Shown here one piece after another: positions 1-64,000 of a stretch of 64,000 nucleotides of DNA (within the stretch, counting starts at the first letter, position 1; each line of letters begins with the position of its first letter). The DNA lies in contig NZ_SWKN01000010.1 of NCBI RefSeq assembly GCF_005871185.1, positions 186,001 through 250,000 of the forward strand, read 5' to 3'. Source of the stretch: Limnobacter alexandrii. GTDB lineage: Bacteria; Pseudomonadota; Gammaproteobacteria; Burkholderiales; Burkholderiaceae_B. The notes below the pieces were generated by a model. That model was given only the letters and a program-made list of their open reading frames with translations. It did not search any database and had not been told where the DNA came from. A program made the position numbers and the translations under genes.

Positions 1-313
1 TGCGAGAAATGTCGGCTGTGGATTGGGCACTCAATGGCCCTATTGGCGACACCAAACCCGCGTTGTTAATTAAAAGCAATTGTGTTGCGTTTGCAATGAA
101 TTCATCCAGCTGTGCGCTGGCTTCAAGCTGCTCCAGTGCCATGGATTGACCCAAATCAAGGCTTATTTGCTGCAGCTTGTCGTTGTATTGGTGCTGAAGT
201 TCAACATGGTGTGATCGGGAAATGCCCAGCACCGCATGTCCTTGTGACAACAATGCGCGGGCAATGCCCAAACCAAGCCCCTTGCTGTGCCCAGTCAAAA
301 TTGCTTTGATCAT
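1..313 (-). CDS. Short-chain dehydrogenase/reductase (SDR), C-terminus outside the window
   Basis: The first 104 residues of an NAD(P)-dependent oxidoreductase are present; the gene continues past base 1. The N-terminus has the Rossmann nucleotide-binding pattern TGHSKGLGLGIARAL (TGxxxGxG) and later LLINNAGLVSPIGP, the NNAG motif of classical SDRs. Translation from the ATG at 313-311 overlaps the stop of the SemiSWEET gene by four bases (ATGA), so it is probably translationally coupled as the last visible gene of a four-gene operon. The substrate cannot be told from this fragment, because the catalytic YxxxK lies outside the window. Confidence 0.9.
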   Translation of the reverse strand, partial: MIKAILTGHSKGLGLGIARALLSQGHAVLGISRSHHVELQHQYNDKLQQISLDLGQSMALEQLEASAQLDEFIANATQLLLINNAGLVSPIGPLSAQSTADISR

Positions 314-576
314 GGTTTTTCTTGATTCAGTTTCAGATAAAGAATGGAGCTGGCCAGCAGCAAAGTAACCGCATTGGCCACCACCACAGGCCATTGCTGT
401 ACCAACAAACCGTAAACAAGCCAAAGAAGCACACCCAAACAAAAACACGCGTACATGCCCAAAGAAATACTTCGAGTGTCGCGTGTTTTCCAGCAATAAA
501 CCACCTGCGGAATGAATGAGAAGGTGGTGAGTGCTGCGGCCACAAAGCCCAGGGTTTGGGCCCAGTCCAGCTGCAT
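310..576 (-). CDS. SemiSWEET-type (MtN3/PQ-loop) small membrane transporter
   Basis: This is an 88-residue protein with three hydrophobic segments and the PQ signature FSFIPQV near residue 20, followed by a charged turn (KTRDTRS). Length and layout match bacterial SemiSWEETs, which dimerise into sugar transporters; the substrate here is unknown. The ATG at 576-574 shares a base with the upstream stop (TGATG); a TTG one codon earlier is the alternative start. It overlaps the SDR gene by four bases downstream. Some family members have only been annotated as PQ-loop proteins, so sugar transport is family knowledge, not something seen here. Confidence 0.88.
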   Translation of the reverse strand: MQLDWAQTLGFVAAALTTFSFIPQVVYCWKTRDTRSISLGMYACFCLGVLLWLVYGLLVQQWPVVVANAVTLLLASSILYLKLNQEKP

Positions 577-1529
577 CAATCGGCCTGTATTTTCTGGGCT
601 GTTTCTTTGTAGGCAGCAATGCGCCCACCGCCGATGGCAATCGCTTTGTTGATTGCTGCACGGGCTTCATTCTTGCGGTCCAGCTTGATCAATGTTTCAG
701 CCAGGTTGTTCCAGGCGTCTGCCATGTCGGGGTACACGCCCACTGCTTTGCGGTAGTGTTGCTCGGCTTCAACATAATTGTTGGCGCCGTATGCCAGGTT
801 GCCCAAGCCGAAGTGAAACCAGGGCTCGGTGGGCCAGGTTTTTGCCCCTTGCTGGTAGGCTTGCCCGGCTTTTTCCGCGCTGGATCGTTCCAGTGCCACT
901 GCAGAATTCAAATAACCTTGTGCATTCACGTAGGCCGGTGGCTCAACAGTGGTTTTGATCACTGTAAAGCCCCAGTTCTGGGAGCGCTCCCAAAGTTTCA
1001 GGAAGGTGGCCACCGGGATCAATTCCCTTTCCTTGGGACCAGAGCGCAAAATCATGCTGTTGCTGCCTGGTTCGTAACCCACCACCACGGCGTAATGCCA
1101 CTGCGGGGCAACCGGCAATGAAAGGTTCAACAAAACCACCACGGGCGCGCCAGCATTCAGTGCATCGAACAGGGCGGGCAGTTTGGGTTCTATTTGGTAA
1201 CTGAGGTAGCCAAGCCTGCGCGGGGCGGCCAGCATTTCAAGTTGCAAGCTGCCTTGGCGACCTGGCAGGTACACCAGTTCAGCCAGTTTGTTGGGCTCAG
1301 TATTTTCACCGGCATGGTTCAGCACCATGGCCAGCGTGGACGGGCCGCAATAAAACTCTTCCTGTGCGAAAAACGGCACATTCTTGAGTTCAACAGGGGC
1401 TTGGGTCTGGACTGTGTTTTGAAGGTCTTGCGGGACTGTCGGCAATATTGAACAAGAGGCCAACAGCGCTGCAAGTACTGCTGAGCCCGCCAAGCGGGCC
1501 CAGGCGGTACTAGGAAAACGTGATTTCAT
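576..1529 (-). CDS. PA2778-family lipoprotein: C39-like cysteine peptidase with TPR repeats
   Basis: A 317-residue secreted lipoprotein. The signal sequence ends in the lipobox LASC with lipidated Cys26. A C39-like papain-fold domain (about 47-190) carries the candidate catalytic Cys61 in FYCGPSTLAMVL and His145 in WHYAVVVGY. The C-terminal part (about 215-310) holds TPR-like helices (WFHFGLGNLAYGANNY, ADAWNNLAETLIKL). It sits directly after the PA2779-like gene with an ATGA overlap, the arrangement of PA2779-PA2778 in Pseudomonas, which suggests the two membrane-associated proteins act together. Substrates are not known; C39 enzymes usually cut after a double glycine, but this branch is not tied to an exporter here. 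Confidence 0.88.
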   Translation of the reverse strand: MKSRFPSTAWARLAGSAVLAALLASCSILPTVPQDLQNTVQTQAPVELKNVPFFAQEEFYCGPSTLAMVLNHAGENTEPNKLAELVYLPGRQGSLQLEMLAAPRRLGYLSYQIEPKLPALFDALNAGAPVVVLLNLSLPVAPQWHYAVVVGYEPGSNSMILRSGPKERELIPVATFLKLWERSQNWGFTVIKTTVEPPAYVNAQGYLNSAVALERSSAEKAGQAYQQGAKTWPTEPWFHFGLGNLAYGANNYVEAEQHYRKAVGVYPDMADAWNNLAETLIKLDRKNEARAAINKAIAIGGGRIAAYKETAQKIQAD

Positions 1530-1909
1530 CGAACGGAACGGGTGAACGGAAATACCTTGGTCAGGCCAAGAATGTCAGTTACCAACAAAATAATGAAGAC
1601 AGTAAATAGTACACCAACAATACCGGCACCTGCAGGTGCGTTCTCAATGTGGGCTGCCAGCTTCTGTGCTTCTTCTTCTGTCATGGAATCCACACGTGCC
1701 TTGGCCACTTCAGGGCTTACGCCGTGTGCCTGCAGTGCCTTGGAGATGTCTTCACGGTCAAAGAATTGTTTGAGTTCGGAGCGGTCTTGTTGATGCATGG
1801 CCACCGCTTCTTCGGTGCTCACAATTGCTGCGTGGGCCGGTGCCACGATAAAGCTGCTTGAAAAGCTCAACAAAACTGCCATTGCCGTTGCGCGCATAGT
1901 TTTAGTCAT
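1526..1909 (-). CDS. PA2779-family small membrane protein
   Basis: 127 residues: a signal peptide (cleavage expected after APAHA, about residue 28), a charged helical stretch rich in Glu/Gln/Lys, and a C-terminal transmembrane helix GIVGVLFTVFIILLVTDILGL. It matches the PA2779-like proteins found beside PA2778-like C39 peptidases. It is the first gene of the coupled run and its stop overlaps the peptidase start by four bases. Function is unknown; partnership with the peptidase is inferred from conserved neighbourhood and coupling. Confidence 0.8.
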   Translation of the reverse strand: MTKTMRATAMAVLLSFSSSFIVAPAHAAIVSTEEAVAMHQQDRSELKQFFDREDISKALQAHGVSPEVAKARVDSMTEEEAQKLAAHIENAPAGAGIVGVLFTVFIILLVTDILGLTKVFPFTRSVR

Positions 1910-2042
1910 TTTATTACTCCATCATTCTTGTGTGTGGGAAAGACCATCATAGGGTTAAACGAGCTTTACTGCTCATTTATTCCGAGTCAACCAAACGAAG
2001 GCCTCCGCGTTTTAGTTGACATCACCGCAAGGAGGATTTGTG

Positions 2043-2606
2043 ATGAAAAACCGATTATTCAGAATTTTTTCGGCCAGTTTTGCTGTTTTGACTGGTCTTG
2101 CCTTGGCTCCCATGCAGGCCCAAGCCGTCAATATCTCGATTGGCGTGGGTGGGGAAGTGCTTCCCGGCGTGTACGGGTCAGTCAATATTGACAATGGGCG
2201 CTACCCCGCGCTGGTGTATGCAGAACCTCTGATTGTGACTCGCCCCTCGCGAATTTTGTCCCCGGTTTACTTGCATGTGCCCCCCGGGCACCTGAAGAAG
2301 TGGGGCCGATACTGTGGTCGCTACGGCGCATGTTCACGCCCTGTGTACTTTGTGAAGTCGCGTGATTACTACGATTTCAGCCCACGCTACATTGAACAGC
2401 GATATGTGTACCGCGACCGTATTACCTACGTAAACCGTGGTGGTTACGACCGTCGCGATTATTACGACCGCAGGGACTATGATCGCCGTGATTACGATCG
2501 CCGCGAGTACCGCCGCGACCATGATCACCGTGGCCATGGAAAACACTGGAAGCATGACAATCGAGGCCACGGACATGGCAAGCATGGTCGGGGTCGAGGT
2601 GACTAA
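2043..2606 (+). CDS. Secreted basic protein with Asp-Arg-Arg-Asp-Tyr repeats and His/Gly-rich tail
   Basis: 188 residues starting at the ATG behind a strong AAGGAGG ribosome site (2029-2035). A signal peptide ends near QAQA (about 30). The middle has a folded-looking segment with two cysteines (RYCGRYGACSRP). From about residue 135 the protein becomes tandem RRDY/DRRDYD repeats, then a His, Gly and Lys-rich tail ending GKHGRGRGD. This looks like a periplasmic or surface low-complexity protein that could bind polyanions or metals. I do not recognise a named family. It is monocistronic and ends at a clear terminator. Confidence 0.8.
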   Translation: MKNRLFRIFSASFAVLTGLALAPMQAQAVNISIGVGGEVLPGVYGSVNIDNGRYPALVYAEPLIVTRPSRILSPVYLHVPPGHLKKWGRYCGRYGACSRPVYFVKSRDYYDFSPRYIEQRYVYRDRITYVNRGGYDRRDYYDRRDYDRRDYDRREYRRDHDHRGHGKHWKHDNRGHGHGKHGRGRGD

Positions 2607-2638
2607 GTTGTAAACAATTCGTTTTAGTTTGAATTCAT

Positions 2639-2672
2639 AAAGCCGGCTGCTTCAGCCGGCTTTTGTTTTTTT
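2639..2672 (+). terminator. Rho-independent terminator after the DRRDY-repeat gene
   Basis: A ten-base stem (AAGCCGGCTG with the complementary CAGCCGGCTT, allowing for the short TTC-containing loop) is followed by a T-rich run ending TTTTTTT. It lies 33 bases after the stop codon at 2606 and reads in the plus direction. Confidence 0.9.
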
Positions 2673-2940
2673 ACCGCCGTGAGTTAATCATTTGTAAGTA
2701 AAAATCTGACATGATGTCGGTGCTTTTGTCGTTGATCAATTGTTTGTTTGATTTTTGATTTGATATCGCGATAACGTTTATCTAATTGAAATATAAGCGA
2801 AATATTTTTCTTTTACCCAAATAAGAGGGTAAAATTCAGTCTATTCATTCCTATTATTTGCAGTGTTGGATGGCAAAGTGATTAGGTAAAATTTGGTTTA
2901 ACACTTTTTGACTAACCCATTCGACAAAGACAATCCAATC
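2673..2940. promoter_or_regulatory. AT-rich upstream region of the TadE/TadG pair with an 8-bp inverted repeat
   Basis: No gene is seen in this AT-rich stretch. It contains a perfect inverted repeat, TTTTACCC at 2811-2818 and GGGTAAAA at 2827-2834, separated by eight bases, which looks like a protein-binding dyad. No strong ribosome site precedes the ATG at 2941. Confidence 0.5.
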
Positions 2941-3378
2941 ATGAAGATCCGGTCAAAATTACGTCAACGTGGTGCGCTCATGATCGAGCTGGTGCTGACC
3001 CTGCCCATTTTGTTGGCTGTGATTTTCGCGATTGTCGAATATTCAGTGCTGTTGGGCGCCATGTTGATCATGAACAACACCACCAGTGAGGCAGCACGCC
3101 AGGCCACCGTGTACAGAAGTGGTTTTTCGGCGGGTGATTACGAAAACCTTGCGCAGGACGCGCTGGAAGATTTGCTTCCCACCTACGTGGGGTCTTTCCG
3201 TGAAAGTGTTGTGCCCTCGGTAAATTCGTTTGCCTGCGGTGACTCCACTTGTCTTCGGGTACGCCTTGACTACCCCAACTACAGTGGCAACCCTTTGGTG
3301 GGCAATTCCTTTTTTATCCCCTTGCCCGATAATTTGTCGGCCGAGTCCACCACACGTGTGGAGCCCAACGATGGTTAA
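2941..3378 (+). CDS. TadE-family pilus-assembly/pseudopilin-like membrane protein
   Basis: 145 residues from ATG 2941; an in-frame TTG at 2908 would add eleven residues but has no better ribosome site. The N-terminus RQRGALMIELVLTLPILLAV is the TadE signature: a short basic leader, the conserved Glu and a hydrophobic helix that anchors the protein. Two cysteines (FACGDSTC) lie in the periplasmic part. It overlaps the next gene by eight bases. TadE proteins are minor pseudopilins of Flp/Tad systems, but no tad ATPase, secretin or prepilin peptidase is in this window. Confidence 0.85.
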   Translation: MKIRSKLRQRGALMIELVLTLPILLAVIFAIVEYSVLLGAMLIMNNTTSEAARQATVYRSGFSAGDYENLAQDALEDLLPTYVGSFRESVVPSVNSFACGDSTCLRVRLDYPNYSGNPLVGNSFFIPLPDNLSAESTTRVEPNDG

Positions 3379-4999
3379 ACCAAGTTCACAGCAATCACAA
3401 CGCGGTGCCTATTCAATCCTGACCGTGTTTGTGCTCATCATGAGCATGGGTGCATTTGGTGTTTTGGCCGTAGGTCACATGGCCTGGGAGAAAACCCGCC
3501 TGCAGGGCGTGGCTGATCTGATTGCTTTAACCGCAGCACGGCAAATGGCCAATGGCCCTGAGTTTGCTGAGGCGCAGGCCATTGCCCTGGCCAACGGCGT
3601 CAGCCAGGATGATGATTTGACCATTGAGTGCATTATCGACAATGCACCCACCAACGATTGCGACAACTCCATTACCAGTCGGGTCACCATTGTTCGCCCG
3701 GTCAATGGTTTGCTGGTGTTTTTGCCCAATCGAGAAGTGTCGGTGCTGGCCGAAGCCACCGTGGCGCCCACTGTGGTGGGCTCGGTGTCCAGTGGCCTTG
3801 TCAGCGTGGACACCAATCAATCTGCCCTCTTGAATGGTTTGTTGACTGCTTTGGGCGGCGGCGCAATCAACTTGAATGTGGCCCAATGGGGCAGCTTGTT
3901 GGGCAGCGATATTCGCGTTGATTTGTTGGCACTTTCCACTGAACTGGGCGTGGCCAATGTGAATGATTTGTTGTCCTTGAACCTGTCGGCATTGGGTTTA
4001 CTACAAGATGCTTTGCTGGTGGGTGATGCCGATGCAGCCGACAAAATGGAAGTTGAAGGCATATTGAGTGCCTTGAGTGGGCCGTTGAACAATGTCAATG
4101 TGACCTTGGGCGATTTGTTGGCCCTCGATTTATCGGGTCGAACCAACACCACTCTGGATGTAAACCTTGGGCAACTGGCGCAAGTAACCTTGTTGAATGC
4201 AGTTGAGGGTGTGGGCTACGTACTGCCTATTTCATCCGGTTTGCTGAACCTGGACGTGGGCGTGAACATTCTTGAAGCACCCCAAGTGTTTGTTGGCCGA
4301 AAAATGCCCTATAAAAATCCGATTGCCACTGCCCGAACAGCCCAGGTGGCCCTTGACGTTCGGGTTCGTCAGCCTTTGAACCTGAACCTTGCACTGGTGA
4401 ACTTGAGTGCACTTGACCTTGGGCTTCAACTGCGCGTGGCCGGTGGCTTGGCTGAAGTGAATGAACTGACCTGCCGGTATCCACGCACCACAAACAACAT
4501 GGTGATGACGGTGGTGCCCGCAGTGGCCGAGGTGTGTATCTCAGACAGTGCGGGTAACCTGAACACCACGGTGGGTTCACTGGAGTGCGGTGCACCCGCT
4601 GACATCCTGAATGTGAATTTCCTGGGCTTGGTCAATGCCGGCGTCACACTGGCCGCCGAGACCAGTTTGCGTTCCGATCCTGTTCAGCACAGCTTTGACG
4701 GGGTTGCACCTTTCAGTGAAACCGTCGAGTTAAGTGTGGGTGAAAGCCTGGGCAATTTGTTGCAAAACACTGAACTGGACCTAGGTATTGAGCTGCCACT
4801 CGTAGGGCCGCTGATCAATGGAGTGGTGAATGGCTTGGTGAATTTGTTGCTCAATGCGCTTGAACCAGTCTTGAGTCCTATCCTGGGGCTGGTTGGCAAT
4901 ATTCTCGATGGCTTGTTGCAGGTGCTGGGCGTGGATTTGAATACAGTCACGGTGAACGTGGATTCCATGGACTGCCAAAGCGTTGTGCTGACCCGATAA
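3371..4999 (+). CDS. TadG-like membrane-anchored protein with long Leu/Asn/Val-rich domain
   Basis: 542 residues from the ATG at 3371, inside the end of the TadE gene. The N-terminus QRGAYSILTVFVLIMSMGAF is a TadG-type anchor, followed by WEKTRLQGVADLIALTAARQ, typical of TadG/DUF2134 proteins. The remaining 400 residues are extracytoplasmic, dominated by Leu, Asn, Val and Gly in short repeated patterns (for example SLNLSALGLLQDALL), with about five cysteines. It ends only four bases before the convergent EamA gene. It probably anchors or caps a surface appendage; whether it works with tad genes elsewhere cannot be told. Confidence 0.8.
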   Translation: MVKPSSQQSQRGAYSILTVFVLIMSMGAFGVLAVGHMAWEKTRLQGVADLIALTAARQMANGPEFAEAQAIALANGVSQDDDLTIECIIDNAPTNDCDNSITSRVTIVRPVNGLLVFLPNREVSVLAEATVAPTVVGSVSSGLVSVDTNQSALLNGLLTALGGGAINLNVAQWGSLLGSDIRVDLLALSTELGVANVNDLLSLNLSALGLLQDALLVGDADAADKMEVEGILSALSGPLNNVNVTLGDLLALDLSGRTNTTLDVNLGQLAQVTLLNAVEGVGYVLPISSGLLNLDVGVNILEAPQVFVGRKMPYKNPIATARTAQVALDVRVRQPLNLNLALVNLSALDLGLQLRVAGGLAEVNELTCRYPRTTNNMVMTVVPAVAEVCISDSAGNLNTTVGSLECGAPADILNVNFLGLVNAGVTLAAETSLRSDPVQHSFDGVAPFSETVELSVGESLGNLLQNTELDLGIELPLVGPLINGVVNGLVNLLLNALEPVLSPILGLVGNILDGLLQVLGVDLNTVTVNVDSMDCQSVVLTR

Positions 5000-5003
5000 G
5001 CCC

Positions 5004-5894
5004 TTAATCGGGTGCAACCGTTTGCGCTTTCTGCAGTCCGTATACCGCTGCAAGTGCAGTGCCGGCCAACACCACCAAACCGCCAATCAAGGTGTGCCAA
5101 CCCACGGTTTCACCCAGAAACAAATTACCCCACAGCACACCAAACACCGGCGTCAGGAAGGTCACAGTGAGTGCTGAGGTGGGGCCAATGTCCATCACCA
5201 GCCTGAAATACAGCAAGTAGGCCACGCCACTGCACAACACGCCAACGCCCAGAATGGCCAGCCAACTGCTGACCGCCGGCATTTGCTCTGGCAGGTTGAA
5301 AGGTACAAATGGCAACAAAATGAATGAACCCAACAGCAGGCAACCAAAGGCATTGGTTAGCGGGTCAATGTCGCTACCCAAATACTTGGCCATATTCGTG
5401 GCAATGCCGTAACAGGCCGCAGCAGCCAGTGCAGCAGCCACACCCAACCCTGTGCCTTCGGTATTTAGTGTGGCGGCATCAAAACCTACAATAATGGCCA
5501 CACCCAACAAGCCCAACACCAGTCCAAGCAAAGCCATCGGCGATGGTACGGCACGCGTCCACACCAGGGCCACCAGGGCAGCCCAAATCGGGGCGGTGGC
5601 GTTGATGATGACAAGTACCGAGGCTGTCACAGTAAAGGATGCATATGCGACCAGTGTAAAGGGCAGGGCCGAGGCGAATACCGCAATCGCCGCAATCAAT
5701 TTCCAGCGTTTGGCCACCTGCGTTTCTTTCCGGGTGATTGCAAACAACAGGCCCAAAAACAAAGCGCCAAACATCACACGAAGGGCAGCCATGAACGTTG
5801 CTGCCATGTCGGCCGCTGCAATTTTGTAGAAAACAAACGACGAGCCCCAGATCATGGACAGCAACAACAATCGCAGCGCACTGGCTTGACTCAT
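5004..5894 (-). CDS. EamA/DMT-family transporter
   Basis: 296 residues with about ten hydrophobic segments forming two EamA repeats (starting LLLLSMIWGSSFVFYKIAA and GLGVAAALAAAACYGIATN). The SxxWGSSF entry motif and the repeated five-helix layout are typical of drug/metabolite exporters of the RhaT/EamA type. The start ATG (5894-5892) is the only one with a full first helix. It is divergent from the RND gene, sharing a 153-base promoter region. The substrate is unknown. Confidence 0.9.
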   Translation of the reverse strand: MSQASALRLLLLSMIWGSSFVFYKIAAADMAATFMAALRVMFGALFLGLLFAITRKETQVAKRWKLIAAIAVFASALPFTLVAYASFTVTASVLVIINATAPIWAALVALVWTRAVPSPMALLGLVLGLLGVAIIVGFDAATLNTEGTGLGVAAALAAAACYGIATNMAKYLGSDIDPLTNAFGCLLLGSFILLPFVPFNLPEQMPAVSSWLAILGVGVLCSGVAYLLYFRLVMDIGPTSALTVTFLTPVFGVLWGNLFLGETVGWHTLIGGLVVLAGTALAAVYGLQKAQTVAPD

Positions 5895-5942
5895 GGTTTT
5901 CAGCAGGTAGTGAGTGAATGCGCAAGTATGCTTAAATTAGCG

Positions 5943-5973
5943 ATCCCTTTGCGGGGATTCGAGAATTATTCTC
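5943..5973. promoter_or_regulatory. Two adjacent dyads in the EamA/RND divergent promoter
   Basis: ATCCC (5943-5947) pairs with GGGAT (5954-5958), and immediately after it lies the perfect 13-base palindrome GAGAATTATTCTC (5961-5973). The second dyad looks like an operator. It matches the Fur consensus at only about 11 of 19 positions, so a Fur call is not supported. Confidence 0.4.
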
Positions 5974-6047
5974 AAAAATTTTGAACATTTTCGGGCAACG
6001 GCGCTCAAAGTGGGCTGTGCAAAGAAGCAGCAGTTAAAGGACTAACA

Positions 6048-9000
6048 ATGTGGTTGGTGAAGTACGCATTGCGAAGGCCCTACTCGATGGGCGCGCTGGC
6101 AATCCTCGTGTTCATTTTGGGTTTGTCATCCCTGCGGCAATTGCCCGTCGATATTCTTCCTGAAGTAAAAACCCCGGTTGTGAATGTGGTGTGGACCTAT
6201 CAGGGTTTGAATGCCCGCGAAATGGCCACGAAAATTACCTCCTTCTCTGAATTGGCCTTGCTCAACAACGTGGACAATGTGAAGGAGATTTCCTCTGAAA
6301 CATTCAACGGCGTGGGTCTGGTTCGGGTGGTGTTTCAGAACAATGTAGAAATTGATGTGGCCTTATCTCAAGTGGGGGCCATTTCCCAAACCATCTTGCG
6401 CCGCATGCCTGCTGGCACCAGCCCGCCCATCGTGGTTCGAAATTCGCTTTCCAGCCGCCCAATTCTCAGCATGGTCGTGTCTTCCGATACGCTCAGTCAA
6501 AGCCAACTGGCCGACTACGCCCGCATTCAACTGCGCGGCCAGGTGCAAAGCATTGGTGGCATGCGGCTCACCTTGCCTTATGGCGGCGCGACCCGCCAAA
6601 TCATGATTGATTTGAAGCCCGATGCCTTGCCCGCCTTTGGACTTTCCGCAGCCGATGTGGCGCAGGCGGTGAACCAGCAAAACCTCACCTTGCCCTCAGG
6701 CAATGTGCGCGAGGGCGTGCGTGACATGCAAATTTCCGTGGATGCCAGTCCGGAAAGTGCGGAAGTGTTCGCCAACCTGCCCATCAGTGCCAGAGACGGT
6801 CGAATCATCAAATTGCGTGATGTGGCTGATGTGCGCGATGGGGGCGCCATTCAAACCAACCTGACCCGTGTGGATGGCAGCAGTGCGGTGTTGGTGTCGA
6901 TGATCAAAATTGGCGATGCATCCACCACCGACATCATCAAGAAAGTGAAAGAACGTTTGCCGGAAATCCAGGCGGCGGCCCCGGCTGGCGCGAAAATTAC
7001 ACCGATTTTTGACCAGTCTGTGTTTGTACAAAGTGCAGTTGACATCATCGCCAAGGAAATTTTGATTGTTGGTTTTTTGGTCGGCTTGGTGGTGTTTGTC
7101 TTCTTGGGGTCGATCAAGTCCAGCCTGATTGTGTTGGTGTCCATTCCGCTTTCGCTGTTGGTGGCGGTAATCGCAGTCAAACTGACCGGTCACACGCTAA
7201 ACCTCATGAGCCTTGCTGGCCTTGCCCTGGCTGTGGGTATTCTGGTGGACAACGCCATGGTTGAAATTGAAAACATCAACCGCAACATTGGTCTGGGTTT
7301 AAGCGCGCCGCAAGCCGCGCTGGCGGGGGCAAAGCAGGTGGCGTTCCCTGAATTCGTGTCCACCCTGTCTACCTGCATTGTGTTCACACCCATCTTCCTG
7401 CTCGAGGGCATTGCAGGCTATGTGTTTCAGCCATTGGCAATCACTGTAATTGCCGCGCTGGCCGCGTCGTATTTCTTTTCAAGAACCGTGGTACCCACCT
7501 TGGCTGCTCTGAACTTGGGCAAGAACGACAAACATTACAAAGGCTTTCACAAACTTGAAGCGTCCATTGACCGCCTGGGCGATGGCATTGCCAACCGCTT
7601 GCCAGGCTTGCGTGCGAAGTGGCCCGTGGTGGCCTTGGTGGTGGTTTTGATTGTGGCCAGTGCGGGAACCCTTTTGGCGATTAGCCCGCAGCAATATTTT
7701 CCGCGCACCGATGCAGGTTTGTTGAAACTTTACGTGCGTGGGCCAGCCGGCACACGCGTTGAAGAAACTGCCAACAACTTTGCACAGGTGCAAACCACCA
7801 TTCGTGAATTAATACCGTCGGATGAGGTCAAGCAAATTGTGGAGCTGATTGGCCAACCTGACCCGGTGAACATGTCGTGGGTGGACACCATGACGATTGG
7901 TGGATTCGACGGCGAAATGCTGATTGAGTTGAACCCGAAAAAAGCCAGTACGTTTGAGTATCAAAGCTTGTTGCGCAGCGAGCTTAATCAACGTTATCCC
8001 GATTTCAAATTTTTGTTTTTGCCAGCCGACATTACCAATCAAACCTTGTCTGGACTTACGCCAACTTCGGCTGAAATTCGGGTCATAGGTCGTGATGTGC
8101 CCGGAAATATGGGCATTGCGCAAGACCTGCTCAAAAAATTGAATGGCTCGGAAGAGATCAGCGATTTGATGCTGCGGCAGGTGGGCAATTTGCCAGAATA
8201 CGTGGTGTCAATAGATCGCGACAGGGCGCTGGCTTTGGGTATTACCTCTGCTGATGCACTGCAAACCCTGTTGGGTGTTTTGGGCACAGGTGGCACTGTG
8301 GCACCCAGTTATTGGTCCGATCCCCGAGCCGGTATTTCCTATGTGGTGCAGGTGCAGGCTCCTTTGCAAACCATCAACTCAGCAGAGGATTTACTTCGTT
8401 TGCCGATTACAACGCCGAGTGGAGAAAGTATCCAGTTGGGTGCGATTGCCAGCATTACACCACGCACAGTGCCGGCCACGGTGGTGCGTTCAACCTTGCA
8501 ACCTGTGGTGAGTGTGTTGGCCAATGCCCCCGGGGACAATTTAAAGGTACTGGCTTCCCAGTCTCAGGAGGCCGTGGCCGAGTTGCAGTCGCGCTTGAAG
8601 CCCGGCAATAAAATCGAAATTAACGGACAAGCCACCGCAATGACCGAAGCCTTCCGCGAATTGGCTGTTGGCTTGCTGGGTGCACTGGCCCTGATTGTGT
8701 TGGTGATGGTGTTCAATTTTCAATCTTGGGTGTTGCCCTTTGTGGCCTTGAGCAGTTTGCCTGTGGCTTTGTCGGGTGCTGTGGCTGCACTGTATGTAAC
8801 CGGAACACCCATCAGTGTGCCTGCACTCATGGGTTTGATCATGACCATGGGAATTACCACCGCCAACAGTGTGCTGCTGACCTCTTTTGCGCGCGATGCC
8901 TGGGCGCAGGGCATGGGCGCTTGGGAGGCAGCCTTGCAAACCGTGCGTCAGCGAATTCGGCCAATTTTGATGACCGCACTGACCATGATTGTGGGCTTGA

Positions 9001-9170
9001 TCCCCATGGCCACTGCCTTGGGGCAAGGTGCTGAGCAAAATGCGCCACTGGCCCGCGCTGTGATTGGTGGTCTGATGACTGGTTCGGTGGCCACGCTGAT
9101 TCTGGTGCCTTTGATTTTCACCTTTGCGATGAAAAACGCAGTACCCGGCAAACCGCTGGTCGAGGAGTAA
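6048..9170 (+). CDS. RND efflux pump permease, HAE-type, with altered proton-relay residues
   Basis: 1040 residues, full length for an AcrB/MexB-type pump: a first helix, large periplasmic porter loops (about 30-330 and 555-860) and twelve expected helices. The ribosome site AAAGGA (6036-6041) precedes ATG 6048. In helix 4 the usual Asp-Asp pair is D401-N402 (GILVDNAMVEIEN), and in helix 10 the position of the relay Lys is alanine (GITTANSVLL, A939). It forms a two-gene unit with the adaptor that follows three bases later; no outer-membrane channel gene is nearby. The substrate is unknown. Confidence 0.92.
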   Translation: MWLVKYALRRPYSMGALAILVFILGLSSLRQLPVDILPEVKTPVVNVVWTYQGLNAREMATKITSFSELALLNNVDNVKEISSETFNGVGLVRVVFQNNVEIDVALSQVGAISQTILRRMPAGTSPPIVVRNSLSSRPILSMVVSSDTLSQSQLADYARIQLRGQVQSIGGMRLTLPYGGATRQIMIDLKPDALPAFGLSAADVAQAVNQQNLTLPSGNVREGVRDMQISVDASPESAEVFANLPISARDGRIIKLRDVADVRDGGAIQTNLTRVDGSSAVLVSMIKIGDASTTDIIKKVKERLPEIQAAAPAGAKITPIFDQSVFVQSAVDIIAKEILIVGFLVGLVVFVFLGSIKSSLIVLVSIPLSLLVAVIAVKLTGHTLNLMSLAGLALAVGILVDNAMVEIENINRNIGLGLSAPQAALAGAKQVAFPEFVSTLSTCIVFTPIFLLEGIAGYVFQPLAITVIAALAASYFFSRTVVPTLAALNLGKNDKHYKGFHKLEASIDRLGDGIANRLPGLRAKWPVVALVVVLIVASAGTLLAISPQQYFPRTDAGLLKLYVRGPAGTRVEETANNFAQVQTTIRELIPSDEVKQIVELIGQPDPVNMSWVDTMTIGGFDGEMLIELNPKKASTFEYQSLLRSELNQRYPDFKFLFLPADITNQTLSGLTPTSAEIRVIGRDVPGNMGIAQDLLKKLNGSEEISDLMLRQVGNLPEYVVSIDRDRALALGITSADALQTLLGVLGTGGTVAPSYWSDPRAGISYVVQVQAPLQTINSAEDLLRLPITTPSGESIQLGAIASITPRTVPATVVRSTLQPVVSVLANAPGDNLKVLASQSQEAVAELQSRLKPGNKIEINGQATAMTEAFRELAVGLLGALALIVLVMVFNFQSWVLPFVALSSLPVALSGAVAALYVTGTPISVPALMGLIMTMGITTANSVLLTSFARDAWAQGMGAWEAALQTVRQRIRPILMTALTMIVGLIPMATALGQGAEQNAPLARAVIGGLMTGSVATLILVPLIFTFAMKNAVPGKPLVEE

Positions 9171-9173
9171 ACC

Positions 9174-10310
9174 GTGATTACGACAAACGTGAATAAACAG
9201 TTCTTGATTGGAACCACGCTGGCTGTGTTGCTTGCAGGTGGCGCAGGCTTGGCCTACTGGGGTCATGATGCCAAAGCGAATCTGAAGCCAGGTTCGGAAC
9301 AACCCGGTATGCCGGTGGTGAATATAGTGCAGCCAAAGCTGTCCGAAGCCAGCAGCGAAATTCAATTCGCTGCACGGCTTGCTCCCTTGCGCGAGGCCAG
9401 CCTGTTTGCCCGCAGCTCCGGTTTTATTGAAGCCCGTTATGCAGACATCGGAACCCGTGTGAAGGCAGGCGAAGTGCTGGCCCGAATTTCAGCACCTGAG
9501 CTTGAGGCATCACTGAATTCAGCACGGGCTGCCGTGAAGCAACGTGAAGCTGAACTGCTGGTTGCCACACGCAATCGCGAGCGTGTGGAGCCTTTGGGAA
9601 CAGCGGGCGCGGTATCGGCCCAGCAGGTTGATGAGTTGATGGCGGTTGAGGAAGTGGCCAAAGCAAATTTGAGTGCTGCCAAAGCCGAAGTGGCTCGTTT
9701 GCAAAGTGAAGTGGCTTACCTCACATTGAAAGCACCATTTGATGGCGTAATCACCGAGCGAAACGTCGACCGCGGCGACAGGGTCAGCCCGAACGACACA
9801 ATGATGCTGTATCGCATTATCAACAGCGATGTAATTCGTGTACAAGTGGATGTACCGCAACCCCAGTTGTTTCGCATCGAGCAAGCCAATGAAGCCAGTT
9901 TGAGCATTGCCGAGCGCCCTGGGCAAATGATTCCCGTGAGCTTTAAACGCTCATCTCAAGAATTGCGTGCAGACACAGGCACTGTGCGCATTGAATACGA
10001 ATTCGACAATCGAGAACTCGCCTTGCCTGCCGGCTTGAATGCAAGTTTGAAAATAGAATCGAACGGCAAGGGCAAGAGCGTGACGGTGCCTGCCAATACC
10101 ATTGTGTATCGCGATGGTGGTGCAACCGTGGTGGTTTTGAATGCAGACAACCAGGTTGAGTTCAGGAAAATTACCCTGGGCAAAAACTTCCCCACCACCG
10201 TGGAGGTGTTGCAGGGGGTGAGCATTGAGGATCGCGTTGTGGTTAATCCCAATGCCTTGCTGAAACCGGGGCAACAGGTTGAAGTGGCACAAGCTGCTGC
10301 CCAGGTTTAA
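9174..10310 (+). CDS. RND periplasmic adaptor (membrane fusion protein)
   Basis: 378 residues from a GTG start three bases after the pump stop. An N-terminal membrane anchor (FLIGTTLAVLLAGGAGLAYW) is followed by the first lipoyl half (ASLFARSSGFIEARYADIG), an alpha-hairpin (about 115-170, NSARAAVKQREAELLVATRN), the second lipoyl half (LKAPFDGVITERNVDRGD), a beta-barrel and a membrane-proximal domain. The anchor lacks a lipobox cysteine. Placing the adaptor after the pump reverses the common adaptor-pump order. It should bridge the pump to a TolC-like channel encoded elsewhere. Its TAA overlaps the convergent PhoD-like stop. Confidence 0.93.
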   Translation: MITTNVNKQFLIGTTLAVLLAGGAGLAYWGHDAKANLKPGSEQPGMPVVNIVQPKLSEASSEIQFAARLAPLREASLFARSSGFIEARYADIGTRVKAGEVLARISAPELEASLNSARAAVKQREAELLVATRNRERVEPLGTAGAVSAQQVDELMAVEEVAKANLSAAKAEVARLQSEVAYLTLKAPFDGVITERNVDRGDRVSPNDTMMLYRIINSDVIRVQVDVPQPQLFRIEQANEASLSIAERPGQMIPVSFKRSSQELRADTGTVRIEYEFDNRELALPAGLNASLKIESNGKGKSVTVPANTIVYRDGGATVVVLNADNQVEFRKITLGKNFPTTVEVLQGVSIEDRVVVNPNALLKPGQQVEVAQAAAQV

Positions 10311-12232
10311 TGTGCTTCGTCTTCCATCCGTTTCCGGAATTCAATGGTGTCGCCATCGGCGAGTAGCTGGGTAATTTTTACTGGGGCACCTGCGGCATCG
10401 AGGGTGAGCAAGCCCACACCGCTGCCGTTCACCAGCCGTTCACCGCGGCTGCCATGGTCGGGCTTGCGTGGCACAATTCGCATTTTTCTGCGTTTGGTAA
10501 ACCAGTTCAGTGGTGACCACGGGGCATACAACCACCGGTTCAAACGGTCGAGAATATCGAGCAGCTTGCGCGGGAATTCATTTCGGAAACCACTGCTGGT
10601 AATTTGCCAAATATTGGGGCTGTTTTTCTTGCTGCGAAGTTCTACTTCATAGGCGAATGAGTAGTGCACATCGCCGGAAAGAATCACAAAGTTTTGCGGG
10701 GTTTTGCCGTGCCGAAACAGGTTCAGCAAGGTGTTGGCCGCGCCTCGGTGTGCCATCCAGTTTTCGGCATCGACCATCAAAGGTTTGCCAAACCAGGTAA
10801 ATACTTTCTGAATGGTTTCAATCAGTTTGACCCCAAACATGGGGGCAGGGGACACCAGCAAAACAGAGTCGTGACCCAGCAATTTTTGCTGCAGTTCGGA
10901 CAGTGATTCCCAGTCCATCAAGCCCGAAGGGTGCGCCGGGTTGAATTCCGAGCGCCAGCGATTCGTGCGTGTGTCGATCACCATGAGCGCTGGTTTGGTG
11001 TTCCAGGTGTATTGCCAGCCCCGAAAGGCGATCAGCTCGGAAATGAGGTCCTCATGCGTTTCTTCGCCCGGCAGTTGAAGGGCTTCATCGCAGCGCTTCA
11101 TCATGTCGTCAGAAAAGTTTTCTGGCGCATTGCCCCATGCCTGGCACACAAGGTAAGCCACCAGTGCATTGCCAATGATGCGGCGTGAGAAAGGCTCTCC
11201 GTAAGCAGTTTCTTCCCACTCCGCGCTCAGGTTCCAATCGTCGGTGATGTCGTGGTCGTCAAACATCATGGCCACTGGAATGTGGGCCATCAAACGGTGC
11301 ACACAATCCAGTTCCGCGACGAATTCCTCCATCGCTTCCAGTTGCGTCTCATAGCGTTCTGCAAACTCGGTGGGCACATCGGCCGGAATGGTCATGTCTG
11401 TGTAGCGCCAGGGTATGGGCGACCACACCAACAGGTACATGGCCATGACTTCAGCCAGGGAAATAAGGTGGTTGCGGGCGCTGTCGGTGGTGAACACCGG
11501 TTTTTTAACCCCCGTAAACAACACTGTGCGAATGTCTTTGTTGGTTTTTGTTTTGGGCAGCAACTGGTCGCGGGTGTAGTAATGCGGTTGTTCGCGGTGC
11601 AGGGTGTGGCTGCTTTCCAGTTGCGTGCCGGGCAGGGGCTCAGCGGGTGAACCCAGTTCATCCAGCAAGCGGTGTATTGCAACCAGCATGGGGCCGGCCA
11701 CATCGTCGGTGTAAATTTGATCACCACCCATCATCAGCAGCGCTGGCCACTCGGTGGGTGTGTTCGCCAGTTCCAGCAAATGCTGGTCAGCCCGAACCAG
11801 GCCGTCGCCTGCAGAATTACCTTCCTTGCGTGCGTAATGCGGCTTTCGGCAAGAGCCATGCAAAACGCTTTTCACCTGGCTGTGAATGACAAACCCCAAG
11901 GTACTTTTGCCGGGGTAGAGCAGGTGGGGGGCTTCTTGGGTCAGGTTGATCCACTCGCCATTTGTGCCGTGCCTGTAGCTGAGCTCGTAACCCACCCAAG
12001 TGTCGGCCGGCAAGGGCATGTTCAAGGGCAGATCGATCAGGTGAATGTAGTAGTGAGCGGCCACTTTCAATTCACGGCAATGGCTGCGAATTTCATGCAC
12101 TTGTGAATCGTGTTTGTCTGGAAACAGGGCAAGCCGCCATTGCACCGGCTGCGAAGTGGCCAACCAAAGGGTGATTCGCTCGCTTTGCATGCGACGCAAC
12201 ACGGGGCCGGCCAAAAGGGTGTTGATGCTCAT
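10307..12232 (-). CDS. PhoD-like metallophosphatase (alkaline phosphatase D family), no export signal
   Basis: 641 residues from ATG 12232; an in-frame TTG at 12268 would add twelve residues. Metal-binding motifs of the PhoD family are clear: MMGGDQIYTDD (Asp171), FDDHDITDDW in the middle and VILSGDVHYSF near the C-terminus. PhoD enzymes are normally Tat-exported phosphodiesterases/phosphatases, but this N-terminus (MSINTLLAGPVLRRMQSERI) has no twin-arginine or Sec signal, so it is probably cytoplasmic. Its stop codon overlaps that of the adaptor gene by four bases tail to tail. The substrate is unknown. Confidence 0.87.
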   Translation of the reverse strand: MSINTLLAGPVLRRMQSERITLWLATSQPVQWRLALFPDKHDSQVHEIRSHCRELKVAAHYYIHLIDLPLNMPLPADTWVGYELSYRHGTNGEWINLTQEAPHLLYPGKSTLGFVIHSQVKSVLHGSCRKPHYARKEGNSAGDGLVRADQHLLELANTPTEWPALLMMGGDQIYTDDVAGPMLVAIHRLLDELGSPAEPLPGTQLESSHTLHREQPHYYTRDQLLPKTKTNKDIRTVLFTGVKKPVFTTDSARNHLISLAEVMAMYLLVWSPIPWRYTDMTIPADVPTEFAERYETQLEAMEEFVAELDCVHRLMAHIPVAMMFDDHDITDDWNLSAEWEETAYGEPFSRRIIGNALVAYLVCQAWGNAPENFSDDMMKRCDEALQLPGEETHEDLISELIAFRGWQYTWNTKPALMVIDTRTNRWRSEFNPAHPSGLMDWESLSELQQKLLGHDSVLLVSPAPMFGVKLIETIQKVFTWFGKPLMVDAENWMAHRGAANTLLNLFRHGKTPQNFVILSGDVHYSFAYEVELRSKKNSPNIWQITSSGFRNEFPRKLLDILDRLNRWLYAPWSPLNWFTKRRKMRIVPRKPDHGSRGERLVNGSGVGLLTLDAAGAPVKITQLLADGDTIEFRKRMEDEAH

Positions 12233-12285
12233 ACTGCGATTGGGGTGAGGTGTGGGAAAAATACACAAACCTCATCAACGTTTTA

Positions 12286-12870
12286 CTATGAATTTGGTGG
12301 ACAGCTTTCCTGTGCTTTGGCTTTGCTGCCCGCTTTTTGGATACAGGCTTTCAACGCGTCGAAGTTGGGCAATGTTTTGCAATGGGGCAAGCCGGCCAGC
12401 GGCTGTGTACTGTCAAAACCGCAAGCATAAAAGGAGGTGACCGGGCTCACTGGTTTATTCACTACTTTGCTGCATGCCGGTTTCAGGGTGTTGTTCACCC
12501 AGTTGTCGTAGGTGGTCGATTCTTTCTCGAATTCGGCCTTGTCAGCATTTAACTGGTCGGCCTGCTGGTTAAAAGTGTTCACCGTCTCATTGAAGTTACT
12601 GACTACATTGTTATCGGGTTTGCCCGCATCCAGTTTGGCTTTCCGGTTTTGAAGGGCAATGCGCCGATCGCTCAAAAGTTTCTCGCTTCCACGTAATTCG
12701 CTGGCGCGTTGTTCCAGGATATTGAATCGCTTCAAGCCTTCTTGCTCCAGAAGCAGGCAGCTGCGCAATTCATTTTCCTCAACCAGGGGTGGAGTGGGGG
12801 ATTGGGCGTGTGCTGTGTGGTTTGCCAACAGGATCAGCATTCCCCCGACGTGGCGTTTCAAGATGGACAT
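12286..12870 (-). CDS. Secreted six-cysteine coiled-coil protein of unknown function
   Basis: 194 residues. The signal peptide ends after HTAHA (cleavage about 22/23). Residues 40-125 are strongly helical and charged (heptad-like, QRASELRGSEKLLSDRRIAL). Cysteines stand at 38, 133, 150, 164, 176 and 190, an even number consistent with three periplasmic disulfides. I do not recognise the family. It is divergent from the DUF3649 gene, with a Fur-box-like site between them, so iron control is possible. It follows no obvious operon partner. Confidence 0.75.
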   Translation of the reverse strand: MSILKRHVGGMLILLANHTAHAQSPTPPLVEENELRSCLLLEQEGLKRFNILEQRASELRGSEKLLSDRRIALQNRKAKLDAGKPDNNVVSNFNETVNTFNQQADQLNADKAEFEKESTTYDNWVNNTLKPACSKVVNKPVSPVTSFYACGFDSTQPLAGLPHCKTLPNFDALKACIQKAGSKAKAQESCPPNS

Positions 12871-12982
12871 TGTTTTGGTGAATCAAATGACAACTGCTTG
12901 ATGCTAGCAGATGGCCTTTGCTTTGCTTTCTTGCACGGGGCAATAGGCAAATTAAATCGCATGATCAATTGATTAAATAAGT

Positions 12983-13001
12983 AAGAATAATTATCATTAC
13001 C
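12983..13001. promoter_or_regulatory. Fur-box-like site
   Basis: AAGAATAATTATCATTACC matches the 19-bp Fur consensus at 14 positions. It lies 15 bases before the GTG start of the DUF3649 gene and 113 bases upstream of the divergent six-cysteine protein, so it could repress both when iron is plentiful. Confidence 0.7.
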
Positions 13002-13015
13002 GTTCATCAAATATT

Positions 13016-13333
13016 GTGAGTGTTTTTCGAATGAACAAGGTCAGCAGTGCGAACCACCTTTACTTGATTAATCGGATTCTGTGTTCACTGCTGGGTGGCT
13101 ATGCATTCACCTGGGGGTTTTCTTCTCTGGGGATTGCAGGGCTGGCTGCACTCGGTGTTGATTTTCATGAGGCCGAAACCGGCGTTTTGATGCTTGCTTT
13201 TCTGGTGTTTTTGAGCGTTTTTCTGTGGGCCTTTGCCAGCCACAGTGTGGCGCGGGTGTGGGCTGTGTTGGCCGGGGGTGGGGCAGTAATGACCTTGTCC
13301 GCCTGGTTGATCCAACAAAACATGTTGTCTTGA
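13016..13333 (+). CDS. DUF3649-type small iron-uptake membrane protein (cassette A)
   Basis: 105 residues from GTG 13016, or 100 from the ATG at 13031. There are three hydrophobic segments, beginning LINRILCSLLGGYAFTWGFS. The protein is similar in length and topology to the 96-residue product at 22503-22793. Genes of this kind sit beside PepSY-type ferric reductases in proteobacterial siderophore loci. It lies just downstream of a Fur box and twelve bases before the PepSY gene. The exact function is unknown; an accessory subunit of the reductase is inferred. Confidence 0.8.
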   Translation: MSVFRMNKVSSANHLYLINRILCSLLGGYAFTWGFSSLGIAGLAALGVDFHEAETGVLMLAFLVFLSVFLWAFASHSVARVWAVLAGGGAVMTLSAWLIQQNMLS

Positions 13334-13345
13334 AGGGGTATTGGG

Positions 13346-15064
13346 GTGTTGAGTAATTTCCGTTTGTCCATGACCTGGGTTCACACCTGGTTTGGTCTGG
13401 TGTTGGGTTTTGTGTTGATGGTCTGTTTTTTCTTCGGATCGTTGTCGGTGTTTGATCGCGAAATAGACCGCTGGGCCATTCCTGAAACACGGTTCGATGC
13501 CCAGCCCATGCCTTCATTCGACAAGGTGTTGTTGCCAGCCTTGCAAGGGCTTGAACCCGATGAGGTGGATTACGCCACGAACATGCCAAGGCTGCACGAC
13601 CCGTCCAAGGGCGAAATGACCCCGCGCACCGAACTGCCGGTGGATGAATACTGGGCCTATGTAACCCACCGCGACCCAGTGTTGGCCGCCGGTGTGGGCT
13701 ATGGTGTGCCTTTGGCGAAAAACCCGGAAGACCACAATCACATTCACAAGAATGTGACTTTGGACCCCAGAACCGGCGCGGTGTTGCCCGATGACAAACT
13801 GAAAATTGGCAGCCACTGGTTTTATCCCATGCACTACAGCTTGCAGTTGAAGTGGAAAAATTTGGGCATCTGGATTGTGGGCTTGGCCGCGCTGATGATG
13901 CTGGCCGCATTGGTCACCGGTGTGATCATGCACCGCAAAGTGTTTCGTGAATTCTTCACCTTCCGCCCCTGGAAGCGCACGCAGCGCGCCAGCCTGGATT
14001 TGCACAACCTCACTGGTGTGGTGGCCTTGCCATTCCACTTCTTTTTTGCATTCACGGGTTTGGTCATTTTTGCGAGTTTTTACTTTTTGCCAGTGACCAG
14101 CACCCTGCTTGACCCGCTGCACAAGCAGCATGAAATTCACGAAGCCGCTGCAACCGGTTTGCCGCACGATGCCGCAGGTGTACCCGGCACCATGAGCAGC
14201 GTGGATGCCATGGTTGAAGAAGCCAAACGCCGCTGGGCTGAACGTGACATGGCTGGTGAAGTCGGCTTTTTGGTCATGCACCACGTGGGCGATGCCAACA
14301 GTTATGTGAGCATTTACCGCGCTGGCAGCGACCGGGTTGCCTTGGTGGGCGAGGGTATTCACTTCAAAACCAGCACGGGTGAAGTGCTCAGTGAAGACCC
14401 GCCGCGCACGCCTGTTTCCGAGGTGAATGAATTTTTGACAGGTTTGCATTTGCAGCACTTTGAACACTGGTTCTTGCGTTGGCTGTATGTATTGGGTGGC
14501 TTGTTGGGAGCGGTGTGTATTGCAACCGGTTTTATTTTCTTCGTTGAAAAACGCAAGGCTCAGCACGCGAAAAGTGGCAGCAATGGCAGCCGGGTGGTTG
14601 ATTCACTGGCGGTAACTACGGTAACCGGCATGGTGATGGCCGCAGTGGGTATGTTGGTGATGAACCGTATTTTGCCTGCCGATATGTTGGGCAAGGCCGA
14701 TTGGGAAAAAGCGACCTTCTGGACCGTGTGGGCATTGAGCTTTTTGCACGCCTATGTTCGCAGCGCACCTGTGGCACAGGGCTTGTTCAACCCGGCGTGG
14801 CGTGAACAGTGCTGGGGCCTTGTGATGCTCAGTATTTCAGCCGTTGCGTTGAACTGGGCCACCACCGGCGATCACTTGTTTAAAACAATTTTCACTGACA
14901 CTTACTGGCCCGTGGCTGGTGTTGATTTAAGCCTGTTGGCATGTGCTTTCGTCAGTGGCTGGGCGGCGTTGAAACTTGCCCGGCGCGAGCGTGGTGCACA
15001 GCTTGAGGTCAAAAAACCTGCAAAGCAGTCGAACACTGAAGCAGGCGAGGTGGCCCATGCTTGA
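13346..15064 (+). CDS. PepSY-associated TM protein, probable ferric-siderophore reductase (cassette A)
   Basis: 572 residues from a GTG behind AAGGGG. The layout is typical of PiuB/FoxB/FpvG-like proteins: first helix with HTWFGLVLGFVLMVCFFFG, a periplasmic PepSY-like stretch containing FDREIDRW, a second helix region after YPMHYSLQLKW, another periplasmic domain, then LHLQHFEHWFLRW and four more helices. The histidines near the membrane edges are candidates for haem or flavin ligation. The family reduces ferric siderophore complexes at the inner membrane; that role is inferred. It overlaps the DUF3325 gene by eight bases. Confidence 0.85.
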   Translation: MLSNFRLSMTWVHTWFGLVLGFVLMVCFFFGSLSVFDREIDRWAIPETRFDAQPMPSFDKVLLPALQGLEPDEVDYATNMPRLHDPSKGEMTPRTELPVDEYWAYVTHRDPVLAAGVGYGVPLAKNPEDHNHIHKNVTLDPRTGAVLPDDKLKIGSHWFYPMHYSLQLKWKNLGIWIVGLAALMMLAALVTGVIMHRKVFREFFTFRPWKRTQRASLDLHNLTGVVALPFHFFFAFTGLVIFASFYFLPVTSTLLDPLHKQHEIHEAAATGLPHDAAGVPGTMSSVDAMVEEAKRRWAERDMAGEVGFLVMHHVGDANSYVSIYRAGSDRVALVGEGIHFKTSTGEVLSEDPPRTPVSEVNEFLTGLHLQHFEHWFLRWLYVLGGLLGAVCIATGFIFFVEKRKAQHAKSGSNGSRVVDSLAVTTVTGMVMAAVGMLVMNRILPADMLGKADWEKATFWTVWALSFLHAYVRSAPVAQGLFNPAWREQCWGLVMLSISAVALNWATTGDHLFKTIFTDTYWPVAGVDLSLLACAFVSGWAALKLARRERGAQLEVKKPAKQSNTEAGEVAHA

Positions 15065-15368
15065 AGCACTTTATCTATCCGTAGCTGCTGTGCTCAGCCT
15101 GCTGGGCATGTCCTGGTTGGCCTTGTCCATGGACGTGCATTGGGCCCAGGTGAAGCAAATTCCCCTGGCTGAAAGCCGTCCACCCCGTGTGTTGTTGAAG
15201 GTGTTGGGATACCTCGCTTTGTTGGTTTCACTGGTGGTGTGCATGGTGGCCGACAGACCCTCCATTGCAGCGCTGGTGTGGATTATGTTGATGGTAGGTG
15301 GGGCGGTGGCGGTTGCCTTTGCGCTTGCAAACAGGCCGGGTCTGTTGAAATTGATGTGGCCCGCTTAG
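15057..15368 (+). CDS. DUF3325 small membrane protein (cassette A)
   Basis: 103 residues with three to four hydrophobic segments (LYLSVAAVLSLLGMSWLALS; VLLKVLGYLALLVSLVVCMV). The ATG at 15057 lies inside the end of the PepSY gene, indicating translational coupling. The same order, DUF3649-PepSY-DUF3325, recurs on the other strand at 20703-22793. It is probably an accessory protein of the reductase; its own activity is unknown. Confidence 0.8.
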   Translation: MLEALYLSVAAVLSLLGMSWLALSMDVHWAQVKQIPLAESRPPRVLLKVLGYLALLVSLVVCMVADRPSIAALVWIMLMVGGAVAVAFALANRPGLLKLMWPA

Positions 15369-15378
15369 GAAAAATCGT

Positions 15379-16623
15379 TCAAGCAGGCGCTGCAAGGGTT
15401 TGCAGCGCCTTTCTCAATGCAGATTTGCTTGGGTTTTGCACATACACACACTGAATGCCGCGCTTCTTGCAGTGTTCTTTCACCCGAAAATAAGCTTCAT
15501 GGCTTACGCAGCCAGCCTGGCAAATTACCAGGTCGGCGCTGTTCAGTTTTGCATCCAGTTGGGCAATGCCTTCTTCTTGCCCGCCATCGTGATGCATGAA
15601 AGTGGCACCACGGGTTTCCACGGTTTGCCTGTATAGTGGTACTGCCGATGGGCGCCCGCCGACACACAACACACAGCGATTTTCCAGCGGCTTGTTGCAG
15701 GGTTTTGTACAGGCGGGTGTTGAGGCCTCTGCGGGCTGAATGGCAAAAGCAGTGGGGCGTTTGGCCAACAAGGCTTCCAGTTCTTTCACGCGTGCGTGGA
15801 TGGAAGACAATTCAAGCTGATGGGATGCCTTGAGTGAGGACACCCGCGCACGCATAATTTCAATTTCGGCCGCCAGATCGCTGCTTGAGTGCTTGGGAGT
15901 GGTTTTTGCCATGCTCAATGCAAGTTGCAGTTTTTGCATTTCACCATGTTGGCTGGCCAACTCGGTTTGCAGCGCTGAAATGGTCTCTTGCTGGCGTTGC
16001 TGGGTTTGCGTGTGGGTGTTTTGCAGGGCAAGGTATTTTTCTTCCAGCTTTTTGTTGCCAGCCAGCGCCGCTTTCAATTGTTCTTGCAGTGCAGTTTTAT
16101 GCTGCTCGTGGGTTTGCCGTTCGCAACCGGCCTGGTGCTGCAGCATGTGGGCATGGCCCAGCACTTCAAATTCCATGGCGGCATCGCAGCGTGGGTGGCT
16201 TAACACGCTCCAGAACACGCCGGGAAAGTTGCTTGCTTCCTTGTGTTCAGTCCAGTGAGCCCACAAGGCTTCTCGTGTTTTCAGGCTTTGCACCGCTCGC
16301 ACTTCATTTTGAAATCGCTGGTCGAGTTGTTCCTGTACCAGCTTGCCAAATGATGATTTGGTTTTGCAGGCCACCACCACTGCGCAATGGGTTTCATAGT
16401 TACTTGCGCGGCTCTCCGTATGTTGCAAATGTTTGGCAGCCAGTTTTTTCACCAGGGGCATGGGCAGGCAAATACCCACCACAGGGCATTGCGCGGTGCC
16501 ACACATTTCCCACAGCCTGCGCCGTCTTGAGCCCGCCGGGCTGGGTGTACCGTGAATGGTCGTTTTGACTGCGAACAGGGATGTGGCGGCTTGGCCAAGA
16601 TAGGGTTCGGGAGGCAAGGACAT
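15379..16623 (-). CDS. DUF2325 protein with central coiled coil and many cysteines, Fur-box controlled
   Basis: 414 residues from ATG 16623. Three parts are visible: an N-terminal region with Cys41, 46, 52, 80 and 86; a coiled coil (about 165-290, EQLKAALAGNKKLEEKYLAL onward); and a C-terminal DUF2325 domain (about 316-410) with VLCVGGRP, HHDGGQEEG, LVICQAGCVSHEAY and CKKRGIQC. The domain resembles a Rossmann-like sensor; its cysteines could bind metal or form disulfides. There is no signal peptide, so it is cytoplasmic. A near-perfect Fur box begins 17 bases before the start codon. The biochemical role is unknown. Confidence 0.85.
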   Translation of the reverse strand: MSLPPEPYLGQAATSLFAVKTTIHGTPSPAGSRRRRLWEMCGTAQCPVVGICLPMPLVKKLAAKHLQHTESRASNYETHCAVVVACKTKSSFGKLVQEQLDQRFQNEVRAVQSLKTREALWAHWTEHKEASNFPGVFWSVLSHPRCDAAMEFEVLGHAHMLQHQAGCERQTHEQHKTALQEQLKAALAGNKKLEEKYLALQNTHTQTQQRQQETISALQTELASQHGEMQKLQLALSMAKTTPKHSSSDLAAEIEIMRARVSSLKASHQLELSSIHARVKELEALLAKRPTAFAIQPAEASTPACTKPCNKPLENRCVLCVGGRPSAVPLYRQTVETRGATFMHHDGGQEEGIAQLDAKLNSADLVICQAGCVSHEAYFRVKEHCKKRGIQCVYVQNPSKSALRKALQTLAAPA

Positions 16624-16640
16624 GATCAACTGAATTTATT

Positions 16641-16659
16641 GTTAATGATAATCATTATC
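16641..16659. promoter_or_regulatory. Near-consensus Fur box of the DUF2325 gene
   Basis: GTTAATGATAATCATTATC agrees with the classical 19-bp Fur consensus at 18 of 19 positions, the best match in the window. It lies just upstream of the minus-strand DUF2325 gene and downstream of the receptor gene, so it should repress the DUF2325 gene under iron sufficiency. Confidence 0.88.
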
Positions 16660-16688
16660 AATAAATACTGCTGTTTTGACAAGCAATA

Positions 16689-16711
16689 CCCACCTGAAAA
16701 GTTCAGGTGGG
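16689..16711 (-). terminator. Stem-loop after the STN receptor gene
   Basis: CCCACCTGAA (16689-16698) and TTCAGGTGGG (16702-16711) form a perfect ten-base stem with a three-base loop, 12 bases after the receptor stop. The T-run in the minus direction is weak (TATTGCTTG), so this may be an mRNA-stabilising hairpin or an inefficient terminator. Confidence 0.5.
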
Positions 16712-16722
16712 CGAAAGCAATA

Positions 16723-19161
16723 TTAGAAGTTTGTGCTGTAGGTCAAGTTAAATGAACGGCCAGCGCGTGGAGCAAAAGTTGAAATGTAGCCATCGTAGAT
16801 GTCTTCATCGGTGAGGTTTGCACCGCTTAAGCGAACGCTCCAGTCGCCTGCATCATAAATGACACCGGCGTCCAGCTTGGTGTAAGAGGGTAGCTCGACA
16901 TCCGCTGCGGTCAAAGGACCGGCCGGGTCATTGGGCAGGCCAGATACGCGGGCGTCGGCGTAGCTTACACCTGCAGTAATGCTCCAGCGGGACAAACCAA
17001 AGCGACCCAGATTGAATTTGTTGAACAAACCAAATGCATTTTCAGGAACACCCGTGAGTTGATCGCCCACAGGCAGTCGATTGTCCTGGGTAATTTTGGC
17101 GTCAATGTAGTTGTAGCTGGCAATCATTTCCCAACCTGGCATCACTTCGCCGAACACCTCCAGCTCGAAGCCTTGGGATTGTTGTTCACCCACTGCAATA
17201 TTGAAACCAATATTGGCAGGATCAGTCGTGGAAACATTTTGGCGTGTGTAATCAAACAGCGCTGCATTGATGGTCATTCTTGGTGTGAAGTCGTACTTCA
17301 CGCCAATCTCGTATTGCTCACCTTCTTGAGGATCAAAGTCGTTGCCGTTGACATCGCGCCCGCTGTTGGGTGTAAAGGATTTACTCCAGCTGGTGTAATA
17401 AGAAACATCATCGCGCGGTTGCCACACAAGGCCTGCGCGTGGAGAAAAAGCGGAGTCTGATTTTTCGGTTTTGGTGCTGCCTGCAACGCGGTCCTGGCTG
17501 AAGGTTTCCAGTTCATCGTATCGACCGCCCAACAGGGCTTTGAATCCATTGCCGAAGTCCATCAGGTCCTGAAAGTAAATGGCCTGCGTGTTGCTGCCGG
17601 AATCCACGCCCGGGAATGGTTCCACCAGTGGGCCAGTGGCCTGTCCCGGGTACTGCGGATTGAAAATATTGAGCGGGGTGTACGGTGCCACAATGAAGCC
17701 GTAACCGGAGGTGATTTTTCCATATTCGAAACCGACCAGCCAGTTGTGCGCAATGCTGCCGGTTTGCCCCAGGCCAGACAGCTCGGTTTGGGAAATTCGG
17801 GAACGATCATAGGACTCCACCTGCCGAACACGGCGACTCAGCAAATTGGTCGTGGGGTCGTAGCTGGTGCCCTGAATGGTGCTGTCATCGCTGTACACAT
17901 TGTTCGCGTAAAAGCCCTGGCGGAACTTCCAGCCGTTCTCCAGCTTGTGTGTAAAGTCGATGCGGGCCAGGTCGCGTGTCAGCTTGCCACCTGCGCCCAA
18001 GGGGTTGGTCGGGTCGCCAAGTTGAATGTCGGTTGGAATTTTGAAGAAATCAGGATGCCGAATGAAATAGGCCTCGCGCCCGGGGCGATCAATGTTTTGG
18101 GTCAGCAGTTCGAATTCAACCGTGGTGTCTTCGGAAATGTCCCACGCCAACACTGGGCTGACCATGGTGCTGTTGCCACTCAACTGGTCTGCGAAAAAAC
18201 CGTCTTTTTGCAAATCGGCGGTCAGTCGATAGCGAACACTGCCGTCTTCATTGAGCGAGCCTGTGCTGTCCAGGCTGGTGCCCAGCAAGCCAAAGCTGCC
18301 AATGGTCGTTTCAAGCGTTCTGCTGGTTTCAGCTTCAGGGCGTTTGGTCACAATATTCACCAGGCCCGACAGTGAGCCTGCGCCGCCGTACAACACCGAA
18401 GCGGGGCCTTTCAAAAATTCAATGCGCTCAATGTTCACCGCTGATTGTGGTGTTTCAAACCCGCTTTCGCGAAAGCCGTTGTAGGCACTTGCAGCGCCTG
18501 CGGTGTTAAAGCCTCGCAGGTAAAAACTGATGGCGTAGGGGTTGCCTTGCACACCTTCCTTGTCCACGCCGGCAATGTAGTCGGCGATTTCGTCCAGTGC
18601 GCGAGGCGCCAAATCTTTAATGGCTTGTTCACTGATGACGGTGACCGATTGTGGCGTGTCGCGCAGTGCGATGTCTGAACGTGTGGCTGTACTGCTTTGC
18701 GTGGCCCGGTAACCAATGACTGGGCCTGTTGCTGATTCCTGTTCTGCCTGTGCAGCCACTGACACGGTGGGCAGGGTGCCACCGCTGCGCACAGGCGCCG
18801 CGCGTAGCACAAAGCCGCCACCTTGCTGTGTGCTGGCCTCAACTCCCGTGTTGCTCAAGATCATGTCCAGCGCAGCCTGGGTACTGAAATTACCCCTGGC
18901 ACCCTGGCTTTGTTTGCCTGCCACCAAACCCTGGCTGTAACTGAGATTCACGTTGGCAGTGCGTGCGAATTGCTCCAGTGCAGCACCCAGTGGGCCCGCC
19001 GCAATGTTGTAGCTTTGTTCGGCTTGCTGATTTGCAGGGCTTGCTTGTGCGAAAGCAGGTGCATGCAAGGTGGTGCCCAGGCCGATGCTGAGCAGGGTGG
19101 CCTGTACAAGGCTTGCCAGCGGTTTCATGCGCAGGCCGTGAAAAGATTTGAATGTGTTCAT
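16723..19161 (-). CDS. TonB-dependent ferric-siderophore receptor with STN signalling domain (FecA/FpvA type)
   Basis: 812 residues. The signal peptide ends at APAFA (about 38). The STN domain (about 50-120, IAAGPLGAALEQFARTANV to GVEASTQQGGGFVLRA) is the part that signals to a FecR partner. A TonB-box-like stretch PTVSVAAQ follows, then the plug (DIALRDTPQSVTVISEQAIKD; VERIEFLKGPASVLYG-like INIERIEFLKGPASVLYG) and a 22-strand barrel ending in SFNLTYSTNF with the terminal Phe. Its fecR and fecI genes lie immediately upstream. The siderophore is not determined by sequence. Confidence 0.93.
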   Translation of the reverse strand: MNTFKSFHGLRMKPLASLVQATLLSIGLGTTLHAPAFAQASPANQQAEQSYNIAAGPLGAALEQFARTANVNLSYSQGLVAGKQSQGARGNFSTQAALDMILSNTGVEASTQQGGGFVLRAAPVRSGGTLPTVSVAAQAEQESATGPVIGYRATQSSTATRSDIALRDTPQSVTVISEQAIKDLAPRALDEIADYIAGVDKEGVQGNPYAISFYLRGFNTAGAASAYNGFRESGFETPQSAVNIERIEFLKGPASVLYGGAGSLSGLVNIVTKRPEAETSRTLETTIGSFGLLGTSLDSTGSLNEDGSVRYRLTADLQKDGFFADQLSGNSTMVSPVLAWDISEDTTVEFELLTQNIDRPGREAYFIRHPDFFKIPTDIQLGDPTNPLGAGGKLTRDLARIDFTHKLENGWKFRQGFYANNVYSDDSTIQGTSYDPTTNLLSRRVRQVESYDRSRISQTELSGLGQTGSIAHNWLVGFEYGKITSGYGFIVAPYTPLNIFNPQYPGQATGPLVEPFPGVDSGSNTQAIYFQDLMDFGNGFKALLGGRYDELETFSQDRVAGSTKTEKSDSAFSPRAGLVWQPRDDVSYYTSWSKSFTPNSGRDVNGNDFDPQEGEQYEIGVKYDFTPRMTINAALFDYTRQNVSTTDPANIGFNIAVGEQQSQGFELEVFGEVMPGWEMIASYNYIDAKITQDNRLPVGDQLTGVPENAFGLFNKFNLGRFGLSRWSITAGVSYADARVSGLPNDPAGPLTAADVELPSYTKLDAGVIYDAGDWSVRLSGANLTDEDIYDGYISTFAPRAGRSFNLTYSTNF

Positions 19162-19231
19162 TGAAGGCTCGAAAAAGTCAGGATGATGGAAATGAATAAA
19201 TGGGGTTTCACTTCACTTGACGAGCGAAAAC

Positions 19232-20203
19232 TCAAATCCCCTCAATGCTCACCCAGAATTGGGTGCGGTAAGTAAGCTTCAGCTTTTCAGTGCGCGCCAG
19301 AAATTGCAGCGTGTTGTCGATTTGCTGAATCTGGAAAATACCGGAAACACGCTGGTCTGCAATGCCGGGGTGGCAACGTAAAATGCCGGTGCGGTAGCGG
19401 GCCAGTTCCCTGATCAAATCTTCGAGGCGCATGTTCTCGGCTGTGATCACACCTTCCGCCCAGCTTGCAGGATCGATTGTTGTGGTGTGCAGTTTTTCGG
19501 TGTGTGTTTTGCCAAGCCAGTGGTGTTCACCGGTTTGAACCAGGGCGGGTACAGCGCCACTGGCTGGAAACAAACGCACAGCGCCTTCCTGAACAGCCAC
19601 TTTCGCACCGTCGTTGTACAGCCGTACCGTGAACCGGGTGCCGATTGCCTGAATTGGACCGAAAGGGGTATCTACAAAAAAAGGTCGCTTGCTGGGCTGG
19701 TTCACATCAGCCCCGGTGTCGATCCGAATTTCGCCACGCTGCAGCGTGATTCGACGCGTAGGGCCAGTCAGGTGGGCACTCACAGCCGTATCGGTGTTCA
19801 AGGTCAGGGTGGTTCCATCACTTAAGCTTAGTGTGCGCTGCTCGCCTACCGAGGTGCTGACATCTGCAACCATGCGCTGCCAAGGTGTGTGGTCGCGCGC
19901 CAGCCAACCACTGCCAATTGCGAGTGCGCCAAAGCCAAATACCTTCAGCACGCGCCGGCGTTGCTGTGTTTCCGCAAGGCGTTGTTGCTGAAGGGAGTTC
20001 AGGGTGGCATGGGCAAGTTTTGCAGGCAGCTTTGAATGCTCAACCTTGAATGCAGACACGCGTTGCCAGGCCTCCCTGTGCGAAGGGTGTCGTTGCAACC
20101 ATTCAGTGAAACGGGCCAGCGTGGTTTCAGTGGGTGTGTTGTAGTGCAGCTTGACGGTCCAGGCGATGGCCTCGTCAACAATGTGCTTGGGCAACATGTT
20201 CAT
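19232..20203 (-). CDS. fecR: FecR-family transmembrane anti-sigma regulator
   Basis: 323 residues. The N-terminal DUF4880 anti-sigma domain (about 8-55, EAIAWTVKLHYNTP to HREAWQRVS) is cytoplasmic; a single helix lies at about 85-101; the periplasmic FecR domain contains AIGTRFTV with Gly188-Thr189, the site where cell-surface-signalling anti-sigma factors self-cleave; a C-terminal DUF4974-like STN-binding region (about 255-320) follows. It overlaps fecI by four bases (ATGA) and precedes the receptor by 70 bases. It should hold the FecI partner until the loaded receptor signals. Confidence 0.92.
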   Translation of the reverse strand: MNMLPKHIVDEAIAWTVKLHYNTPTETTLARFTEWLQRHPSHREAWQRVSAFKVEHSKLPAKLAHATLNSLQQQRLAETQQRRRVLKVFGFGALAIGSGWLARDHTPWQRMVADVSTSVGEQRTLSLSDGTTLTLNTDTAVSAHLTGPTRRITLQRGEIRIDTGADVNQPSKRPFFVDTPFGPIQAIGTRFTVRLYNDGAKVAVQEGAVRLFPASGAVPALVQTGEHHWLGKTHTEKLHTTTIDPASWAEGVITAENMRLEDLIRELARYRTGILRCHPGIADQRVSGIFQIQQIDNTLQFLARTEKLKLTYRTQFWVSIEGI

Positions 20204-20697
20204 GATTCAAACCGCAGGCTGTAGCATTGCTTCAAAGCCCTGGAAATATAGCGTTCTGCTGTGGCCAGTGACACCTGTAATTCCTTGGCGATTTGCGGGC
20301 AGGTGTAGCCGTCAAGCTGGGCCAGTAAAAACGCCTTCCGCACGGGTGGTTTCAGTGCATCCAGTACTCGATCAATTTCAATCAGTGTTTCAAGAAACAT
20401 CAGGCGTTGTTCGGGGGCGGGTGTTTCTGCCTCGGGCATGGCTGCCAGCGTTTCCAGCCATGCCTTTTCAAGTGCACGTCTGCGCCAGTGGTCCACCATT
20501 AAATTTTTTGCAATGGTGGAAAGGTAGGCGCGGGGTTCGCCCAGCGGCTGTGTGTGCTGGCGGGTTAGAACCCGCATGAACACATCTTGGGCCAAATCGG
20601 CGGCATCGAAACTGTTACCCATTTTGCGCACCAGCCAGGATTGCAGCCAGGCATGGTGGTTGGTGAACAGGCTGCGTGGATCGGTATGGCTGGCCAT
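20200..20697 (-). CDS. fecI: FecI-family ECF sigma factor
   Basis: 165 residues from ATG 20697. Region 2 (about 15-75, FDAADLAQDVFMRVL and EPRAYLSTIAKNLMVDHWRR) and region 4 (about 105-155, VRKAFLLAQLDGYTCPQIAKELQVSLATAERYI) are intact, in the pattern of iron-starvation ECF sigma factors. It begins only five bases after the DUF3325 stop and overlaps fecR by four bases. It is expected to direct transcription of the receptor gene after FecR processing; Fur control would come from the box at 22819-22837 at the head of the operon. Confidence 0.92.
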   Translation of the reverse strand: MASHTDPRSLFTNHHAWLQSWLVRKMGNSFDAADLAQDVFMRVLTRQHTQPLGEPRAYLSTIAKNLMVDHWRRRALEKAWLETLAAMPEAETPAPEQRLMFLETLIEIDRVLDALKPPVRKAFLLAQLDGYTCPQIAKELQVSLATAERYISRALKQCYSLRFES

Positions 20698-20702
20698 GTT
20701 GT

Positions 20703-20975
20703 TCAACCTTTCCTGCCGAATCTGGACACCGCCATGGTGAGCACGCTGGCCACGCTGAACAAGCCGAACCATTCAACCAGTGCATGCGAAAGTGTGTTGT
20801 TTGTTGTGAGTAACAGCAGTGCGAATACCAGCCACACAAAGCCTGCGCAACGCCTTACCGAAGGGCTGCCCAGGCGTTGAAGCAATTGGAATGCGGGATC
20901 GCGTTGGTGGCGATACATGCCACTTGCGATGAACGCGAGCGCACAACAAATTAAAATGAATGCGAGAGCCAACAT
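20703..20975 (-). CDS. DUF3325 small membrane protein (cassette B)
   Basis: 90 residues with three hydrophobic segments (MLALAFILICCALAFIASGM; CAGFVWLVFALLLLTT). It starts one base after the PepSY stop (TGACATG) and ends five bases before fecI. It is the positional counterpart of 15057-15368. Its place between the reductase-like gene and the sigma factor ties reductase and signalling genes into one transcription unit. Confidence 0.8.
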   Translation of the reverse strand: MLALAFILICCALAFIASGMYRHQRDPAFQLLQRLGSPSVRRCAGFVWLVFALLLLTTNNTLSHALVEWFGLFSVASVLTMAVSRFGRKG

Positions 20976-20976
20976 G

Positions 20977-22506
20977 TCAGCCTTCCTTTTTGCGATGGCA
21001 ATACCAGGCCAGCCCTGCCAGCAGCGTTGCGGTCAACAGGGTGGTGGCATCGAAGCCGGCCAGCACCCAGTCCTGATGCATGTGCGCATTGAATAAGTGC
21101 CGTGTCGCGGTTGTGGCCGCCAGCACTGGAAGCAGGGCGTAAAGCAATGCACCAGCAACACTTAGCCACAACACTGCTTTTTTGCTTGGCAAAACACTGG
21201 CCACGAGAATGGCCACAAGCCAGGCGGAGAACAAACACGCCACTTCCATTTCACTTCGGCCTGCATAGTCCGTTGGCAGCAGACGATTGGCCAGAAAGTA
21301 AACCGGCAAAGCCACCGGAAAACCCAGCACCACGCCCACGTTCACGGCTTGCACCCAGCGCAGGTCTTTGCGTTGCGTGTTTTTCTTTTCTTTCTTCTGG
21401 CGAGACTTCACCCAATAAAACACACCAGTGGCCACCATGGCACAGCCCATCAAACCTGACACCACATACAACAGCCGAAGCCAGGGGCCTGCGTACAAGC
21501 CTTCATGCAAGCCCAGCATGACATCGCGAAATCCGCGTGCTGCCGATCCGGTTTGTGTGCGGTGCAAAATCAATTCGCCTGTGCTGGCATTCAAGGTTAC
21601 GATTTCTGCACTTCTCAACAATGATTCCGAAACACCTGAATTGAATGCAATTCTGCTGGCCTCATCGTTGGGCGCTTCCACTTCAATGCCCGAAATACGC
21701 TGCAGTGGCATGTGCTTTTCAGCTTCTTCCAGCAAGGCTGGAACGGGAAGCATGGCTGAGGGTGTTCCTGAAGGTTTTGCATCGGGCAGTGATACAAACA
21801 CCTCGTGAAAAAATTGTTGTTTGTTGTCCTGCCCAGGGCCGTAGAAGGTGGAAATGATCCAGGGAAAACAAACAAACATCATGAACACCAAACCGGAGTA
21901 GGTGATCATGAGTTGAAAGGGCAGGGTGGTGACACTCATCAAGTTGTGCATGTCCAGCCACGAGCGCGCGCCTTTCTTGGGCCGAAAGGTAAAAAACTCG
22001 GTAAAAATTTTCTTGTGAACGATTACGCCAGTCACAATGGCCACAAACATGAACAGGGTGGCCAAGGTAACCACCCAGTCGCTGATGGTGCGCGGCAGGT
22101 AGTGCAGCTTCCAGTGCATTTGGTAAAGCAATTGCCCGCCTTTTGTTTCTCGCGTGTCGAATGGCTGGCCAGTGTGTATGTCGAGCAGTTCGGTTTTGCG
22201 TGCCCCTTCATCTGGCAGTTTCCAGTGCACTTGCAGGTAGGGTTGATTGCGGTTTTTCGGAAGCTGAATTAACCAGCTTTCAGCATTCGGCGCAACCGAA
22301 TTCAAGTAGTCAAAACTGGTTTGAATGGCTTGGCCTGGCTCTGAAACGTATTGTGCTTCGGGCAGCTCCGGTTTCATCCAGCGGTCTATTTCCGTGTCCA
22401 GATAACCCAGCGTGCCGGTGACAAACATGAAGTACAGCACCCAGCCCAACAGCAAACCGGTCCAGGTGTGAAGGGCAGACATGCGTGCGCGGAAAGACAG
22501 CTTCAT
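20977..22506 (-). CDS. PepSY-associated TM protein, probable ferric-siderophore reductase (cassette B)
   Basis: 509 residues from ATG 22506, which overlaps the DUF3649 stop (ATGA). Same architecture as the plus-strand paralogue: MSALHTWTGLLLGWVLYFMF, LDTEIDRW, LLYQMHWKLHYLPR, a long periplasmic domain, GLHEGLYAGPWLRLLYVVSG and C-terminal helices. Conserved membrane-edge histidines are retained. Probably reduces a ferric siderophore imported by the co-transcribed receptor. The two paralogues are clearly diverged, so this is not a recent duplication. Confidence 0.85.
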   Translation of the reverse strand: MKLSFRARMSALHTWTGLLLGWVLYFMFVTGTLGYLDTEIDRWMKPELPEAQYVSEPGQAIQTSFDYLNSVAPNAESWLIQLPKNRNQPYLQVHWKLPDEGARKTELLDIHTGQPFDTRETKGGQLLYQMHWKLHYLPRTISDWVVTLATLFMFVAIVTGVIVHKKIFTEFFTFRPKKGARSWLDMHNLMSVTTLPFQLMITYSGLVFMMFVCFPWIISTFYGPGQDNKQQFFHEVFVSLPDAKPSGTPSAMLPVPALLEEAEKHMPLQRISGIEVEAPNDEASRIAFNSGVSESLLRSAEIVTLNASTGELILHRTQTGSAARGFRDVMLGLHEGLYAGPWLRLLYVVSGLMGCAMVATGVFYWVKSRQKKEKKNTQRKDLRWVQAVNVGVVLGFPVALPVYFLANRLLPTDYAGRSEMEVACLFSAWLVAILVASVLPSKKAVLWLSVAGALLYALLPVLAATTATRHLFNAHMHQDWVLAGFDATTLLTATLLAGLAWYCHRKKEG

Positions 22507-22793
22507 GACAGGCCCCCGTGTGTGGCCCACACTGCCGCGCCGGTGATCAATAGCGCAGCGAAGGTTTCGAGGCTGAGTCGCTTTAATGACAGGCGTGTAA
22601 AAGCCCAGATAAAAACTGCGAGATAAATCAGGAACACAATTTCAATTGCAGTCAAAACCTGTGTGTGCCGTTGCCCCGGTAAAACAGGGGCGAGCAGTAT
22701 GGCCGCCCACATTGAAATGAAATAGCCCCCGATGGTCGCGAGTAGCAGACGAACCGAAATGTCGAAAGGGCGACCGTAGCTGGTGAGTTTCAT
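22503..22793 (-). CDS. DUF3649-type small iron-uptake membrane protein (cassette B)
   Basis: 96 residues with three hydrophobic segments (ISVRLLLATIGGYFISMWAA; VFLIYLAVFIWAFTRLSL). It is the first gene of the six-gene minus-strand unit running to 16723, and lies 26 bases from the Fur box at 22819-22837. Its stop overlaps the PepSY start by four bases. The counterpart in cassette A has the same order. Function unknown; accessory role to the reductase inferred. Confidence 0.8.
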   Translation of the reverse strand: MKLTSYGRPFDISVRLLLATIGGYFISMWAAILLAPVLPGQRHTQVLTAIEIVFLIYLAVFIWAFTRLSLKRLSLETFAALLITGAAVWATHGGLS

Positions 22794-22818
22794 TCAACTT
22801 CAATTTAATTTACTGACT

Positions 22819-22837
22819 AGTAATGATAATCATTTTT
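22819..22837. promoter_or_regulatory. Fur box at the head of the DUF3649-PepSY-DUF3325-fecI-fecR-receptor operon
   Basis: AGTAATGATAATCATTTTT matches the 19-bp Fur consensus at 15 positions, including the unbroken core TAATGATAATCATT. It lies 25 bases before the DUF3649 start on the minus strand and after the end of the PiuC gene. Confidence 0.8.
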
Positions 22838-22927
22838 GTTAGCAAATAGACTCTCGAACCTTCAAATCTTTGATTTATTGATGTGTGTGAACAGGGATAG
22901 GTATTGGTCTGGCTGCTCTTGGACTAC

Positions 22928-23608
22928 TCAGCACTCAGTCCATTTGCGAAGCAGGTTGTTGTACAAGCCAGTAAGCCGAACCAGTTCAGGGTGGCCCTCG
23001 CCGTATTGCGTGCGCAGCTTGATGAGGGATTCATCCATTTGAAACAACAGACGCCGGCATTCCAGATCTTTCACCATGCTTTGCATGAACATGTAGCACG
23101 CCAACCGTTCACCGCGAGTGACCGGATTCACTTGGTGCATGGAACCCGATGGGTAAACCACCAGACTGCCTGCCGACAACTTAACCGTTTGCATGCCATA
23201 GGTGTCTTCAATGACCAGTTCACCACCCTCGTAGTCTTCAGGTTTCGACAAAAACAGCGTGGCAGAAATGTCGGTGCGCAACGCGCTGCCGTCTGGCAAA
23301 TAACGCACGGTGCTGTCAGTGTGCAAGCCGTAGTGATTGGTTTCACCGGCATAGCGATTGAAGTTGGGTGGCAGAATTTTGTAGGGCAGGGCAGCCGAAA
23401 TCAATCGGCTGCTTCTGTTCAATGCGCGCATCACCAACACACGCAGTTCTCGCAACACTTCGCTTCCTTCTGGAATTTGAAGATTGTTCTTGACCAGGCG
23501 GGCCTGTGTCCCCGCACTTTGACCGGTTGCCCAGTCGGCTTGCTGCAGCAACTTGTGGATGCCTGCAAGCTCTTCGGCGCTCAGAACGTTGTCGATGGTG
23601 ACTAGCAT
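22928..23608 (-). CDS. piuC: PiuC-type Fe(II)/2-oxoglutarate-dependent hydroxylase (PKHD-type)
   Basis: 226 residues, the usual length. The iron ligands are visible: His96-x-Asp98 in YGLHTDSTVR and His158 in SGSMHQV, with Arg168 in VTRGERLA as the 2-oxoglutarate anchor. The family (PiuC/YbiX) is encoded beside catecholate-siderophore receptors and is thought to act in the periplasm or cytoplasm on siderophore use; the substrate is not established. It begins 17 bases after the receptor gene ends, so the pair is one operon under the Fur box at 25850-25868. Confidence 0.92.
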   Translation of the reverse strand: MLVTIDNVLSAEELAGIHKLLQQADWATGQSAGTQARLVKNNLQIPEGSEVLRELRVLVMRALNRSSRLISAALPYKILPPNFNRYAGETNHYGLHTDSTVRYLPDGSALRTDISATLFLSKPEDYEGGELVIEDTYGMQTVKLSAGSLVVYPSGSMHQVNPVTRGERLACYMFMQSMVKDLECRRLLFQMDESLIKLRTQYGEGHPELVRLTGLYNNLLRKWTEC

Positions 23609-23625
23609 GTGCGTGTGTCGCCTAA

Positions 23626-25824
23626 TTAAAAGTCATATCTCAAGGTGGCGATCAACTGACGACCTTCTCCGGGAATGCCCTGACCACCGCCTTCAGCCAG
23701 TTGGGAGATATATCGTTCGTCAAACACATTGTACAAGTTCAAGCGAACCTGAACGTCCTTGGTGAATTTGTAGGTGGTGTACAAATCAACCACGGTGTAG
23801 CTTGGGATGCTCACTTTCACATTGCCTGTGGTGTCGGGTTGAACACCGCTGGTTTGTTCATCCACATACTGCAGGCCACCACCCAAAGTGAATTTGGGTG
23901 TGATGTCATAGGTGGTGAAAATATTGAACGAGTGCTTGGGTGTTCCACCCAGTTCCTGACCCACGGAGAAGGGAGAAGTGGGTGCGCTAGTCACTTCAGA
24001 TTCGAGGTAGGTGTAGCCTGAGTAAAGTTTCCACGCCTTGGTCACTTGTCCCGCAACGAGTACTTCGAAACCATCAATGTAATATTCCACGTTTGGTGTG
24101 GTTACACCACCAGCGGCGGGTGCGGGCAAGCGACCTTCATCCGTTTCTGTGCGGAAAACTGCAGCATTGATGTCAAGTCCTTCACCAATTGTCATTTTGC
24201 TGCCCAGTTCATAGGCCTGAATTTTTTCAGTGGGCGTGTCGAACGTGTTGCCAGCCACCCGGTCATTCATGCTGCCGCCGGCAAGCTGAATTTGGTTGCG
24301 ATCAAAGTTGCCTGAAATGTTGAAGGCAGTACCATACGATGCATACAAGGCATGGTTTGGCGTCAGTTTGTGCACCAAGCCCAGGCTGTAGCTGGTCTCG
24401 GTGTCTTCGCGCATGAAGCTGCGGTTTTCTGCTTGCTGGGGTGTCAAGCCTGCGGCTGTGGAATTTTGGCGGTCTTCCTCATTCGCGAAAGCCTTTACTT
24501 TGTCGTAGCGAATGCCTGCATTCAGCTCCCATTTTTCATTGAACTTCATGGTGTCGAGCAGATAAATGCCCATTTCTTCGGTCTCGAACCGGTGAATGCC
24601 GCCGTAGGCCAGTGTTCCCGTGAATTCGCGTTCTGCCGGGTTAAACAAGCTGGTGACGGGGCCATTGGTGTCCAAACGTCGGCGGTTTTCGTATTCATAG
24701 AAACCGAAATCGAAACCAGCCACCATGTCGTGTTGAATGCTGCCGGTGTTAAGGCTGAACAGCAAATCCGTTTGGTTCCTAAAGCTGGTGTCTACCTGGT
24801 CACGTGGTTTCAAATTGCCTACCGCAAAACCCGAGGCAGGGTTGTTGTTCCCTGCACCTGTTCCGTTGTCTACAAATCTTGGAGACGATGTAATCGAGTC
24901 ATTCCCAACTTGTGCAAATCGGGTTTGATTGCGAATCACCTGTCCGCTGGCCAGCGCATGCTGAACTGCCAAGCCAATCTGGTTTACTTCAATGTCTTTG
25001 TAGTCATTGGTGTGGCCGTAGAAGTTGTCGAAATTGATGCCATCGGGCAAGCGGCCAGTACCACCGTTGCGGCGGTCGAAAGGCAAGCCAGCATCCGGAA
25101 TGTCATTGGTTTTGATGTGCAATACATCAGCAGTAATTGAAGTTGGTTTGTTCAATCCCCAGGTGTAAGCCGCATAGACACCGTATCGGTCCTCTTCGGC
25201 TGTGTTACGGCCAGGCAGATCGGCGCTGTGTTTCATCAAGTTGATGCGAAGGGCTTCGTCCTCATCTAGCACACGGTTCATATCCAGCGTGGTGCGGAAA
25301 AAGCTGTCAGTGCCTACGCTGACTTCAGCACGATTGAAATCAATTCCCAAGGGTTGTTTGGTCACAAAGTTGATGGTACCGCCCGCAGAGCCCCGACCCG
25401 AGAAGGCCGAGTTCGGGCCTTTGACCACTTCCAGTTGCTCGATGAAAAACGGATCGCGGAAGTAGTTGCCAATGTCGCGCATGCCGTTGACGTTGATGTC
25501 GTCACGGGCATTGAAACCGCGAATTTTTAGCTGATCGCCACCGGGTGGGTTGCCTTCCCCAGCCTGAAGACTGATACCGGGAATGTTGCGCAAGGCCTCA
25601 TTCAGTGAGGTGACATTTTGTTCTTCAAGCAAGTCCTGCGGCAATACCGTGATGATGCGCGGTGTTTCCTGCAAGGGTCGTGTGTACTTGATGCTGTCCA
25701 TTTGTTCGCCACGGAAGTCGATTACATCAACGTCGGGCAAGGTTTGTGGATTTTCTTGGGCATTGGCGAGGCTGCTTAGTGCCAAGGCCACTGCAAGGGC
25801 GATGGGTTTCGGGGAATGCTGCAT
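23626..25824 (-). CDS. piuA: TonB-dependent siderophore receptor, PiuA/Fiu-like, no STN domain
   Basis: 732 residues with a signal peptide (cleavage near SLANA), then the TonB-box region LPDVDVIDFRGEQ, a plug (PRIITVLPQDLLEEQNVTSL; FIEQLEVVKGPNSAFSGRG) and a barrel ending RQLIATLRYDF with a terminal Phe. No STN domain precedes the plug, so it is not a signalling receptor. Pairing with piuC points to monomeric catechol-type ferric compounds, as for PiuA/Fiu; that substrate is inferred from neighbourhood. Confidence 0.9.
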   Translation of the reverse strand: MQHSPKPIALAVALALSSLANAQENPQTLPDVDVIDFRGEQMDSIKYTRPLQETPRIITVLPQDLLEEQNVTSLNEALRNIPGISLQAGEGNPPGGDQLKIRGFNARDDINVNGMRDIGNYFRDPFFIEQLEVVKGPNSAFSGRGSAGGTINFVTKQPLGIDFNRAEVSVGTDSFFRTTLDMNRVLDEDEALRINLMKHSADLPGRNTAEEDRYGVYAAYTWGLNKPTSITADVLHIKTNDIPDAGLPFDRRNGGTGRLPDGINFDNFYGHTNDYKDIEVNQIGLAVQHALASGQVIRNQTRFAQVGNDSITSSPRFVDNGTGAGNNNPASGFAVGNLKPRDQVDTSFRNQTDLLFSLNTGSIQHDMVAGFDFGFYEYENRRRLDTNGPVTSLFNPAEREFTGTLAYGGIHRFETEEMGIYLLDTMKFNEKWELNAGIRYDKVKAFANEEDRQNSTAAGLTPQQAENRSFMREDTETSYSLGLVHKLTPNHALYASYGTAFNISGNFDRNQIQLAGGSMNDRVAGNTFDTPTEKIQAYELGSKMTIGEGLDINAAVFRTETDEGRLPAPAAGGVTTPNVEYYIDGFEVLVAGQVTKAWKLYSGYTYLESEVTSAPTSPFSVGQELGGTPKHSFNIFTTYDITPKFTLGGGLQYVDEQTSGVQPDTTGNVKVSIPSYTVVDLYTTYKFTKDVQVRLNLYNVFDERYISQLAEGGGQGIPGEGRQLIATLRYDF

Positions 25825-25849
25825 GTTTTTCTCAGAAATTAATATGAAG

Positions 25850-25868
25850 ACGAATGATAATCGATATC
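25850..25868. promoter_or_regulatory. Fur-box-like site of piuA-piuC
   Basis: ACGAATGATAATCGATATC matches the Fur consensus at 14 of 19 positions with the core AATGATAATC intact. It is 25 bases upstream of the minus-strand receptor start. Confidence 0.72.
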
Positions 25869-25929
25869 AATAACTTTATGAGGAATTTTTCGTAAAACTC
25901 CCTTGTTGGTAACAATCTATTGTTGTTAA

Positions 25930-25963
25930 AAACAAAAAACCCCGGCGGGTCCGGCCGGGGTTT
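25930..25963 (-). terminator. Rho-independent terminator of ahpC-ahpF
   Basis: AAACCCCGGC (25937-25946) pairs with GCCGGGGTTT (25954-25963) across a seven-base loop. In the minus direction the stem is followed by TTTTTTGTTTTT. It lies about 20 bases after the ahpF stop. Confidence 0.92.
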
Positions 25964-25983
25964 CGATTGCAGTGGGTTAAGTG

Positions 25984-27555
25984 TTATTGACGAATCAAAT
26001 GATCAAATGCAGCCAGTGAGGCATTGGCACCTTCGCCCATGGCGATGATGATCTGCTTGTAAGGCGCTGTGGTGCAGTCGCCCGCAGCAAAAACACCTTC
26101 CATGCTGGTGTGGCCTTTGTGGTCCACCACGATTTCGCCGTGCTTGCTCAACTCCAGTGTGCCTTTCAGCCAGTCGGTGTTGGGCAGCAAACCAATTTGA
26201 ACAAAAATACCTTCCAACTCAACCTGCTTTACCTCGTCGGTGGCGCGGTCTTTGTAGCTAAGGCCGTACACCTTGGTGCCGTCGCCGTTTACCTCTGTGG
26301 TCAATGCGTTCAGAATCACTTTCACATTGGGCAGGCTGTACAGTTTTTTCTGCAAGACAGCGTCGGCTTTCAGCTTGGTGTCGAACTCGAACAGGGTCAC
26401 TTCTTTCACAATGCCAGCGAGGTCGATTGCAGCTTCAACGCCACTGTTGCCGCCGCCAATGACGGCCACGCGTTTGCCTTTGTACAGGGGGCCATCGCAG
26501 TGGGGGCAGTAAGCCACGCCCTTGTTGCGGTACTCGGCTTCGCCGGGTACATTCATTTCGCGCCAGCGTGCACCCGTGCTCAGAATGATGGTTTTGCTGG
26601 TCAGCTTCGCGCCGTTTTCCAGTTCAACTTCAACTTTGCCACCGGCGAGTTTCTGCAGGCCCTTGGCGCGTTGCAGGTTCATCACGTCGATGTCGTATTC
26701 TTTCACGTGCTGTTCCAGCGCAGCCACCAGTTTCGGGCCTTCAGTTTCTTTCACGGAAATGAAGTTTTCAATGCCCAGCGTGTCAAGCACCTGGCCACCA
26801 AAACGTTCGGTCAAAACACCGGTTTTTACGCCTTTGCGTGCGGCGTAAATTGCGGCTGCCGCGCCGGCTGGCCCACCACCCACAATCAGCACATCAAACT
26901 CGCCTTTGGCATTCAGTTTGGCAGCGTCTTTTTCTGCGGCGCCTGTGTCCAGCTTCGCAACAATTTCTTCCAAAGTCATGCGGCCGGAACCAAAGCTTTC
27001 ATTGCTGTTACCTTGGCTGCCTTGAAACACCGTGGGTACAGCCATTACCTTACGCTGTTCCACGAGTGGCTGGAACATGCCGCCATCAATCATGGTGTGG
27101 CTAAACGCCGGGTTCAATGCAGCAATGGTATTGAAGGCTTGTACTACGTCGGGGCAGTTGTGGCAGCTCAGCGAAATCACGGTTTCAAAATGGCCGCCAT
27201 TTGCAGGCGCTTGCAAGCCCTTAATTTGTTCGATGACATCAGCTTCCACCTTGGGTGGGTGGCCGCCCACATGCAGCAAACCGAGTAGCAATGATGTGAA
27301 TTCATGTCCCATGGGCAAACCGGCAAAACGCACGCGGCCCTCTTCGCCCTGTTTGGCGATCGAGAAGGAGGGGCGCAGGTTGTAGTCGCCGTCCAGGCGC
27401 ACAGATACCTGGTTTGAACACTCTGCGATTTCTTGCACCAGCTGTTCCATATCGCGTGCTTTGTCGCTGTTGTCGAGCGAGGCCACCAGTTCAATGGGGT
27501 GGCGCAGCATCTGCAGATAGGTCTTCAGTTGTTGTTTGATGTTTGCATCGAGCAT
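25984..27555 (-). CDS. ahpF: Alkyl hydroperoxide reductase subunit F
   Basis: 523 residues, full length. An N-terminal tandem thioredoxin-like domain carries Cys131-x-x-Cys134 (SLSCHNCPD). The flavoprotein part has the FAD motif [21 protein letters not shown] (about 222-242), the redox pair Cys350/Cys353 (AYCPHCDGP), the NADH motif [19 protein letters not shown] and the C-terminal [10 protein letters not shown]. It passes electrons from NADH to AhpC. It is the second gene after ahpC, 103 bases apart with a stem-loop between them. Confidence 0.97.
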
Positions 27556-27599
27556 GGGGTACTCCGAGGGGTGTTCGTCAAATGTGTTTGAACGTGGGG

Positions 27600-27620
27600 C
27601 CGCTCCCTTGTGGGGAGCGG
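27600..27620 (-). promoter_or_regulatory. Stem-loop in the ahpC-ahpF intergenic region
   Basis: CCGCTCCC (27600-27607) and GGGAGCGG (27613-27620) form an eight-base GC-rich stem with a five-base loop. No T-run follows in the minus direction, so it is more likely an mRNA processing or stabilising element that lets ahpC accumulate over ahpF than a true terminator. Confidence 0.5.
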
Positions 27621-27658
27621 TTTACTGCTAAAAATTCAAAGGTGATTTGAATTTAAAT

Positions 27659-28222
27659 TTAGATCTTGCCAACCAGGTCCAGTGAAGGAGTCAAAGCGGC
27701 GTCGCCTTCTTTCCACTTGGCTGGACAAGCCTGGCCTGGGTTCTTGGCGATGTATTGAGCGGCTTGAATCTTGCGCTTCAGTTCGGATGCGTCACGGCCA
27801 ATGCCCAGGTCGTGCACTTCCATCACTTTGATCACGCCCTGTGGGTCGAGTACGAATGTACCGCGCAGTGCCAGGCCTTCTTCTTCAATCATCACGCCGA
27901 AGTTGCGTGTGATTTGACCAGTGGGGTCACCGATCATTGGGAAGCGGATTTTGCCGATTGTTTCTGTGGCGTCAGCCCAAGCCTTGTGTGTGAAGTGTGT
28001 GTCTGTGGATACAGAGAACACTTCCACGCCCATGGCTTTCAGTTCTTCGTACTGGTCTGCCAGGTCGCCCAATTCAGTGGGGCACACGAACGTGAAGTCA
28101 GCAGGGTAGAAAAAGAACACAGACCACTTGCCCATTACGTCGGCTTCGGTCAGGTTGATTTCCTTGCCGTTCCAGTATGCAGTGGCTTTGAATGGCTTGA
28201 TTGTGGTGTTGATCAGAGACAT
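27659..28222 (-). CDS. ahpC: Alkyl hydroperoxide reductase subunit C (2-Cys peroxiredoxin)
   Basis: 187 residues, the usual length for AhpC. Peroxidatic Cys47 in [12 protein letters not shown] and resolving Cys166 in [14 protein letters not shown] are both present. The ribosome site is GGAGG before ATG 28222 (TTTTTGGAGGACTGCAA). It detoxifies hydrogen and organic peroxides, re-reduced by AhpF. The AT-rich upstream region (28223-28375) contains ATAA-N7-CTAT at 28326-28340, one LysR/OxyR-like half arrangement, too little to call an OxyR site. Confidence 0.97.
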
Positions 28223-28375
28223 TTGCAGTCCTCCAAAAAGTTAATGAACAGTTAGTAATTTAAATTCAAAGCAATTTTAACCAAAATTTTGTGCGATTGC
28301 AAAATATTATTGGAAAAATTCTAGAATAAATTTTCACTATCGTTCAGTGAACTTTTTATTGTTTGCTGCAAGTGA

Positions 28376-28657
28376 TTAATGCAAAAGGGAATGTGTGAAG
28401 CAATCACATTCCATTCCGCACGCCTGACCGATGTCTTTCCACGACTTTTCAATGTTTGCAACGACCGCGCAGAAGTTGGAATCAATTTCGGAGTGCTGTT
28501 TCAGCAGGTTCAGGTTGTTGATTATTTTGCGAATTAACAGATGTCGGCTTTTGCTGGCGGGGTGGTGTGGATCAAGGCTGGATTGAGCCCATGCCGACAT
28601 TAAAGAGAATGTGGCCGCAATAATGGCGTTCGGATTGTGCGTTGCGGAAAGTTTCAT
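28376..28657 (-). CDS. Small secreted four-cysteine protein, Fur-box associated
   Basis: 93 residues from ATG 28657; a TTG three codons earlier is an alternative start. A signal peptide (NAIIAATFSLMSAWA, cleavage about 24/25) is followed by a helical body and cysteines at 63, 80, 84 and 86, the last three clustered as CGMECDC. It is divergent from the sigma/anti-sigma hybrid with a Fur-box-like site between. I do not recognise a family; a metal- or disulfide-bearing periplasmic protein induced by iron limitation is the inference. Confidence 0.65.
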   Translation of the reverse strand: MKLSATHNPNAIIAATFSLMSAWAQSSLDPHHPASKSRHLLIRKIINNLNLLKQHSEIDSNFCAVVANIEKSWKDIGQACGMECDCFTHSLLH

Positions 28658-28716
28658 GGCGTGCAATCAATGTGAACAACGCAACGATGTTGACAGCCGG
28701 GATTTATCTTGTCAAT

Positions 28717-28735
28717 ATAAACGATAATTATTCTC
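28717..28735. promoter_or_regulatory. Fur-box-like site between the small secreted protein and the sigma/anti-sigma hybrid
   Basis: ATAAACGATAATTATTCTC matches the Fur consensus at 13 of 19 positions; an overlapping register starting at GATAAT 28723 scores about the same. It is 59 bases from the minus-strand start and 38 bases from the hybrid gene start. Confidence 0.6.
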
Positions 28736-28773
28736 ATTTCATAATTTGTTTTATCGTTCAAGCGTGAACTTGC

Positions 28774-30093
28774 ATGCACTGTGACAGCAATCCCACCTTC
28801 CAGGAACAGGCGCTGGACCTTGAGTTCGTTCACTGCTATGGCAGTCATCTAGGCTGGCTGACCGCTTGGTTTCAACGTCGTTTAAGCTGTAACGGTCTGG
28901 CCTGCGAGTTGGCTCAAGATGTGTTCCTCAAGCTGTATGAGCAGCGGCAACAACTCACGGTCATTCGTGAGCCAAAGGCTTGGTTGGCCACGGTTGCCCA
29001 TGGTTTGTTGGTGAATCACTACCGGCGGGCAGATCTGGAGAAGGCTTATTTGACTGCCTTGGCATCGCACCCCTTTCAACATGCTCCGAGTCAGGAACAA
29101 AAAGCAGTTTTGTTTGAAATGCTGTTGGAGTTGGACCGATGTTTGGGCGAGTTGCCACAGAAGGTTCGCCAGGCATTTTTACTCGCCCAACTTGAGGGTA
29201 AAAAACAGGAAGACATTGCCAGTGAGTTGGGAGTTTCTCTGAGCATGGTGAAGAAGTACATGGCGCAGGCTCAGGAAAAATGTGCTGCCATTGACAAGTT
29301 GAGTGTTGAGCAGCGGGTGGTTTCTTCTCGTGCGCTCAACGCCATGCCTCGTCATGGTCGTCGGGCCTTGTTTAAATCTCTTGCTGTGTTGTTTGGCGCA
29401 ACTGGTTTGTTTTATGGGTATCGTCGAAGCGATTATTCCGCTGATATGGTGACGGCAAGAGGAGAAATACGAACACAGTTGCTGCAAGATGGCAGCGAAC
29501 TGACGCTCGATTCCGACAGCGCCGTGGAGATTGCATTTACAGCAACGCAGAATCTGATTGTCTTGCGCCGCGGCCGGGTTATGGTGCGCACCGCAGGTGA
29601 TGTTGGCTTTCAACAGCTGAAGCCCGTCGTCAAAACTCGCGAAGGGTATGCGCAAGCCTTGGGCACTGTGTTTTCTGTTGAGCAGAAAGCAAACACCACC
29701 CAAGTTGAAGTATTCGAAGAAAGGGTTCAATGGCGTCCCTTGCGCCAAGGCGAACCCCAAATTTTACAGGCTGGAGAACAGGCAGAGTTTGGTCCTCAAG
29801 GTGTGCTGTCGCATCAGTCGATTTCGCAAGCGCAGGCTGCGTGGGTACGTGGTTTGTATGTGGCCAATTCCGTGGATCTAAAAACCTGGGCTGCTGAAAT
29901 CAGTCGTTACCGGGCATCGCGCATTCATTGTGATTCAGCAGTTGCAAGTTGGCGCGTGTCTGGCACCTTTCCTCTGACCAAACCCGAGGTGGCGCTGGCC
30001 GCATTGCAAGACGCATTGCCAGTTCAATTGATTCACAACGAGCAACTGGCAGCAAGCCCGGTGCTCTTGGTGGCTCGCGATCGCAATGAATAA
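28774..30093 (+). CDS. ECF sigma factor / FecR anti-sigma hybrid protein (IutY-like)
   Basis: 439 residues in one uninterrupted frame. Residues 16-90 are sigma region 2 (CELAQDVFLKLYEQ; EPKAWLATVAHGLLVNHYRR), 115-168 are region 4 (VRQAFLLAQLEGKKQEDIASELGVSLSMVKKYM). A linker leads to a transmembrane helix (about 198-215), then a periplasmic FecR domain (about 225-345) with the self-cleavage motif ALGTVFSV (Gly297-Thr298) and a C-terminal STN-binding region (about 365-435). IutY of Pseudomonas putida is the known precedent for such a hybrid. The usual DUF4880 anti-sigma segment before the helix is very short here. The STN receptor follows 90 bases downstream. Confidence 0.93.
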   Translation: MHCDSNPTFQEQALDLEFVHCYGSHLGWLTAWFQRRLSCNGLACELAQDVFLKLYEQRQQLTVIREPKAWLATVAHGLLVNHYRRADLEKAYLTALASHPFQHAPSQEQKAVLFEMLLELDRCLGELPQKVRQAFLLAQLEGKKQEDIASELGVSLSMVKKYMAQAQEKCAAIDKLSVEQRVVSSRALNAMPRHGRRALFKSLAVLFGATGLFYGYRRSDYSADMVTARGEIRTQLLQDGSELTLDSDSAVEIAFTATQNLIVLRRGRVMVRTAGDVGFQQLKPVVKTREGYAQALGTVFSVEQKANTTQVEVFEERVQWRPLRQGEPQILQAGEQAEFGPQGVLSHQSISQAQAAWVRGLYVANSVDLKTWAAEISRYRASRIHCDSAVASWRVSGTFPLTKPEVALAALQDALPVQLIHNEQLAASPVLLVARDRNE

Positions 30094-30183
30094 TTTGTAA
30101 CTGTTTGCTGTACTTTTTTGTTTTTCGATTGGCCTATGAGTTGAACCTTTGTTTTAACTCATTTGATGAATTGGAAAAACTGT

Positions 30184-32556
30184 ATGTCTTCTTCATTCGC
30201 ATTTCCCCGCAAGCTATCCCCAGTGGTACTTGGTTTGCATCTGGCCATGGCCGGGGCGGGCGGGTTTTCATTGCTTGCCAGCACTGCGGTATTCGCCCAG
30301 CAAAGCGCCATCAATATTCCTGCTGGAGCTTTGTCAGAGTCTTTGAACATGCTGGCCGAGCGGCAAGGTGTGGTGTTGTCTTATGAGCCCTCACTAGTCA
30401 AGGGGCTTCGCAACACAGCATTGAGCGGGCAGTTGACCTTCGAACAGGCCGCCACGCAGTTGCTGGCAGGTACAGGTGTGGCTTTGCAGCCAACATCGAC
30501 CGGATATACCTTGGTTAAAAATTCTCCAACTGGCGCAGCCACCTTGAAGGCAGTGACTGTAACCGCCACAGGTGAACCTGCGTATGGCGCACCCGCGGCC
30601 GCGGGGTTCTCTGCAAAGAATGCAAAAATTGGCGTGCTTGGTGAGCGTTCGTTGCTGGAAACGCCGTTCTCCGTGAATGTGATTTCAAGTGAGCAACTCG
30701 AAAGCGCCGGTGTGAACAATCTCGCCAATTTGGTGCGGCTAGACCCCTCACTCACCAGTTCGTTTTCTGCGGTGGGTTACTACGATGCGGTTTCCATTCG
30801 TGGTTTAAGCCTGAATAACTGGACGAACTATTACAAAAACGGTTTGCTGTTTGCCAACCAGGCAAAAACCCCGTTTGAGAACATTGAACGCGTCGAAGTG
30901 ATGCGCGGTTTGACTGGTTTTCTGCAAGGTTTTGCAGCACCGGGTGGTGCAATCAATTACGTGACTGAACGCCCAACACCCACCTGGCAGCGAAAAGCTG
31001 AAATTGTGGTGGATGAATTTGGCACCTTGATGCCGGGTATTGATGTAGGTGGCCCATTGACGGAAGACGGTCGGGTGGGCATTCGTATTAACGCCGCCGG
31101 AGGGCAAGAAAACTATTTTGTAGATGAGGTTGAAACAGACCGCGGGTTTGCTTCTGTTGCACTTGATTGGCTTGCCACAGACAGGTTGACCATTCAACTG
31201 GATGCACAGGTGGACCAGCGTGAGGGTACCACCCAGCCCTCTTTGGAGCTCAATACCAACGGGCAGATTCCACAGGGTGTTGACCCATCGCGTTACCTGG
31301 GGCAACCCTGGGCCACGTATGACACGCTGACCCGTGAGTATGCGCTGGCTGCTGATTTCAGGATCAATGAACAGTGGAAAGCGTCGTTCAAGATCAATGA
31401 TGCACACCTGTATCGCGACGACTTCAGCGCGAATATCGGGAATATTCAACCCAATGGCGATTTTGATATTCAGGAGTACAAATCGATCGGTGAAGTGCGT
31501 GATTCCCGGAATATGGAAGTGGCTGTTTATGGCGACTTCAAATTCGGTGCAACGCGCCATGAAGTGGCAGCGGGTTACACGCAGCGTAAACTTGCGGCTG
31601 TTTTTGGTAACAGTGTATTCAGATCCGTGGGAACTTCGAATTTATACAACCACGTGATCATTGCCGATCCGGGCGGTGTGCCGGGCGAGCCAAGACTGGC
31701 TATCTTGAATCGCGACAAAGGTGTGTTTGTTTCCGACTTCATGACCTTCAACGAGCAATGGCAGGCCTTGGTGGGACTGCGCAGCTCGGAAGTTGAATTT
31801 TTCTCGGTTTTCAGCCCGACCGTGTATGAAGATACTGTGACCACACCCACCTTGGCCCTGATTTACAAACCGGTGCCAAGCACCTCAATTTACGCAAGTT
31901 ATGTGGAAGGTTTGGAGCAGGGTGGTACCGCACCCAACAATGCAAACAATCGCAACGAGCAATTGGAGCCAGTCACAGCCGAGCAAACTGAAATCGGTGT
32001 GAAAACCGAGTGGTTCAATGGCAAGCTGATCACGACTGCGGCCTTGTTTGAAACAGAAGTACCGCTGAGTTATCTGGACCAGACCAGCAATGTGTTTGGG
32101 TATTTTGGGACTCGCCGCCACCGTGGTATCGAACTGACTGGTACCGGGGAAATTTGGGAAGGCGGGCGCATCAATGCCGGTTTGGTGGCGCTGGATGCGA
32201 AAGCATTGAATACGGGTACGGCAGCCAACGACAATAAGGTGCCTCAAGGTGTGGCAGAACGGCAGGCTACTTTGTGGTTGGATCAGAAAACAGGTGTTCA
32301 GGGCTTGTCTGTTCAGTTTGGTCTGCGTCACTCAGGTGAACGTGCCGTGAATCCAAGCAATAGCGTGTTCGTTCCCGCGTGGACCGTGGCTGATGCCGGT
32401 GTGCGTTATTCAACCAAACTGGCTGGAAAGAATGTTGATTTAGGCCTCTTGGAGCAAAATCTGACTGACAAAACCTACATCAATGAAACCGGCTTTGGTT
32501 CGCTTTATTTCGGCAGTACACGCGCAACCAGTTTGACAGCCAGTTTCGAGTTTTAA
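30184..32556 (+). CDS. TonB-dependent siderophore receptor with STN domain, partner of the hybrid regulator
   Basis: 790 residues from ATG 30184 (weak GGAA ribosome site); ATG 30166 would add six residues. A signal peptide ends at STAVFA; the STN domain spans about 35-110 (INIPAGALSESLNMLAERQG to GVALQPTSTGYTLV). The TonB-box region is KAVTVTATGE, followed by a plug (ERSLLETPFSVNVISSEQLE; NIERVEVMRGLTGFLQG) and a barrel with terminal Phe (LTASFEF). The upstream hybrid makes it a signalling receptor. The substrate is not evident; aerobactin-type specificity is only suggested by the IutY analogy. Its stop overlaps the TetR stop. Confidence 0.92.
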   Translation: MSSSFAFPRKLSPVVLGLHLAMAGAGGFSLLASTAVFAQQSAINIPAGALSESLNMLAERQGVVLSYEPSLVKGLRNTALSGQLTFEQAATQLLAGTGVALQPTSTGYTLVKNSPTGAATLKAVTVTATGEPAYGAPAAAGFSAKNAKIGVLGERSLLETPFSVNVISSEQLESAGVNNLANLVRLDPSLTSSFSAVGYYDAVSIRGLSLNNWTNYYKNGLLFANQAKTPFENIERVEVMRGLTGFLQGFAAPGGAINYVTERPTPTWQRKAEIVVDEFGTLMPGIDVGGPLTEDGRVGIRINAAGGQENYFVDEVETDRGFASVALDWLATDRLTIQLDAQVDQREGTTQPSLELNTNGQIPQGVDPSRYLGQPWATYDTLTREYALAADFRINEQWKASFKINDAHLYRDDFSANIGNIQPNGDFDIQEYKSIGEVRDSRNMEVAVYGDFKFGATRHEVAAGYTQRKLAAVFGNSVFRSVGTSNLYNHVIIADPGGVPGEPRLAILNRDKGVFVSDFMTFNEQWQALVGLRSSEVEFFSVFSPTVYEDTVTTPTLALIYKPVPSTSIYASYVEGLEQGGTAPNNANNRNEQLEPVTAEQTEIGVKTEWFNGKLITTAALFETEVPLSYLDQTSNVFGYFGTRRHRGIELTGTGEIWEGGRINAGLVALDAKALNTGTAANDNKVPQGVAERQATLWLDQKTGVQGLSVQFGLRHSGERAVNPSNSVFVPAWTVADAGVRYSTKLAGKNVDLGLLEQNLTDKTYINETGFGSLYFGSTRATSLTASFEF

Positions 32557-33152
32557 GCCTCGTATTTGTTCAGCCCCGCCCAAAGCAGATTGAACATGGT
32601 GTTCACCACCGTGGCTTTGGGTACCAGGGGCTGGCTTAGCCACCACTTCGCCAACTGTTCCCCCGCGCCCGACAAGGCGTGGGCGGTGGCTGTAATTTCC
32701 TCCTCTGAAACTACGCCTTTCAAATCGCCAAGCAGCAAAGCAATTCGATTCACCGTGTCAAAACGCAATTGGCTTGCAGCCTGTGCCGCAGGGCCGGCCA
32801 CTGCTGCGCCGCTGTCATAAAGAAAGCGAAACGCATCACGCTCACATTCAACAAATTCAAAATAACCTTCAATACCACCGCGCAAACGACCCTTCAATCC
32901 CTCGCCTTTCAAGGCATGCTCGATGATGTAGGCGTTGAGCACCTCACGTGCTTTTTGCAGGCAGGCCAAGTACACGCCGTCTTTGTTGCCAAACAGTTTG
33001 TACACCACAGGGCGGGTTACGCCAGCAGCCTTGGCAATGTCTTCCATAGCCGTGCCTTGGTAGCCGCGTTCCACAAACATCCTCTGTGCAACTTCCAGCA
33101 GTTGACGCTCCCGGTCCTCAGGTTTCATGCGGGTTTGAACTGGTTTTAACAT
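32553..33152 (-). CDS. TetR-family transcriptional regulator
   Basis: 199 residues. The N-terminal helix-turn-helix (about 12-60, RQLLEVAQRMFVERGYQGTA and MEDIAKAAGVTRPVVYKLFGNK) is canonical. The C-terminal ligand domain is helical with no specific motif. It is divergent from the lipoprotein hydrolase gene, with the palindrome GTTACAGTAATGTAAC between them, so it probably represses itself and that gene; its ligand may be a lipid or acyl product, by context only. It ends convergently into the receptor gene with a four-base stop overlap. Confidence 0.92.
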   Translation of the reverse strand: MLKPVQTRMKPEDRERQLLEVAQRMFVERGYQGTAMEDIAKAAGVTRPVVYKLFGNKDGVYLACLQKAREVLNAYIIEHALKGEGLKGRLRGGIEGYFEFVECERDAFRFLYDSGAAVAGPAAQAASQLRFDTVNRIALLLGDLKGVVSEEEITATAHALSGAGEQLAKWWLSQPLVPKATVVNTMFNLLWAGLNKYEA

Positions 33153-33221
33153 TTTTAACTCGTTGAATTTGCAATGGAAAAACTACACTAGACGTATTAC
33201 AACTTCATAAACTAATCTTTG

Positions 33222-33237
33222 GTTACAGTAATGTAAC
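33222..33237. promoter_or_regulatory. Candidate TetR operator
   Basis: GTTACA (33222-33227) and TGTAAC (33232-33237) form a perfect dyad with a four-base spacer in the 126-base region between the TetR gene and the lipoprotein hydrolase gene. TTAC/GTAA half-sites are common for this regulator family. Confidence 0.6.
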
Positions 33238-33278
33238 TTAAGGGTCGAACACAAGGCCCCACGCACAAAGAGAGAGAC

Positions 33279-35723
33279 ATGAGGATGACAAACTGGGGTG
33301 GAGCCGTTGTATTGGCTTGGGCTTTGCTATTGGGTGGGTGCATGGGTGATTCCGGTTCGCCGCAAGCGGATAGCCCCACAGTGACCAATCCCAACGAAGA
33401 GGAACCTGACACGCCGGTGGATCCCGAGGAGCCCGACGATGGCGGCGACGGTGATGGCGGCGGTGGCGATGAACCGCCTTTGTTTCCCAAAGACCCAATT
33501 GTTCGAACCGAACCCGCTGGCACCGGTGCTGCACCTGCCGGTGCCGAGCGTTGCGATCCGCTGGATCCGGCCTACTGTTTGTTCCCGTTTCCGAACAATT
33601 ACTTCACAACGGCTGACACGCAAACCGACACCAAAATGCGGGTGAATTTGAATGTGTTGGCCATGCCCAAAAATGTTCTGGGCAAACCGATTGACCCCAC
33701 AGACTGGAACCGCAACGACGGCTTTTCTCCCGGCCAGCCCATTCTGACCCGCATACCCGGCATTGATTTGCAGAAAACCGGTGCTGTGCCCATCACCAAC
33801 ATTGAAGCCAGCTTGCAGCGCAATCAGCCCATTGTGCTGATTGATACGCTGACATTGAAGAAGCAGCTAATTTGGGCGGAACTGGATGCGAATATCACGC
33901 AAGGGCAATTGAATTTGCCCAATGCAGAGCCAGGCCCGGCGCTGGTCATTCGTGTGGCCAAAAACCTTGAACCAGGGCGCCGCTACATTGTGGCCCTGCG
34001 CAATTTGAAAAACAGTGCAGGCGACACCCTTGAACCCAGCCCGGTGTTTAAGGCCTATCGGGATGGCACGCCATTGGCCAACGCGGCACAAAATGCGCGC
34101 AAGCCGCTGATGGAAAATATATTCAGTGTGTTGAGCATGGCCGGGGTAGAGCGGGACAATCTTTACCTGGCCTGGGACTTCACCGTGGCATCGGGCCGTA
34201 ACCTCACAGAGCGCCTCATTCATGCGCGCGATGTATCCATCGAAGCGACTGCGCAACAATCGCCCAACTTCACCATTGATGCTGTCATTGAAAACCCGGA
34301 AAACGGATCGGCCAGTGAAATTACCGCAAGGCGAATTCGGGGGCACATTGATGTGCCGTGTTTTCTTACCAGCCCCAATTGTTTGTCGGGCGGCACTTAC
34401 AACTACCCACTGGTGCCCACAGGCAGCCCAGCCACCGCATTGCCCCAACGCAATCCACTGACGCCCAACGCCAGCGTACCTTTCATTTGCTCCATTGCGC
34501 GCAAGAATCTGGACACGGGTGAACCCGCGCGAGCCTCGTTGTACGGTCATGGTTTGTTGGGCTCGCGCGATGAAGGCAACACCTACGATTTGAATGTGCG
34601 AGTAATGGCCGAGCGCCATAATTTTCTGTTTTGCATGGTCGATTGGGCCGGGCTTGCCACAGGCAACTTACCCGATGATCAAAATGACAATCGCAAGTAC
34701 GACCCCTTGTGGGACGGTGTGGGTGGGGACATTGCCAGCACCGTGTTGATGCTGACCGATTTCAGCGGTTTCAATCGCTTGACTGACCGACTCCAACAGG
34801 GCTTTTTGAACTTCACGATGTTGGGTCGGGCCATGATTGCCGAGAATGGATTTTGTACCCACCCTGCATTTCAGAAAGAGGGCAAGTGCCTGATCGACCG
34901 CAGCGAATTGTTCTACGACGGCAATTCGCAAGGTGGTATCAACGGTGGGCCAGTCACTGCCATTTCACCGGATATTCAAGCCGCCACGCTCGGCGTGCCG
35001 GGCATGGCGTACTCCACCTTGTTGCAGCGGTCTGTTGACTTTGCGCCGTATGCACCTGCGTTTTACGAGTCTTATCCAGCTTCGCTGGATCAACAGTTCA
35101 TTCTTTCACTGATCCAGATGTTGTGGGACCGTGGAGAAAACAATGGCTACGCCTGGAGTTTGGCACCCGGCAAAGAATTGCCCGGAACCCGCCCCAATAA
35201 GCGCGTGTTACTGATCCCCGCTTTTGCAGACCACCAGGTGTACATGAACACCGCAGAAATCATGGCGAGAACCATTGAAGCCCCTTTGCAATGCCCGGCA
35301 GTGGTGGGTGGTCCTTCTGCCCAGCGCGGGCAAGCGGTGCTGAAGCAAGCACACCCCGCAGTGCGTGCCGAGCAGGAGCAATTTCCCAATGTGTCCTTCG
35401 GGCGCAGGCACCCGGACGATCATCCTTATTTTGGTTTGCCCTGCATCAAAAAATATCCACACAGTGGCAACGCACTCACCGTGTGGGACAGCGGCCCGAT
35501 GACCAATGCAGATGGCTCGGCCAACCCGAACGGCAGCGCACCGCCGCCTTTGGACAACCGGCCCATGACCACAGGTTACGGCGCCGACCCGCATGGCCAC
35601 CCACGCAATGAAGAAAAAAACATGGACATGAAATCTGCATTCTTGAAGAAGCAGGGTGCATTGATTGATGTGTGCAATGGCATGCCTTGCACGTCGCGTG
35701 GGTTCAACCCCGCATTGAAATAA
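33279..35723 (+). CDS. Large lipoprotein alpha/beta hydrolase, lipase/esterase-like
   Basis: 814 residues. The lipobox LGGC gives lipidated Cys21, then an acidic Pro/Gly-rich linker (about 24-70) that would lift the enzyme off the membrane. The core has the oxyanion-loop motif YGHGLLGS (about 422-429), a nucleophile elbow GNSQGG with Ser550, and many paired cysteines (92/100, 361/368, 526/537 and C-terminal pairs). The layout resembles bacterial surface lipases of the VolA/Pla-1 kind, but I cannot confirm family membership. It lies 13 bases before the ceramidase-like lipoprotein, so the two are probably co-expressed and co-located at the outer membrane. Confidence 0.75.
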   Translation: MRMTNWGGAVVLAWALLLGGCMGDSGSPQADSPTVTNPNEEEPDTPVDPEEPDDGGDGDGGGGDEPPLFPKDPIVRTEPAGTGAAPAGAERCDPLDPAYCLFPFPNNYFTTADTQTDTKMRVNLNVLAMPKNVLGKPIDPTDWNRNDGFSPGQPILTRIPGIDLQKTGAVPITNIEASLQRNQPIVLIDTLTLKKQLIWAELDANITQGQLNLPNAEPGPALVIRVAKNLEPGRRYIVALRNLKNSAGDTLEPSPVFKAYRDGTPLANAAQNARKPLMENIFSVLSMAGVERDNLYLAWDFTVASGRNLTERLIHARDVSIEATAQQSPNFTIDAVIENPENGSASEITARRIRGHIDVPCFLTSPNCLSGGTYNYPLVPTGSPATALPQRNPLTPNASVPFICSIARKNLDTGEPARASLYGHGLLGSRDEGNTYDLNVRVMAERHNFLFCMVDWAGLATGNLPDDQNDNRKYDPLWDGVGGDIASTVLMLTDFSGFNRLTDRLQQGFLNFTMLGRAMIAENGFCTHPAFQKEGKCLIDRSELFYDGNSQGGINGGPVTAISPDIQAATLGVPGMAYSTLLQRSVDFAPYAPAFYESYPASLDQQFILSLIQMLWDRGENNGYAWSLAPGKELPGTRPNKRVLLIPAFADHQVYMNTAEIMARTIEAPLQCPAVVGGPSAQRGQAVLKQAHPAVRAEQEQFPNVSFGRRHPDDHPYFGLPCIKKYPHSGNALTVWDSGPMTNADGSANPNGSAPPPLDNRPMTTGYGADPHGHPRNEEKNMDMKSAFLKKQGALIDVCNGMPCTSRGFNPALK

Positions 35724-35736
35724 GGGATTCGCTGCA

Positions 35737-37329
35737 ATGAAAAATAGTCAATGGCATGTGGTGTGGCTTTGCTTGTTGTTGTCGGCCTGTTTGGGTTCGA
35801 ACAACGACCCCGTGACTGCATCGCGAACCGACACCAATGAAAATGACCCGCCTGTGATTGTGGACCCACCCCCCGGCAATGGCGGTGGCAACGGTGGCGG
35901 TAATCCAAATTTGCTCGACACTAGCCAGTTTCGTGCTGCATCGGCCAAGCGCAACATTGACCCAACACCCGCACAAATTCAGGGTGTGCTTACCAGTAGC
36001 ACGCCCGTGGTGGGCAAGCTGCAGCAATTCAATTTGGGTGGTTATGGTGGTTTCGAATTCAATGGCCCTGAAGACTTTGTGAATTTTGACATTGGCGGCC
36101 CACCAGCCAACGGCATTGGCGATGGCACCTTTGTGCGTGTGTTTGTGCTGGAAGGACAAGCCGAACCCGTCAACCGCATGGTGTTTGTCACCATTGATGC
36201 AATTGGTGCAGGCAATGTGATTCAAAACAAACTGAAAGCTGCAGTTGCGCAAGCTGCAAACGTGCCGCCCAACAATGTGCTGTTTGCCCAAACCCATTCG
36301 CATTCGGGTGCCGATTTGCAAGGCCTGTGGGGCGGCGTGCCAGCAAGCTGGCTGAATTGCGAACAGGCCGATCCGGCCCAAGCCTGCGACCCGGCCTTGA
36401 AAGGTGGTCTGTATCAATTGGCTGCCGAGGCAGCTGCCGAAGCGGTGGCGAATCTGAAACCAGCCTATGTTGATTTTGCGCAAACCACTTTGGAAGGCGA
36501 GGCACGCTTGAACAACTTCAGACGCTGCGATCCCGATGATTCCCGCATGCCTGACCCTACGCTGACCCTGCTCCAAGCCCGCACTGCGCGAGGAGAGGTG
36601 TTGGGTGCAGTGTTGAATTACGCAGCACACCCCACTGTGTTGAATTCCAGCAACCGCCTGGTACACACCGACTGGGTGGGTGGCGCCTTGCGAACACTGG
36701 AACGCAATTTCAACTCCACTGTGTTGTTCTACAACGGTGCGATTGCAGATGCATCGCCCCGAGCCCCTGCAGCTGAAGATCCTTATGAAAAAGCCAACGC
36801 CATGGGCGTGGCTGTGGCACAAGCGGCAATGAATGCACTGGCGGTACGCACAAAATTGGAGGGCGGTGTGTTGGTAAATCATGCAACCGCATTCTTGCCA
36901 GTGACCAACCCCTTATTCGTGGGGGCTGGTGGCTTGCGCAGCTTCAATGGTTATTACAACTTCACACCCCTGGGCGAAGAATTGGCAGCCAACATTCCTG
37001 GCTATGACAACTTGCCGCAAGTGGCGCTGTACGCTGAAACACCAGTCAGCAGAATTCAACTGGGGCAGGGCGAGGGCAAAATGCTGGAATTGGTGACCAT
37101 ACCCGGCGAGGGATCGAAAGGCATGGCCGACTCCATTCGCGCGCGCAGCAGCAACCCGATGATGTTGATGGGCCTGACCCACAATTCACTGGGCTACATT
37201 CTGACCGAGAATGAATTTGGAAATGGCCTCTTCGAGTGCCAGTCTTTCTATGAGGAAACTGTGTCGCTGGGGCCTTTCACAACCCCAGCGTTGAACCTGC
37301 AGGCTTACGATCCACTGTTTGCGCAGTAA
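35737..37329 (+). CDS. Neutral-ceramidase-like lipoprotein hydrolase
   Basis: 530 residues. Lipobox LSAC with Cys18, then a Pro/Gly-rich linker. The core matches the neutral/alkaline non-lysosomal ceramidase N-terminal domain: metal ligand motif THSHSGAD (His187, His189), NYAAHPTVL (His298) and ADASPRAP with the candidate catalytic Ser340 (family GDxSPN). At 530 residues it is shorter than full neutral ceramidases (over 600), so the C-terminal Ig-like domain is probably missing. It would cleave amide-linked lipids at the cell surface; the true substrate is inferred. It follows the hydrolase gene in one operon. Confidence 0.78.
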   Translation: MKNSQWHVVWLCLLLSACLGSNNDPVTASRTDTNENDPPVIVDPPPGNGGGNGGGNPNLLDTSQFRAASAKRNIDPTPAQIQGVLTSSTPVVGKLQQFNLGGYGGFEFNGPEDFVNFDIGGPPANGIGDGTFVRVFVLEGQAEPVNRMVFVTIDAIGAGNVIQNKLKAAVAQAANVPPNNVLFAQTHSHSGADLQGLWGGVPASWLNCEQADPAQACDPALKGGLYQLAAEAAAEAVANLKPAYVDFAQTTLEGEARLNNFRRCDPDDSRMPDPTLTLLQARTARGEVLGAVLNYAAHPTVLNSSNRLVHTDWVGGALRTLERNFNSTVLFYNGAIADASPRAPAAEDPYEKANAMGVAVAQAAMNALAVRTKLEGGVLVNHATAFLPVTNPLFVGAGGLRSFNGYYNFTPLGEELAANIPGYDNLPQVALYAETPVSRIQLGQGEGKMLELVTIPGEGSKGMADSIRARSSNPMMLMGLTHNSLGYILTENEFGNGLFECQSFYEETVSLGPFTTPALNLQAYDPLFAQ

Positions 37330-37341
37330 GCCCGAGGATTA

Positions 37342-37626
37342 TTAAAACTTGGACTTGGCCTTGTCAAAGGCCTCTTTGATGTTGTCCCAAGCGCTGTTTG
37401 CGCCGTCCTTCAAGCTTTCGAAGGCTTCAGCACTGGCACCTTTCAGTTCTTCAAGTTTTGAACGACCCTGCGCCAGTTTGGCTTCCAGTGCGTCGATTGA
37501 TTCATTCAACTCTTTCTTGGCATCGGCCGACTTGCCGTCGGCTTTGGCCTTGAGTTTGTCCAGGTCTGCTTTCCATTCGTCCAACTGGGCGTTCAGTTTT
37601 GCCTTGTAATGTTCGAGGTCTGCCAT
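37342..37626 (-). CDS. Small soluble coiled-coil protein
   Basis: 94 residues from ATG 37626, fixed by the strong AAGGAG ribosome site. The sequence is highly charged, Lys/Ala/Glu-rich and nearly all heptad (LEHYKAKLNAQLDEWKADLD; AKKELNESIDALEAKLAQG), ending in an amphipathic helix DNIKEAFDKAKSKF. No signal peptide. Proteins of this form are annotated as coiled-coil or stress-related; no activity can be assigned. It is monocistronic and convergent with the ceramidase-like gene. Confidence 0.75.
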   Translation of the reverse strand: MADLEHYKAKLNAQLDEWKADLDKLKAKADGKSADAKKELNESIDALEAKLAQGRSKLEELKGASAEAFESLKDGANSAWDNIKEAFDKAKSKF

Positions 37627-37809
37627 GGTGTGTACTCCTTCATGTTTAAAACTGGAAGTGTCAGGGTAACAACACTTTGTGACTGAAAGTACCTTCATTC
37701 CAAGAGTGCTTACTCTAATCCTGAATGGCTGTCGTTGAAATTGCTTATGATGTTGCTATCTGTTGAGAATGATCCCTCAACCGCAATGCAGTAAAGGGCG
37801 GTATCTTCC

Positions 37810-38712
37810 ATGTCTTTGTTTGAAACCACCGAAGTTCTGGTTTTCTTCAACGTGCTGTTGCAGCAGTTGGGTGCGCCTGTGCCTGCCGTGCCCACCATGA
37901 TTCTATCGGCCAGCTTGTCGGGGCAGTGGTCGGGTATTTTCTTGCTGGCCGTTGTTGCAACGTCGGCCTCCTTGATCGCCGATTGGGCCTGGTACATTGC
38001 CGGGCGTTATTACGGTTACCGGGTGTTGTCTTTGCTGTGTAAGCTGTCCATCAATCCTGAATCGTGTGTCAGTCAAACCGAGTCCCGCTTTCGCGTGTGG
38101 GGGCCGTGGTCACTGGTGGTCGCCAAGTTCATTCCCGGGTTCTCCACCGTGGCGCCTCCCATCGCTGGCGCGGTGAAAATGTCCATTCTCAAGTTCACGA
38201 TTGCATCGGCTGCGGGCGCGTTCTTGTGGGCGATGGCGGCCTTGTTGGCGGGCTGGTTGTTTCAGGACCAGGTCAACGCGATATTTGCAGCACTCCAGGA
38301 CAATCTGTTCATTGTGGGTGTGGTAGTGGCACTGATTTGCAGTTTCTGGTTGATGTGGAAACTGGCTCGCCGCGATGCATTTCAATCTCGCCTGAAAATG
38401 CCCAAGGTGCCCGCCACCGAGGTGCTGACTTTGGTCAAAGCCGGGCAATCCAACCTCAGGCTGATCGATCTTCGCCCCGCCATTGTTCAGGAAGCCGAGC
38501 CGTTGGCTGGCTGGTTGCCCGCCAATGCTGAAAGCGCATTGGCTGCGGCCCGTGCCTGGCCCAAAACGGATTTGATCGTGACCATGTGTGCCTGCCCCGA
38601 TGATGTCAGTGCCGCCCACGTGGCAGGCCTGCTGCGCAAGCAAGGCTACCGGCAGGCCAAGGCCATGGCGGGTGGTTATGAGGCCTGGTTGGCCGGCAAA
38701 CAATCGAATTAA
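37810..38712 (+). CDS. DedA/VTT membrane protein fused to a rhodanese domain
   Basis: 300 residues. The DedA part (about 10-185) contains the VTT signature region FRVWGPWSLVVAKFIPGFSTVAPPIAG in outline, with its Arg/Lys and FIPG...P elements. From about 200 a rhodanese domain follows (LIDLRPAIVQEAEPLAGWLP), with the active-site loop VTMCACPDD, Cys260 as candidate catalytic residue. DedA proteins act in membrane phospholipid flipping and envelope homeostasis; the cytoplasmic rhodanese suggests a link to sulfur or redox state, which is inference. The gene appears monocistronic. Confidence 0.88.
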   Translation: MSLFETTEVLVFFNVLLQQLGAPVPAVPTMILSASLSGQWSGIFLLAVVATSASLIADWAWYIAGRYYGYRVLSLLCKLSINPESCVSQTESRFRVWGPWSLVVAKFIPGFSTVAPPIAGAVKMSILKFTIASAAGAFLWAMAALLAGWLFQDQVNAIFAALQDNLFIVGVVVALICSFWLMWKLARRDAFQSRLKMPKVPATEVLTLVKAGQSNLRLIDLRPAIVQEAEPLAGWLPANAESALAAARAWPKTDLIVTMCACPDDVSAAHVAGLLRKQGYRQAKAMAGGYEAWLAGKQSN

Positions 38713-38847
38713 GCCTTATGCGCCAACTGGCGCTATCTTCGCAGCCGAATTCATTTCAAATTCCTGTAACCTTTGCGGATTGTTTAGCGTAATAAGCCTT
38801 GTAACTTTCGATTTATTCCAATATTCACCTCACCACGGAACCTGACC

Positions 38848-39714
38848 ATGCGTTTGTTGACCAAAGCCCTACTGGGCGCCTTCAGCTTTGCCCTTGTTTC
38901 CACACCGGTGATTGCCCAAGAGGTGATCCAGTTTGGTGTGGGTTTGTACCAGCCCGACAAAGACAAGAACGACGCCACTTACACCCCCTTGGCTCAATAC
39001 CTTGAAAAGAAGCTGGGCAAGCCGGTGAAATTGCGCACTGTGAGCAGTTGGGAGGGTTTGGCGAAATCATTGGCCAATGGTGAAACCGACATCGCGCTCA
39101 TGGGCCCATGGGGTTATGTGTTGGCCAACAACGAGGCCAAAGCCCAAGCAGTGGCCACCATTGAATATGAAGGCAAGCCCGAATACTTTGGCATCATGAT
39201 CACCAACCCAAAAAGCGGCATTAAAAGCATGGCCGATTTGAAAGGCAAAACTTTTGCGTTTGGCGACAAAGGTTCCACATCGGGTTATCTCATTCCCTTC
39301 CATTACTTCCAGAAGCAGGGTATCAATCCTGACACCTACTTTTCAAAAGTGATCAACACCAGCCATCAAGCCATTCAAACCCAGGTAACCCAGGGTGCGA
39401 TTGATGCAGGCGCTGATTACAACCGCAACCGCGATGCCATGATCGCCGATGGTTTGATCAAGGCTGAAGATTCAAAAATTATCTGGACCTCCGACCCCTT
39501 GCCCAACGACGCATTTGCTGTCAGCAGCAAATTGTTCGAAGACAAGGCCTTTGTCGCCAAGTTGCAAGAGGCCCTTGTGGGTATTGGCGCCGAGCTGAAA
39601 AATCAGCCCAATTTGCTGCCTCCGCGCTACACCGGTTTCGCGAAAAAAGACAACAGCTACTACAAGCCAATTCGTGATGCAGGCTTGGCCACTGGCCGCC
39701 TACAGCCCAAATAA
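38848..39714 (+). CDS. phnD: Phosphonate/phosphite-type ABC transporter substrate-binding protein
   Basis: 288 residues with a signal peptide (cleavage after PVIA, about 22). The PhnD-type fold is indicated by FGVGLYQPDKDK, ADIALMGPWGYVLA and FAFGDKGSTSGYLIP, the ligand loop where Ser/Thr residues hold the phosphonate. It is followed 18 bases later by the permease, then the ATPase. Order D-E-C differs from the common C-D-E. No C-P lyase genes are present, so the imported compound may be phosphonate, phosphite or a phosphate ester. Confidence 0.9.
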   Translation: MRLLTKALLGAFSFALVSTPVIAQEVIQFGVGLYQPDKDKNDATYTPLAQYLEKKLGKPVKLRTVSSWEGLAKSLANGETDIALMGPWGYVLANNEAKAQAVATIEYEGKPEYFGIMITNPKSGIKSMADLKGKTFAFGDKGSTSGYLIPFHYFQKQGINPDTYFSKVINTSHQAIQTQVTQGAIDAGADYNRNRDAMIADGLIKAEDSKIIWTSDPLPNDAFAVSSKLFEDKAFVAKLQEALVGIGAELKNQPNLLPPRYTGFAKKDNSYYKPIRDAGLATGRLQPK

Positions 39715-39732
39715 GAGAAGCGTTTCAACACC

Positions 39733-40614
39733 ATGAATTGGATGCAGTTCAAGCTTCACTTGCGAGGCCGGCTCGGTTTTTTCGGGCTGGTCTTTTTGTA
39801 TGCGCTCATCGTTTTTGCCTGCGTGTACAGCCTGGCCACGGCAGGTGATTTGACCATGGGCCGAAACCCGGTGGCCAATTTCATTAAAACTGCCACCGAG
39901 TTTGCACGCCCCAGTTTTGTTGATGTGTGGTTCGGCGACCCGGCCTACGAATACAAAAGCGACGATGGCACTGTGCTGCGCACCGAGAACCGCCAGGAAG
40001 TGGAAAAGCAATGGTTGACTCAACTGGGTTTTGCCACCTGGACCACTTTTAAAATTGCAACTTTGGGTTCACTGCTTGGTGCCATTCTGGCTTTGCCCTT
40101 TGGCGTGCTCAGCGCAAAAAACATCAAGGCCCCCCGTTTGCTCACTGCTTTGTCGCGGCTGGTGCTGGACACGTCCCGATCCATTCACACTTTGGTATTC
40201 GGTTTGGTGTTGGTGGGCATTGTCGGCCTTGGCCCCACCGCGGGTATTTTGGCAATTGCCTTTCACAGCCTGGGTACTTACGGCAAATTGTTTGCCGAAT
40301 CCATTGAAACACTGGATATGGCTTCCATTGAAGCGGTGAAGGGTGTGGGCGCAAGTCCCTCACAAACCTTTTTCTGGTCGGTGTGGCCCAGTGTGTTGCC
40401 GCAGTGGGTGAGCAGCCATTTGTACCTGTGGGAATACAATATTCGCGATTCCACCATTCTCGGCATCATCGGTGCGGGTGGTTTGGGGCTGTTAATTTCT
40501 GAAGCGGTGTCCTTGTTTCAATGGGGCCGCTTGTCCAGCATTCTGATTGTGGTGGTGCTCATGGTCACTGCATTTGATGCCATCAGCCGAAGAATTCGGA
40601 CGGCCTTGCTATGA
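39733..40614 (+). CDS. phnE: Phosphonate-type ABC transporter permease
   Basis: 293 residues. A first helix (LGFFGLVFLYALIVFACVYSL) is followed by a periplasmic segment and the permease core with FATWTTFKIATLGSLLGAILA and the ATPase-docking EAA loop (ESIETLDMASIEAVKGVGASPSQTFF). The stop overlaps the ATPase start by four bases. Length and order fit PhnE. The periplasmic insertion after helix 1 (about 55-95, with YEYKSDDGTVLRTENRQEV) is typical of PhnE-like permeases. Confidence 0.9.
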   Translation: MNWMQFKLHLRGRLGFFGLVFLYALIVFACVYSLATAGDLTMGRNPVANFIKTATEFARPSFVDVWFGDPAYEYKSDDGTVLRTENRQEVEKQWLTQLGFATWTTFKIATLGSLLGAILALPFGVLSAKNIKAPRLLTALSRLVLDTSRSIHTLVFGLVLVGIVGLGPTAGILAIAFHSLGTYGKLFAESIETLDMASIEAVKGVGASPSQTFFWSVWPSVLPQWVSSHLYLWEYNIRDSTILGIIGAGGLGLLISEAVSLFQWGRLSSILIVVVLMVTAFDAISRRIRTALL

Positions 40615-41348
40615 GCAGCAACATCATTGAAATTCAAAACCTGGAAATGGTGATTGCCGGGCGGCGTATTCTGAAAGTGGATTCACTTCAAATTGCGCGC
40701 GGCGAAAAGGTGGCTATTCTCGGGCGCAATGGCGCGGGTAAATCGACCTTGTTGCGTTGCCTGAATGGGTTCGTCAAGCCCACAGCTGGGCGCATTGTGG
40801 TGAACCAGCGCACGGTGTTTCCCCTGCGGCGTGAACGTGATTTGCGCCCGGTGCGTGCCGAAGTGGGGCAGGTGCTTCAAGGTTTGCATTTGGTTGCGCG
40901 TTTGAGTGCCATGGAAAATGTGCTGGTAGGTGGCTTGGCAAAAATGCCGTGGCTTCGCAGTTGGGCACGTATTTTCAACACCGAGGAAACACAGCGCGCG
41001 CAAGCGGCATTGAAGGCTGTGGGTATGGCACATTTGGCTGACAAGCGGGCCGACAAACTTTCCGGTGGCGAGCGCCAAAAGGTGGCCATTGCCCGCATGC
41101 TGATGCAGCAGCCACAATTGGTATTGGCCGATGAACCCACAGCGGCACTGGACCCCACAGCCGCCGATGAAGTGTGCGAACTATTGGTGAAAGCGAGTGA
41201 GAATGCCACTTTGATTACTGTGGTACACAATGTGAGCTTGGTGCCTTTGCTTAGCCAGCGGGTAATCGGTTTGAAAGCTGGCGAAGTGGTTCTCGATTGC
41301 GCCAGCCATGAATTGACACAAGAACAATTGACCAGTTTGTACGAGTAA
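40611..41348 (+). CDS. phnC: Phosphonate-type ABC transporter ATP-binding protein
   Basis: 245 residues with Walker A GRNGAGKST, the signature LSGGERQKVAIAR, Walker B LVLADEPTAALDP and the switch histidine in TVVHN. The ATGA overlap with phnE indicates coupling. It energises import by the PhnD/PhnE partners. Three bases separate it from the metallophosphoesterase-like gene, so all four genes form one operon. Confidence 0.92.
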   Translation: MSSNIIEIQNLEMVIAGRRILKVDSLQIARGEKVAILGRNGAGKSTLLRCLNGFVKPTAGRIVVNQRTVFPLRRERDLRPVRAEVGQVLQGLHLVARLSAMENVLVGGLAKMPWLRSWARIFNTEETQRAQAALKAVGMAHLADKRADKLSGGERQKVAIARMLMQQPQLVLADEPTAALDPTAADEVCELLVKASENATLITVVHNVSLVPLLSQRVIGLKAGEVVLDCASHELTQEQLTSLYE

Positions 41349-41351
41349 ACG

Positions 41352-42263
41352 ATGAACGACAGTGCCGGGCGCAGTTGCCCCATTCGATACCAATACGGTG
41401 CCGCAAAAATTGCGCAAGCCTCCCCGGTGCCTTGTGATGTGCTGTATGTGGTGGGTGGTTTGTACGGCAATTCATTTGCGCTTGATGCAATTGAAGCAAT
41501 GGCTGCCCAAGAGCACGGTCAGGTTCGCATTTGTTTCAACGGCGACTTCAACTGGTTCAACAAATCGCCTGAAGACTTTGTTCACATCAACCAACGCGTG
41601 TTGAACCACGATTGCATTTTGGGCAATGTTGAGGCCGAGCTTGGCGAACCGCTGGATGTGGCTGATTGCGGTTGTGCTTACCCCGAGAATGTGGATCAAG
41701 GTGTTGTGGACCGATCCAATTTTATTCACACCGAATTAAAACGAATCGCACAACAACAGCCTGAACTACTGAGCTCGCTGTTGCAAAAACCTTTCTTTGC
41801 CCGCTATGCCGTGAGCGGTTTGAAGGTGGCTGTGGTGCATGGTGATGGTGATTCCTTGGCGGGTTGGCGTTTTGACCCGGTGCATTTGAAACGCGCAGAA
41901 GAGTCGGGCTGGCGTGCAGCCTTGTTTGAAAAAGCACAGGTGAATGTATTCGCCAGCAGCCACACTTGCAGCGCCGCTTTTCATCATGAGCCATTGCCAG
42001 GCGGCCAAACAGGTTTGATCAGCAACAACGGTGCAGCAGGCATGCCCAGTGCAGGCCTGGATGGCCTGTTGACCCGCATTTGCGCCACACCTTTTTCAAA
42101 CAAGGCGTTTGTAGATCAATCAACCCAGATACACGGTGTTTGGGTAGAGCAAGTGCGGGTTCAATTTGATCAAGCCGCTTGGCAGCAGCACTTTCTAAGC
42201 CAATGGCCAGAAGGCACTGCTGCGCACACTTCCTATTTCAAACGAATCAGCGAGGGTGTTTAG
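41352..42263 (+). CDS. Metallophosphoesterase-like protein with eroded metal ligands, phn operon
   Basis: 303 residues, no signal peptide. The order of calcineurin-like motifs is recognisable but altered: the D-x-H-G-N of motif 1 is GGLYGN (Gly36, Tyr38); motif 2 GD is kept (NGDFNWF, Asp65); GNHE is GNVEAE (Asn92); VVHGDGDS keeps His163; the final GHTH is SSHTC (His204). Several cysteines are present. It may have a changed metal centre, or bind rather than cleave its ligand. Three bases after phnC, it is the last gene of the operon and probably handles the imported phosphorus compound. Confidence 0.72.
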   Translation: MNDSAGRSCPIRYQYGAAKIAQASPVPCDVLYVVGGLYGNSFALDAIEAMAAQEHGQVRICFNGDFNWFNKSPEDFVHINQRVLNHDCILGNVEAELGEPLDVADCGCAYPENVDQGVVDRSNFIHTELKRIAQQQPELLSSLLQKPFFARYAVSGLKVAVVHGDGDSLAGWRFDPVHLKRAEESGWRAALFEKAQVNVFASSHTCSAAFHHEPLPGGQTGLISNNGAAGMPSAGLDGLLTRICATPFSNKAFVDQSTQIHGVWVEQVRVQFDQAAWQQHFLSQWPEGTAAHTSYFKRISEGV

Positions 42264-42270
42264 TCCGACA

Positions 42271-43863
42271 CTAAGCACAGGCTACCGAGCCATCTGAGCG
42301 TGGATCCGCAGCGCCTTCCATCATGCCATTGGGGTGGCGCACCACTGCACCCGCATGGCCCATGGTGTCGCTGAAGGCTTCCGGCAACACTTCCAGCACG
42401 TGGCCTGCGTCGCGTAGTTGCATGACCAGCTTTTCATCAAACCGGCTTTCTAGTTTAAGGGTGGTGCTTTGCTCTCCCCATGTGCGGCCCAGCAACCAGC
42501 GCGGTGCTGTCACCGCAGTTTGCAATGGTTGATTAAACATGGCGTAACGGCTAAACACTGCGGCCTGGGTTTGTGGCTGGCCTTCGCCACCCATGGTGCC
42601 GTACACCATGCTACGGCCGTCTTTAAAACGTGCCATGGCCGGGTTTAGCGTGTGGAAAGGTTTGCGGCCGGGCTCAAGCCTGTGAAGCGCATCTTCTTTC
42701 AATGAAAAACTGATGCCCCGGTTTTGCCACATCACGCCGGTGGATGGGCACACCACGCCCGAACCAAATTCCCAGAACACGCTTTGAATGAAACTTGCGG
42801 TGCGGCCTTCGCTGTCGATACAACCCATCCAGATGGTGTCGCCTTGCCAGGGGTCTTGCGGCCAGGACAGCGCCTGTTTCATGTCAATTTTCTTCGCACG
42901 TTCTGCCAAGGCTTCATGAGTCAGAAAATCGCTGGGGTTCACGGTCATGTAGGCCGGGTCGGTGCAATAACGATCGCGCACCAGAAAGGCTTGCTTGGTG
43001 CTTTCCACCATGCCGTGCAAGTAATCAAAACCTTCAGCTTGCTGCACACCCAGCGTGTCGAACATGCCCAAAATCATCAACGAGGCCATGCCCTGCGTGG
43101 GCGGCGTCATGTTGTAAATCGTGCTGTTATTCAGCTCGGTTTGCAGGGGCGTAACAAACTGCGCATGATGATTGTTCAAATCAGCAAGGCTGATGGGGCT
43201 GCCCACGCGTGCCAAATCGTCGGCCATGGCTTGCGCAAGTTCACCCCGGTAAAAATCATCCAGACCAACCTGGCCCATGCGCGCCAGTGTGTCGCCCAAT
43301 GTTTTTTGTTTCAACACACTGCCCTCGGCTGGCACTTGGCCGTTGCTCAGCAAATGTTCAGCGAATCCAGGTACTGTTGAAAGCTCATCGAACTTCACGC
43401 GGGTTAAACGTTCCTGGCTGCTGCTCACAGCCACCCCTTCACGGGCGTGAACAACCGCATCATTGAGCAAGCGGTTTAAGGGCAGTTTGCCGCCCCATTG
43501 CTCGGCCACTTCCTGCGCCTTGATCCAGCCACCCACGGTACCGGCAGCAGTGAGCGCAGCCAGTGGACCTCGGTTTGGAATGGCATCAAACCCTTGTTCG
43601 GTGTAGAAGGCACGCGTGGCTTTTGCTGCGGCTTTGCCACAGGCATCAATGCCAATGGGTGCTTTGCCCGGTTCGCTCAGCAACCAGAAGCCATCGCCTC
43701 CAATTGAATTCATGTGTGGGTACACCACAGCAATTGCCGCTGCCGCTGCAATCATGGCTTCGGCGGCATTGCCACCTTCTTTCAATACATCGCGGCCAGC
43801 CTGTGCGGCCAAATGGTGGGGGGCTACAAATACACCACCGAGAGCGCGTTTGGTGTGGATCAT
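42271..43863 (-). CDS. Gamma-glutamyltransferase-family amidohydrolase, cytoplasmic
   Basis: 530 residues from ATG 43863, set by the AAAGGAG ribosome site. The family hallmark GGNAAEAMIAAAAA (about 30-43) and the autocleavage region DTIWMGCIDSEG with candidate nucleophile Thr343 are present; later GGEGQPQTQ corresponds to the substrate loop. Without a signal peptide it is cytoplasmic, like HpxW-type oxamate amidohydrolases and other GGT-like amidases rather than periplasmic GGT. It is the last gene of the TRAP-TauE operon, 20 bases after tauE. Confidence 0.85.
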   Translation of the reverse strand: MIHTKRALGGVFVAPHHLAAQAGRDVLKEGGNAAEAMIAAAAAIAVVYPHMNSIGGDGFWLLSEPGKAPIGIDACGKAAAKATRAFYTEQGFDAIPNRGPLAALTAAGTVGGWIKAQEVAEQWGGKLPLNRLLNDAVVHAREGVAVSSSQERLTRVKFDELSTVPGFAEHLLSNGQVPAEGSVLKQKTLGDTLARMGQVGLDDFYRGELAQAMADDLARVGSPISLADLNNHHAQFVTPLQTELNNSTIYNMTPPTQGMASLMILGMFDTLGVQQAEGFDYLHGMVESTKQAFLVRDRYCTDPAYMTVNPSDFLTHEALAERAKKIDMKQALSWPQDPWQGDTIWMGCIDSEGRTASFIQSVFWEFGSGVVCPSTGVMWQNRGISFSLKEDALHRLEPGRKPFHTLNPAMARFKDGRSMVYGTMGGEGQPQTQAAVFSRYAMFNQPLQTAVTAPRWLLGRTWGEQSTTLKLESRFDEKLVMQLRDAGHVLEVLPEAFSDTMGHAGAVVRHPNGMMEGAADPRSDGSVACA

Positions 43864-43883
43864 TTTTTTAACTCCTTTGTTGT

Positions 43884-44720
43884 TCAGACCAACACGCCGT
43901 GAAACATACGCACGGCGGTGATGAACAGAAAAAATGCAAATGCCAGTTTCAGGCGGGCAGCAGTGGTGGCATTGGCCATGCGTGCACCCACCGGGGCCAT
44001 CCACATGGTCATGGGTACAATCAGTGCAAAGCCAATCAAATTGATATAACCAATGGTCAATGGTGGCGTATTTTCAACGTTCCAGCCATTGAGTAAAAAC
44101 CCGATTGCGCCGGGAATGCTGATGACCATACCAATGGCCGCAGCCGTACCCACAGCCCTGTGCATGGGTACATTGAATGCATTCAGAATGGGCACGCTCA
44201 GGGTGCCGCCACCAATGCCCATCAGGGTTGAAAAACCACCGATGAATGTACCCATGATTTGCTTCACAGGGCTGCCCGGCAAATTTTCCGCAACTGGTTT
44301 TGCCTTGCTGCGAAATGCCATGTTGGCTGCCACCAAAAGTGCAATGCTTGCAAACACAATTGACAACACATCGCCTGACACATAACCACTTGCAAAACTG
44401 CCAATGATCACGCCGATGAACAATGGCAGTACCAGGCTTTTGAACAGCGGTTCATCCAGATTGCCCTTGGCTTTGTGACTTTTTGCCGAGATGAACGAGG
44501 TGGGAATGATGGTCGCCAGCGAAGTACCCACGGCCACATGCATTTTCACGCTTTCATCCACACCCAGCAGTGTGAACAGGTGGTACAACACCGGCACAAT
44601 CACGATACCGCCACCCACGCCCAACAGGCCTGCCAGCAGGCCCGCAATGGTTCCCGTGATGGCGAGCGCCACCACCAGCCCTGCCAGCCAAGGCAGGGAG
44701 TATCCACTCAATAATTCCAT
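43884..44720 (-). CDS. TauE/SafE-family membrane exporter
   Basis: 278 residues with eight or so helices and the two family repeats, AGLLAGLLGVGGGIVIVPVLY and TLMGIGGGTLSVPILNAFNV. TauE/SafE proteins export sulfite, sulfoacetate or related anions. It lies 27 bases after the TRAP large subunit and 20 bases before the GGT-like gene in one operon, suggesting removal of a by-product of whatever the TRAP system imports. Confidence 0.88.
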   Translation of the reverse strand: MELLSGYSLPWLAGLVVALAITGTIAGLLAGLLGVGGGIVIVPVLYHLFTLLGVDESVKMHVAVGTSLATIIPTSFISAKSHKAKGNLDEPLFKSLVLPLFIGVIIGSFASGYVSGDVLSIVFASIALLVAANMAFRSKAKPVAENLPGSPVKQIMGTFIGGFSTLMGIGGGTLSVPILNAFNVPMHRAVGTAAAIGMVISIPGAIGFLLNGWNVENTPPLTIGYINLIGFALIVPMTMWMAPVGARMANATTAARLKLAFAFFLFITAVRMFHGVLV

Positions 44721-44747
44721 GAAAATTCCTTGCTATGTTTGTTTTGC

Positions 44748-46070
44748 CTACCAGCCAATCGCCTTGGGTAGCCAGGTTGCGACCGATGGGAAGATGAATA
44801 TAACCGCCACGGCCAAGGCCTGTAGTAACACAAAAGGTAAAACACCTATGTAAATATCGCGCGTAGTAATGCCTGGCGGTGTGACCCCCTTGAGAAAAAA
44901 CAGCGCCCAACCAAACGGTGGTGTCAGGAACGACATCTGCAAGTTCATGGCGATCAAAATTGCAAGCCAAACCATATCGGTGCCGTAACCAATGAACACT
45001 GGCAAAAACATGGGCAGGGCGATGTAGGAAATTTCAATCCACTCCAGGAAGAATCCGAGCACAAAGAGCAAGCCCATCAGGAACAGCAGGGCACCCATTT
45101 CGCCACCAGGGATGATGTCGAACAGGCTGTGCACCATGTCTTCGCCACCCAGGCCACGAAATGCCAGGGCGAAGGGCTGTGCGCACAGCAAGATGAAGTA
45201 CACCATCGCGGAAATGGTCAAGGTGCCGTGCATGGTGTCCTTGAGCAGTTGCCAGTTCATGCGGCCAAAACCCATGGCTATCAGCAGTGCGCCCAGTGCA
45301 CCCATGGAAGCTGCTTCTGTGGGGGCTGCAACGCCACCGACGATAGAACCCAATACCGCAAACACCAACAGCACTGGCGGCAATACATCCCGAATCAGTT
45401 TTTTGCGCAGTTCGGCCTTGTTGATTTTCTGACGTTCTTCAAGCGGAACTGCGGGCACCAGTTTGGGCATGAACATGCCCAGCAAAATAAGGTAGGCGCA
45501 ATAAATACCCGCCAACACCAAACCGGGAATGAGTGCTGCAGCGAACAGTGTGCCAACCGATTCACCCATGATGTCTGACAACAAAATGAGCACCAGGCTG
45601 GGGGGAATGATTTGTCCCAGGGTGCCCGATGCGCAAATGGTTCCGCAGGCCACGCTGGGCGCATAACCCCGTTTCATCAAGGTAGGCAGTGTGAGCAGGC
45701 CCACTGTCACCACGGTTGCACCCACAATGCCTGTGGAAGCACCCATAAGCACGCCCACAAGCACAATGGCCAAGCCCATACCGCCTTTCAGACCGCCCAT
45801 GGCGGTGCCGATGGTGTCAAGCATGTCTTCCGCCACGCGGCTTTTTTCCAGCATCACGCCCATGAACACAAATAGCGGAATGGCAAGCAGGGTGTAGTTG
45901 CTGACCACACCGTACAGGCGCGCAGGCATGAGATTGAACAGCATGGGGCCAAAGCCGATATAACCAGCCACAAAGCCGGAAACTGCCAAAGCGATGGCCA
46001 CTGGAATGCCGATGATCATCAGGCCCAGGAAGCCGGCAATCATCCCAAGCACAATCCATTCGTTTTCCAT
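44748..46070 (-). CDS. dctM: TRAP transporter large permease (DctM)
   Basis: 440 residues with about twelve helices, the GLMIIGIPVAIALAVSG entry and the long central GASTGIVGATVVTVGLLTLP region typical of DctM. It shares one base with the DctQ stop (TGATG). It forms the ion-coupled channel of the transporter. The substrate is not evident from sequence. Confidence 0.95.
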   Translation of the reverse strand: MENEWIVLGMIAGFLGLMIIGIPVAIALAVSGFVAGYIGFGPMLFNLMPARLYGVVSNYTLLAIPLFVFMGVMLEKSRVAEDMLDTIGTAMGGLKGGMGLAIVLVGVLMGASTGIVGATVVTVGLLTLPTLMKRGYAPSVACGTICASGTLGQIIPPSLVLILLSDIMGESVGTLFAAALIPGLVLAGIYCAYLILLGMFMPKLVPAVPLEERQKINKAELRKKLIRDVLPPVLLVFAVLGSIVGGVAAPTEAASMGALGALLIAMGFGRMNWQLLKDTMHGTLTISAMVYFILLCAQPFALAFRGLGGEDMVHSLFDIIPGGEMGALLFLMGLLFVLGFFLEWIEISYIALPMFLPVFIGYGTDMVWLAILIAMNLQMSFLTPPFGWALFFLKGVTPPGITTRDIYIGVLPFVLLQALAVAVIFIFPSVATWLPKAIGW

Positions 46071-46573
46071 CAGGCCACCTTCGCTTCTTTGATTTGCACA
46101 ACAGCCTGCAAAAGATTGGCGATGCCTTGAATCATCAACAGGCCAAAGCCCAAAGGCAGAAACAGCTTCAGCAGGTATCGATAGGGCAGGCCACCGGGGT
46201 CGGGCGAGCCTTCCAGCATCTCGTACGACTGCATGACATAGGGCACAGACAAATACACGATCACCAACGCCACTGCGAATGTGAGCACCGCACTGGCCAA
46301 ATCAATCCAGCCTTTGCCCAGCGGGCCAAACCGTTCATACACAAAATCGACTCGCACGTCGGCTTTGTGTTTCATGGCGTAGGCCAGGCCAAACAGGGCG
46401 ATGGGAGAAATCAAATGCCATTCAAGTTCCTGAAGGGCCACAGGACCAATTGAGAACAGATAACGAAGAATGACGTTGGCGGCGACGAGTACAACGAGGG
46501 CAAGCACGCACAGGCGTGCAAGCCCCCCAATCAACTCGACAAACGCTTCGAGTTTGGGGATGGCTTGCTTCAT
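46070..46573 (-). CDS. dctQ: TRAP transporter small permease (DctQ)
   Basis: 167 residues, four helices, with the family's ALQELEWHLISPIALFGLAY motif in the middle. It lies 16 bases after dctP and shares a base with dctM. It completes a three-component TRAP system. Confidence 0.93.
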   Translation of the reverse strand: MKQAIPKLEAFVELIGGLARLCVLALVVLVAANVILRYLFSIGPVALQELEWHLISPIALFGLAYAMKHKADVRVDFVYERFGPLGKGWIDLASAVLTFAVALVIVYLSVPYVMQSYEMLEGSPDPGGLPYRYLLKLFLPLGFGLLMIQGIANLLQAVVQIKEAKVA

Positions 46574-46589
46574 GACAACAACCGCTTCT

Positions 46590-47681
46590 TTAAAGGTTCA
46601 GGAAAGTTTTCTCGCTGAGCGCAGCCCAGGATTCATGTTTCTTTTTGAACGCCATGAATGAGGTGTGCACCTTTTTCGCCAAGGGATCGGAGGCCGCCAC
46701 GCTTTCCAGCGTGTCCATGGTGGCCTCTTTCAGCTTGTCCACAATCGGTTTGGGCAGTGCTTGCGCTTTCACGCCCTGGTTCTTCACCAGGTCTTCGAGC
46801 GCCTCTGCATTCACAGATTCCGACCAGGCCAGGCTTTCCATGACACTGGCTTGCGCAGCCATTTGCACCATCATTTGCAGATCTTTGGGCAGCTTGTCCC
46901 AGGCTTTTTTGTTGATCAAAAGTTCTGTTACGTTGGTGGGTTCATGCCAACCGGTGGTGTAGTAAAACTTGGCGGCTTTGTGCAAGCCCAGTCGGCGATC
47001 CTGGAAAGGACCAACAAATTCAGCAGCGTCAATGACACCGCGCTCCAGTGCTGGAAAAATTTCACCACCGGGCAACAGGCGAACATTCACGCCCAATTCG
47101 CTGTACACCTTTCCAGCCAGGCCAGGAATGCGCATTTTCAAACCATTCAAATCGCCAACCGTTTCAACAGGTTTGCGAAACCAGCCTGTCATTTGTACGC
47201 CCGTGTTGCCCATGGGCATGGCAGTCAAACCAAAGGGTGCATACACCTCTTGCCACAACTTCATACCGTCACCGTGATACAGCCAGGCCATCATGCCTTG
47301 CGTATTCATGCCGAACGGCACGGTGGTGAAGTACTGTGCTGCGGGTGCTTTGCCCGACCAGAAGTAGGCATTGGCCGCGTTCATTTCCACGGTGCCTGCT
47401 GATACTGCATCAAAGCCTTCGAGAGCAGGAATCAGTTCGCCGGCGGCGAAATGTTGAATTTTCAGGCGACCACCCGACATGGTTTCCACCTTCTTGCAAA
47501 AGTCGGTGGGGCTTCCGGGGCCAGCCACGTAAAAAGGTGAGCCGGGCGGGTAAGCGTTGGTCATCTTCATGGTGACCTTGGCATTTTGTGCATTTGCAAT
47601 ACCGGGTACAGCCAAGGCTGCGCCACCTGCTGCTGCGGTGGCAGCACCTGAAATAAACTTGCGACGATTAATTGAGGTCAT
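46590..47681 (-). CDS. dctP: TRAP transporter substrate-binding protein (DctP), Tat-exported
   Basis: 363 residues from ATG 47681, with AGGAG upstream. The N-terminus NRRKFISGAATAAAGGAALAVPGIANA is a twin-arginine signal, so the protein folds before export. The mature part has the DctP pattern (MKMTNAYPPGSPFYVAGPGS; MRIPGLAGKVYSELGVNVRLL with the ligand Arg, and GVIDAAEFVGPFQD). Subfamily members bind varied organic acids. It heads a five-gene operon, dctP-dctQ-dctM-tauE-ggt-like. Confidence 0.93.
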   Translation of the reverse strand: MTSINRRKFISGAATAAAGGAALAVPGIANAQNAKVTMKMTNAYPPGSPFYVAGPGSPTDFCKKVETMSGGRLKIQHFAAGELIPALEGFDAVSAGTVEMNAANAYFWSGKAPAAQYFTTVPFGMNTQGMMAWLYHGDGMKLWQEVYAPFGLTAMPMGNTGVQMTGWFRKPVETVGDLNGLKMRIPGLAGKVYSELGVNVRLLPGGEIFPALERGVIDAAEFVGPFQDRRLGLHKAAKFYYTTGWHEPTNVTELLINKKAWDKLPKDLQMMVQMAAQASVMESLAWSESVNAEALEDLVKNQGVKAQALPKPIVDKLKEATMDTLESVAASDPLAKKVHTSFMAFKKKHESWAALSEKTFLNL

Positions 47682-48045
47682 GGAACACACTCCTGCTGCT
47701 TGGAAAACAAAGGGTTCGCCGACCGCACAAATGACGATCGGTCATAAACCTTCTTTAGCGAAAGGTGTGCCAGCTATGATTTATTGTAGGTTATTGAAAA
47801 TAATGACTATTTTAAGTTTAAGGGTTTACCCTTTGTTGCGACTTTGCACCCCACAATGAAGCATGCAGACTGCTGAAGCAGATGCCATTTGTATACCTTT
47901 TGTTTACTTTTGACGTCAAATCGATCTCAATTGATGCATTGAAAAAATCAATCGGAATCAGATGGATTTGAAAACGGGCACTTTGGTGTCGAATGTATTC
48001 ATGCACCCAAAATGTGGCGCTGCACCACAACGGGGCTGCGTATTT
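47682..48045. promoter_or_regulatory. Regulatory region before the TRAP operon, with two dyads
   Basis: No coding sequence is supported. A dyad AAGGGT (47820-47825) / ACCCTT (47828-47833) with a two-base spacer lies about 140 bases before the dctP start, and GACCG (47721-47725) / CGGTC (47739-47743) is closer in. Either could serve the adjacent Lrp/AsnC regulator or another factor; no terminator for the Lrp gene is apparent. Confidence 0.4.
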
Positions 48046-48492
48046 TTACAAACGAGCGCCACCGCGCCGGTGCTTGACACGCTTCAACAGGTTTTTGCAT
48101 TCCACTGAAATAATGTCGGGCTGACCGAACAGATACTTCTGTGCAAATGCCAAAAAACTCTCTTGTGTGTCAGTCAATGTGTGAATGTGCAGGCTTTGTA
48201 AATCCGACATGATGTACAGGCTTGCCACCTCCGGTTGAGCGGCCAATTCATTGGCCACAGCCTCAATGACATGGCTTTTCACCTTCAGGTCTACGAAAGT
48301 GCTGGTGACCTTGCCCAGTTTCTCGGGGTTCACCACGGCAGTGAATTGCTCCACCGTGCCTTCCTCCAGCAAGGCTTGCACGCGGGCACGGGCATGGGCG
48401 CGTGAGCAGCCCAGTTGACGTGCAATGTCAGCGAAAGACAAACGTGAATCTTTGATTAAAAGGCCAAGCAGGGCAGCATCAAGTTCATTCAT
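48046..48492 (-). CDS. Lrp/AsnC-family transcriptional regulator
   Basis: 148 residues. An AsnC-type helix-turn-helix (LDAALLGLLIKDSRLSFADI; RQLGCSRAHARARVQALLEEG) is followed by a RAM-like ligand domain (KVTSTFVDLKVKSHVIEAVA; PEVASLYIMSDLQSLHIHTL). It is upstream of and in the same direction as the TRAP operon, separated by 364 bases, so it may regulate it. The effector is probably an amino acid or similar small compound, by family. Confidence 0.9.
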   Translation of the reverse strand: MNELDAALLGLLIKDSRLSFADIARQLGCSRAHARARVQALLEEGTVEQFTAVVNPEKLGKVTSTFVDLKVKSHVIEAVANELAAQPEVASLYIMSDLQSLHIHTLTDTQESFLAFAQKYLFGQPDIISVECKNLLKRVKHRRGGARL

Positions 48493-48555
48493 GGCAAATT
48501 CCGGTGTGGGTTTGCCGTGAAAGATGCAAAAGCTGTACCTGGCTTGTCAGTTGGT

Positions 48556-49416
48556 TCAGCGAAGCAGGAGTGCTGGCACTTTTGTTGCCCTCAGCATGTC
48601 TTCAGTTTTGCTGCCGAAGAACAGCTTGCGCAAAGGCGAGTGCGTGTAAGCGCCCATCACCAGCATGTCGGCCTGATGAATTTCCAGCCCTTGAATCATT
48701 TGCGTGACTACATCGCCCTGAACATGATTGAACTCGGTCGGTACACCAGATTCACTCAGTGACAGCGCGGCTTCCTCAAGCAGTTTGATCCCGCTGTTGT
48801 TCTTCTCCCCACACATCAGCAGGGTACCTTTCATGCCTTTGAACAATCGGCTTTGAAGCACGGTTTCAACGCCACGTTTGCTCACAGCGCTGCCATCAAA
48901 TGCAAACAAAAAACGCTGTGGAACAGTGAACTTCTCGTGCACACCCAGAACAGGGCGATCCAGAGCCCGCACGGCCGCTTCAAATGTACGCCCGATGTCA
49001 CGGTTGGACGCCACCGAGGTTTCTCCCCGTCTGCCAATAATGGCAATTCGAGTGTTGTTCTGCATTTCAAGCAGGCAGTCCACCAGTGTGCCGTGGCGTA
49101 TGCGTGAATCTGCCTGAAGCACGCCGTCTTCAATTGCGCGTTCACGCAGGCCGTTCAAAAACAGGCGGCCTTGGGTTTTTGCAACTTTGGTTTTTTCACT
49201 GTCGCTCATCAACAGTTTGTTCAGCAGGTTTTCCTGGGCATCAAAACCAATCGCGCCACTGTGGTCTTCGCCTGAACCCTGCTCCAGGTGTCGGTCAATC
49301 ACATGCAAAAACTCGACAGGCGCCTTGATTTGCCGGGATACCCAGGCCGCACAATCGGCCACTGCTATTGAGTATTGGGAGCGATCCACACAGGCTACAA
49401 TTTTACGTTCGTCCAT
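48556..49416 (-). CDS. Tandem universal stress protein (UspA x2)
   Basis: 286 residues with two Usp repeats: 1-150 (KIVACVDRSQYSIAVADCAA; RIAIIGRRGETS) and 155-286 (RFLFAFDGSAVSKRGVETVL; ADMLVMGAYTHSPLRKLFFG). The second has the GxHxxxxxxxxGS-like nucleotide motif (MGAYTHSPLRKLFFGS). It follows the SulP gene by 11 bases, probably co-transcribed with it. Confidence 0.93.
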   Translation of the reverse strand: MDERKIVACVDRSQYSIAVADCAAWVSRQIKAPVEFLHVIDRHLEQGSGEDHSGAIGFDAQENLLNKLLMSDSEKTKVAKTQGRLFLNGLRERAIEDGVLQADSRIRHGTLVDCLLEMQNNTRIAIIGRRGETSVASNRDIGRTFEAAVRALDRPVLGVHEKFTVPQRFLFAFDGSAVSKRGVETVLQSRLFKGMKGTLLMCGEKNNSGIKLLEEAALSLSESGVPTEFNHVQGDVVTQMIQGLEIHQADMLVMGAYTHSPLRKLFFGSKTEDMLRATKVPALLLR

Positions 49417-49427
49417 GTTGAATCTCC

Positions 49428-50906
49428 TTAATGGGCTGCCATGCGTTCAAGCGCATCGTCTTTGTCATGAATGGCGAATTTGTCCACCAAGGTGCGGCTG
49501 GCCTCGTTCATGCCGATTACCTCCACTTCGGTGCCTTCGCGCTTGAACTTGATCACAACTTTGTCCAGTGCGCTGACTGCGGTAATGTCCCAGAAGTGTG
49601 CGCGGCTTACATCGATCGTGACCTCATCAATGACTTCCTTGTAGTCGAAAGCATTGATAAAGGTTTCAGCGGAAGCAAAAAACACCTGGCCCGAAATAAT
49701 GTACGTCCGGTTTCGGCCCTCGTCTTGAGTACTCGATTGCACGCGCAGAATTCGCCCCACCTTGTTGGCGAAGAAAAATCCTGACAGCAATACACCCACC
49801 AAAACACCCTGCGCCAGGTCGTGCGTGCCGACGGTAACCGCAACTGTGGCCAGCATCACAATGCTCGAGCTTTTCGGGTGTTCACGCAGATTGCGGATAG
49901 AGGCCCAGTTGAAGGTGCCAATCGACACCATGATCATGACGGCCACCAAGGCTGCCATGGGGATCAAGGCCACATAGTCGCCGATGAATACCACCATGAT
50001 CAGCAAGAATACGCCAGCACACAGGGTGGACAAGCGACCTCGACCACCAGACTTCACATTGATCACGGACTGTCCAATCATGGCGCAACCGGCCATGCCG
50101 CCCAGAAAACCTGCTGCAATGTTCGATACACCTTGGCCCACACACTCGCGGTTTTTGTCGCTGGGTGTGTCGGTGAGGTCATCTACAATTTGCGCGGTCA
50201 TCATCGATTCCAGCAAACCCACCACAGCCAGAGTCAGTGAAAATGGAAATACAATTTTCAATGTTTCAAGTGTCCAAGGCACGTCGGGCAGCAGGAACAC
50301 TGGCAGCGAATCAGGCAGCTCACCCATGTCGCCCACGGTGCGAATGTCCAGCCCCACCGCAATACTGAATACGGTCAGTACAACGATGGCCACAAGTGGC
50401 GATGGAATTGCTTTGGTAAGGTAGGGCAGCAGGTAAATAATGCCCAAGCCCGCCGCCACCATGGCGTACACATGCCAGGTCACGTTGATCAGTTCAGGAA
50501 GCTGCGCCATGAAAATAAGAATGGCCAATGCATTCACAAACCCGGTGATCACAGATCGCGATACGAAGCGCATTAATTTGCCCAGTTGCAACACACCCGC
50601 CAGAATTTGCAAAACGCCTGTCAACAAGGTGGCCACCAGCAAATATTGCAATCCATAATCCTTCACCAAGGTCACCATGACCAGTGCCATGGCACCTGTT
50701 GCGGCAGAAATCATGCCGGGTCGTCCACCGGTAAAAGCGATCACGGTGGCGATACAAAATGAGGCATACAGTCCCACTTTGGGGTCAACGCCCGCAATGA
50801 TTGAAAAGGCGATTGCCTCAGGGATAAGCGCCAGCGCAACCACAAGGCCGGCCAAAAGATCATTTCGGACGTTGGATAACCAGTCCGTACGGAAATTCTT
50901 CATCAT
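49428..50906 (-). CDS. SulP-family anion transporter with STAS domain
   Basis: 492 residues. The membrane part starts [29 protein letters not shown], the SulP signature, and has twelve or so helices; a C-terminal STAS domain (about 385-480, [20 protein letters not shown]) follows. Family substrates are sulfate, bicarbonate or other anions. A start at the first of two adjacent ATGs is assumed; no clear ribosome site precedes it. It is followed directly by the Usp gene. Confidence 0.9.
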
Positions 50907-51163
50907 TTTTAATCAATCAAAATTTTGGAAAAGCAGTGGGTGTCCGGCAACTCGGGGAGGCCAGACCAATAGAAAGGACAACGATGAACTTGAATTTTTA
51001 CAAGGGTAGGGGCGGGGTTTGTTAACAGTGCAGGCGCGAAGGATACCTGTTAGCCAATGGGTGTGTCAAACCAGAACGCTCAGTTAATTGACTAAAAATT
51101 CATCAATTTTTGAAATGTGTTCTAATAAGGAGGTTCATGAAGTAAACAAATGGAGCAGTCACC
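50907..51163. promoter_or_regulatory. Divergent promoter region of SulP and the GNAT-nitrilase gene
   Basis: No gene is supported. Near the right end a strong AAGGAGG (51127-51133) is followed after three bases by a two-codon frame, ATG AAG TAA (51137-51145). A GGAG at 51153-51156 is the likely ribosome site of the gene starting at 51164. Confidence 0.45.
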
Positions 51164-52723
51164 ATGTCGACAGAAACCGAAAATACCGAGTATGAACACA
51201 CTGAACACAAGTTAACCTTGCGCAATTTGCAGGTCTCGGATTACCCCGATATCAAGCGGATCATGGAAGTGGTGTATCACAGTGCCGGCGGTGCACTGCC
51301 TGAGGCCAAGTTTCGTTCAATTCTGAAAACATTTCCCGAAGGACAAATTTGCATTGAAGACGATGGCAAAGTAATTGCCGCCGCCTTTGCCGTGGTGGTG
51401 GATTACGACAAGTTTGGCGACAAACACACCTACATGGAAATTACCGGCAACATTTACGCCACCACGCACGACCCCAAAGGCGATGTGCTGTACGGCATTG
51501 ATGTGTTTGCTGATCCCGAGTACCGCAACATGCGCCTGGGTCGCCGTTTGTATGAAGCACGCAAAGAGCTGTGCCAGAACCTGAACTTGCGCGCCATTAT
51601 GGCCGGAGGCCGAATTCCCGGCTACAAAGAACACATGAAAGACATGTCGCCCCAGCAGTACATTGCTGCGGTCAAGCGCAAAGACATTTACGATCCCATT
51701 CTGACTTTTCAGCTCAGCAACGACTTTGAAGTGAAGCAGGTGCTAAAAGGCTACCTGCCCGAAGACAAGGAATCGCAGGGTTACGCCACATTGCTTGAGT
51801 GGTTCAATTTGTATTTCGAACCAGAAAAGCCCATGTTGTTTGGTGCGCCAAAAACCACGGCGCGCCTGGGTTGTGTGCAGTGGCAAATGCGCGAGTTTCA
51901 CAGCGTGGAAGACGTGGTGAAGCAGGCAGAATATTTCATCAATGCGCTCTCGGATTATCGCTGTGATGTGGCTTTGTTCCCCGAATTTTTCAATGCCCCT
52001 TTGATGGGTTTGGCGGGCAATGGCAATTCGCTGGAAGCCATTCGACACCTGGCCACGTACACAGATCAAATTCGCGACGAAATGAGCCGCATGGCCGTGA
52101 GTTACAACATCAATGTGGTGGCTGGGTCCATGCCAGTGATGGAAGATGGTGCTTTGTACAACGTGGCCTATTTGTGCCGCCGCGATGGCACGGTGGAAGC
52201 GCAATACAAAATTCACCCCACGCCGCATGAAAAGCGCGAGTGGATGATGGAAGGCGGCAGCAAACTGAGTGTGTTCGACACCGACTTCGGCAAGATCGGC
52301 ATTCTGATTTGTTACGACTCCGAGTTTCCCGAGTTGTCGCGCGTGCTGGCCGACAAAGACATGCAAATTTTGCTGGTGCCTTTCTGGACTGACACCAAGA
52401 ATGGTTATTTGCGGGTGCGCCGTTGTGCGCAGGCGCGTGCCATCGAAAATGAATGTTATGTGGCCATTTCAGGCAGCTTTGGTAATTTGCCCAAAGTGGA
52501 CAATGTGGACATTCAGTATGGGCAAACCGCGGTGTTCTCGCCTTCCGATTTCGCATTTCCGCACGATGCGATCATGGCCGAAACCACACCCAACACCGAG
52601 ATGACCCTGATTGTGGATGTGGACCTGGATAAGCTTCAAACGCTGAAGAATGAGGGCTCGGTGCGCAATTATCTGGACCGCAGGCGCGATTTGTACCAGG
52701 TGGTGTGGCTAGGCGACGAGTGA
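51164..52723 (+). CDS. GNAT acetyltransferase domain fused to a nitrilase/carbon-nitrogen hydrolase
   Basis: 519 residues. Residues 15-215 form a GNAT domain (LTLRNLQVSDYPDIKRIMEV; GIDVFADPEYRNMRLGRRLY, the acetyl-CoA loop). Residues 230-515 are a nitrilase with the Glu-Lys-Cys triad: Glu274 in LFPEFF, Lys349 in YKIHPTP and Cys383 in ILICYDSEFPE. This fusion is a recurring bacterial architecture; the substrate amide is unknown. ATG 51164 has GGAG seven bases upstream. Its last 15 bases overlap the convergent MocR gene. Confidence 0.93.
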   Translation: MSTETENTEYEHTEHKLTLRNLQVSDYPDIKRIMEVVYHSAGGALPEAKFRSILKTFPEGQICIEDDGKVIAAAFAVVVDYDKFGDKHTYMEITGNIYATTHDPKGDVLYGIDVFADPEYRNMRLGRRLYEARKELCQNLNLRAIMAGGRIPGYKEHMKDMSPQQYIAAVKRKDIYDPILTFQLSNDFEVKQVLKGYLPEDKESQGYATLLEWFNLYFEPEKPMLFGAPKTTARLGCVQWQMREFHSVEDVVKQAEYFINALSDYRCDVALFPEFFNAPLMGLAGNGNSLEAIRHLATYTDQIRDEMSRMAVSYNINVVAGSMPVMEDGALYNVAYLCRRDGTVEAQYKIHPTPHEKREWMMEGGSKLSVFDTDFGKIGILICYDSEFPELSRVLADKDMQILLVPFWTDTKNGYLRVRRCAQARAIENECYVAISGSFGNLPKVDNVDIQYGQTAVFSPSDFAFPHDAIMAETTPNTEMTLIVDVDLDKLQTLKNEGSVRNYLDRRRDLYQVVWLGDE

Positions 52724-54151
52724 GCCTTCAAACAAGGCACCTAATTTTGCAATGGCCACTGCGGTGTCGTCGGTCACCGGGTGGCCGCAGTTCAGCCGTA
52801 TGCAGTTTTTGTACAGGCCACTGGCCGAAAACACACTGCCCGGCATATAAGCCACTTTGCGGGCAATGGCCTTGTTGAACAGTGCGGTGGTGTCGATGTC
52901 GCCGGGTAATTCTACCCACAACACAAAACCACCTTTGGGTTCAGAAATTCGCGTGCCTTGCGGAAAATGCTTCAGCACCAAATTGCCCATGGCACGCACC
53001 TGGGTTTCAAACTGTTGGCGCAGCGTGCGCAGGTGCCGCTCAAACGAGCCTTTTTCAAGGTAGTGCGCCACGGCCACTTGGGTAATTGGATTAGTCGACC
53101 CGCTCAGAATTCGCTTTTTTGACAACACCTGTGCGGCGTACTTGCCGCCAGCCACATAGCCAATGCGCAGCGAAGGGCTGAGCGATTTCGAGAACGAGCC
53201 GCACATTAAAACACGGTCGCTTTGCTTGCCAGCCTTCAAGGGGCGCGGGCGAAACCGCTCGAAATACAAGTCGGCGTACACATTGTCTTCCACAATCGGA
53301 AAGTCGTATTTCTCGGCCAACTCCAGCAATTTTTTACGGTTTGAATCTGGCATCACCGAGCCCATGGGGTTGCTGGCAGTGGGGCATACAATGCAGGCTG
53401 CAATGCGGGTTTGTTTCACTGCAATTTCCAGTGCTTCCAGCGACATGCCGTGTTCTGGGCTGCTTGGAATTTCCAGTGCGCGCAAGCCCAGCGATTCAAT
53501 CATTTGCAAAAGCAGGTAATAGCCTGGCGACTCAACTGCAACAATGTCGTTGTGTTTGGCCACACTTTGCAAGGCCAGGCTAAGTGCCTCGGTGCAGCCA
53601 TCGGTAATCACCAGTTCATCGCGTTTCAGCTTCATACCCATCAACTCGAACCGTTGTTGCAGTTGCTGCACCAACTCGGGCTGATTGGGCTCTACATGGC
53701 TGCCCAGCGTAAGAAGATCCGGGCGGGTGCGGTTCACCGTGGCATAGCTTCGGCGCAGGGTGGCAATTGGCAACAATTCATGGGCAGGAAAAGCCACGCC
53801 CAGTGGAGCCACATCTTCGCGAGTTGAACTTCGAAGCAGCATGGCAATTTGGTTGGCTACCTCCAGATTCACGGGTGGTTCCAGAACAATCGAGTCGGGC
53901 GCTTGGGTACAGGCCGCGCCACTGGGCACGTTGCGGGCTTGCACGTAATAGCCCGATTTCGCCACGGGCTGAACATAGCCCCGGTCTTCAAGCAGGTTCA
54001 GCGCCTTTTGCACGGTGTCAATGGAGTAGTGCCATTGCTCTGACAACTTCCGGATGGAAGGCAGTTTGTACCCGGCTGCAAAGTGATTGTTTTCAATCAA
54101 GGCTTGCAGGTTCAAGGCCAGTGTTTCGTATTTGCAAGATGAGGCGTCCAT
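52709..54151 (-). CDS. MocR-type GntR regulator with aminotransferase domain
   Basis: 480 residues. A GntR winged helix (1-70, YKLPSIRKLSEQWHYSIDTV) is joined to a class I aminotransferase fold with PLP-binding Lys322 (GSFSKSLSPSLRIGY), Asn261-Pro262 and Asp289/Tyr292. MocR proteins act as regulators sensing PLP or amino compounds. It lies two bases after the MFS gene on the same strand, and divergent from lysE with a three-copy operator between, so it probably controls both transporters. Confidence 0.93.
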   Translation of the reverse strand: MDASSCKYETLALNLQALIENNHFAAGYKLPSIRKLSEQWHYSIDTVQKALNLLEDRGYVQPVAKSGYYVQARNVPSGAACTQAPDSIVLEPPVNLEVANQIAMLLRSSTREDVAPLGVAFPAHELLPIATLRRSYATVNRTRPDLLTLGSHVEPNQPELVQQLQQRFELMGMKLKRDELVITDGCTEALSLALQSVAKHNDIVAVESPGYYLLLQMIESLGLRALEIPSSPEHGMSLEALEIAVKQTRIAACIVCPTASNPMGSVMPDSNRKKLLELAEKYDFPIVEDNVYADLYFERFRPRPLKAGKQSDRVLMCGSFSKSLSPSLRIGYVAGGKYAAQVLSKKRILSGSTNPITQVAVAHYLEKGSFERHLRTLRQQFETQVRAMGNLVLKHFPQGTRISEPKGGFVLWVELPGDIDTTALFNKAIARKVAYMPGSVFSASGLYKNCIRLNCGHPVTDDTAVAIAKLGALFEGSLVA

Positions 54152-54153
54152 GG

Positions 54154-55311
54154 TTAAACCTCAGTTTGCTTTTTCAGTTGCCACACCATGAACACACCGG
54201 CCACCATCAACCCAGCCGCCAGGTACAGCGATCCACGGTAGGTACCCGTGCGTTCGGCAATTAAGCCGGCCAAGGCGGGTGCAGCAATTTGAGAGACGCC
54301 GTAACTGAGTGTCATGCGGGCCATGGCCTTGCTGGGGTTGGCGGGGAATTGCCTGCCCGCAATGCTCAGTGTCAAGTTCACAATGCCGGCGAATGTGCCG
54401 CCAAACAGAACAGCGCTGATCATGTTGGCCCAATAGCCATCGATAAAGCCAGCCATGAGAATGGAGACAATTTGCAACACGTAGGCCAGCACCAGTGCTT
54501 CGAACATACCCGTAATTCGGGCGATTCGATCCCAAATAAAGGTAGAGGGTATGGCAGCCAAACCAACAACCACCCACACCCAGGGGCCTTTGCCCTGAAG
54601 TTCGGGCAGGGTTTCTGCAATGGCCACAATAAAGGTGGCGCTAATGACATAACCAAAACCAGCGCAAAAATAGGCGCCCAACATCAGCCGCATCCACTTG
54701 GCGCTGGGCGGCGGCACATCGGCCACTTGGGCTTCAGCGCTGCCAGCCTTGGCGGGTTTGGGCATCCACACCCAGGCCGGTACAAAAAACAGCACACCCA
54801 CCACACCCAGAACCCACCATTGTTGGTCCCAGGCCAGGTGGTCGACCATGGCCATGACCGCAAGGCCTGACAACACAAGCCCCATACCCGCCCCGGCAAA
54901 GTGCAGGCCCAATTCAGTTTTCAGGTTCTGGCGTGCCAGCCAGTTCATGACCAAACCCGATGCGATCAACATGCCTGCAGTACTGGACACACCCGAAATG
55001 AAACGCAGAAATACCCACAGGTTCACATCGGTGGTCATGCCCATGCCAATGGTGCTGAGCACCGCCACAACAAGCCCGAAGCGGTACAGCAGGTATTTGT
55101 AATCCAGATTGCTCAGCGTGGAAGCGAGCAGGGCACCGCTGATGTAGCCAATGTAGTTCACCGTGGCCAACCAGCCTCCATCAAAGGCGCTTAGCCCAGC
55201 CTGTTCCCGCATGATGGGCAGCAACGGTGTGTATGAAAAACGGGCCAAACCCACAGTCAGGATCAGTGAACAAATACCCGCAGCAATCACCTGCCAACGT
55301 TCCAGTTTCAT
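54154..55311 (-). CDS. MFS transporter, YbfB/YjiJ-like
   Basis: 385 residues from ATG 55311; a GTG five codons earlier is the alternative. Twelve helices are expected. The N-terminal pattern GLARFSYTPLLPIMREQAGLSA and the loop after helix 2 (LSNLDYKYLLYRFG) fit the YbfB/YjiJ-type MFS family. It heads an operon with the MocR gene and lies under the operator at 55345-55408. The substrate is unknown, possibly an amino acid or amine by its regulator. Confidence 0.85.
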   Translation of the reverse strand: MKLERWQVIAAGICSLILTVGLARFSYTPLLPIMREQAGLSAFDGGWLATVNYIGYISGALLASTLSNLDYKYLLYRFGLVVAVLSTIGMGMTTDVNLWVFLRFISGVSSTAGMLIASGLVMNWLARQNLKTELGLHFAGAGMGLVLSGLAVMAMVDHLAWDQQWWVLGVVGVLFFVPAWVWMPKPAKAGSAEAQVADVPPPSAKWMRLMLGAYFCAGFGYVISATFIVAIAETLPELQGKGPWVWVVVGLAAIPSTFIWDRIARITGMFEALVLAYVLQIVSILMAGFIDGYWANMISAVLFGGTFAGIVNLTLSIAGRQFPANPSKAMARMTLSYGVSQIAAPALAGLIAERTGTYRGSLYLAAGLMVAGVFMVWQLKKQTEV

Positions 55312-55344
55312 GGGGGCCACCCGCACAGAAGTTGAATATTAAAA

Positions 55345-55408
55345 GCAGTACAGATTTTTAAGAATTAATCTGTACTGCACATTATTTCATTATCCTGAAT
55401 CTGTACTG
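55345..55408. promoter_or_regulatory. Three-copy operator of the MFS-MocR / lysE divergent promoter
   Basis: GCAGTACAGAT (55345-55355) and ATCTGTACTGC (55368-55378) form a perfect 11-base inverted repeat with a 12-base spacer, and a further direct copy ATCTGTACTG lies at 55399-55408, exactly 31 bases (about three helical turns) from the second copy. The arrangement fits MocR binding sites, which use repeated elements. Confidence 0.8.
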
Positions 55409-55466
55409 AAATTGCAAAAGTTCTTAAAGTGAGTGTTCCATTTTTACTCCACAAAAGGAGTTCGCC

Positions 55467-56069
55467 ATGCAGCACTTTCAAGCCATCGCCTTGTTCGCGT
55501 TTTTAAGCATCATCACGCCCGGACCGAACAACCTCATGATCATGACGAGCAGCATGAATTTTGGTGTTCGAAAAAGCCTGCCGCATTTCTTCGGCATTGT
55601 TGTGGGCTTCCCGCTGATGCTGCTGGCCATGGGCCTGGGCTTGAATGCAGTGTTTGAAAGCCTGCCGTGGTTTCACACGGCGCTGCTGGTGTTCAGCCTC
55701 TTGATGATGGTGTACCTCGCGTGGCGAATTGCCAGCTTTTCACCGTCTGCTGACGCTTTGAAGCCGGGATCGAAGCCATTGAGCTTTGTGAATGCCGTGC
55801 TGTTTCAGTGGGTGAATCCCAAAGCCTGGTTCATGGCCACAGCGGCGGTGGCCTTGTTTCCAGCCAGTTCAAACACGCCCTTGCTGGATGTGCTTGCCGT
55901 GGCTTTGATCATGGCCAGTGTGGGTTTGTTGTGCGTGGGTTTGTGGCTGGTGTTGGGTGCACGCCTGCGGACATTCATCAACAGCCCGACTCGTTTGAAG
56001 TGGTTCAACGGAACCATGGCAGCCAGCTTGGTGCTGTTTTTCGCATACAGCACCGCGCAGGCTGTGTAA
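55467..56069 (+). CDS. LysE-family amino-acid exporter
   Basis: 200 residues with the typical start AIALFAFLSIITPGPNNLMI (PGPNN motif) and six hydrophobic segments. The ribosome site AAAGGAG precedes ATG 55467. It is divergent from the MFS-MocR operon and shares its operator. It would export an amino acid or related compound; the identity is unknown. Confidence 0.92.
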   Translation: MQHFQAIALFAFLSIITPGPNNLMIMTSSMNFGVRKSLPHFFGIVVGFPLMLLAMGLGLNAVFESLPWFHTALLVFSLLMMVYLAWRIASFSPSADALKPGSKPLSFVNAVLFQWVNPKAWFMATAAVALFPASSNTPLLDVLAVALIMASVGLLCVGLWLVLGARLRTFINSPTRLKWFNGTMAASLVLFFAYSTAQAV

Positions 56070-56073
56070 TTGA

Positions 56074-57228
56074 TCAGGGCAGGGACAAGCGCCAAATATT
56101 CCATGTGGTGGTGCCAAACTGCCGCGTGAAACTGCCCTTGTTGTACGGCAAGCCATACCGTGCCGCCAAGGCCTGTACCCGGGGTGACATTTCCGCATAG
56201 CGGTTGGCGGGAATGTCGGGGAACAGGTGGTGTTCAATTTGGTGGCTCAGGTTGCCCGACAAAATATGGAACAGTTTTCCGCCTGTAATATTGCAGCTGC
56301 CCAGCAACTGGCGCACATACCAGGCCGCACGGGTTTCGCCTTCCACTTCTTCTTTGGTGAAGTGGTGCACACCGGCCGGAAAGTGGCCGCAGAAAATAAT
56401 CACGTTCGACCAAATGTTGCGAATGCCGTTGGCAATCAGGTTGGCAACCAATGTAAATCCCATGGCGGCCAGCGCAATGTTCACAATGTCAAAGCCAAAG
56501 AAGATTGTGAATGGCAGCGTAACGGCCGCACCGAGCAAAGGCCAGCACACATAGTCTTTCAGCAATTGGTGACGAACTTTCCAGCCAATGCGTTTCAGCA
56601 TGGGTATGACATCGCGCCATTTCTTCTGGCCTGCCAGCAACTTGTCAGCTTCCAGGTCGTGAAGGGCCACGCCCCATTGGAACAGCATCATCAACACAAA
56701 ATTAATCACCGGGTTGAACAGGTACTTTGCATGCCAACGCTGGTCGTCAGTAACCCGCAGTACACCGTAGCCAATGTCGGGGTCTTTGCCGTGCACATTG
56801 GTCCAGGTGTGGTGCACCACATTGTGGCTGTGCTTCCACTGGTCGGAAGGGCACACATTGTCCCATTCCCATGTGTTGGATTGAATGTTGGGGTCGCGCA
56901 TCCAGTCAAACTGGGCATGCATGATGTTGTGCCCCAGTTCCATGTTCTCTATGCTTTTTGATACACCCAGCATGATCGCACCCAGCAGCAACACCGCCCA
57001 GAATTGCGGCCAGCCGGTGAAGGACCAGTCGCTCATCGGCAAGAGGAAAAAGCTGAGAAACACCACAATGCGCCCGGCCAGCATCAGGCTTCGCTGCCAC
57101 TTGATGACCGAGAGAATGTAGGCGCGGTCTTTGCTGCCCAGTGAGTCTGCAATTTCATTGCGTATGGCGTCCATTTCGCGACCGAATTCTTCAATGTCGC
57201 TGGCGCTCAAATGTTTTGGCATGCCCAT
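56074..57228 (-). CDS. Membrane fatty-acid desaturase (acyl-lipid/acyl-CoA type)
   Basis: 384 residues from ATG 57228, set by CAGGAG. Three histidine boxes coordinate the diiron centre: GHNIMHAQ (His100, His104), HSHNVVHH (His135, His139, His140) and HQIEHH near the C-terminus. Four helices are expected. It follows the ferredoxin-reductase gene by 13 bases, which should supply its electrons, as DesB-DesC in Pseudomonas. Double-bond position cannot be read from sequence. Confidence 0.93.
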   Translation of the reverse strand: MGMPKHLSASDIEEFGREMDAIRNEIADSLGSKDRAYILSVIKWQRSLMLAGRIVVFLSFFLLPMSDWSFTGWPQFWAVLLLGAIMLGVSKSIENMELGHNIMHAQFDWMRDPNIQSNTWEWDNVCPSDQWKHSHNVVHHTWTNVHGKDPDIGYGVLRVTDDQRWHAKYLFNPVINFVLMMLFQWGVALHDLEADKLLAGQKKWRDVIPMLKRIGWKVRHQLLKDYVCWPLLGAAVTLPFTIFFGFDIVNIALAAMGFTLVANLIANGIRNIWSNVIIFCGHFPAGVHHFTKEEVEGETRAAWYVRQLLGSCNITGGKLFHILSGNLSHQIEHHLFPDIPANRYAEMSPRVQALAARYGLPYNKGSFTRQFGTTTWNIWRLSLP

Positions 57229-57241
57229 GTTTGTCTCCTGC

Positions 57242-58372
57242 TTACACTTCAATTTCTGCGTCGCCCACGGCAGCGCACACGCAAATCTGAATCACTTGCC
57301 CGGTTTCGTTGATTAGCGCGTTGGTTCGCAAATCGCGCACGCAACCACTGGCCAGTTTCACATCGCAACCATGGCAAATACCCATTCGGCAGCCGTGCTC
57401 GGGGTTCAAGCCCGAATCTTCGGCCAGGCGAAGCAGGTTGGTTTCACCGTCTGAATTCGCTGTCACATTGCTGTTCAGGAATTTCACAACCCCTGTTTTT
57501 ACCTCGGTAGGAACCCCCGCCAGTTGCGCGCGGAATCGCTCGGTGTGCACTTGTCGGCTCAAGCCTTCGGCCTCGTAGAGTTGCTCGATGGAGTCCAGCA
57601 TGGCCTGTGGGCCACAGGCGTACACATCGCGTTTGCGCCAGTCTGGGCAAAGCTGTTCCAGCTGTTCCTTGGAGAAGTGAGGGCGTTTGCCTGTAATTTC
57701 TTCGGGTTTTTGGCCGGGCTCACGGGTGTGCACCAGGTTCAGCTTGTACAACTTTTGTTGGTCTGAAATTTCTTTCAGCTCACGCCCAAAAATCACATCG
57801 TAAGTGTGGGGCGCATAGTGAATGTGCACGGTGTTGGGCATGCGTTCTTGCAGCACCAGGCTGCGCAACATGCTCATAATCGGTGTAATGCCACTGCCTG
57901 CGGTAATGAACAAGGGCAGCACAGGCTGTGCGTCGGGCAGGTAAAAATCGCCTTGTGGCACGCCAATCGGCACGTAATCGCCCACCTTCAGTTTGCGCAC
58001 CAGGTGGTGCGACATGCGGCCATTGTCGATGGCTTTCACGGTGATGGTGAAGCAGCCGTCGTTGCGTTCTGGTGCCGAGCTGATGGAGTAGGTGCGGGTG
58101 AAATGCTGGCCGCCAATGGGCACACCAATGCGCAAATGCTGGCCGGGGCGGTGGCTTCGCCAGTTCAGCCCGGGGCGCAGTGTGATGGTGCGTGAATCAG
58201 AGGTTTCGTCCCACACGGCCTCAACCCGGGCTTGTAAAGCATGCGTGCTCCACAGCGGGTTGACCAGTTCAATGTAGTGGGAAGTTCGAAGCGGGAATGC
58301 AAAGGCGTCAGAGACTTTCGTCACGAGGCCAGTGATTCGGTTGAACAGCGTGGGTCCTGCCTGAGCCTGCAT
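57242..58372 (-). CDS. Ferredoxin-NAD(P)H reductase with C-terminal 2Fe-2S domain, desaturase electron donor
   Basis: 376 residues from ATG 58372, with GAGGAG five bases upstream. FAD-binding RTYSISS (about 93-99), NAD(P)-binding ITAGSGITPIMSML, and a plant-type 2Fe-2S domain with CRMGICHGCD and the downstream cysteine (IQICVCAAVG). It is a one-piece electron donor, fitting the desaturase that follows it. A dyad overlaps its ribosome site. Confidence 0.93.
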   Translation of the reverse strand: MQAQAGPTLFNRITGLVTKVSDAFAFPLRTSHYIELVNPLWSTHALQARVEAVWDETSDSRTITLRPGLNWRSHRPGQHLRIGVPIGGQHFTRTYSISSAPERNDGCFTITVKAIDNGRMSHHLVRKLKVGDYVPIGVPQGDFYLPDAQPVLPLFITAGSGITPIMSMLRSLVLQERMPNTVHIHYAPHTYDVIFGRELKEISDQQKLYKLNLVHTREPGQKPEEITGKRPHFSKEQLEQLCPDWRKRDVYACGPQAMLDSIEQLYEAEGLSRQVHTERFRAQLAGVPTEVKTGVVKFLNSNVTANSDGETNLLRLAEDSGLNPEHGCRMGICHGCDVKLASGCVRDLRTNALINETGQVIQICVCAAVGDAEIEV

Positions 58373-58380
58373 TCTGTCTC

Positions 58381-58404
58381 CTCGTTTTTGTATTGTAAAA
58401 CGAG
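58381..58404 (-). promoter_or_regulatory. Inverted repeat overlapping the ribosome site of the reductase-desaturase operon
   Basis: CTCGTTTT (58381-58388) and AAAACGAG (58397-58404) are perfect eight-base arms with an eight-base spacer. In the transcript the 3' arm contains the first half of the GAGGAG ribosome site. It could be an operator for a TetR-type desaturase regulator (DesT-like) or an RNA hairpin controlling translation. Confidence 0.5.
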
Positions 58405-58465
58405 TGTGCACTGAAACACATTGCAAGTCATTCCGCACTGCACCAGCGGTCGGTGTTTTGCTGAC

Positions 58466-59635
58466 CTAGCGATTCCGGCCGTAAGCGTCGTGGGAGGAAA
58501 CCCACTCGTCCGCCAGTATGGCTGACAACAGCGACAAATCGCCGGCAAGCACTGTGGCACCTACAATCTCTGCCAGTTTGCGAGCCTTACCAGTGCCTTC
58601 ACAGCCCAACATTTTCAGGCATTCTGCCTGGGTGGCCAGGCCAGTACCGCCGCCCTTGGTGGCACAAATTACCGAGGGCAATGTGACAGAAAAATACAAA
58701 TCCCCGTCGGCTGTAATATCCATGAACACCATGCCGGTGTGGCTTTCTACTACATTGGCCTCGTCTTGCCCAGTGGCAATGAACAAGGCTGCAATGCCGT
58801 TGGCCGAGTGGGGGCCGCTGTAGGCGCTGCCCGCAAGTTGGGCGCCAATTGCACTGCGCTGGCGTTGCTTGAAAATTATTTCCGGTGTGGTGCGGGCAAG
58901 TCGCTGAAGCACTTCGCGTTTGATTGTGGCTTCTGCAATCACTCGCTTGCCCCGGCTGTGCAGCAGATTCATGTGCGAATGTTTTTTGTCGGTTTCAATT
59001 GCACCGCTCAGCGCAAAGTAACTAATGGCCTCAGGGCTGTTTTTCAACACCCACTGGCAGGCAGCATGCGTGGCCTTGCCGCACATGTTTTGCCCGGCTG
59101 CATCGCCCGTGGTGTAGTTAAAGCGGGTGTACACCATGCGTGCCACTTGCCAGGTTTGAATGTGCTCCAGCTTGCCAAAGCCTGTGGTTTTTTCAGCCTC
59201 GGCTTTGACCGTGGGCAATTTCAGATTGAGCCAGCTCAAAAACCGTTTGGCCGCACGGGCGTCCTCGAATTCAAACAGCGGGGCGCGTTGCATGAATTCT
59301 TCAGCCACGGTTACTTTGACACCGCCCGATTCACTCACCATGCGCATGCCCCGGCTGTAGCTGGCCACCAGCGTGCCTTCGGTGGTGGCCAGTGGTACAT
59401 AAAACCAGCCTTGGGCATGTTCGCCGTTGATCAGCACAGGCCCGGCCACGCCCACCGGCATCTGCACCACGCCAATGAAATTCTCGGTATTGCTTTTCAG
59501 GCTTTCAGGGGGCAGGGAATAGGTGCCAGTGTGTTGCAGGCTGGCACCGGTTTGCTGCGTTAAAAATTCACGGCGTGCTTTGGCGGCTTCTTCTGAGTAG
59601 TTGTCCTCAAAGCGCGGAATGGGTGTGCGGGTCAT
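58466..59635 (-). CDS. Hydroxymethylglutaryl-CoA reductase
   Basis: 389 residues with the family motifs ENFIGVVQMPVGVAGP (51-66), TTEGTLVASYSRG with catalytic Glu86, TGDAAGQNM (177-184), ETDKK with Lys217/218, GQDEANVVES with Asp291, and the C-terminal His382 in SSHDAYGRNR. All four catalytic residues seem present. It interconverts HMG-CoA and mevalonate. Most proteobacteria use the MEP pathway, so here it may serve mevalonate or branched-compound catabolism, or an accessory isoprenoid route. The preceding coiled-coil gene ends 11 bases upstream. Confidence 0.92.
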   Translation of the reverse strand: MTRTPIPRFEDNYSEEAAKARREFLTQQTGASLQHTGTYSLPPESLKSNTENFIGVVQMPVGVAGPVLINGEHAQGWFYVPLATTEGTLVASYSRGMRMVSESGGVKVTVAEEFMQRAPLFEFEDARAAKRFLSWLNLKLPTVKAEAEKTTGFGKLEHIQTWQVARMVYTRFNYTTGDAAGQNMCGKATHAACQWVLKNSPEAISYFALSGAIETDKKHSHMNLLHSRGKRVIAEATIKREVLQRLARTTPEIIFKQRQRSAIGAQLAGSAYSGPHSANGIAALFIATGQDEANVVESHTGMVFMDITADGDLYFSVTLPSVICATKGGGTGLATQAECLKMLGCEGTGKARKLAEIVGATVLAGDLSLLSAILADEWVSSHDAYGRNR

Positions 59636-59646
59636 GCCAAGTCCTT

Positions 59647-60063
59647 TTATTTGCGTTTGGTCTTGGCAACCCGGCTAACCGCTGCAATCGATTCCTCATA
59701 GCCACTCACCAGTTTGCCAATATTCTCCAGCTTGGCCTTCAGCACATCCAGTTCCATTTGGGTGCGGTCCAGCTTCATGGTCAGGTGGGCGTTGTCTTTT
59801 TCCAGGACCACCATGGCTTTGCTCAGCTCCCGGTTTTCCTGTTCCAGTTCTTTGTTGGCCTGGTACATTTTCAGCAGGTTGGCTTGCAGGCCTTTCACCT
59901 TGTCCTGAACACCGTCTACTGTTTGCTTGATGCCGGTTTCAAACTGGTTCACCTGGTCCACCACTGCGTTGATCAAATTGCCCGCCGGCAGGCTGGATGC
60001 CCTTTTTTGTGCTGCTGACTTCAGTTTTCGCAATGCATCGCTGCCTTTTTTCGCCACACCCAT
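59647..60063 (-). CDS. Coiled-coil protein, cytoplasmic
   Basis: 138 residues from ATG 60063 (GGAGA ribosome site). A basic N-terminus (VAKKGSDALRKLKSAAQKRA) precedes a long helix with heptads from about 35 to 120 (QANKELEQENRELSKAMVVL). It may form a structural or DNA/membrane-associated scaffold; no family is recognised. It appears to be the first gene of a unit with the HMG-CoA reductase gene, 11 bases apart. Confidence 0.75.
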   Translation of the reverse strand: MGVAKKGSDALRKLKSAAQKRASSLPAGNLINAVVDQVNQFETGIKQTVDGVQDKVKGLQANLLKMYQANKELEQENRELSKAMVVLEKDNAHLTMKLDRTQMELDVLKAKLENIGKLVSGYEESIAAVSRVAKTKRK

Positions 60064-60202
60064 GTTGAGTCTCCGGTTTGTTGTTTTTTTGAATTTGCCA
60101 ACAAAGAGTAGCAAGTTTCTCGAAAAAGGTGGTGTCGATTCGTTTCAATCCGAATAAATGGGGCCTTCGCCGTTGCTGTTTAATCATTCGTTTGATATAT
60201 TT

Positions 60203-60224
60203 TTAAATCAATCGATTGAATTAA
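60203..60224. promoter_or_regulatory. Candidate operator of the CecR-like regulator
   Basis: A 22-base near-palindrome centred on the perfect dyad TCAATCGATTGA (60208-60219), extended by TTAA on both sides with one mismatched pair. A degenerate second copy, TCATTCGTTTGA, lies just upstream (about 60184-60195). It sits 16 bases before the TetR start codon, consistent with autoregulation. Confidence 0.65.
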
Positions 60225-60240
60225 TTTTCTGGATTCTTCC

Positions 60241-60888
60241 ATGTTTCAAGACAAGCAGCAGTCTGCACGGCAAAAGCTGGTGCAGGCGGCACTCTCAACC
60301 TTCGCCGAAAAGGGCTATGAAGGCGCATCCACCCGCGAAATCGCCGAGAAGGCGGGCGCCAACATTTCTTCCATTCGCTATTACTTTGGCGACAAGGCTG
60401 GCCTTTACAGGGCCGCTTACACCGAACCCCTGTGCGGTACACCGTTCGAGCAGGGCATTCCGGATTTGAACAGCACCGATGTGGACAAGGCGTTGAGGCA
60501 ATTGTTTCGGGACTTCCTTGAACCCTTAAAGCACGGCGAAACCTTTCGCTTGGTGATGAAATTGCATTTCCGCGAAATGATTGAACCCACCGGTGCCTGG
60601 GAGCATGAAATTGACGCTGAAATCAAGCCACAGCACATGGCCCTGGTGAACATGCTGACCGCTTATTTTGATTTGACCAAACCCGACCTGGACATTCAAC
60701 GCTTGGCCTTCGCCATGATGGGCATGGCTGTGAATTTTTATGTGGCTCAGGATGTGGTCGACGTGATCTGCCCCAAACTCATGAACAACGCCAAGGCCAT
60801 CGACACACTCAGTGATCGCTTGGCTGGCTACGCGCGCGCCATGCTGGATGGCGAAAGCAAACGACGCAAACAGGATTGCAGCAAATGA
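60241..60888 (+). CDS. TetR-family regulator, CecR/YbiH-like
   Basis: 215 residues. Helix-turn-helix at about 10-55 (KLVQAALSTFAEKGYEGAST; AEKAGANISSIRYYFGDKAG), then a C-terminal domain of the DUF1956/CecR type (LFRDFLEPLKHGETFRLVMK; REMIEPTGAWEHEI). It overlaps the adaptor gene by four bases (ATGA) and heads the efflux operon, as CecR-type regulators commonly do. It should repress the operon until an effector, probably a drug or aromatic compound, binds. Confidence 0.93.
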   Translation: MFQDKQQSARQKLVQAALSTFAEKGYEGASTREIAEKAGANISSIRYYFGDKAGLYRAAYTEPLCGTPFEQGIPDLNSTDVDKALRQLFRDFLEPLKHGETFRLVMKLHFREMIEPTGAWEHEIDAEIKPQHMALVNMLTAYFDLTKPDLDIQRLAFAMMGMAVNFYVAQDVVDVICPKLMNNAKAIDTLSDRLAGYARAMLDGESKRRKQDCSK

Positions 60889-61997
60889 AAATTTCCATTT
60901 TTTTGATGAAGTACCCGGCCGCCTTGTTGGCAGGTGCCTTGTTCTTGGGTGCGTGTTCACCCGGTGCTGAGGAGGCTGCGCCAGTTGAAACAACAGAGAC
61001 TGAAGCCCCCGGCAAAGCCAGTTTGTCGGTTGAACTGGCTGCAGTGGAGGAACGAGTTATTCCGCTGAAAATGTCGGTGAATGGCAGCCTGGCGGCCTGG
61101 CAAGAGGCCATCATCGCTTCGCAACTGAATGGTGTTCGCATCGATGCGCTTCGGGTTGAAGTAGGCGACACGGTGAAGAAAGGCCAAACACTGGCGGTGT
61201 TTGACCAACAAACCGTGAATGCCGATTTGGCACAGGCCCGTGCGGGTGTTGCTGAAGCGCAGGCCCTGTTTGATCAGGCCAAGCTGAATGCCGACATGAT
61301 TCGCAACATCACCGACCAAGGTGCTGTGAGTGCACAAGAACGAAATCAGATCATGGCTGCTGAAAAATCTGCCCAGGCCCGTTTGTTGTCTGCCAAGGCT
61401 TTGCAAACCCAACAGGAAATTCGCCTGCGCAACACCGTTGTCACTGCGCTCGACGACGGGGTAATTAGCGCCCGCAGTGCCACGCTGGGTGCAGTACCCG
61501 CACCTGGGCAAGAACTCTTCAGATTGGTGCGCCAGCAGCGCCTGGAATGGCAGGCTGAGGTGACTGATGCCGAGTTGGCCCGCATTGCCGAAGGCATGGT
61601 GGTCACCGTGTTGAACAATGATCAAACCTTGATGGGCAAGGTGCGCACCATCAGCCCGGTGATCAATGCGCAATCCCGAACCGGCATGGTGTATGTCGAT
61701 GTACCCGGTGCTTATGCCAAAGGTTTGAAGCCCGGAATGTACCTGCGGGGTGAATTTGATTTGGGCGAGCAAACAGCTGCGGTGCTTCCGCAAACAGCCG
61801 TAATAGAACGTGACGGGTTTACCTATGCCTTTACGCTGGACGAAGCCACGAGCAAAGTGCAGCGCATCAAGCTGCGTGTGAACAAGGCACAAGGTGAATT
61901 CATCGAGGTGCTGGAAGGTTTGAAGCCGGGTGACAAAGTGGTGAAAAGCGGTGTGGCCTTTCTGGCGCATGGTGATTTGGTGAAGGTGATTCAGTGA
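60885..61997 (+). CDS. RND periplasmic adaptor lipoprotein
   Basis: 370 residues from ATG 60885. Lipobox FLGAC gives a lipid-anchored Cys. Lipoyl halves (IIASQLNGVRIDALRVEVGD and the later ALDDGVISARSATLGAVP) flank an alpha-hairpin (about 100-165); beta-barrel and membrane-proximal domains follow (GMVYVDVPGAYAKGLKPGMY). It couples the pump below to an outer-membrane channel not found in this window. The GTGA overlap with the pump gene indicates coupling. Confidence 0.93.
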   Translation: MKISIFLMKYPAALLAGALFLGACSPGAEEAAPVETTETEAPGKASLSVELAAVEERVIPLKMSVNGSLAAWQEAIIASQLNGVRIDALRVEVGDTVKKGQTLAVFDQQTVNADLAQARAGVAEAQALFDQAKLNADMIRNITDQGAVSAQERNQIMAAEKSAQARLLSAKALQTQQEIRLRNTVVTALDDGVISARSATLGAVPAPGQELFRLVRQQRLEWQAEVTDAELARIAEGMVVTVLNNDQTLMGKVRTISPVINAQSRTGMVYVDVPGAYAKGLKPGMYLRGEFDLGEQTAAVLPQTAVIERDGFTYAFTLDEATSKVQRIKLRVNKAQGEFIEVLEGLKPGDKVVKSGVAFLAHGDLVKVIQ

Positions 61998-64000
61998 ACG
62001 TCTCGACCTGGTCCATTAAGAATCCCATCCCGGCGGTGATGCTGTTTTTCCTGCTCACCGTGATGGGCCTGTACAGCTTTTCCAGCATGAAAATTCAGCA
62101 GTTCCCGGACATTGAACTGCCCACCGTGCTGGTCACAGCCAGCTTGCCTGGTGCATCGCCTTCGCAGCTGGAAAATGATGTCGCGCGAAAAATTGAAAAC
62201 TCACTGGCCACGCTGCAACAGCTCAAACACATTTACACCAAGATTCAAGACGGCATTGTCAGCATCACGGTTGAATTCAACTTAGAGAAAGACACGCAAG
62301 AGGCGGTCGATGATGTACGTTCAGCAGTGTCTCGTGTGCGTGCAGATTTGCCCACCGATTTGCGCGACCCGGTGGTGAACAAACTGGAGTTGAGCGGTGC
62401 GCCAGTATTGGCTTACACCATTGCATCCACTGCATTTGATGAAGAGGGTTTGTCTTGGTATGTGGACGACACCATCACCAAAACACTCTTGAATGTGAAG
62501 GGTGTGGGTGCCGTGAACCGTGTGGGCGGTGTGACGCGTGAAGTGGTGGTTGAGCTTGACCCCCTGAAAATGCAGGCGCTGGGCGTGAGTGCGCTCGATG
62601 TTTCTCGCCAGTTGCGCAACACCCAATTGGAAACAGCGGGTGGTCGGGCTGATCTGGGCGTGGGCGAGCAACCCCTGCGCACCATTGCCACGGTGGACAA
62701 TGCGAATCAGCTCAAAGAAATTTCAATCGTATTGAGCAATGGTCGCCGTGTGCAATTGCCTGAAATTGCGACGATTACGGACACCATTGCAGACCGGCGA
62801 TCAGCAGCCTTGCTCAATGGTCAGGATGTGGTGGGTTTCGAAATTACCCGCAGCAAAGGCGCCAGTGAAGTGGAAGTGGGGCAGGGCGTTGAAAAGGCAC
62901 TGGCCGATTTGCAAGCTCAACGACCCGACCTCACCATTGTTGAGGCATTCAATTTCGTCGAGCCAGTCGAGGACGATTTCGCCAGCTCCATGAAAATGCT
63001 CTACGAAGGTGCTTTCTTGGCGGTGGTGGTGGTGTGGTTTTTCTTGCGCGACTGGCGCGCCACATTTGTGTCGGCAGTGGCCTTGCCCTTGTCGATCATC
63101 CCTGCGTTTGCCGGCATGTACTACTTGGGATTTAGCCTGAATGTGGTGTCACTTCTCGCCATGTCGCTGGTGGTGGGTATTCTGGTTGACGATGCCATTG
63201 TGGAAGTGGAAAACATTGTTCGGCATTCCAGAATGGGCAAGAACCCGATTGATGCTGCACGTGAAGCGGCCGATGAAATTGGCCTGGCCGTGATTGCCAC
63301 CACCTTCACACTGATTGCGGTGTTTCTGCCCACCGCGTTCATGAGCGGCGTGGCAGGCAAGTTCTTTGTTCAGTTCGGCTGGACTGCCTCGCTGGCAGTG
63401 TTTGCCTCACTGGTGGTGGCCCGAATGCTGACGCCCATGATGGCCGCATACATGCTGAAACCTGCCGGTCATGAAAGCGAGAAGAACGAACCCGGCAAAA
63501 TGATGGCCCGCTACCTGGACTGGGTGCGTTGGGCTTTGGCCCATCGTTTAGTTACCTGTGTGGCAGCAGGCGCGTTTTTCGTCGGCTCAATCATGTTGAT
63601 TCCCTTGTTGCCCACCGGCTTTATTCCGCCCGATGATTTGTCACAAACGCAGGTTTACATTGAATTGCAGCCGGGCAGCACTTACGAGCAAACCCGCAAG
63701 GCCGCCGAGAAAGCCCGTGAACTGATCAGCGAAGTGGAGTACGTGCGCAGTGTGTACACCACCATTGGCGGTGGTGCCGCCGGTACCGACCCCTTCATGA
63801 TGAGCGGGCAGGCCGAGGTGCGCAAAGCCACTTTGACCGTGTTGCTGGATCCTCGCGGTGAACGCGCCGTGCGCAAGCAGGTGACTGAAACCCAAATGCG
63901 CGAGGCATTGAGCAATTTGCCTGGCGTGCGTTACAAGGTGGGCTTGGGTGCATCGGGTGAAAAATATGTGTTGGTGTTGTCAGGTGATGATGGTGAAGCC
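61994..64000 (+). CDS. RND efflux pump permease, HAE type, truncated by the window end
   Basis: 669 codons are visible from GTG 61994; about a third of a normal 1,030-residue pump is missing beyond base 64000. First helix (IPAVMLFFLLTVMGLYSF), porter domains and helix 4 with the canonical Asp399-Asp400 pair (GILVDDAIVEVEN) are intact. It is the third gene of the CecR-adaptor-pump operon. In contrast to the pump at 6048-9170, the helix-4 relay residues are normal. Confidence 0.93.
   Translation, partial: MNVSTWSIKNPIPAVMLFFLLTVMGLYSFSSMKIQQFPDIELPTVLVTASLPGASPSQLENDVARKIENSLATLQQLKHIYTKIQDGIVSITVEFNLEKDTQEAVDDVRSAVSRVRADLPTDLRDPVVNKLELSGAPVLAYTIASTAFDEEGLSWYVDDTITKTLLNVKGVGAVNRVGGVTREVVVELDPLKMQALGVSALDVSRQLRNTQLETAGGRADLGVGEQPLRTIATVDNANQLKEISIVLSNGRRVQLPEIATITDTIADRRSAALLNGQDVVGFEITRSKGASEVEVGQGVEKALADLQAQRPDLTIVEAFNFVEPVEDDFASSMKMLYEGAFLAVVVVWFFLRDWRATFVSAVALPLSIIPAFAGMYYLGFSLNVVSLLAMSLVVGILVDDAIVEVENIVRHSRMGKNPIDAAREAADEIGLAVIATTFTLIAVFLPTAFMSGVAGKFFVQFGWTASLAVFASLVVARMLTPMMAAYMLKPAGHESEKNEPGKMMARYLDWVRWALAHRLVTCVAAGAFFVGSIMLIPLLPTGFIPPDDLSQTQVYIELQPGSTYEQTRKAAEKARELISEVEYVRSVYTTIGGGAAGTDPFMMSGQAEVRKATLTVLLDPRGERAVRKQVTETQMREALSNLPGVRYKVGLGASGEKYVLVLSGDDGEA

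Follow-up and report, generated by a model that had tools for sequence, protein, structure and literature searches.

A FecI-like sigma factor joined in one frame to a FecR periplasmic domain: a conserved hybrid of the IutY kind and evidence suggesting that such fusions recur

The locus at 28774..30093 raises the question of whether one unbroken reading frame joins an ECF sigma factor to a FecR-type anti-sigma protein, and if so, how such a protein arose and how it might signal. The window is the whole stretch of DNA that was analysed, 64,000 nucleotides from Limnobacter alexandrii. A sequence-only reading had proposed a single open frame of 439 residues carrying sigma regions 2 and 4, a transmembrane helix and a FecR domain, and had suggested a domain search with the corresponding profiles. 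The features of the hybrid are the following.

28774..30093, + strand: sigma/FecR hybrid gene, 439 aa (start ATG 28774, stop ends 30093)
28837..29034, + strand: sigma region 2, aa 22-87 (Pfam PF04542, Sigma70_r2, 4.5e-10)
29125..29283, + strand: sigma region 4, aa 118-170 (Pfam PF08281, Sigma70_r4_2, 7.1e-16)
29287..29358, + strand: linker, aa 172-195, aligning with the tail end of the FecR cytosolic part, without DUF4880 itself
29359..29376, + strand: twin-arginine motif RRALFK, aa 196-201
29365..29421, + strand: membrane segment, aa 198-216, weakly hydrophobic (AlphaFold2 model, Kyte-Doolittle)
29443..29727, + strand: FecR periplasmic domain, aa 224-318 (Pfam PF04773, 1.1e-14)
29662..29667, + strand: Gly297-Thr298, where the bond cut in FecR/FoxR self-cleavage would lie (GTxFxV)
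29827..30036, + strand: C-terminal signalling subdomain, PupR-like, aa 352-421 (PDB match, AlphaFold2 model)

The proposed coordinates, frame and length proved exact. The domain search placed both sigma regions and the FecR domain over their Pfam gathering cut-offs, and NCBIfam, PDB and AlphaFold2 agree with this layout in one polypeptide. The NCBIfam layout consists of a FecI-like sigma factor over residues 21-171 and FecR over residues 183-419. The general ECF model TIGR02937 is matched with 64.3 bits (cut-off 42.9); the best-scoring models, PRK12528 (170.6 bits) and FecI (144-149 bits), are both under their own cut-offs, as is the FecR model over 183-419. The nearest solved relatives in the PDB search are the PupR periplasmic domain, over residues 219-421 (3.9e-28), and ECF sigma factors. 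The AlphaFold2 model (mean pLDDT 86, pTM 0.61) consists of helical sigma domains, a helix at 193-207 and the PupR fold, with low confidence at 208-221, and among PDB structures it comes closest to 6ovk chain R (TM 0.81 of target). The Kyte-Doolittle maximum of the membrane segment is 1.26 (residues 198-216); that of two orthologues is 1.22 and 1.44. The single frame is hereby confirmed to join an ECF sigma factor that is FecI-like by its best-scoring models, a short linker, a membrane segment and a FecR periplasmic domain. The domain order points to an inner-membrane protein with the sigma factor inside and the FecR domain outside.

An ordinary split fecI-fecR-receptor unit lies about 8 kb away, all on the minus strand, as had been noticed from the letters of the window, and was used for comparison.

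20200..20772, - strand: FecI-type sigma factor of the split unit
19232..20203, - strand: FecR of the split unit, DUF4880 at aa 10-51
16723..19161, - strand: STN receptor of the split unit (STN 37 bits, barrel, plug)

The Pfam domain DUF4880 was found in both split FecR proteins scanned as positive controls, that of the window (1e-12) and that of genome G608 (3e-9), and in none of the four hybrids scanned. In the alignment with split FecR proteins the homology of the hybrid starts near the end of the cytosolic part, just ahead of RRxLFK and the membrane segment; the linker before that segment measures 24-31 aa, being 7 aa longer in two orthologues than in the window hybrid. A sum of a whole FecI and a whole FecR is ruled out by the absence of DUF4880. 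Judged by its sequence, the hybrid is not a complete FecR: the periplasmic FecR domain with the PupR fold is present, and the cytosolic sigma-binding DUF4880 is missing. Residues 9-59 of E. coli FecR are reported to bind FecI and to activate it (PMC9249621), so the hybrid, lacking DUF4880, must manage without that binding and activating part. Of 68 split FecR proteins, 52 have a motif of the type RRxx.K ahead of the membrane segment, as do three of four hybrids, the exception being the hybrid of genome G286 described below. For E. coli FecR the use of an internal Tat signal has been reported (PMC11533796); if the Tat reading is true, about 195 residues, the whole sigma factor, would precede the internal Tat signal in the hybrid.

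Full-length one-frame hybrids occur in 3 of 16 genomes of the genus, the window's own, G003 and G004. The unit is considered accessory, since no full-length hybrid was seen in the remaining 13. The orthologues in G003 and G004 are uninterrupted and share 68-70% protein identity. A frameshift or sequencing error at the sigma-FecR junction, which had been put forward as the way in which the single frame might prove false, is excluded because these two of the 15 other genus genomes carry the same full-length one-frame architecture. In the sigma and periplasmic parts dN is 0.18-0.26 and dS at least 1.19 over three pairwise comparisons (three of the six dS values are saturated or above 2.1), and the linker is under looser constraint (dN 0.38-0.51). 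By these substitution rates, both halves of the hybrid are under purifying selection. At all three loci the divergent upstream neighbours encode an AhpF-type flavoprotein and an AhpC-type peroxiredoxin (the domain scan covered only the window copy), and a receptor gene follows downstream; a TetR gene is directly next in the window and in G003 and stands one gene further on in G004.

The sequences surrounding the hybrid gene carry the following features.

28690..28721, + strand: putative housekeeping promoter of the hybrid, TTGACA (28690-28695) and an A/T-rich AATATAAAC region (same block and same spacing in three of three genomes)
28717..28741, no strand assigned: Fur-like box, two overlapping 19-mers (28717, 28723) with 6/19 mismatches each (consensus match)
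30087..30137, + strand: candidate FecI-type promoter of the receptor, TGAATAA (overlapping the hybrid stop codon), 22 nt from its start to TGTACTTTTTT, then TCGATTGGC (promoter profile)
30184..32556, + strand: TonB-dependent receptor with signal peptide and N-terminal STN domain (Pfam, NCBIfam and PDB matches)
30376..30519, + strand: STN signalling domain of the receptor (Pfam 8e-6, below gathering, 26 vs 28.4 bits)

The receptor had been described as an STN receptor, and it stands directly downstream of the hybrid; Pfam STN remains under its cut-off, but the N-terminus matches the solved signalling domains of FemA, FoxA, FecA and PupB. The start is probably the ATG at 30184 and not the TTG at 30163. 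The closest solved chain is the mycobactin receptor FemA (4e-73), a likeness that may serve as a hint at most to the ligand. The hybrid would accordingly have an adjacent transducing receptor whose gene is its predicted target.

A sigma-dependent promoter of the receptor gene can be named on sequence grounds, at 30087-30137. The promoter profile has 30 columns and was built from 78 sites downstream of fecR in split systems (111 stretches searched), none of them from the window's genus. Its best match in the 64 kb window is at 30108-30137 with a score of 19.2, the next reaching 12.3, and at the two orthologous loci the top match takes the corresponding position, with scores of 19.7 and 18.3. 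Scores under 19.2 are found for 13 of the 78 training sites. A score of 19.2 is attained at some position in 10 of 200 random sequences of 64 kb, so the argument for this promoter rests on position and conservation. TGAATAA placed 22 nt before TGTACT repeats the layout of GGAAAAT-22-TGTCC ahead of E. coli fecA. An inverted repeat, GTTGAA-7-TTTAAC, is located at 30140-30158 between hybrid and receptor (TTCAAC in two orthologues) and could be a hairpin or an operator.

The putative housekeeping promoter of the hybrid itself rests on conservation, because the generic sigma-70 scan did not list the TTGACA/AATATAAAC block, and a clear Shine-Dalgarno sequence was not seen ahead of the hybrid ATG. 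The Fur-like box that had been claimed over the hybrid is present and keeps its place relative to TTGACA in all three genomes; its quality is only moderate, with 6/19 mismatches in the window and 7 in the best box at each orthologous locus, the best box elsewhere in the window having 1. Boxes were scored against the Fur consensus.

Further Fur-like boxes at 16641, 22819, 12983 and 25850 (1, 4, 5 and 5 of 19 mismatches) mark an iron cluster in the window. It comprises a PepSY_TM protein (20977-22530), a 2OG-Fe(II) oxygenase (22928-23608), a membrane protein that on reading is similar to PepSY_TM (13346-15064), the split fecIR-receptor unit and a Fiu-like receptor (23626-25824).

Taken together, we assign a probability of about 0.8 to a two-gene cell-surface signalling unit formed by the hybrid sigma/anti-sigma protein and the transducing receptor, with RseP-type release of the sigma factor. 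That the locus looks like a complete signalling unit had already been suggested, and the hybrid, the transducing receptor and the iron-type control region support it at the level of sequence. The model for release is IutY of Pseudomonas putida KT2440 (PP2192, group ECF243; PMC5411451, PMC9249621), from which, in the presence of aerobactin, Prc and RseP are reported to strip the periplasmic and membrane parts, so that a sigma domain of about 23 kDa is released (PMC5411451). In the proposed sequence of events iron shortage would lift Fur repression of the hybrid, and the sigma factor, having no cytosolic anti-sigma domain, would be kept inactive by membrane tethering or occlusion. The receptor would bind a ferric siderophore, and its signalling domain would then act on the FecR C-terminus. 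As in IutY, periplasmic processing at site 1 and intramembrane cleavage by RseP may free a sigma fragment of about 23 kDa, which would bind RNA polymerase and transcribe the receptor gene from the candidate promoter at 30087-30137. The predicted fragment of the hybrid, residues 1-198 to 1-205, has a mass of 22.6-23.3 kDa, to be compared with the approximately 23 kDa described for IutY (PMC5411451). RseP is encoded in the genome (314 bits, cut-off 147.55). The search of the genome for S41 peptidases gave one, of CtpA size (469 aa), and no long Prc of the kind that IutY needs; CtpA is reported to act beside Prc on P. aeruginosa FoxR (PMC11637429).

Activity without proteolysis, in which RNA polymerase binds the tethered sigma factor and the receptor signal alters conformation, appears unlikely. 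It would fit the loss of any cytosolic inhibitory domain and a linker that, at 24-31 aa, is long enough for some freedom; it is opposed by IutY, which has the same architecture, is reported to require RseP and shows domain release that tracks activity (PMC5411451), and by the presence of an RseP gene in the genome.

The distribution of the architecture beyond the genus was examined in several samples. In the family sample of 268 genomes, with at most six candidates scored in each, three full-length hybrids were among the matches listed, all of them in the window's genus. A junction probe run on the order sample gave 1 of 399 genomes among the matches listed, which was the window's own, G003 and G004 not being among them. 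In a sample of 388 genomes of the Pseudomonas-type genus the junction probe matched 64 genomes, and one among the matches listed, G286, spans the junction. A search of 398 genomes of the same genus, with four candidates each, gave none at 1e-46 among the matches listed; G286 was in this sample yet was missed, so the empty answer is weak. No match across the junction was obtained from ten genomes with all candidates scored or from 109 genomes searched with a 3-row profile, and the 30 of 1511 plasmid records listed all match in two pieces. Among the 80 loci retained from 243 confirmed genome-contig loci none has both halves in one frame, one frame of Oxalicibacterium flavum aside. In that frame (L091:9364-10941, 526 aa from stop to stop) the sigma match is confined to residues 63-132 and the cytosolic part of FecR is retained; the frame was read as a broken or overlapping pair and was not counted. 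At many Pseudomonas loci (L065-L080 and others) fecI and fecR share a frame and are separated by only one stop codon, so that one change could give a fusion keeping DUF4880; an intact fusion of that kind was not seen at those loci.

The second hybrid, in the Pseudomonas-type genome G286 (L197:4064-5329, minus strand), has 421 aa and an STN receptor downstream. It lies among split pairs that are 80-85% identical; compared with three close ones it shows 83-85% DNA identity in both halves and lacks a net 284, 284 and 272 nt (blastn), the missing stretch being the gene boundary plus DUF4880, which was scanned in these split relatives in G608. It nests inside a clade of split pairs in both the sigma and the FecR tree. 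A single fusion for the window clade and G286 was rejected on the sigma tree, with a log-likelihood lower by 108.7 and a p-AU of 1.8e-84 that is readable only as strong rejection. Since G286 nests among split pairs and the joint clade is rejected, this architecture has at least two separate origins, each by loss of the same domain. As read from these alignments and trees of a single assembly, the G286 hybrid is an independent fusion by a separate deletion of about 0.28 kb covering the same domain, and it shows the fusion step itself, with close split relatives, one deletion and one hybrid. It resembles the window hybrid in architecture, in the missing DUF4880 and in the STN receptor downstream, and differs in its separate origin, in lacking the RR motif and in that no FecI-type promoter element was found upstream of its receptor (L197:1580-3958); its sigma subgroup therefore probably reads another promoter.

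The window gene most likely arose by deletion of the fecI/fecR boundary together with DUF4880, leaving the end of the FecR linker and the twin-arginine membrane segment. That it descends from the split unit nearby is not demonstrated: the two are not sisters in the maximum-likelihood trees of sigma and FecR, and a constraint uniting them in one clade is not rejected (p-AU 0.24). We give even odds to a wider reading, in which deletion of DUF4880, fusing sigma to the membrane segment, is a recurrent route (two cases, with IutY perhaps a third). The product would be a minimal switch, the inhibitory and activating roles of that domain being taken over by the tether alone, and an entire folded sigma factor, forming a cytosolic part of about 195 residues, would stand ahead of an internal twin-arginine signal.

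A degenerate fusion, a leaky or dead regulator produced by a chance deletion, is improbable. The G286 hybrid, found in one genome whose close relatives are split, would suit it, as would the receptor gene of G003, in which an in-frame stop is present; the hybrid is nevertheless kept in three genomes of the genus at 68-70% identity, both of its halves show a dN much lower than dS, and the genus loci retain the receptor promoter. The stop in the G003 receptor gene, which lies beside an intact hybrid, is at codon 171 (L165:8752-8754), after which the frame continues; it may reflect decay or a sequencing error.

It is also very improbable that an internal start or a cleavage yields a free FecR-like protein and a free sigma factor, the unit then being an ordinary pair. 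The Gly-Thr self-cleavage bond described for FecR and FoxR (PMC9249621, PMC11637429) is kept, GTxFxV being present in all four hybrids (the window clade of three and G286), and the periplasmic part may thus be cut before any signal; a cut at this bond, however, is periplasmic and leaves sigma joined to the membrane, and the domain that would bind a free sigma factor is missing. That two genes were joined on paper by sequencing or assembly error found no support and is already refuted by two more genomes with the same one-frame fusion and the same domain missing. The signalling unit with RseP-type release of sigma remains the favoured interpretation.

Among known systems IutY is the closest in kind. 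According to a review it is the only fused ECF sigma factor of its kind with experimentally characterised proteolytic activation (PMC8999054). No other FecI/FecR-type hybrid was found described in the portions of the open-access literature consulted, and the large ECF classification may list more. The likeness to IutY that had been named in the sequence-only reading holds by sequence features and by the published descriptions: both proteins have an N-terminal ECF sigma factor, one membrane segment, a periplasmic FecR-type domain and an adjacent receptor, IutA in the case of IutY. The sigma part of IutY is given as ending at residue 164 or 168 of 374, so that a cytosolic anti-sigma domain would not fit in (PMC5411451, PMC9249621). 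The hybrid has 439 aa against 374; its periplasmic part is longer and its linker measures 24-31 aa, whereas IutY, by the residue numbers in these papers, seems almost linker-free. The hybrid's receptor is nearest to FemA among solved chains; that of IutY is a tested aerobactin receptor. IutY is reported to be activated by truncation at many periplasmic positions (PMC5411451). Its residues F251/V253, W301 and L313/317/320 correspond, by spacing and motif only, to F300/V302, W357 and L369/A373/I376 of the hybrid; for D210 and R231 no counterpart was mapped in the hybrid. These comparisons suggest that the window gene is a new, conserved hybrid of the IutY kind, by likeness of architecture, with evidence that such fusions recur, and the repeated origin of the fusion is a more interesting result than the new hybrid itself.

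In groups ECF36, ECF48, ECF52 and ECF53 a sigma factor is likewise joined to an extension bound to the membrane, which proteolysis is presumed to remove; the extension domains are others, and the passages of the review on these groups mention no TonB-dependent receptor (PMC8999054). FecI/FecR/FecA, PupI/PupR/PupB and FoxI/FoxR/FoxA share with the hybrid the homology of each half, the receptor signalling domain, the fecA promoter layout and the Gly-Thr bond. Unlike the hybrid, they use two proteins, and the cytosolic FecR domain is reported to bind sigma and in E. coli also to activate it (PMC9249621). How FecR-type proteins both inhibit and activate sigma is a live question, which is made testable by a conserved natural hybrid without the responsible domain beside a split unit in the same genome; the same pairing lets both architectures be compared.
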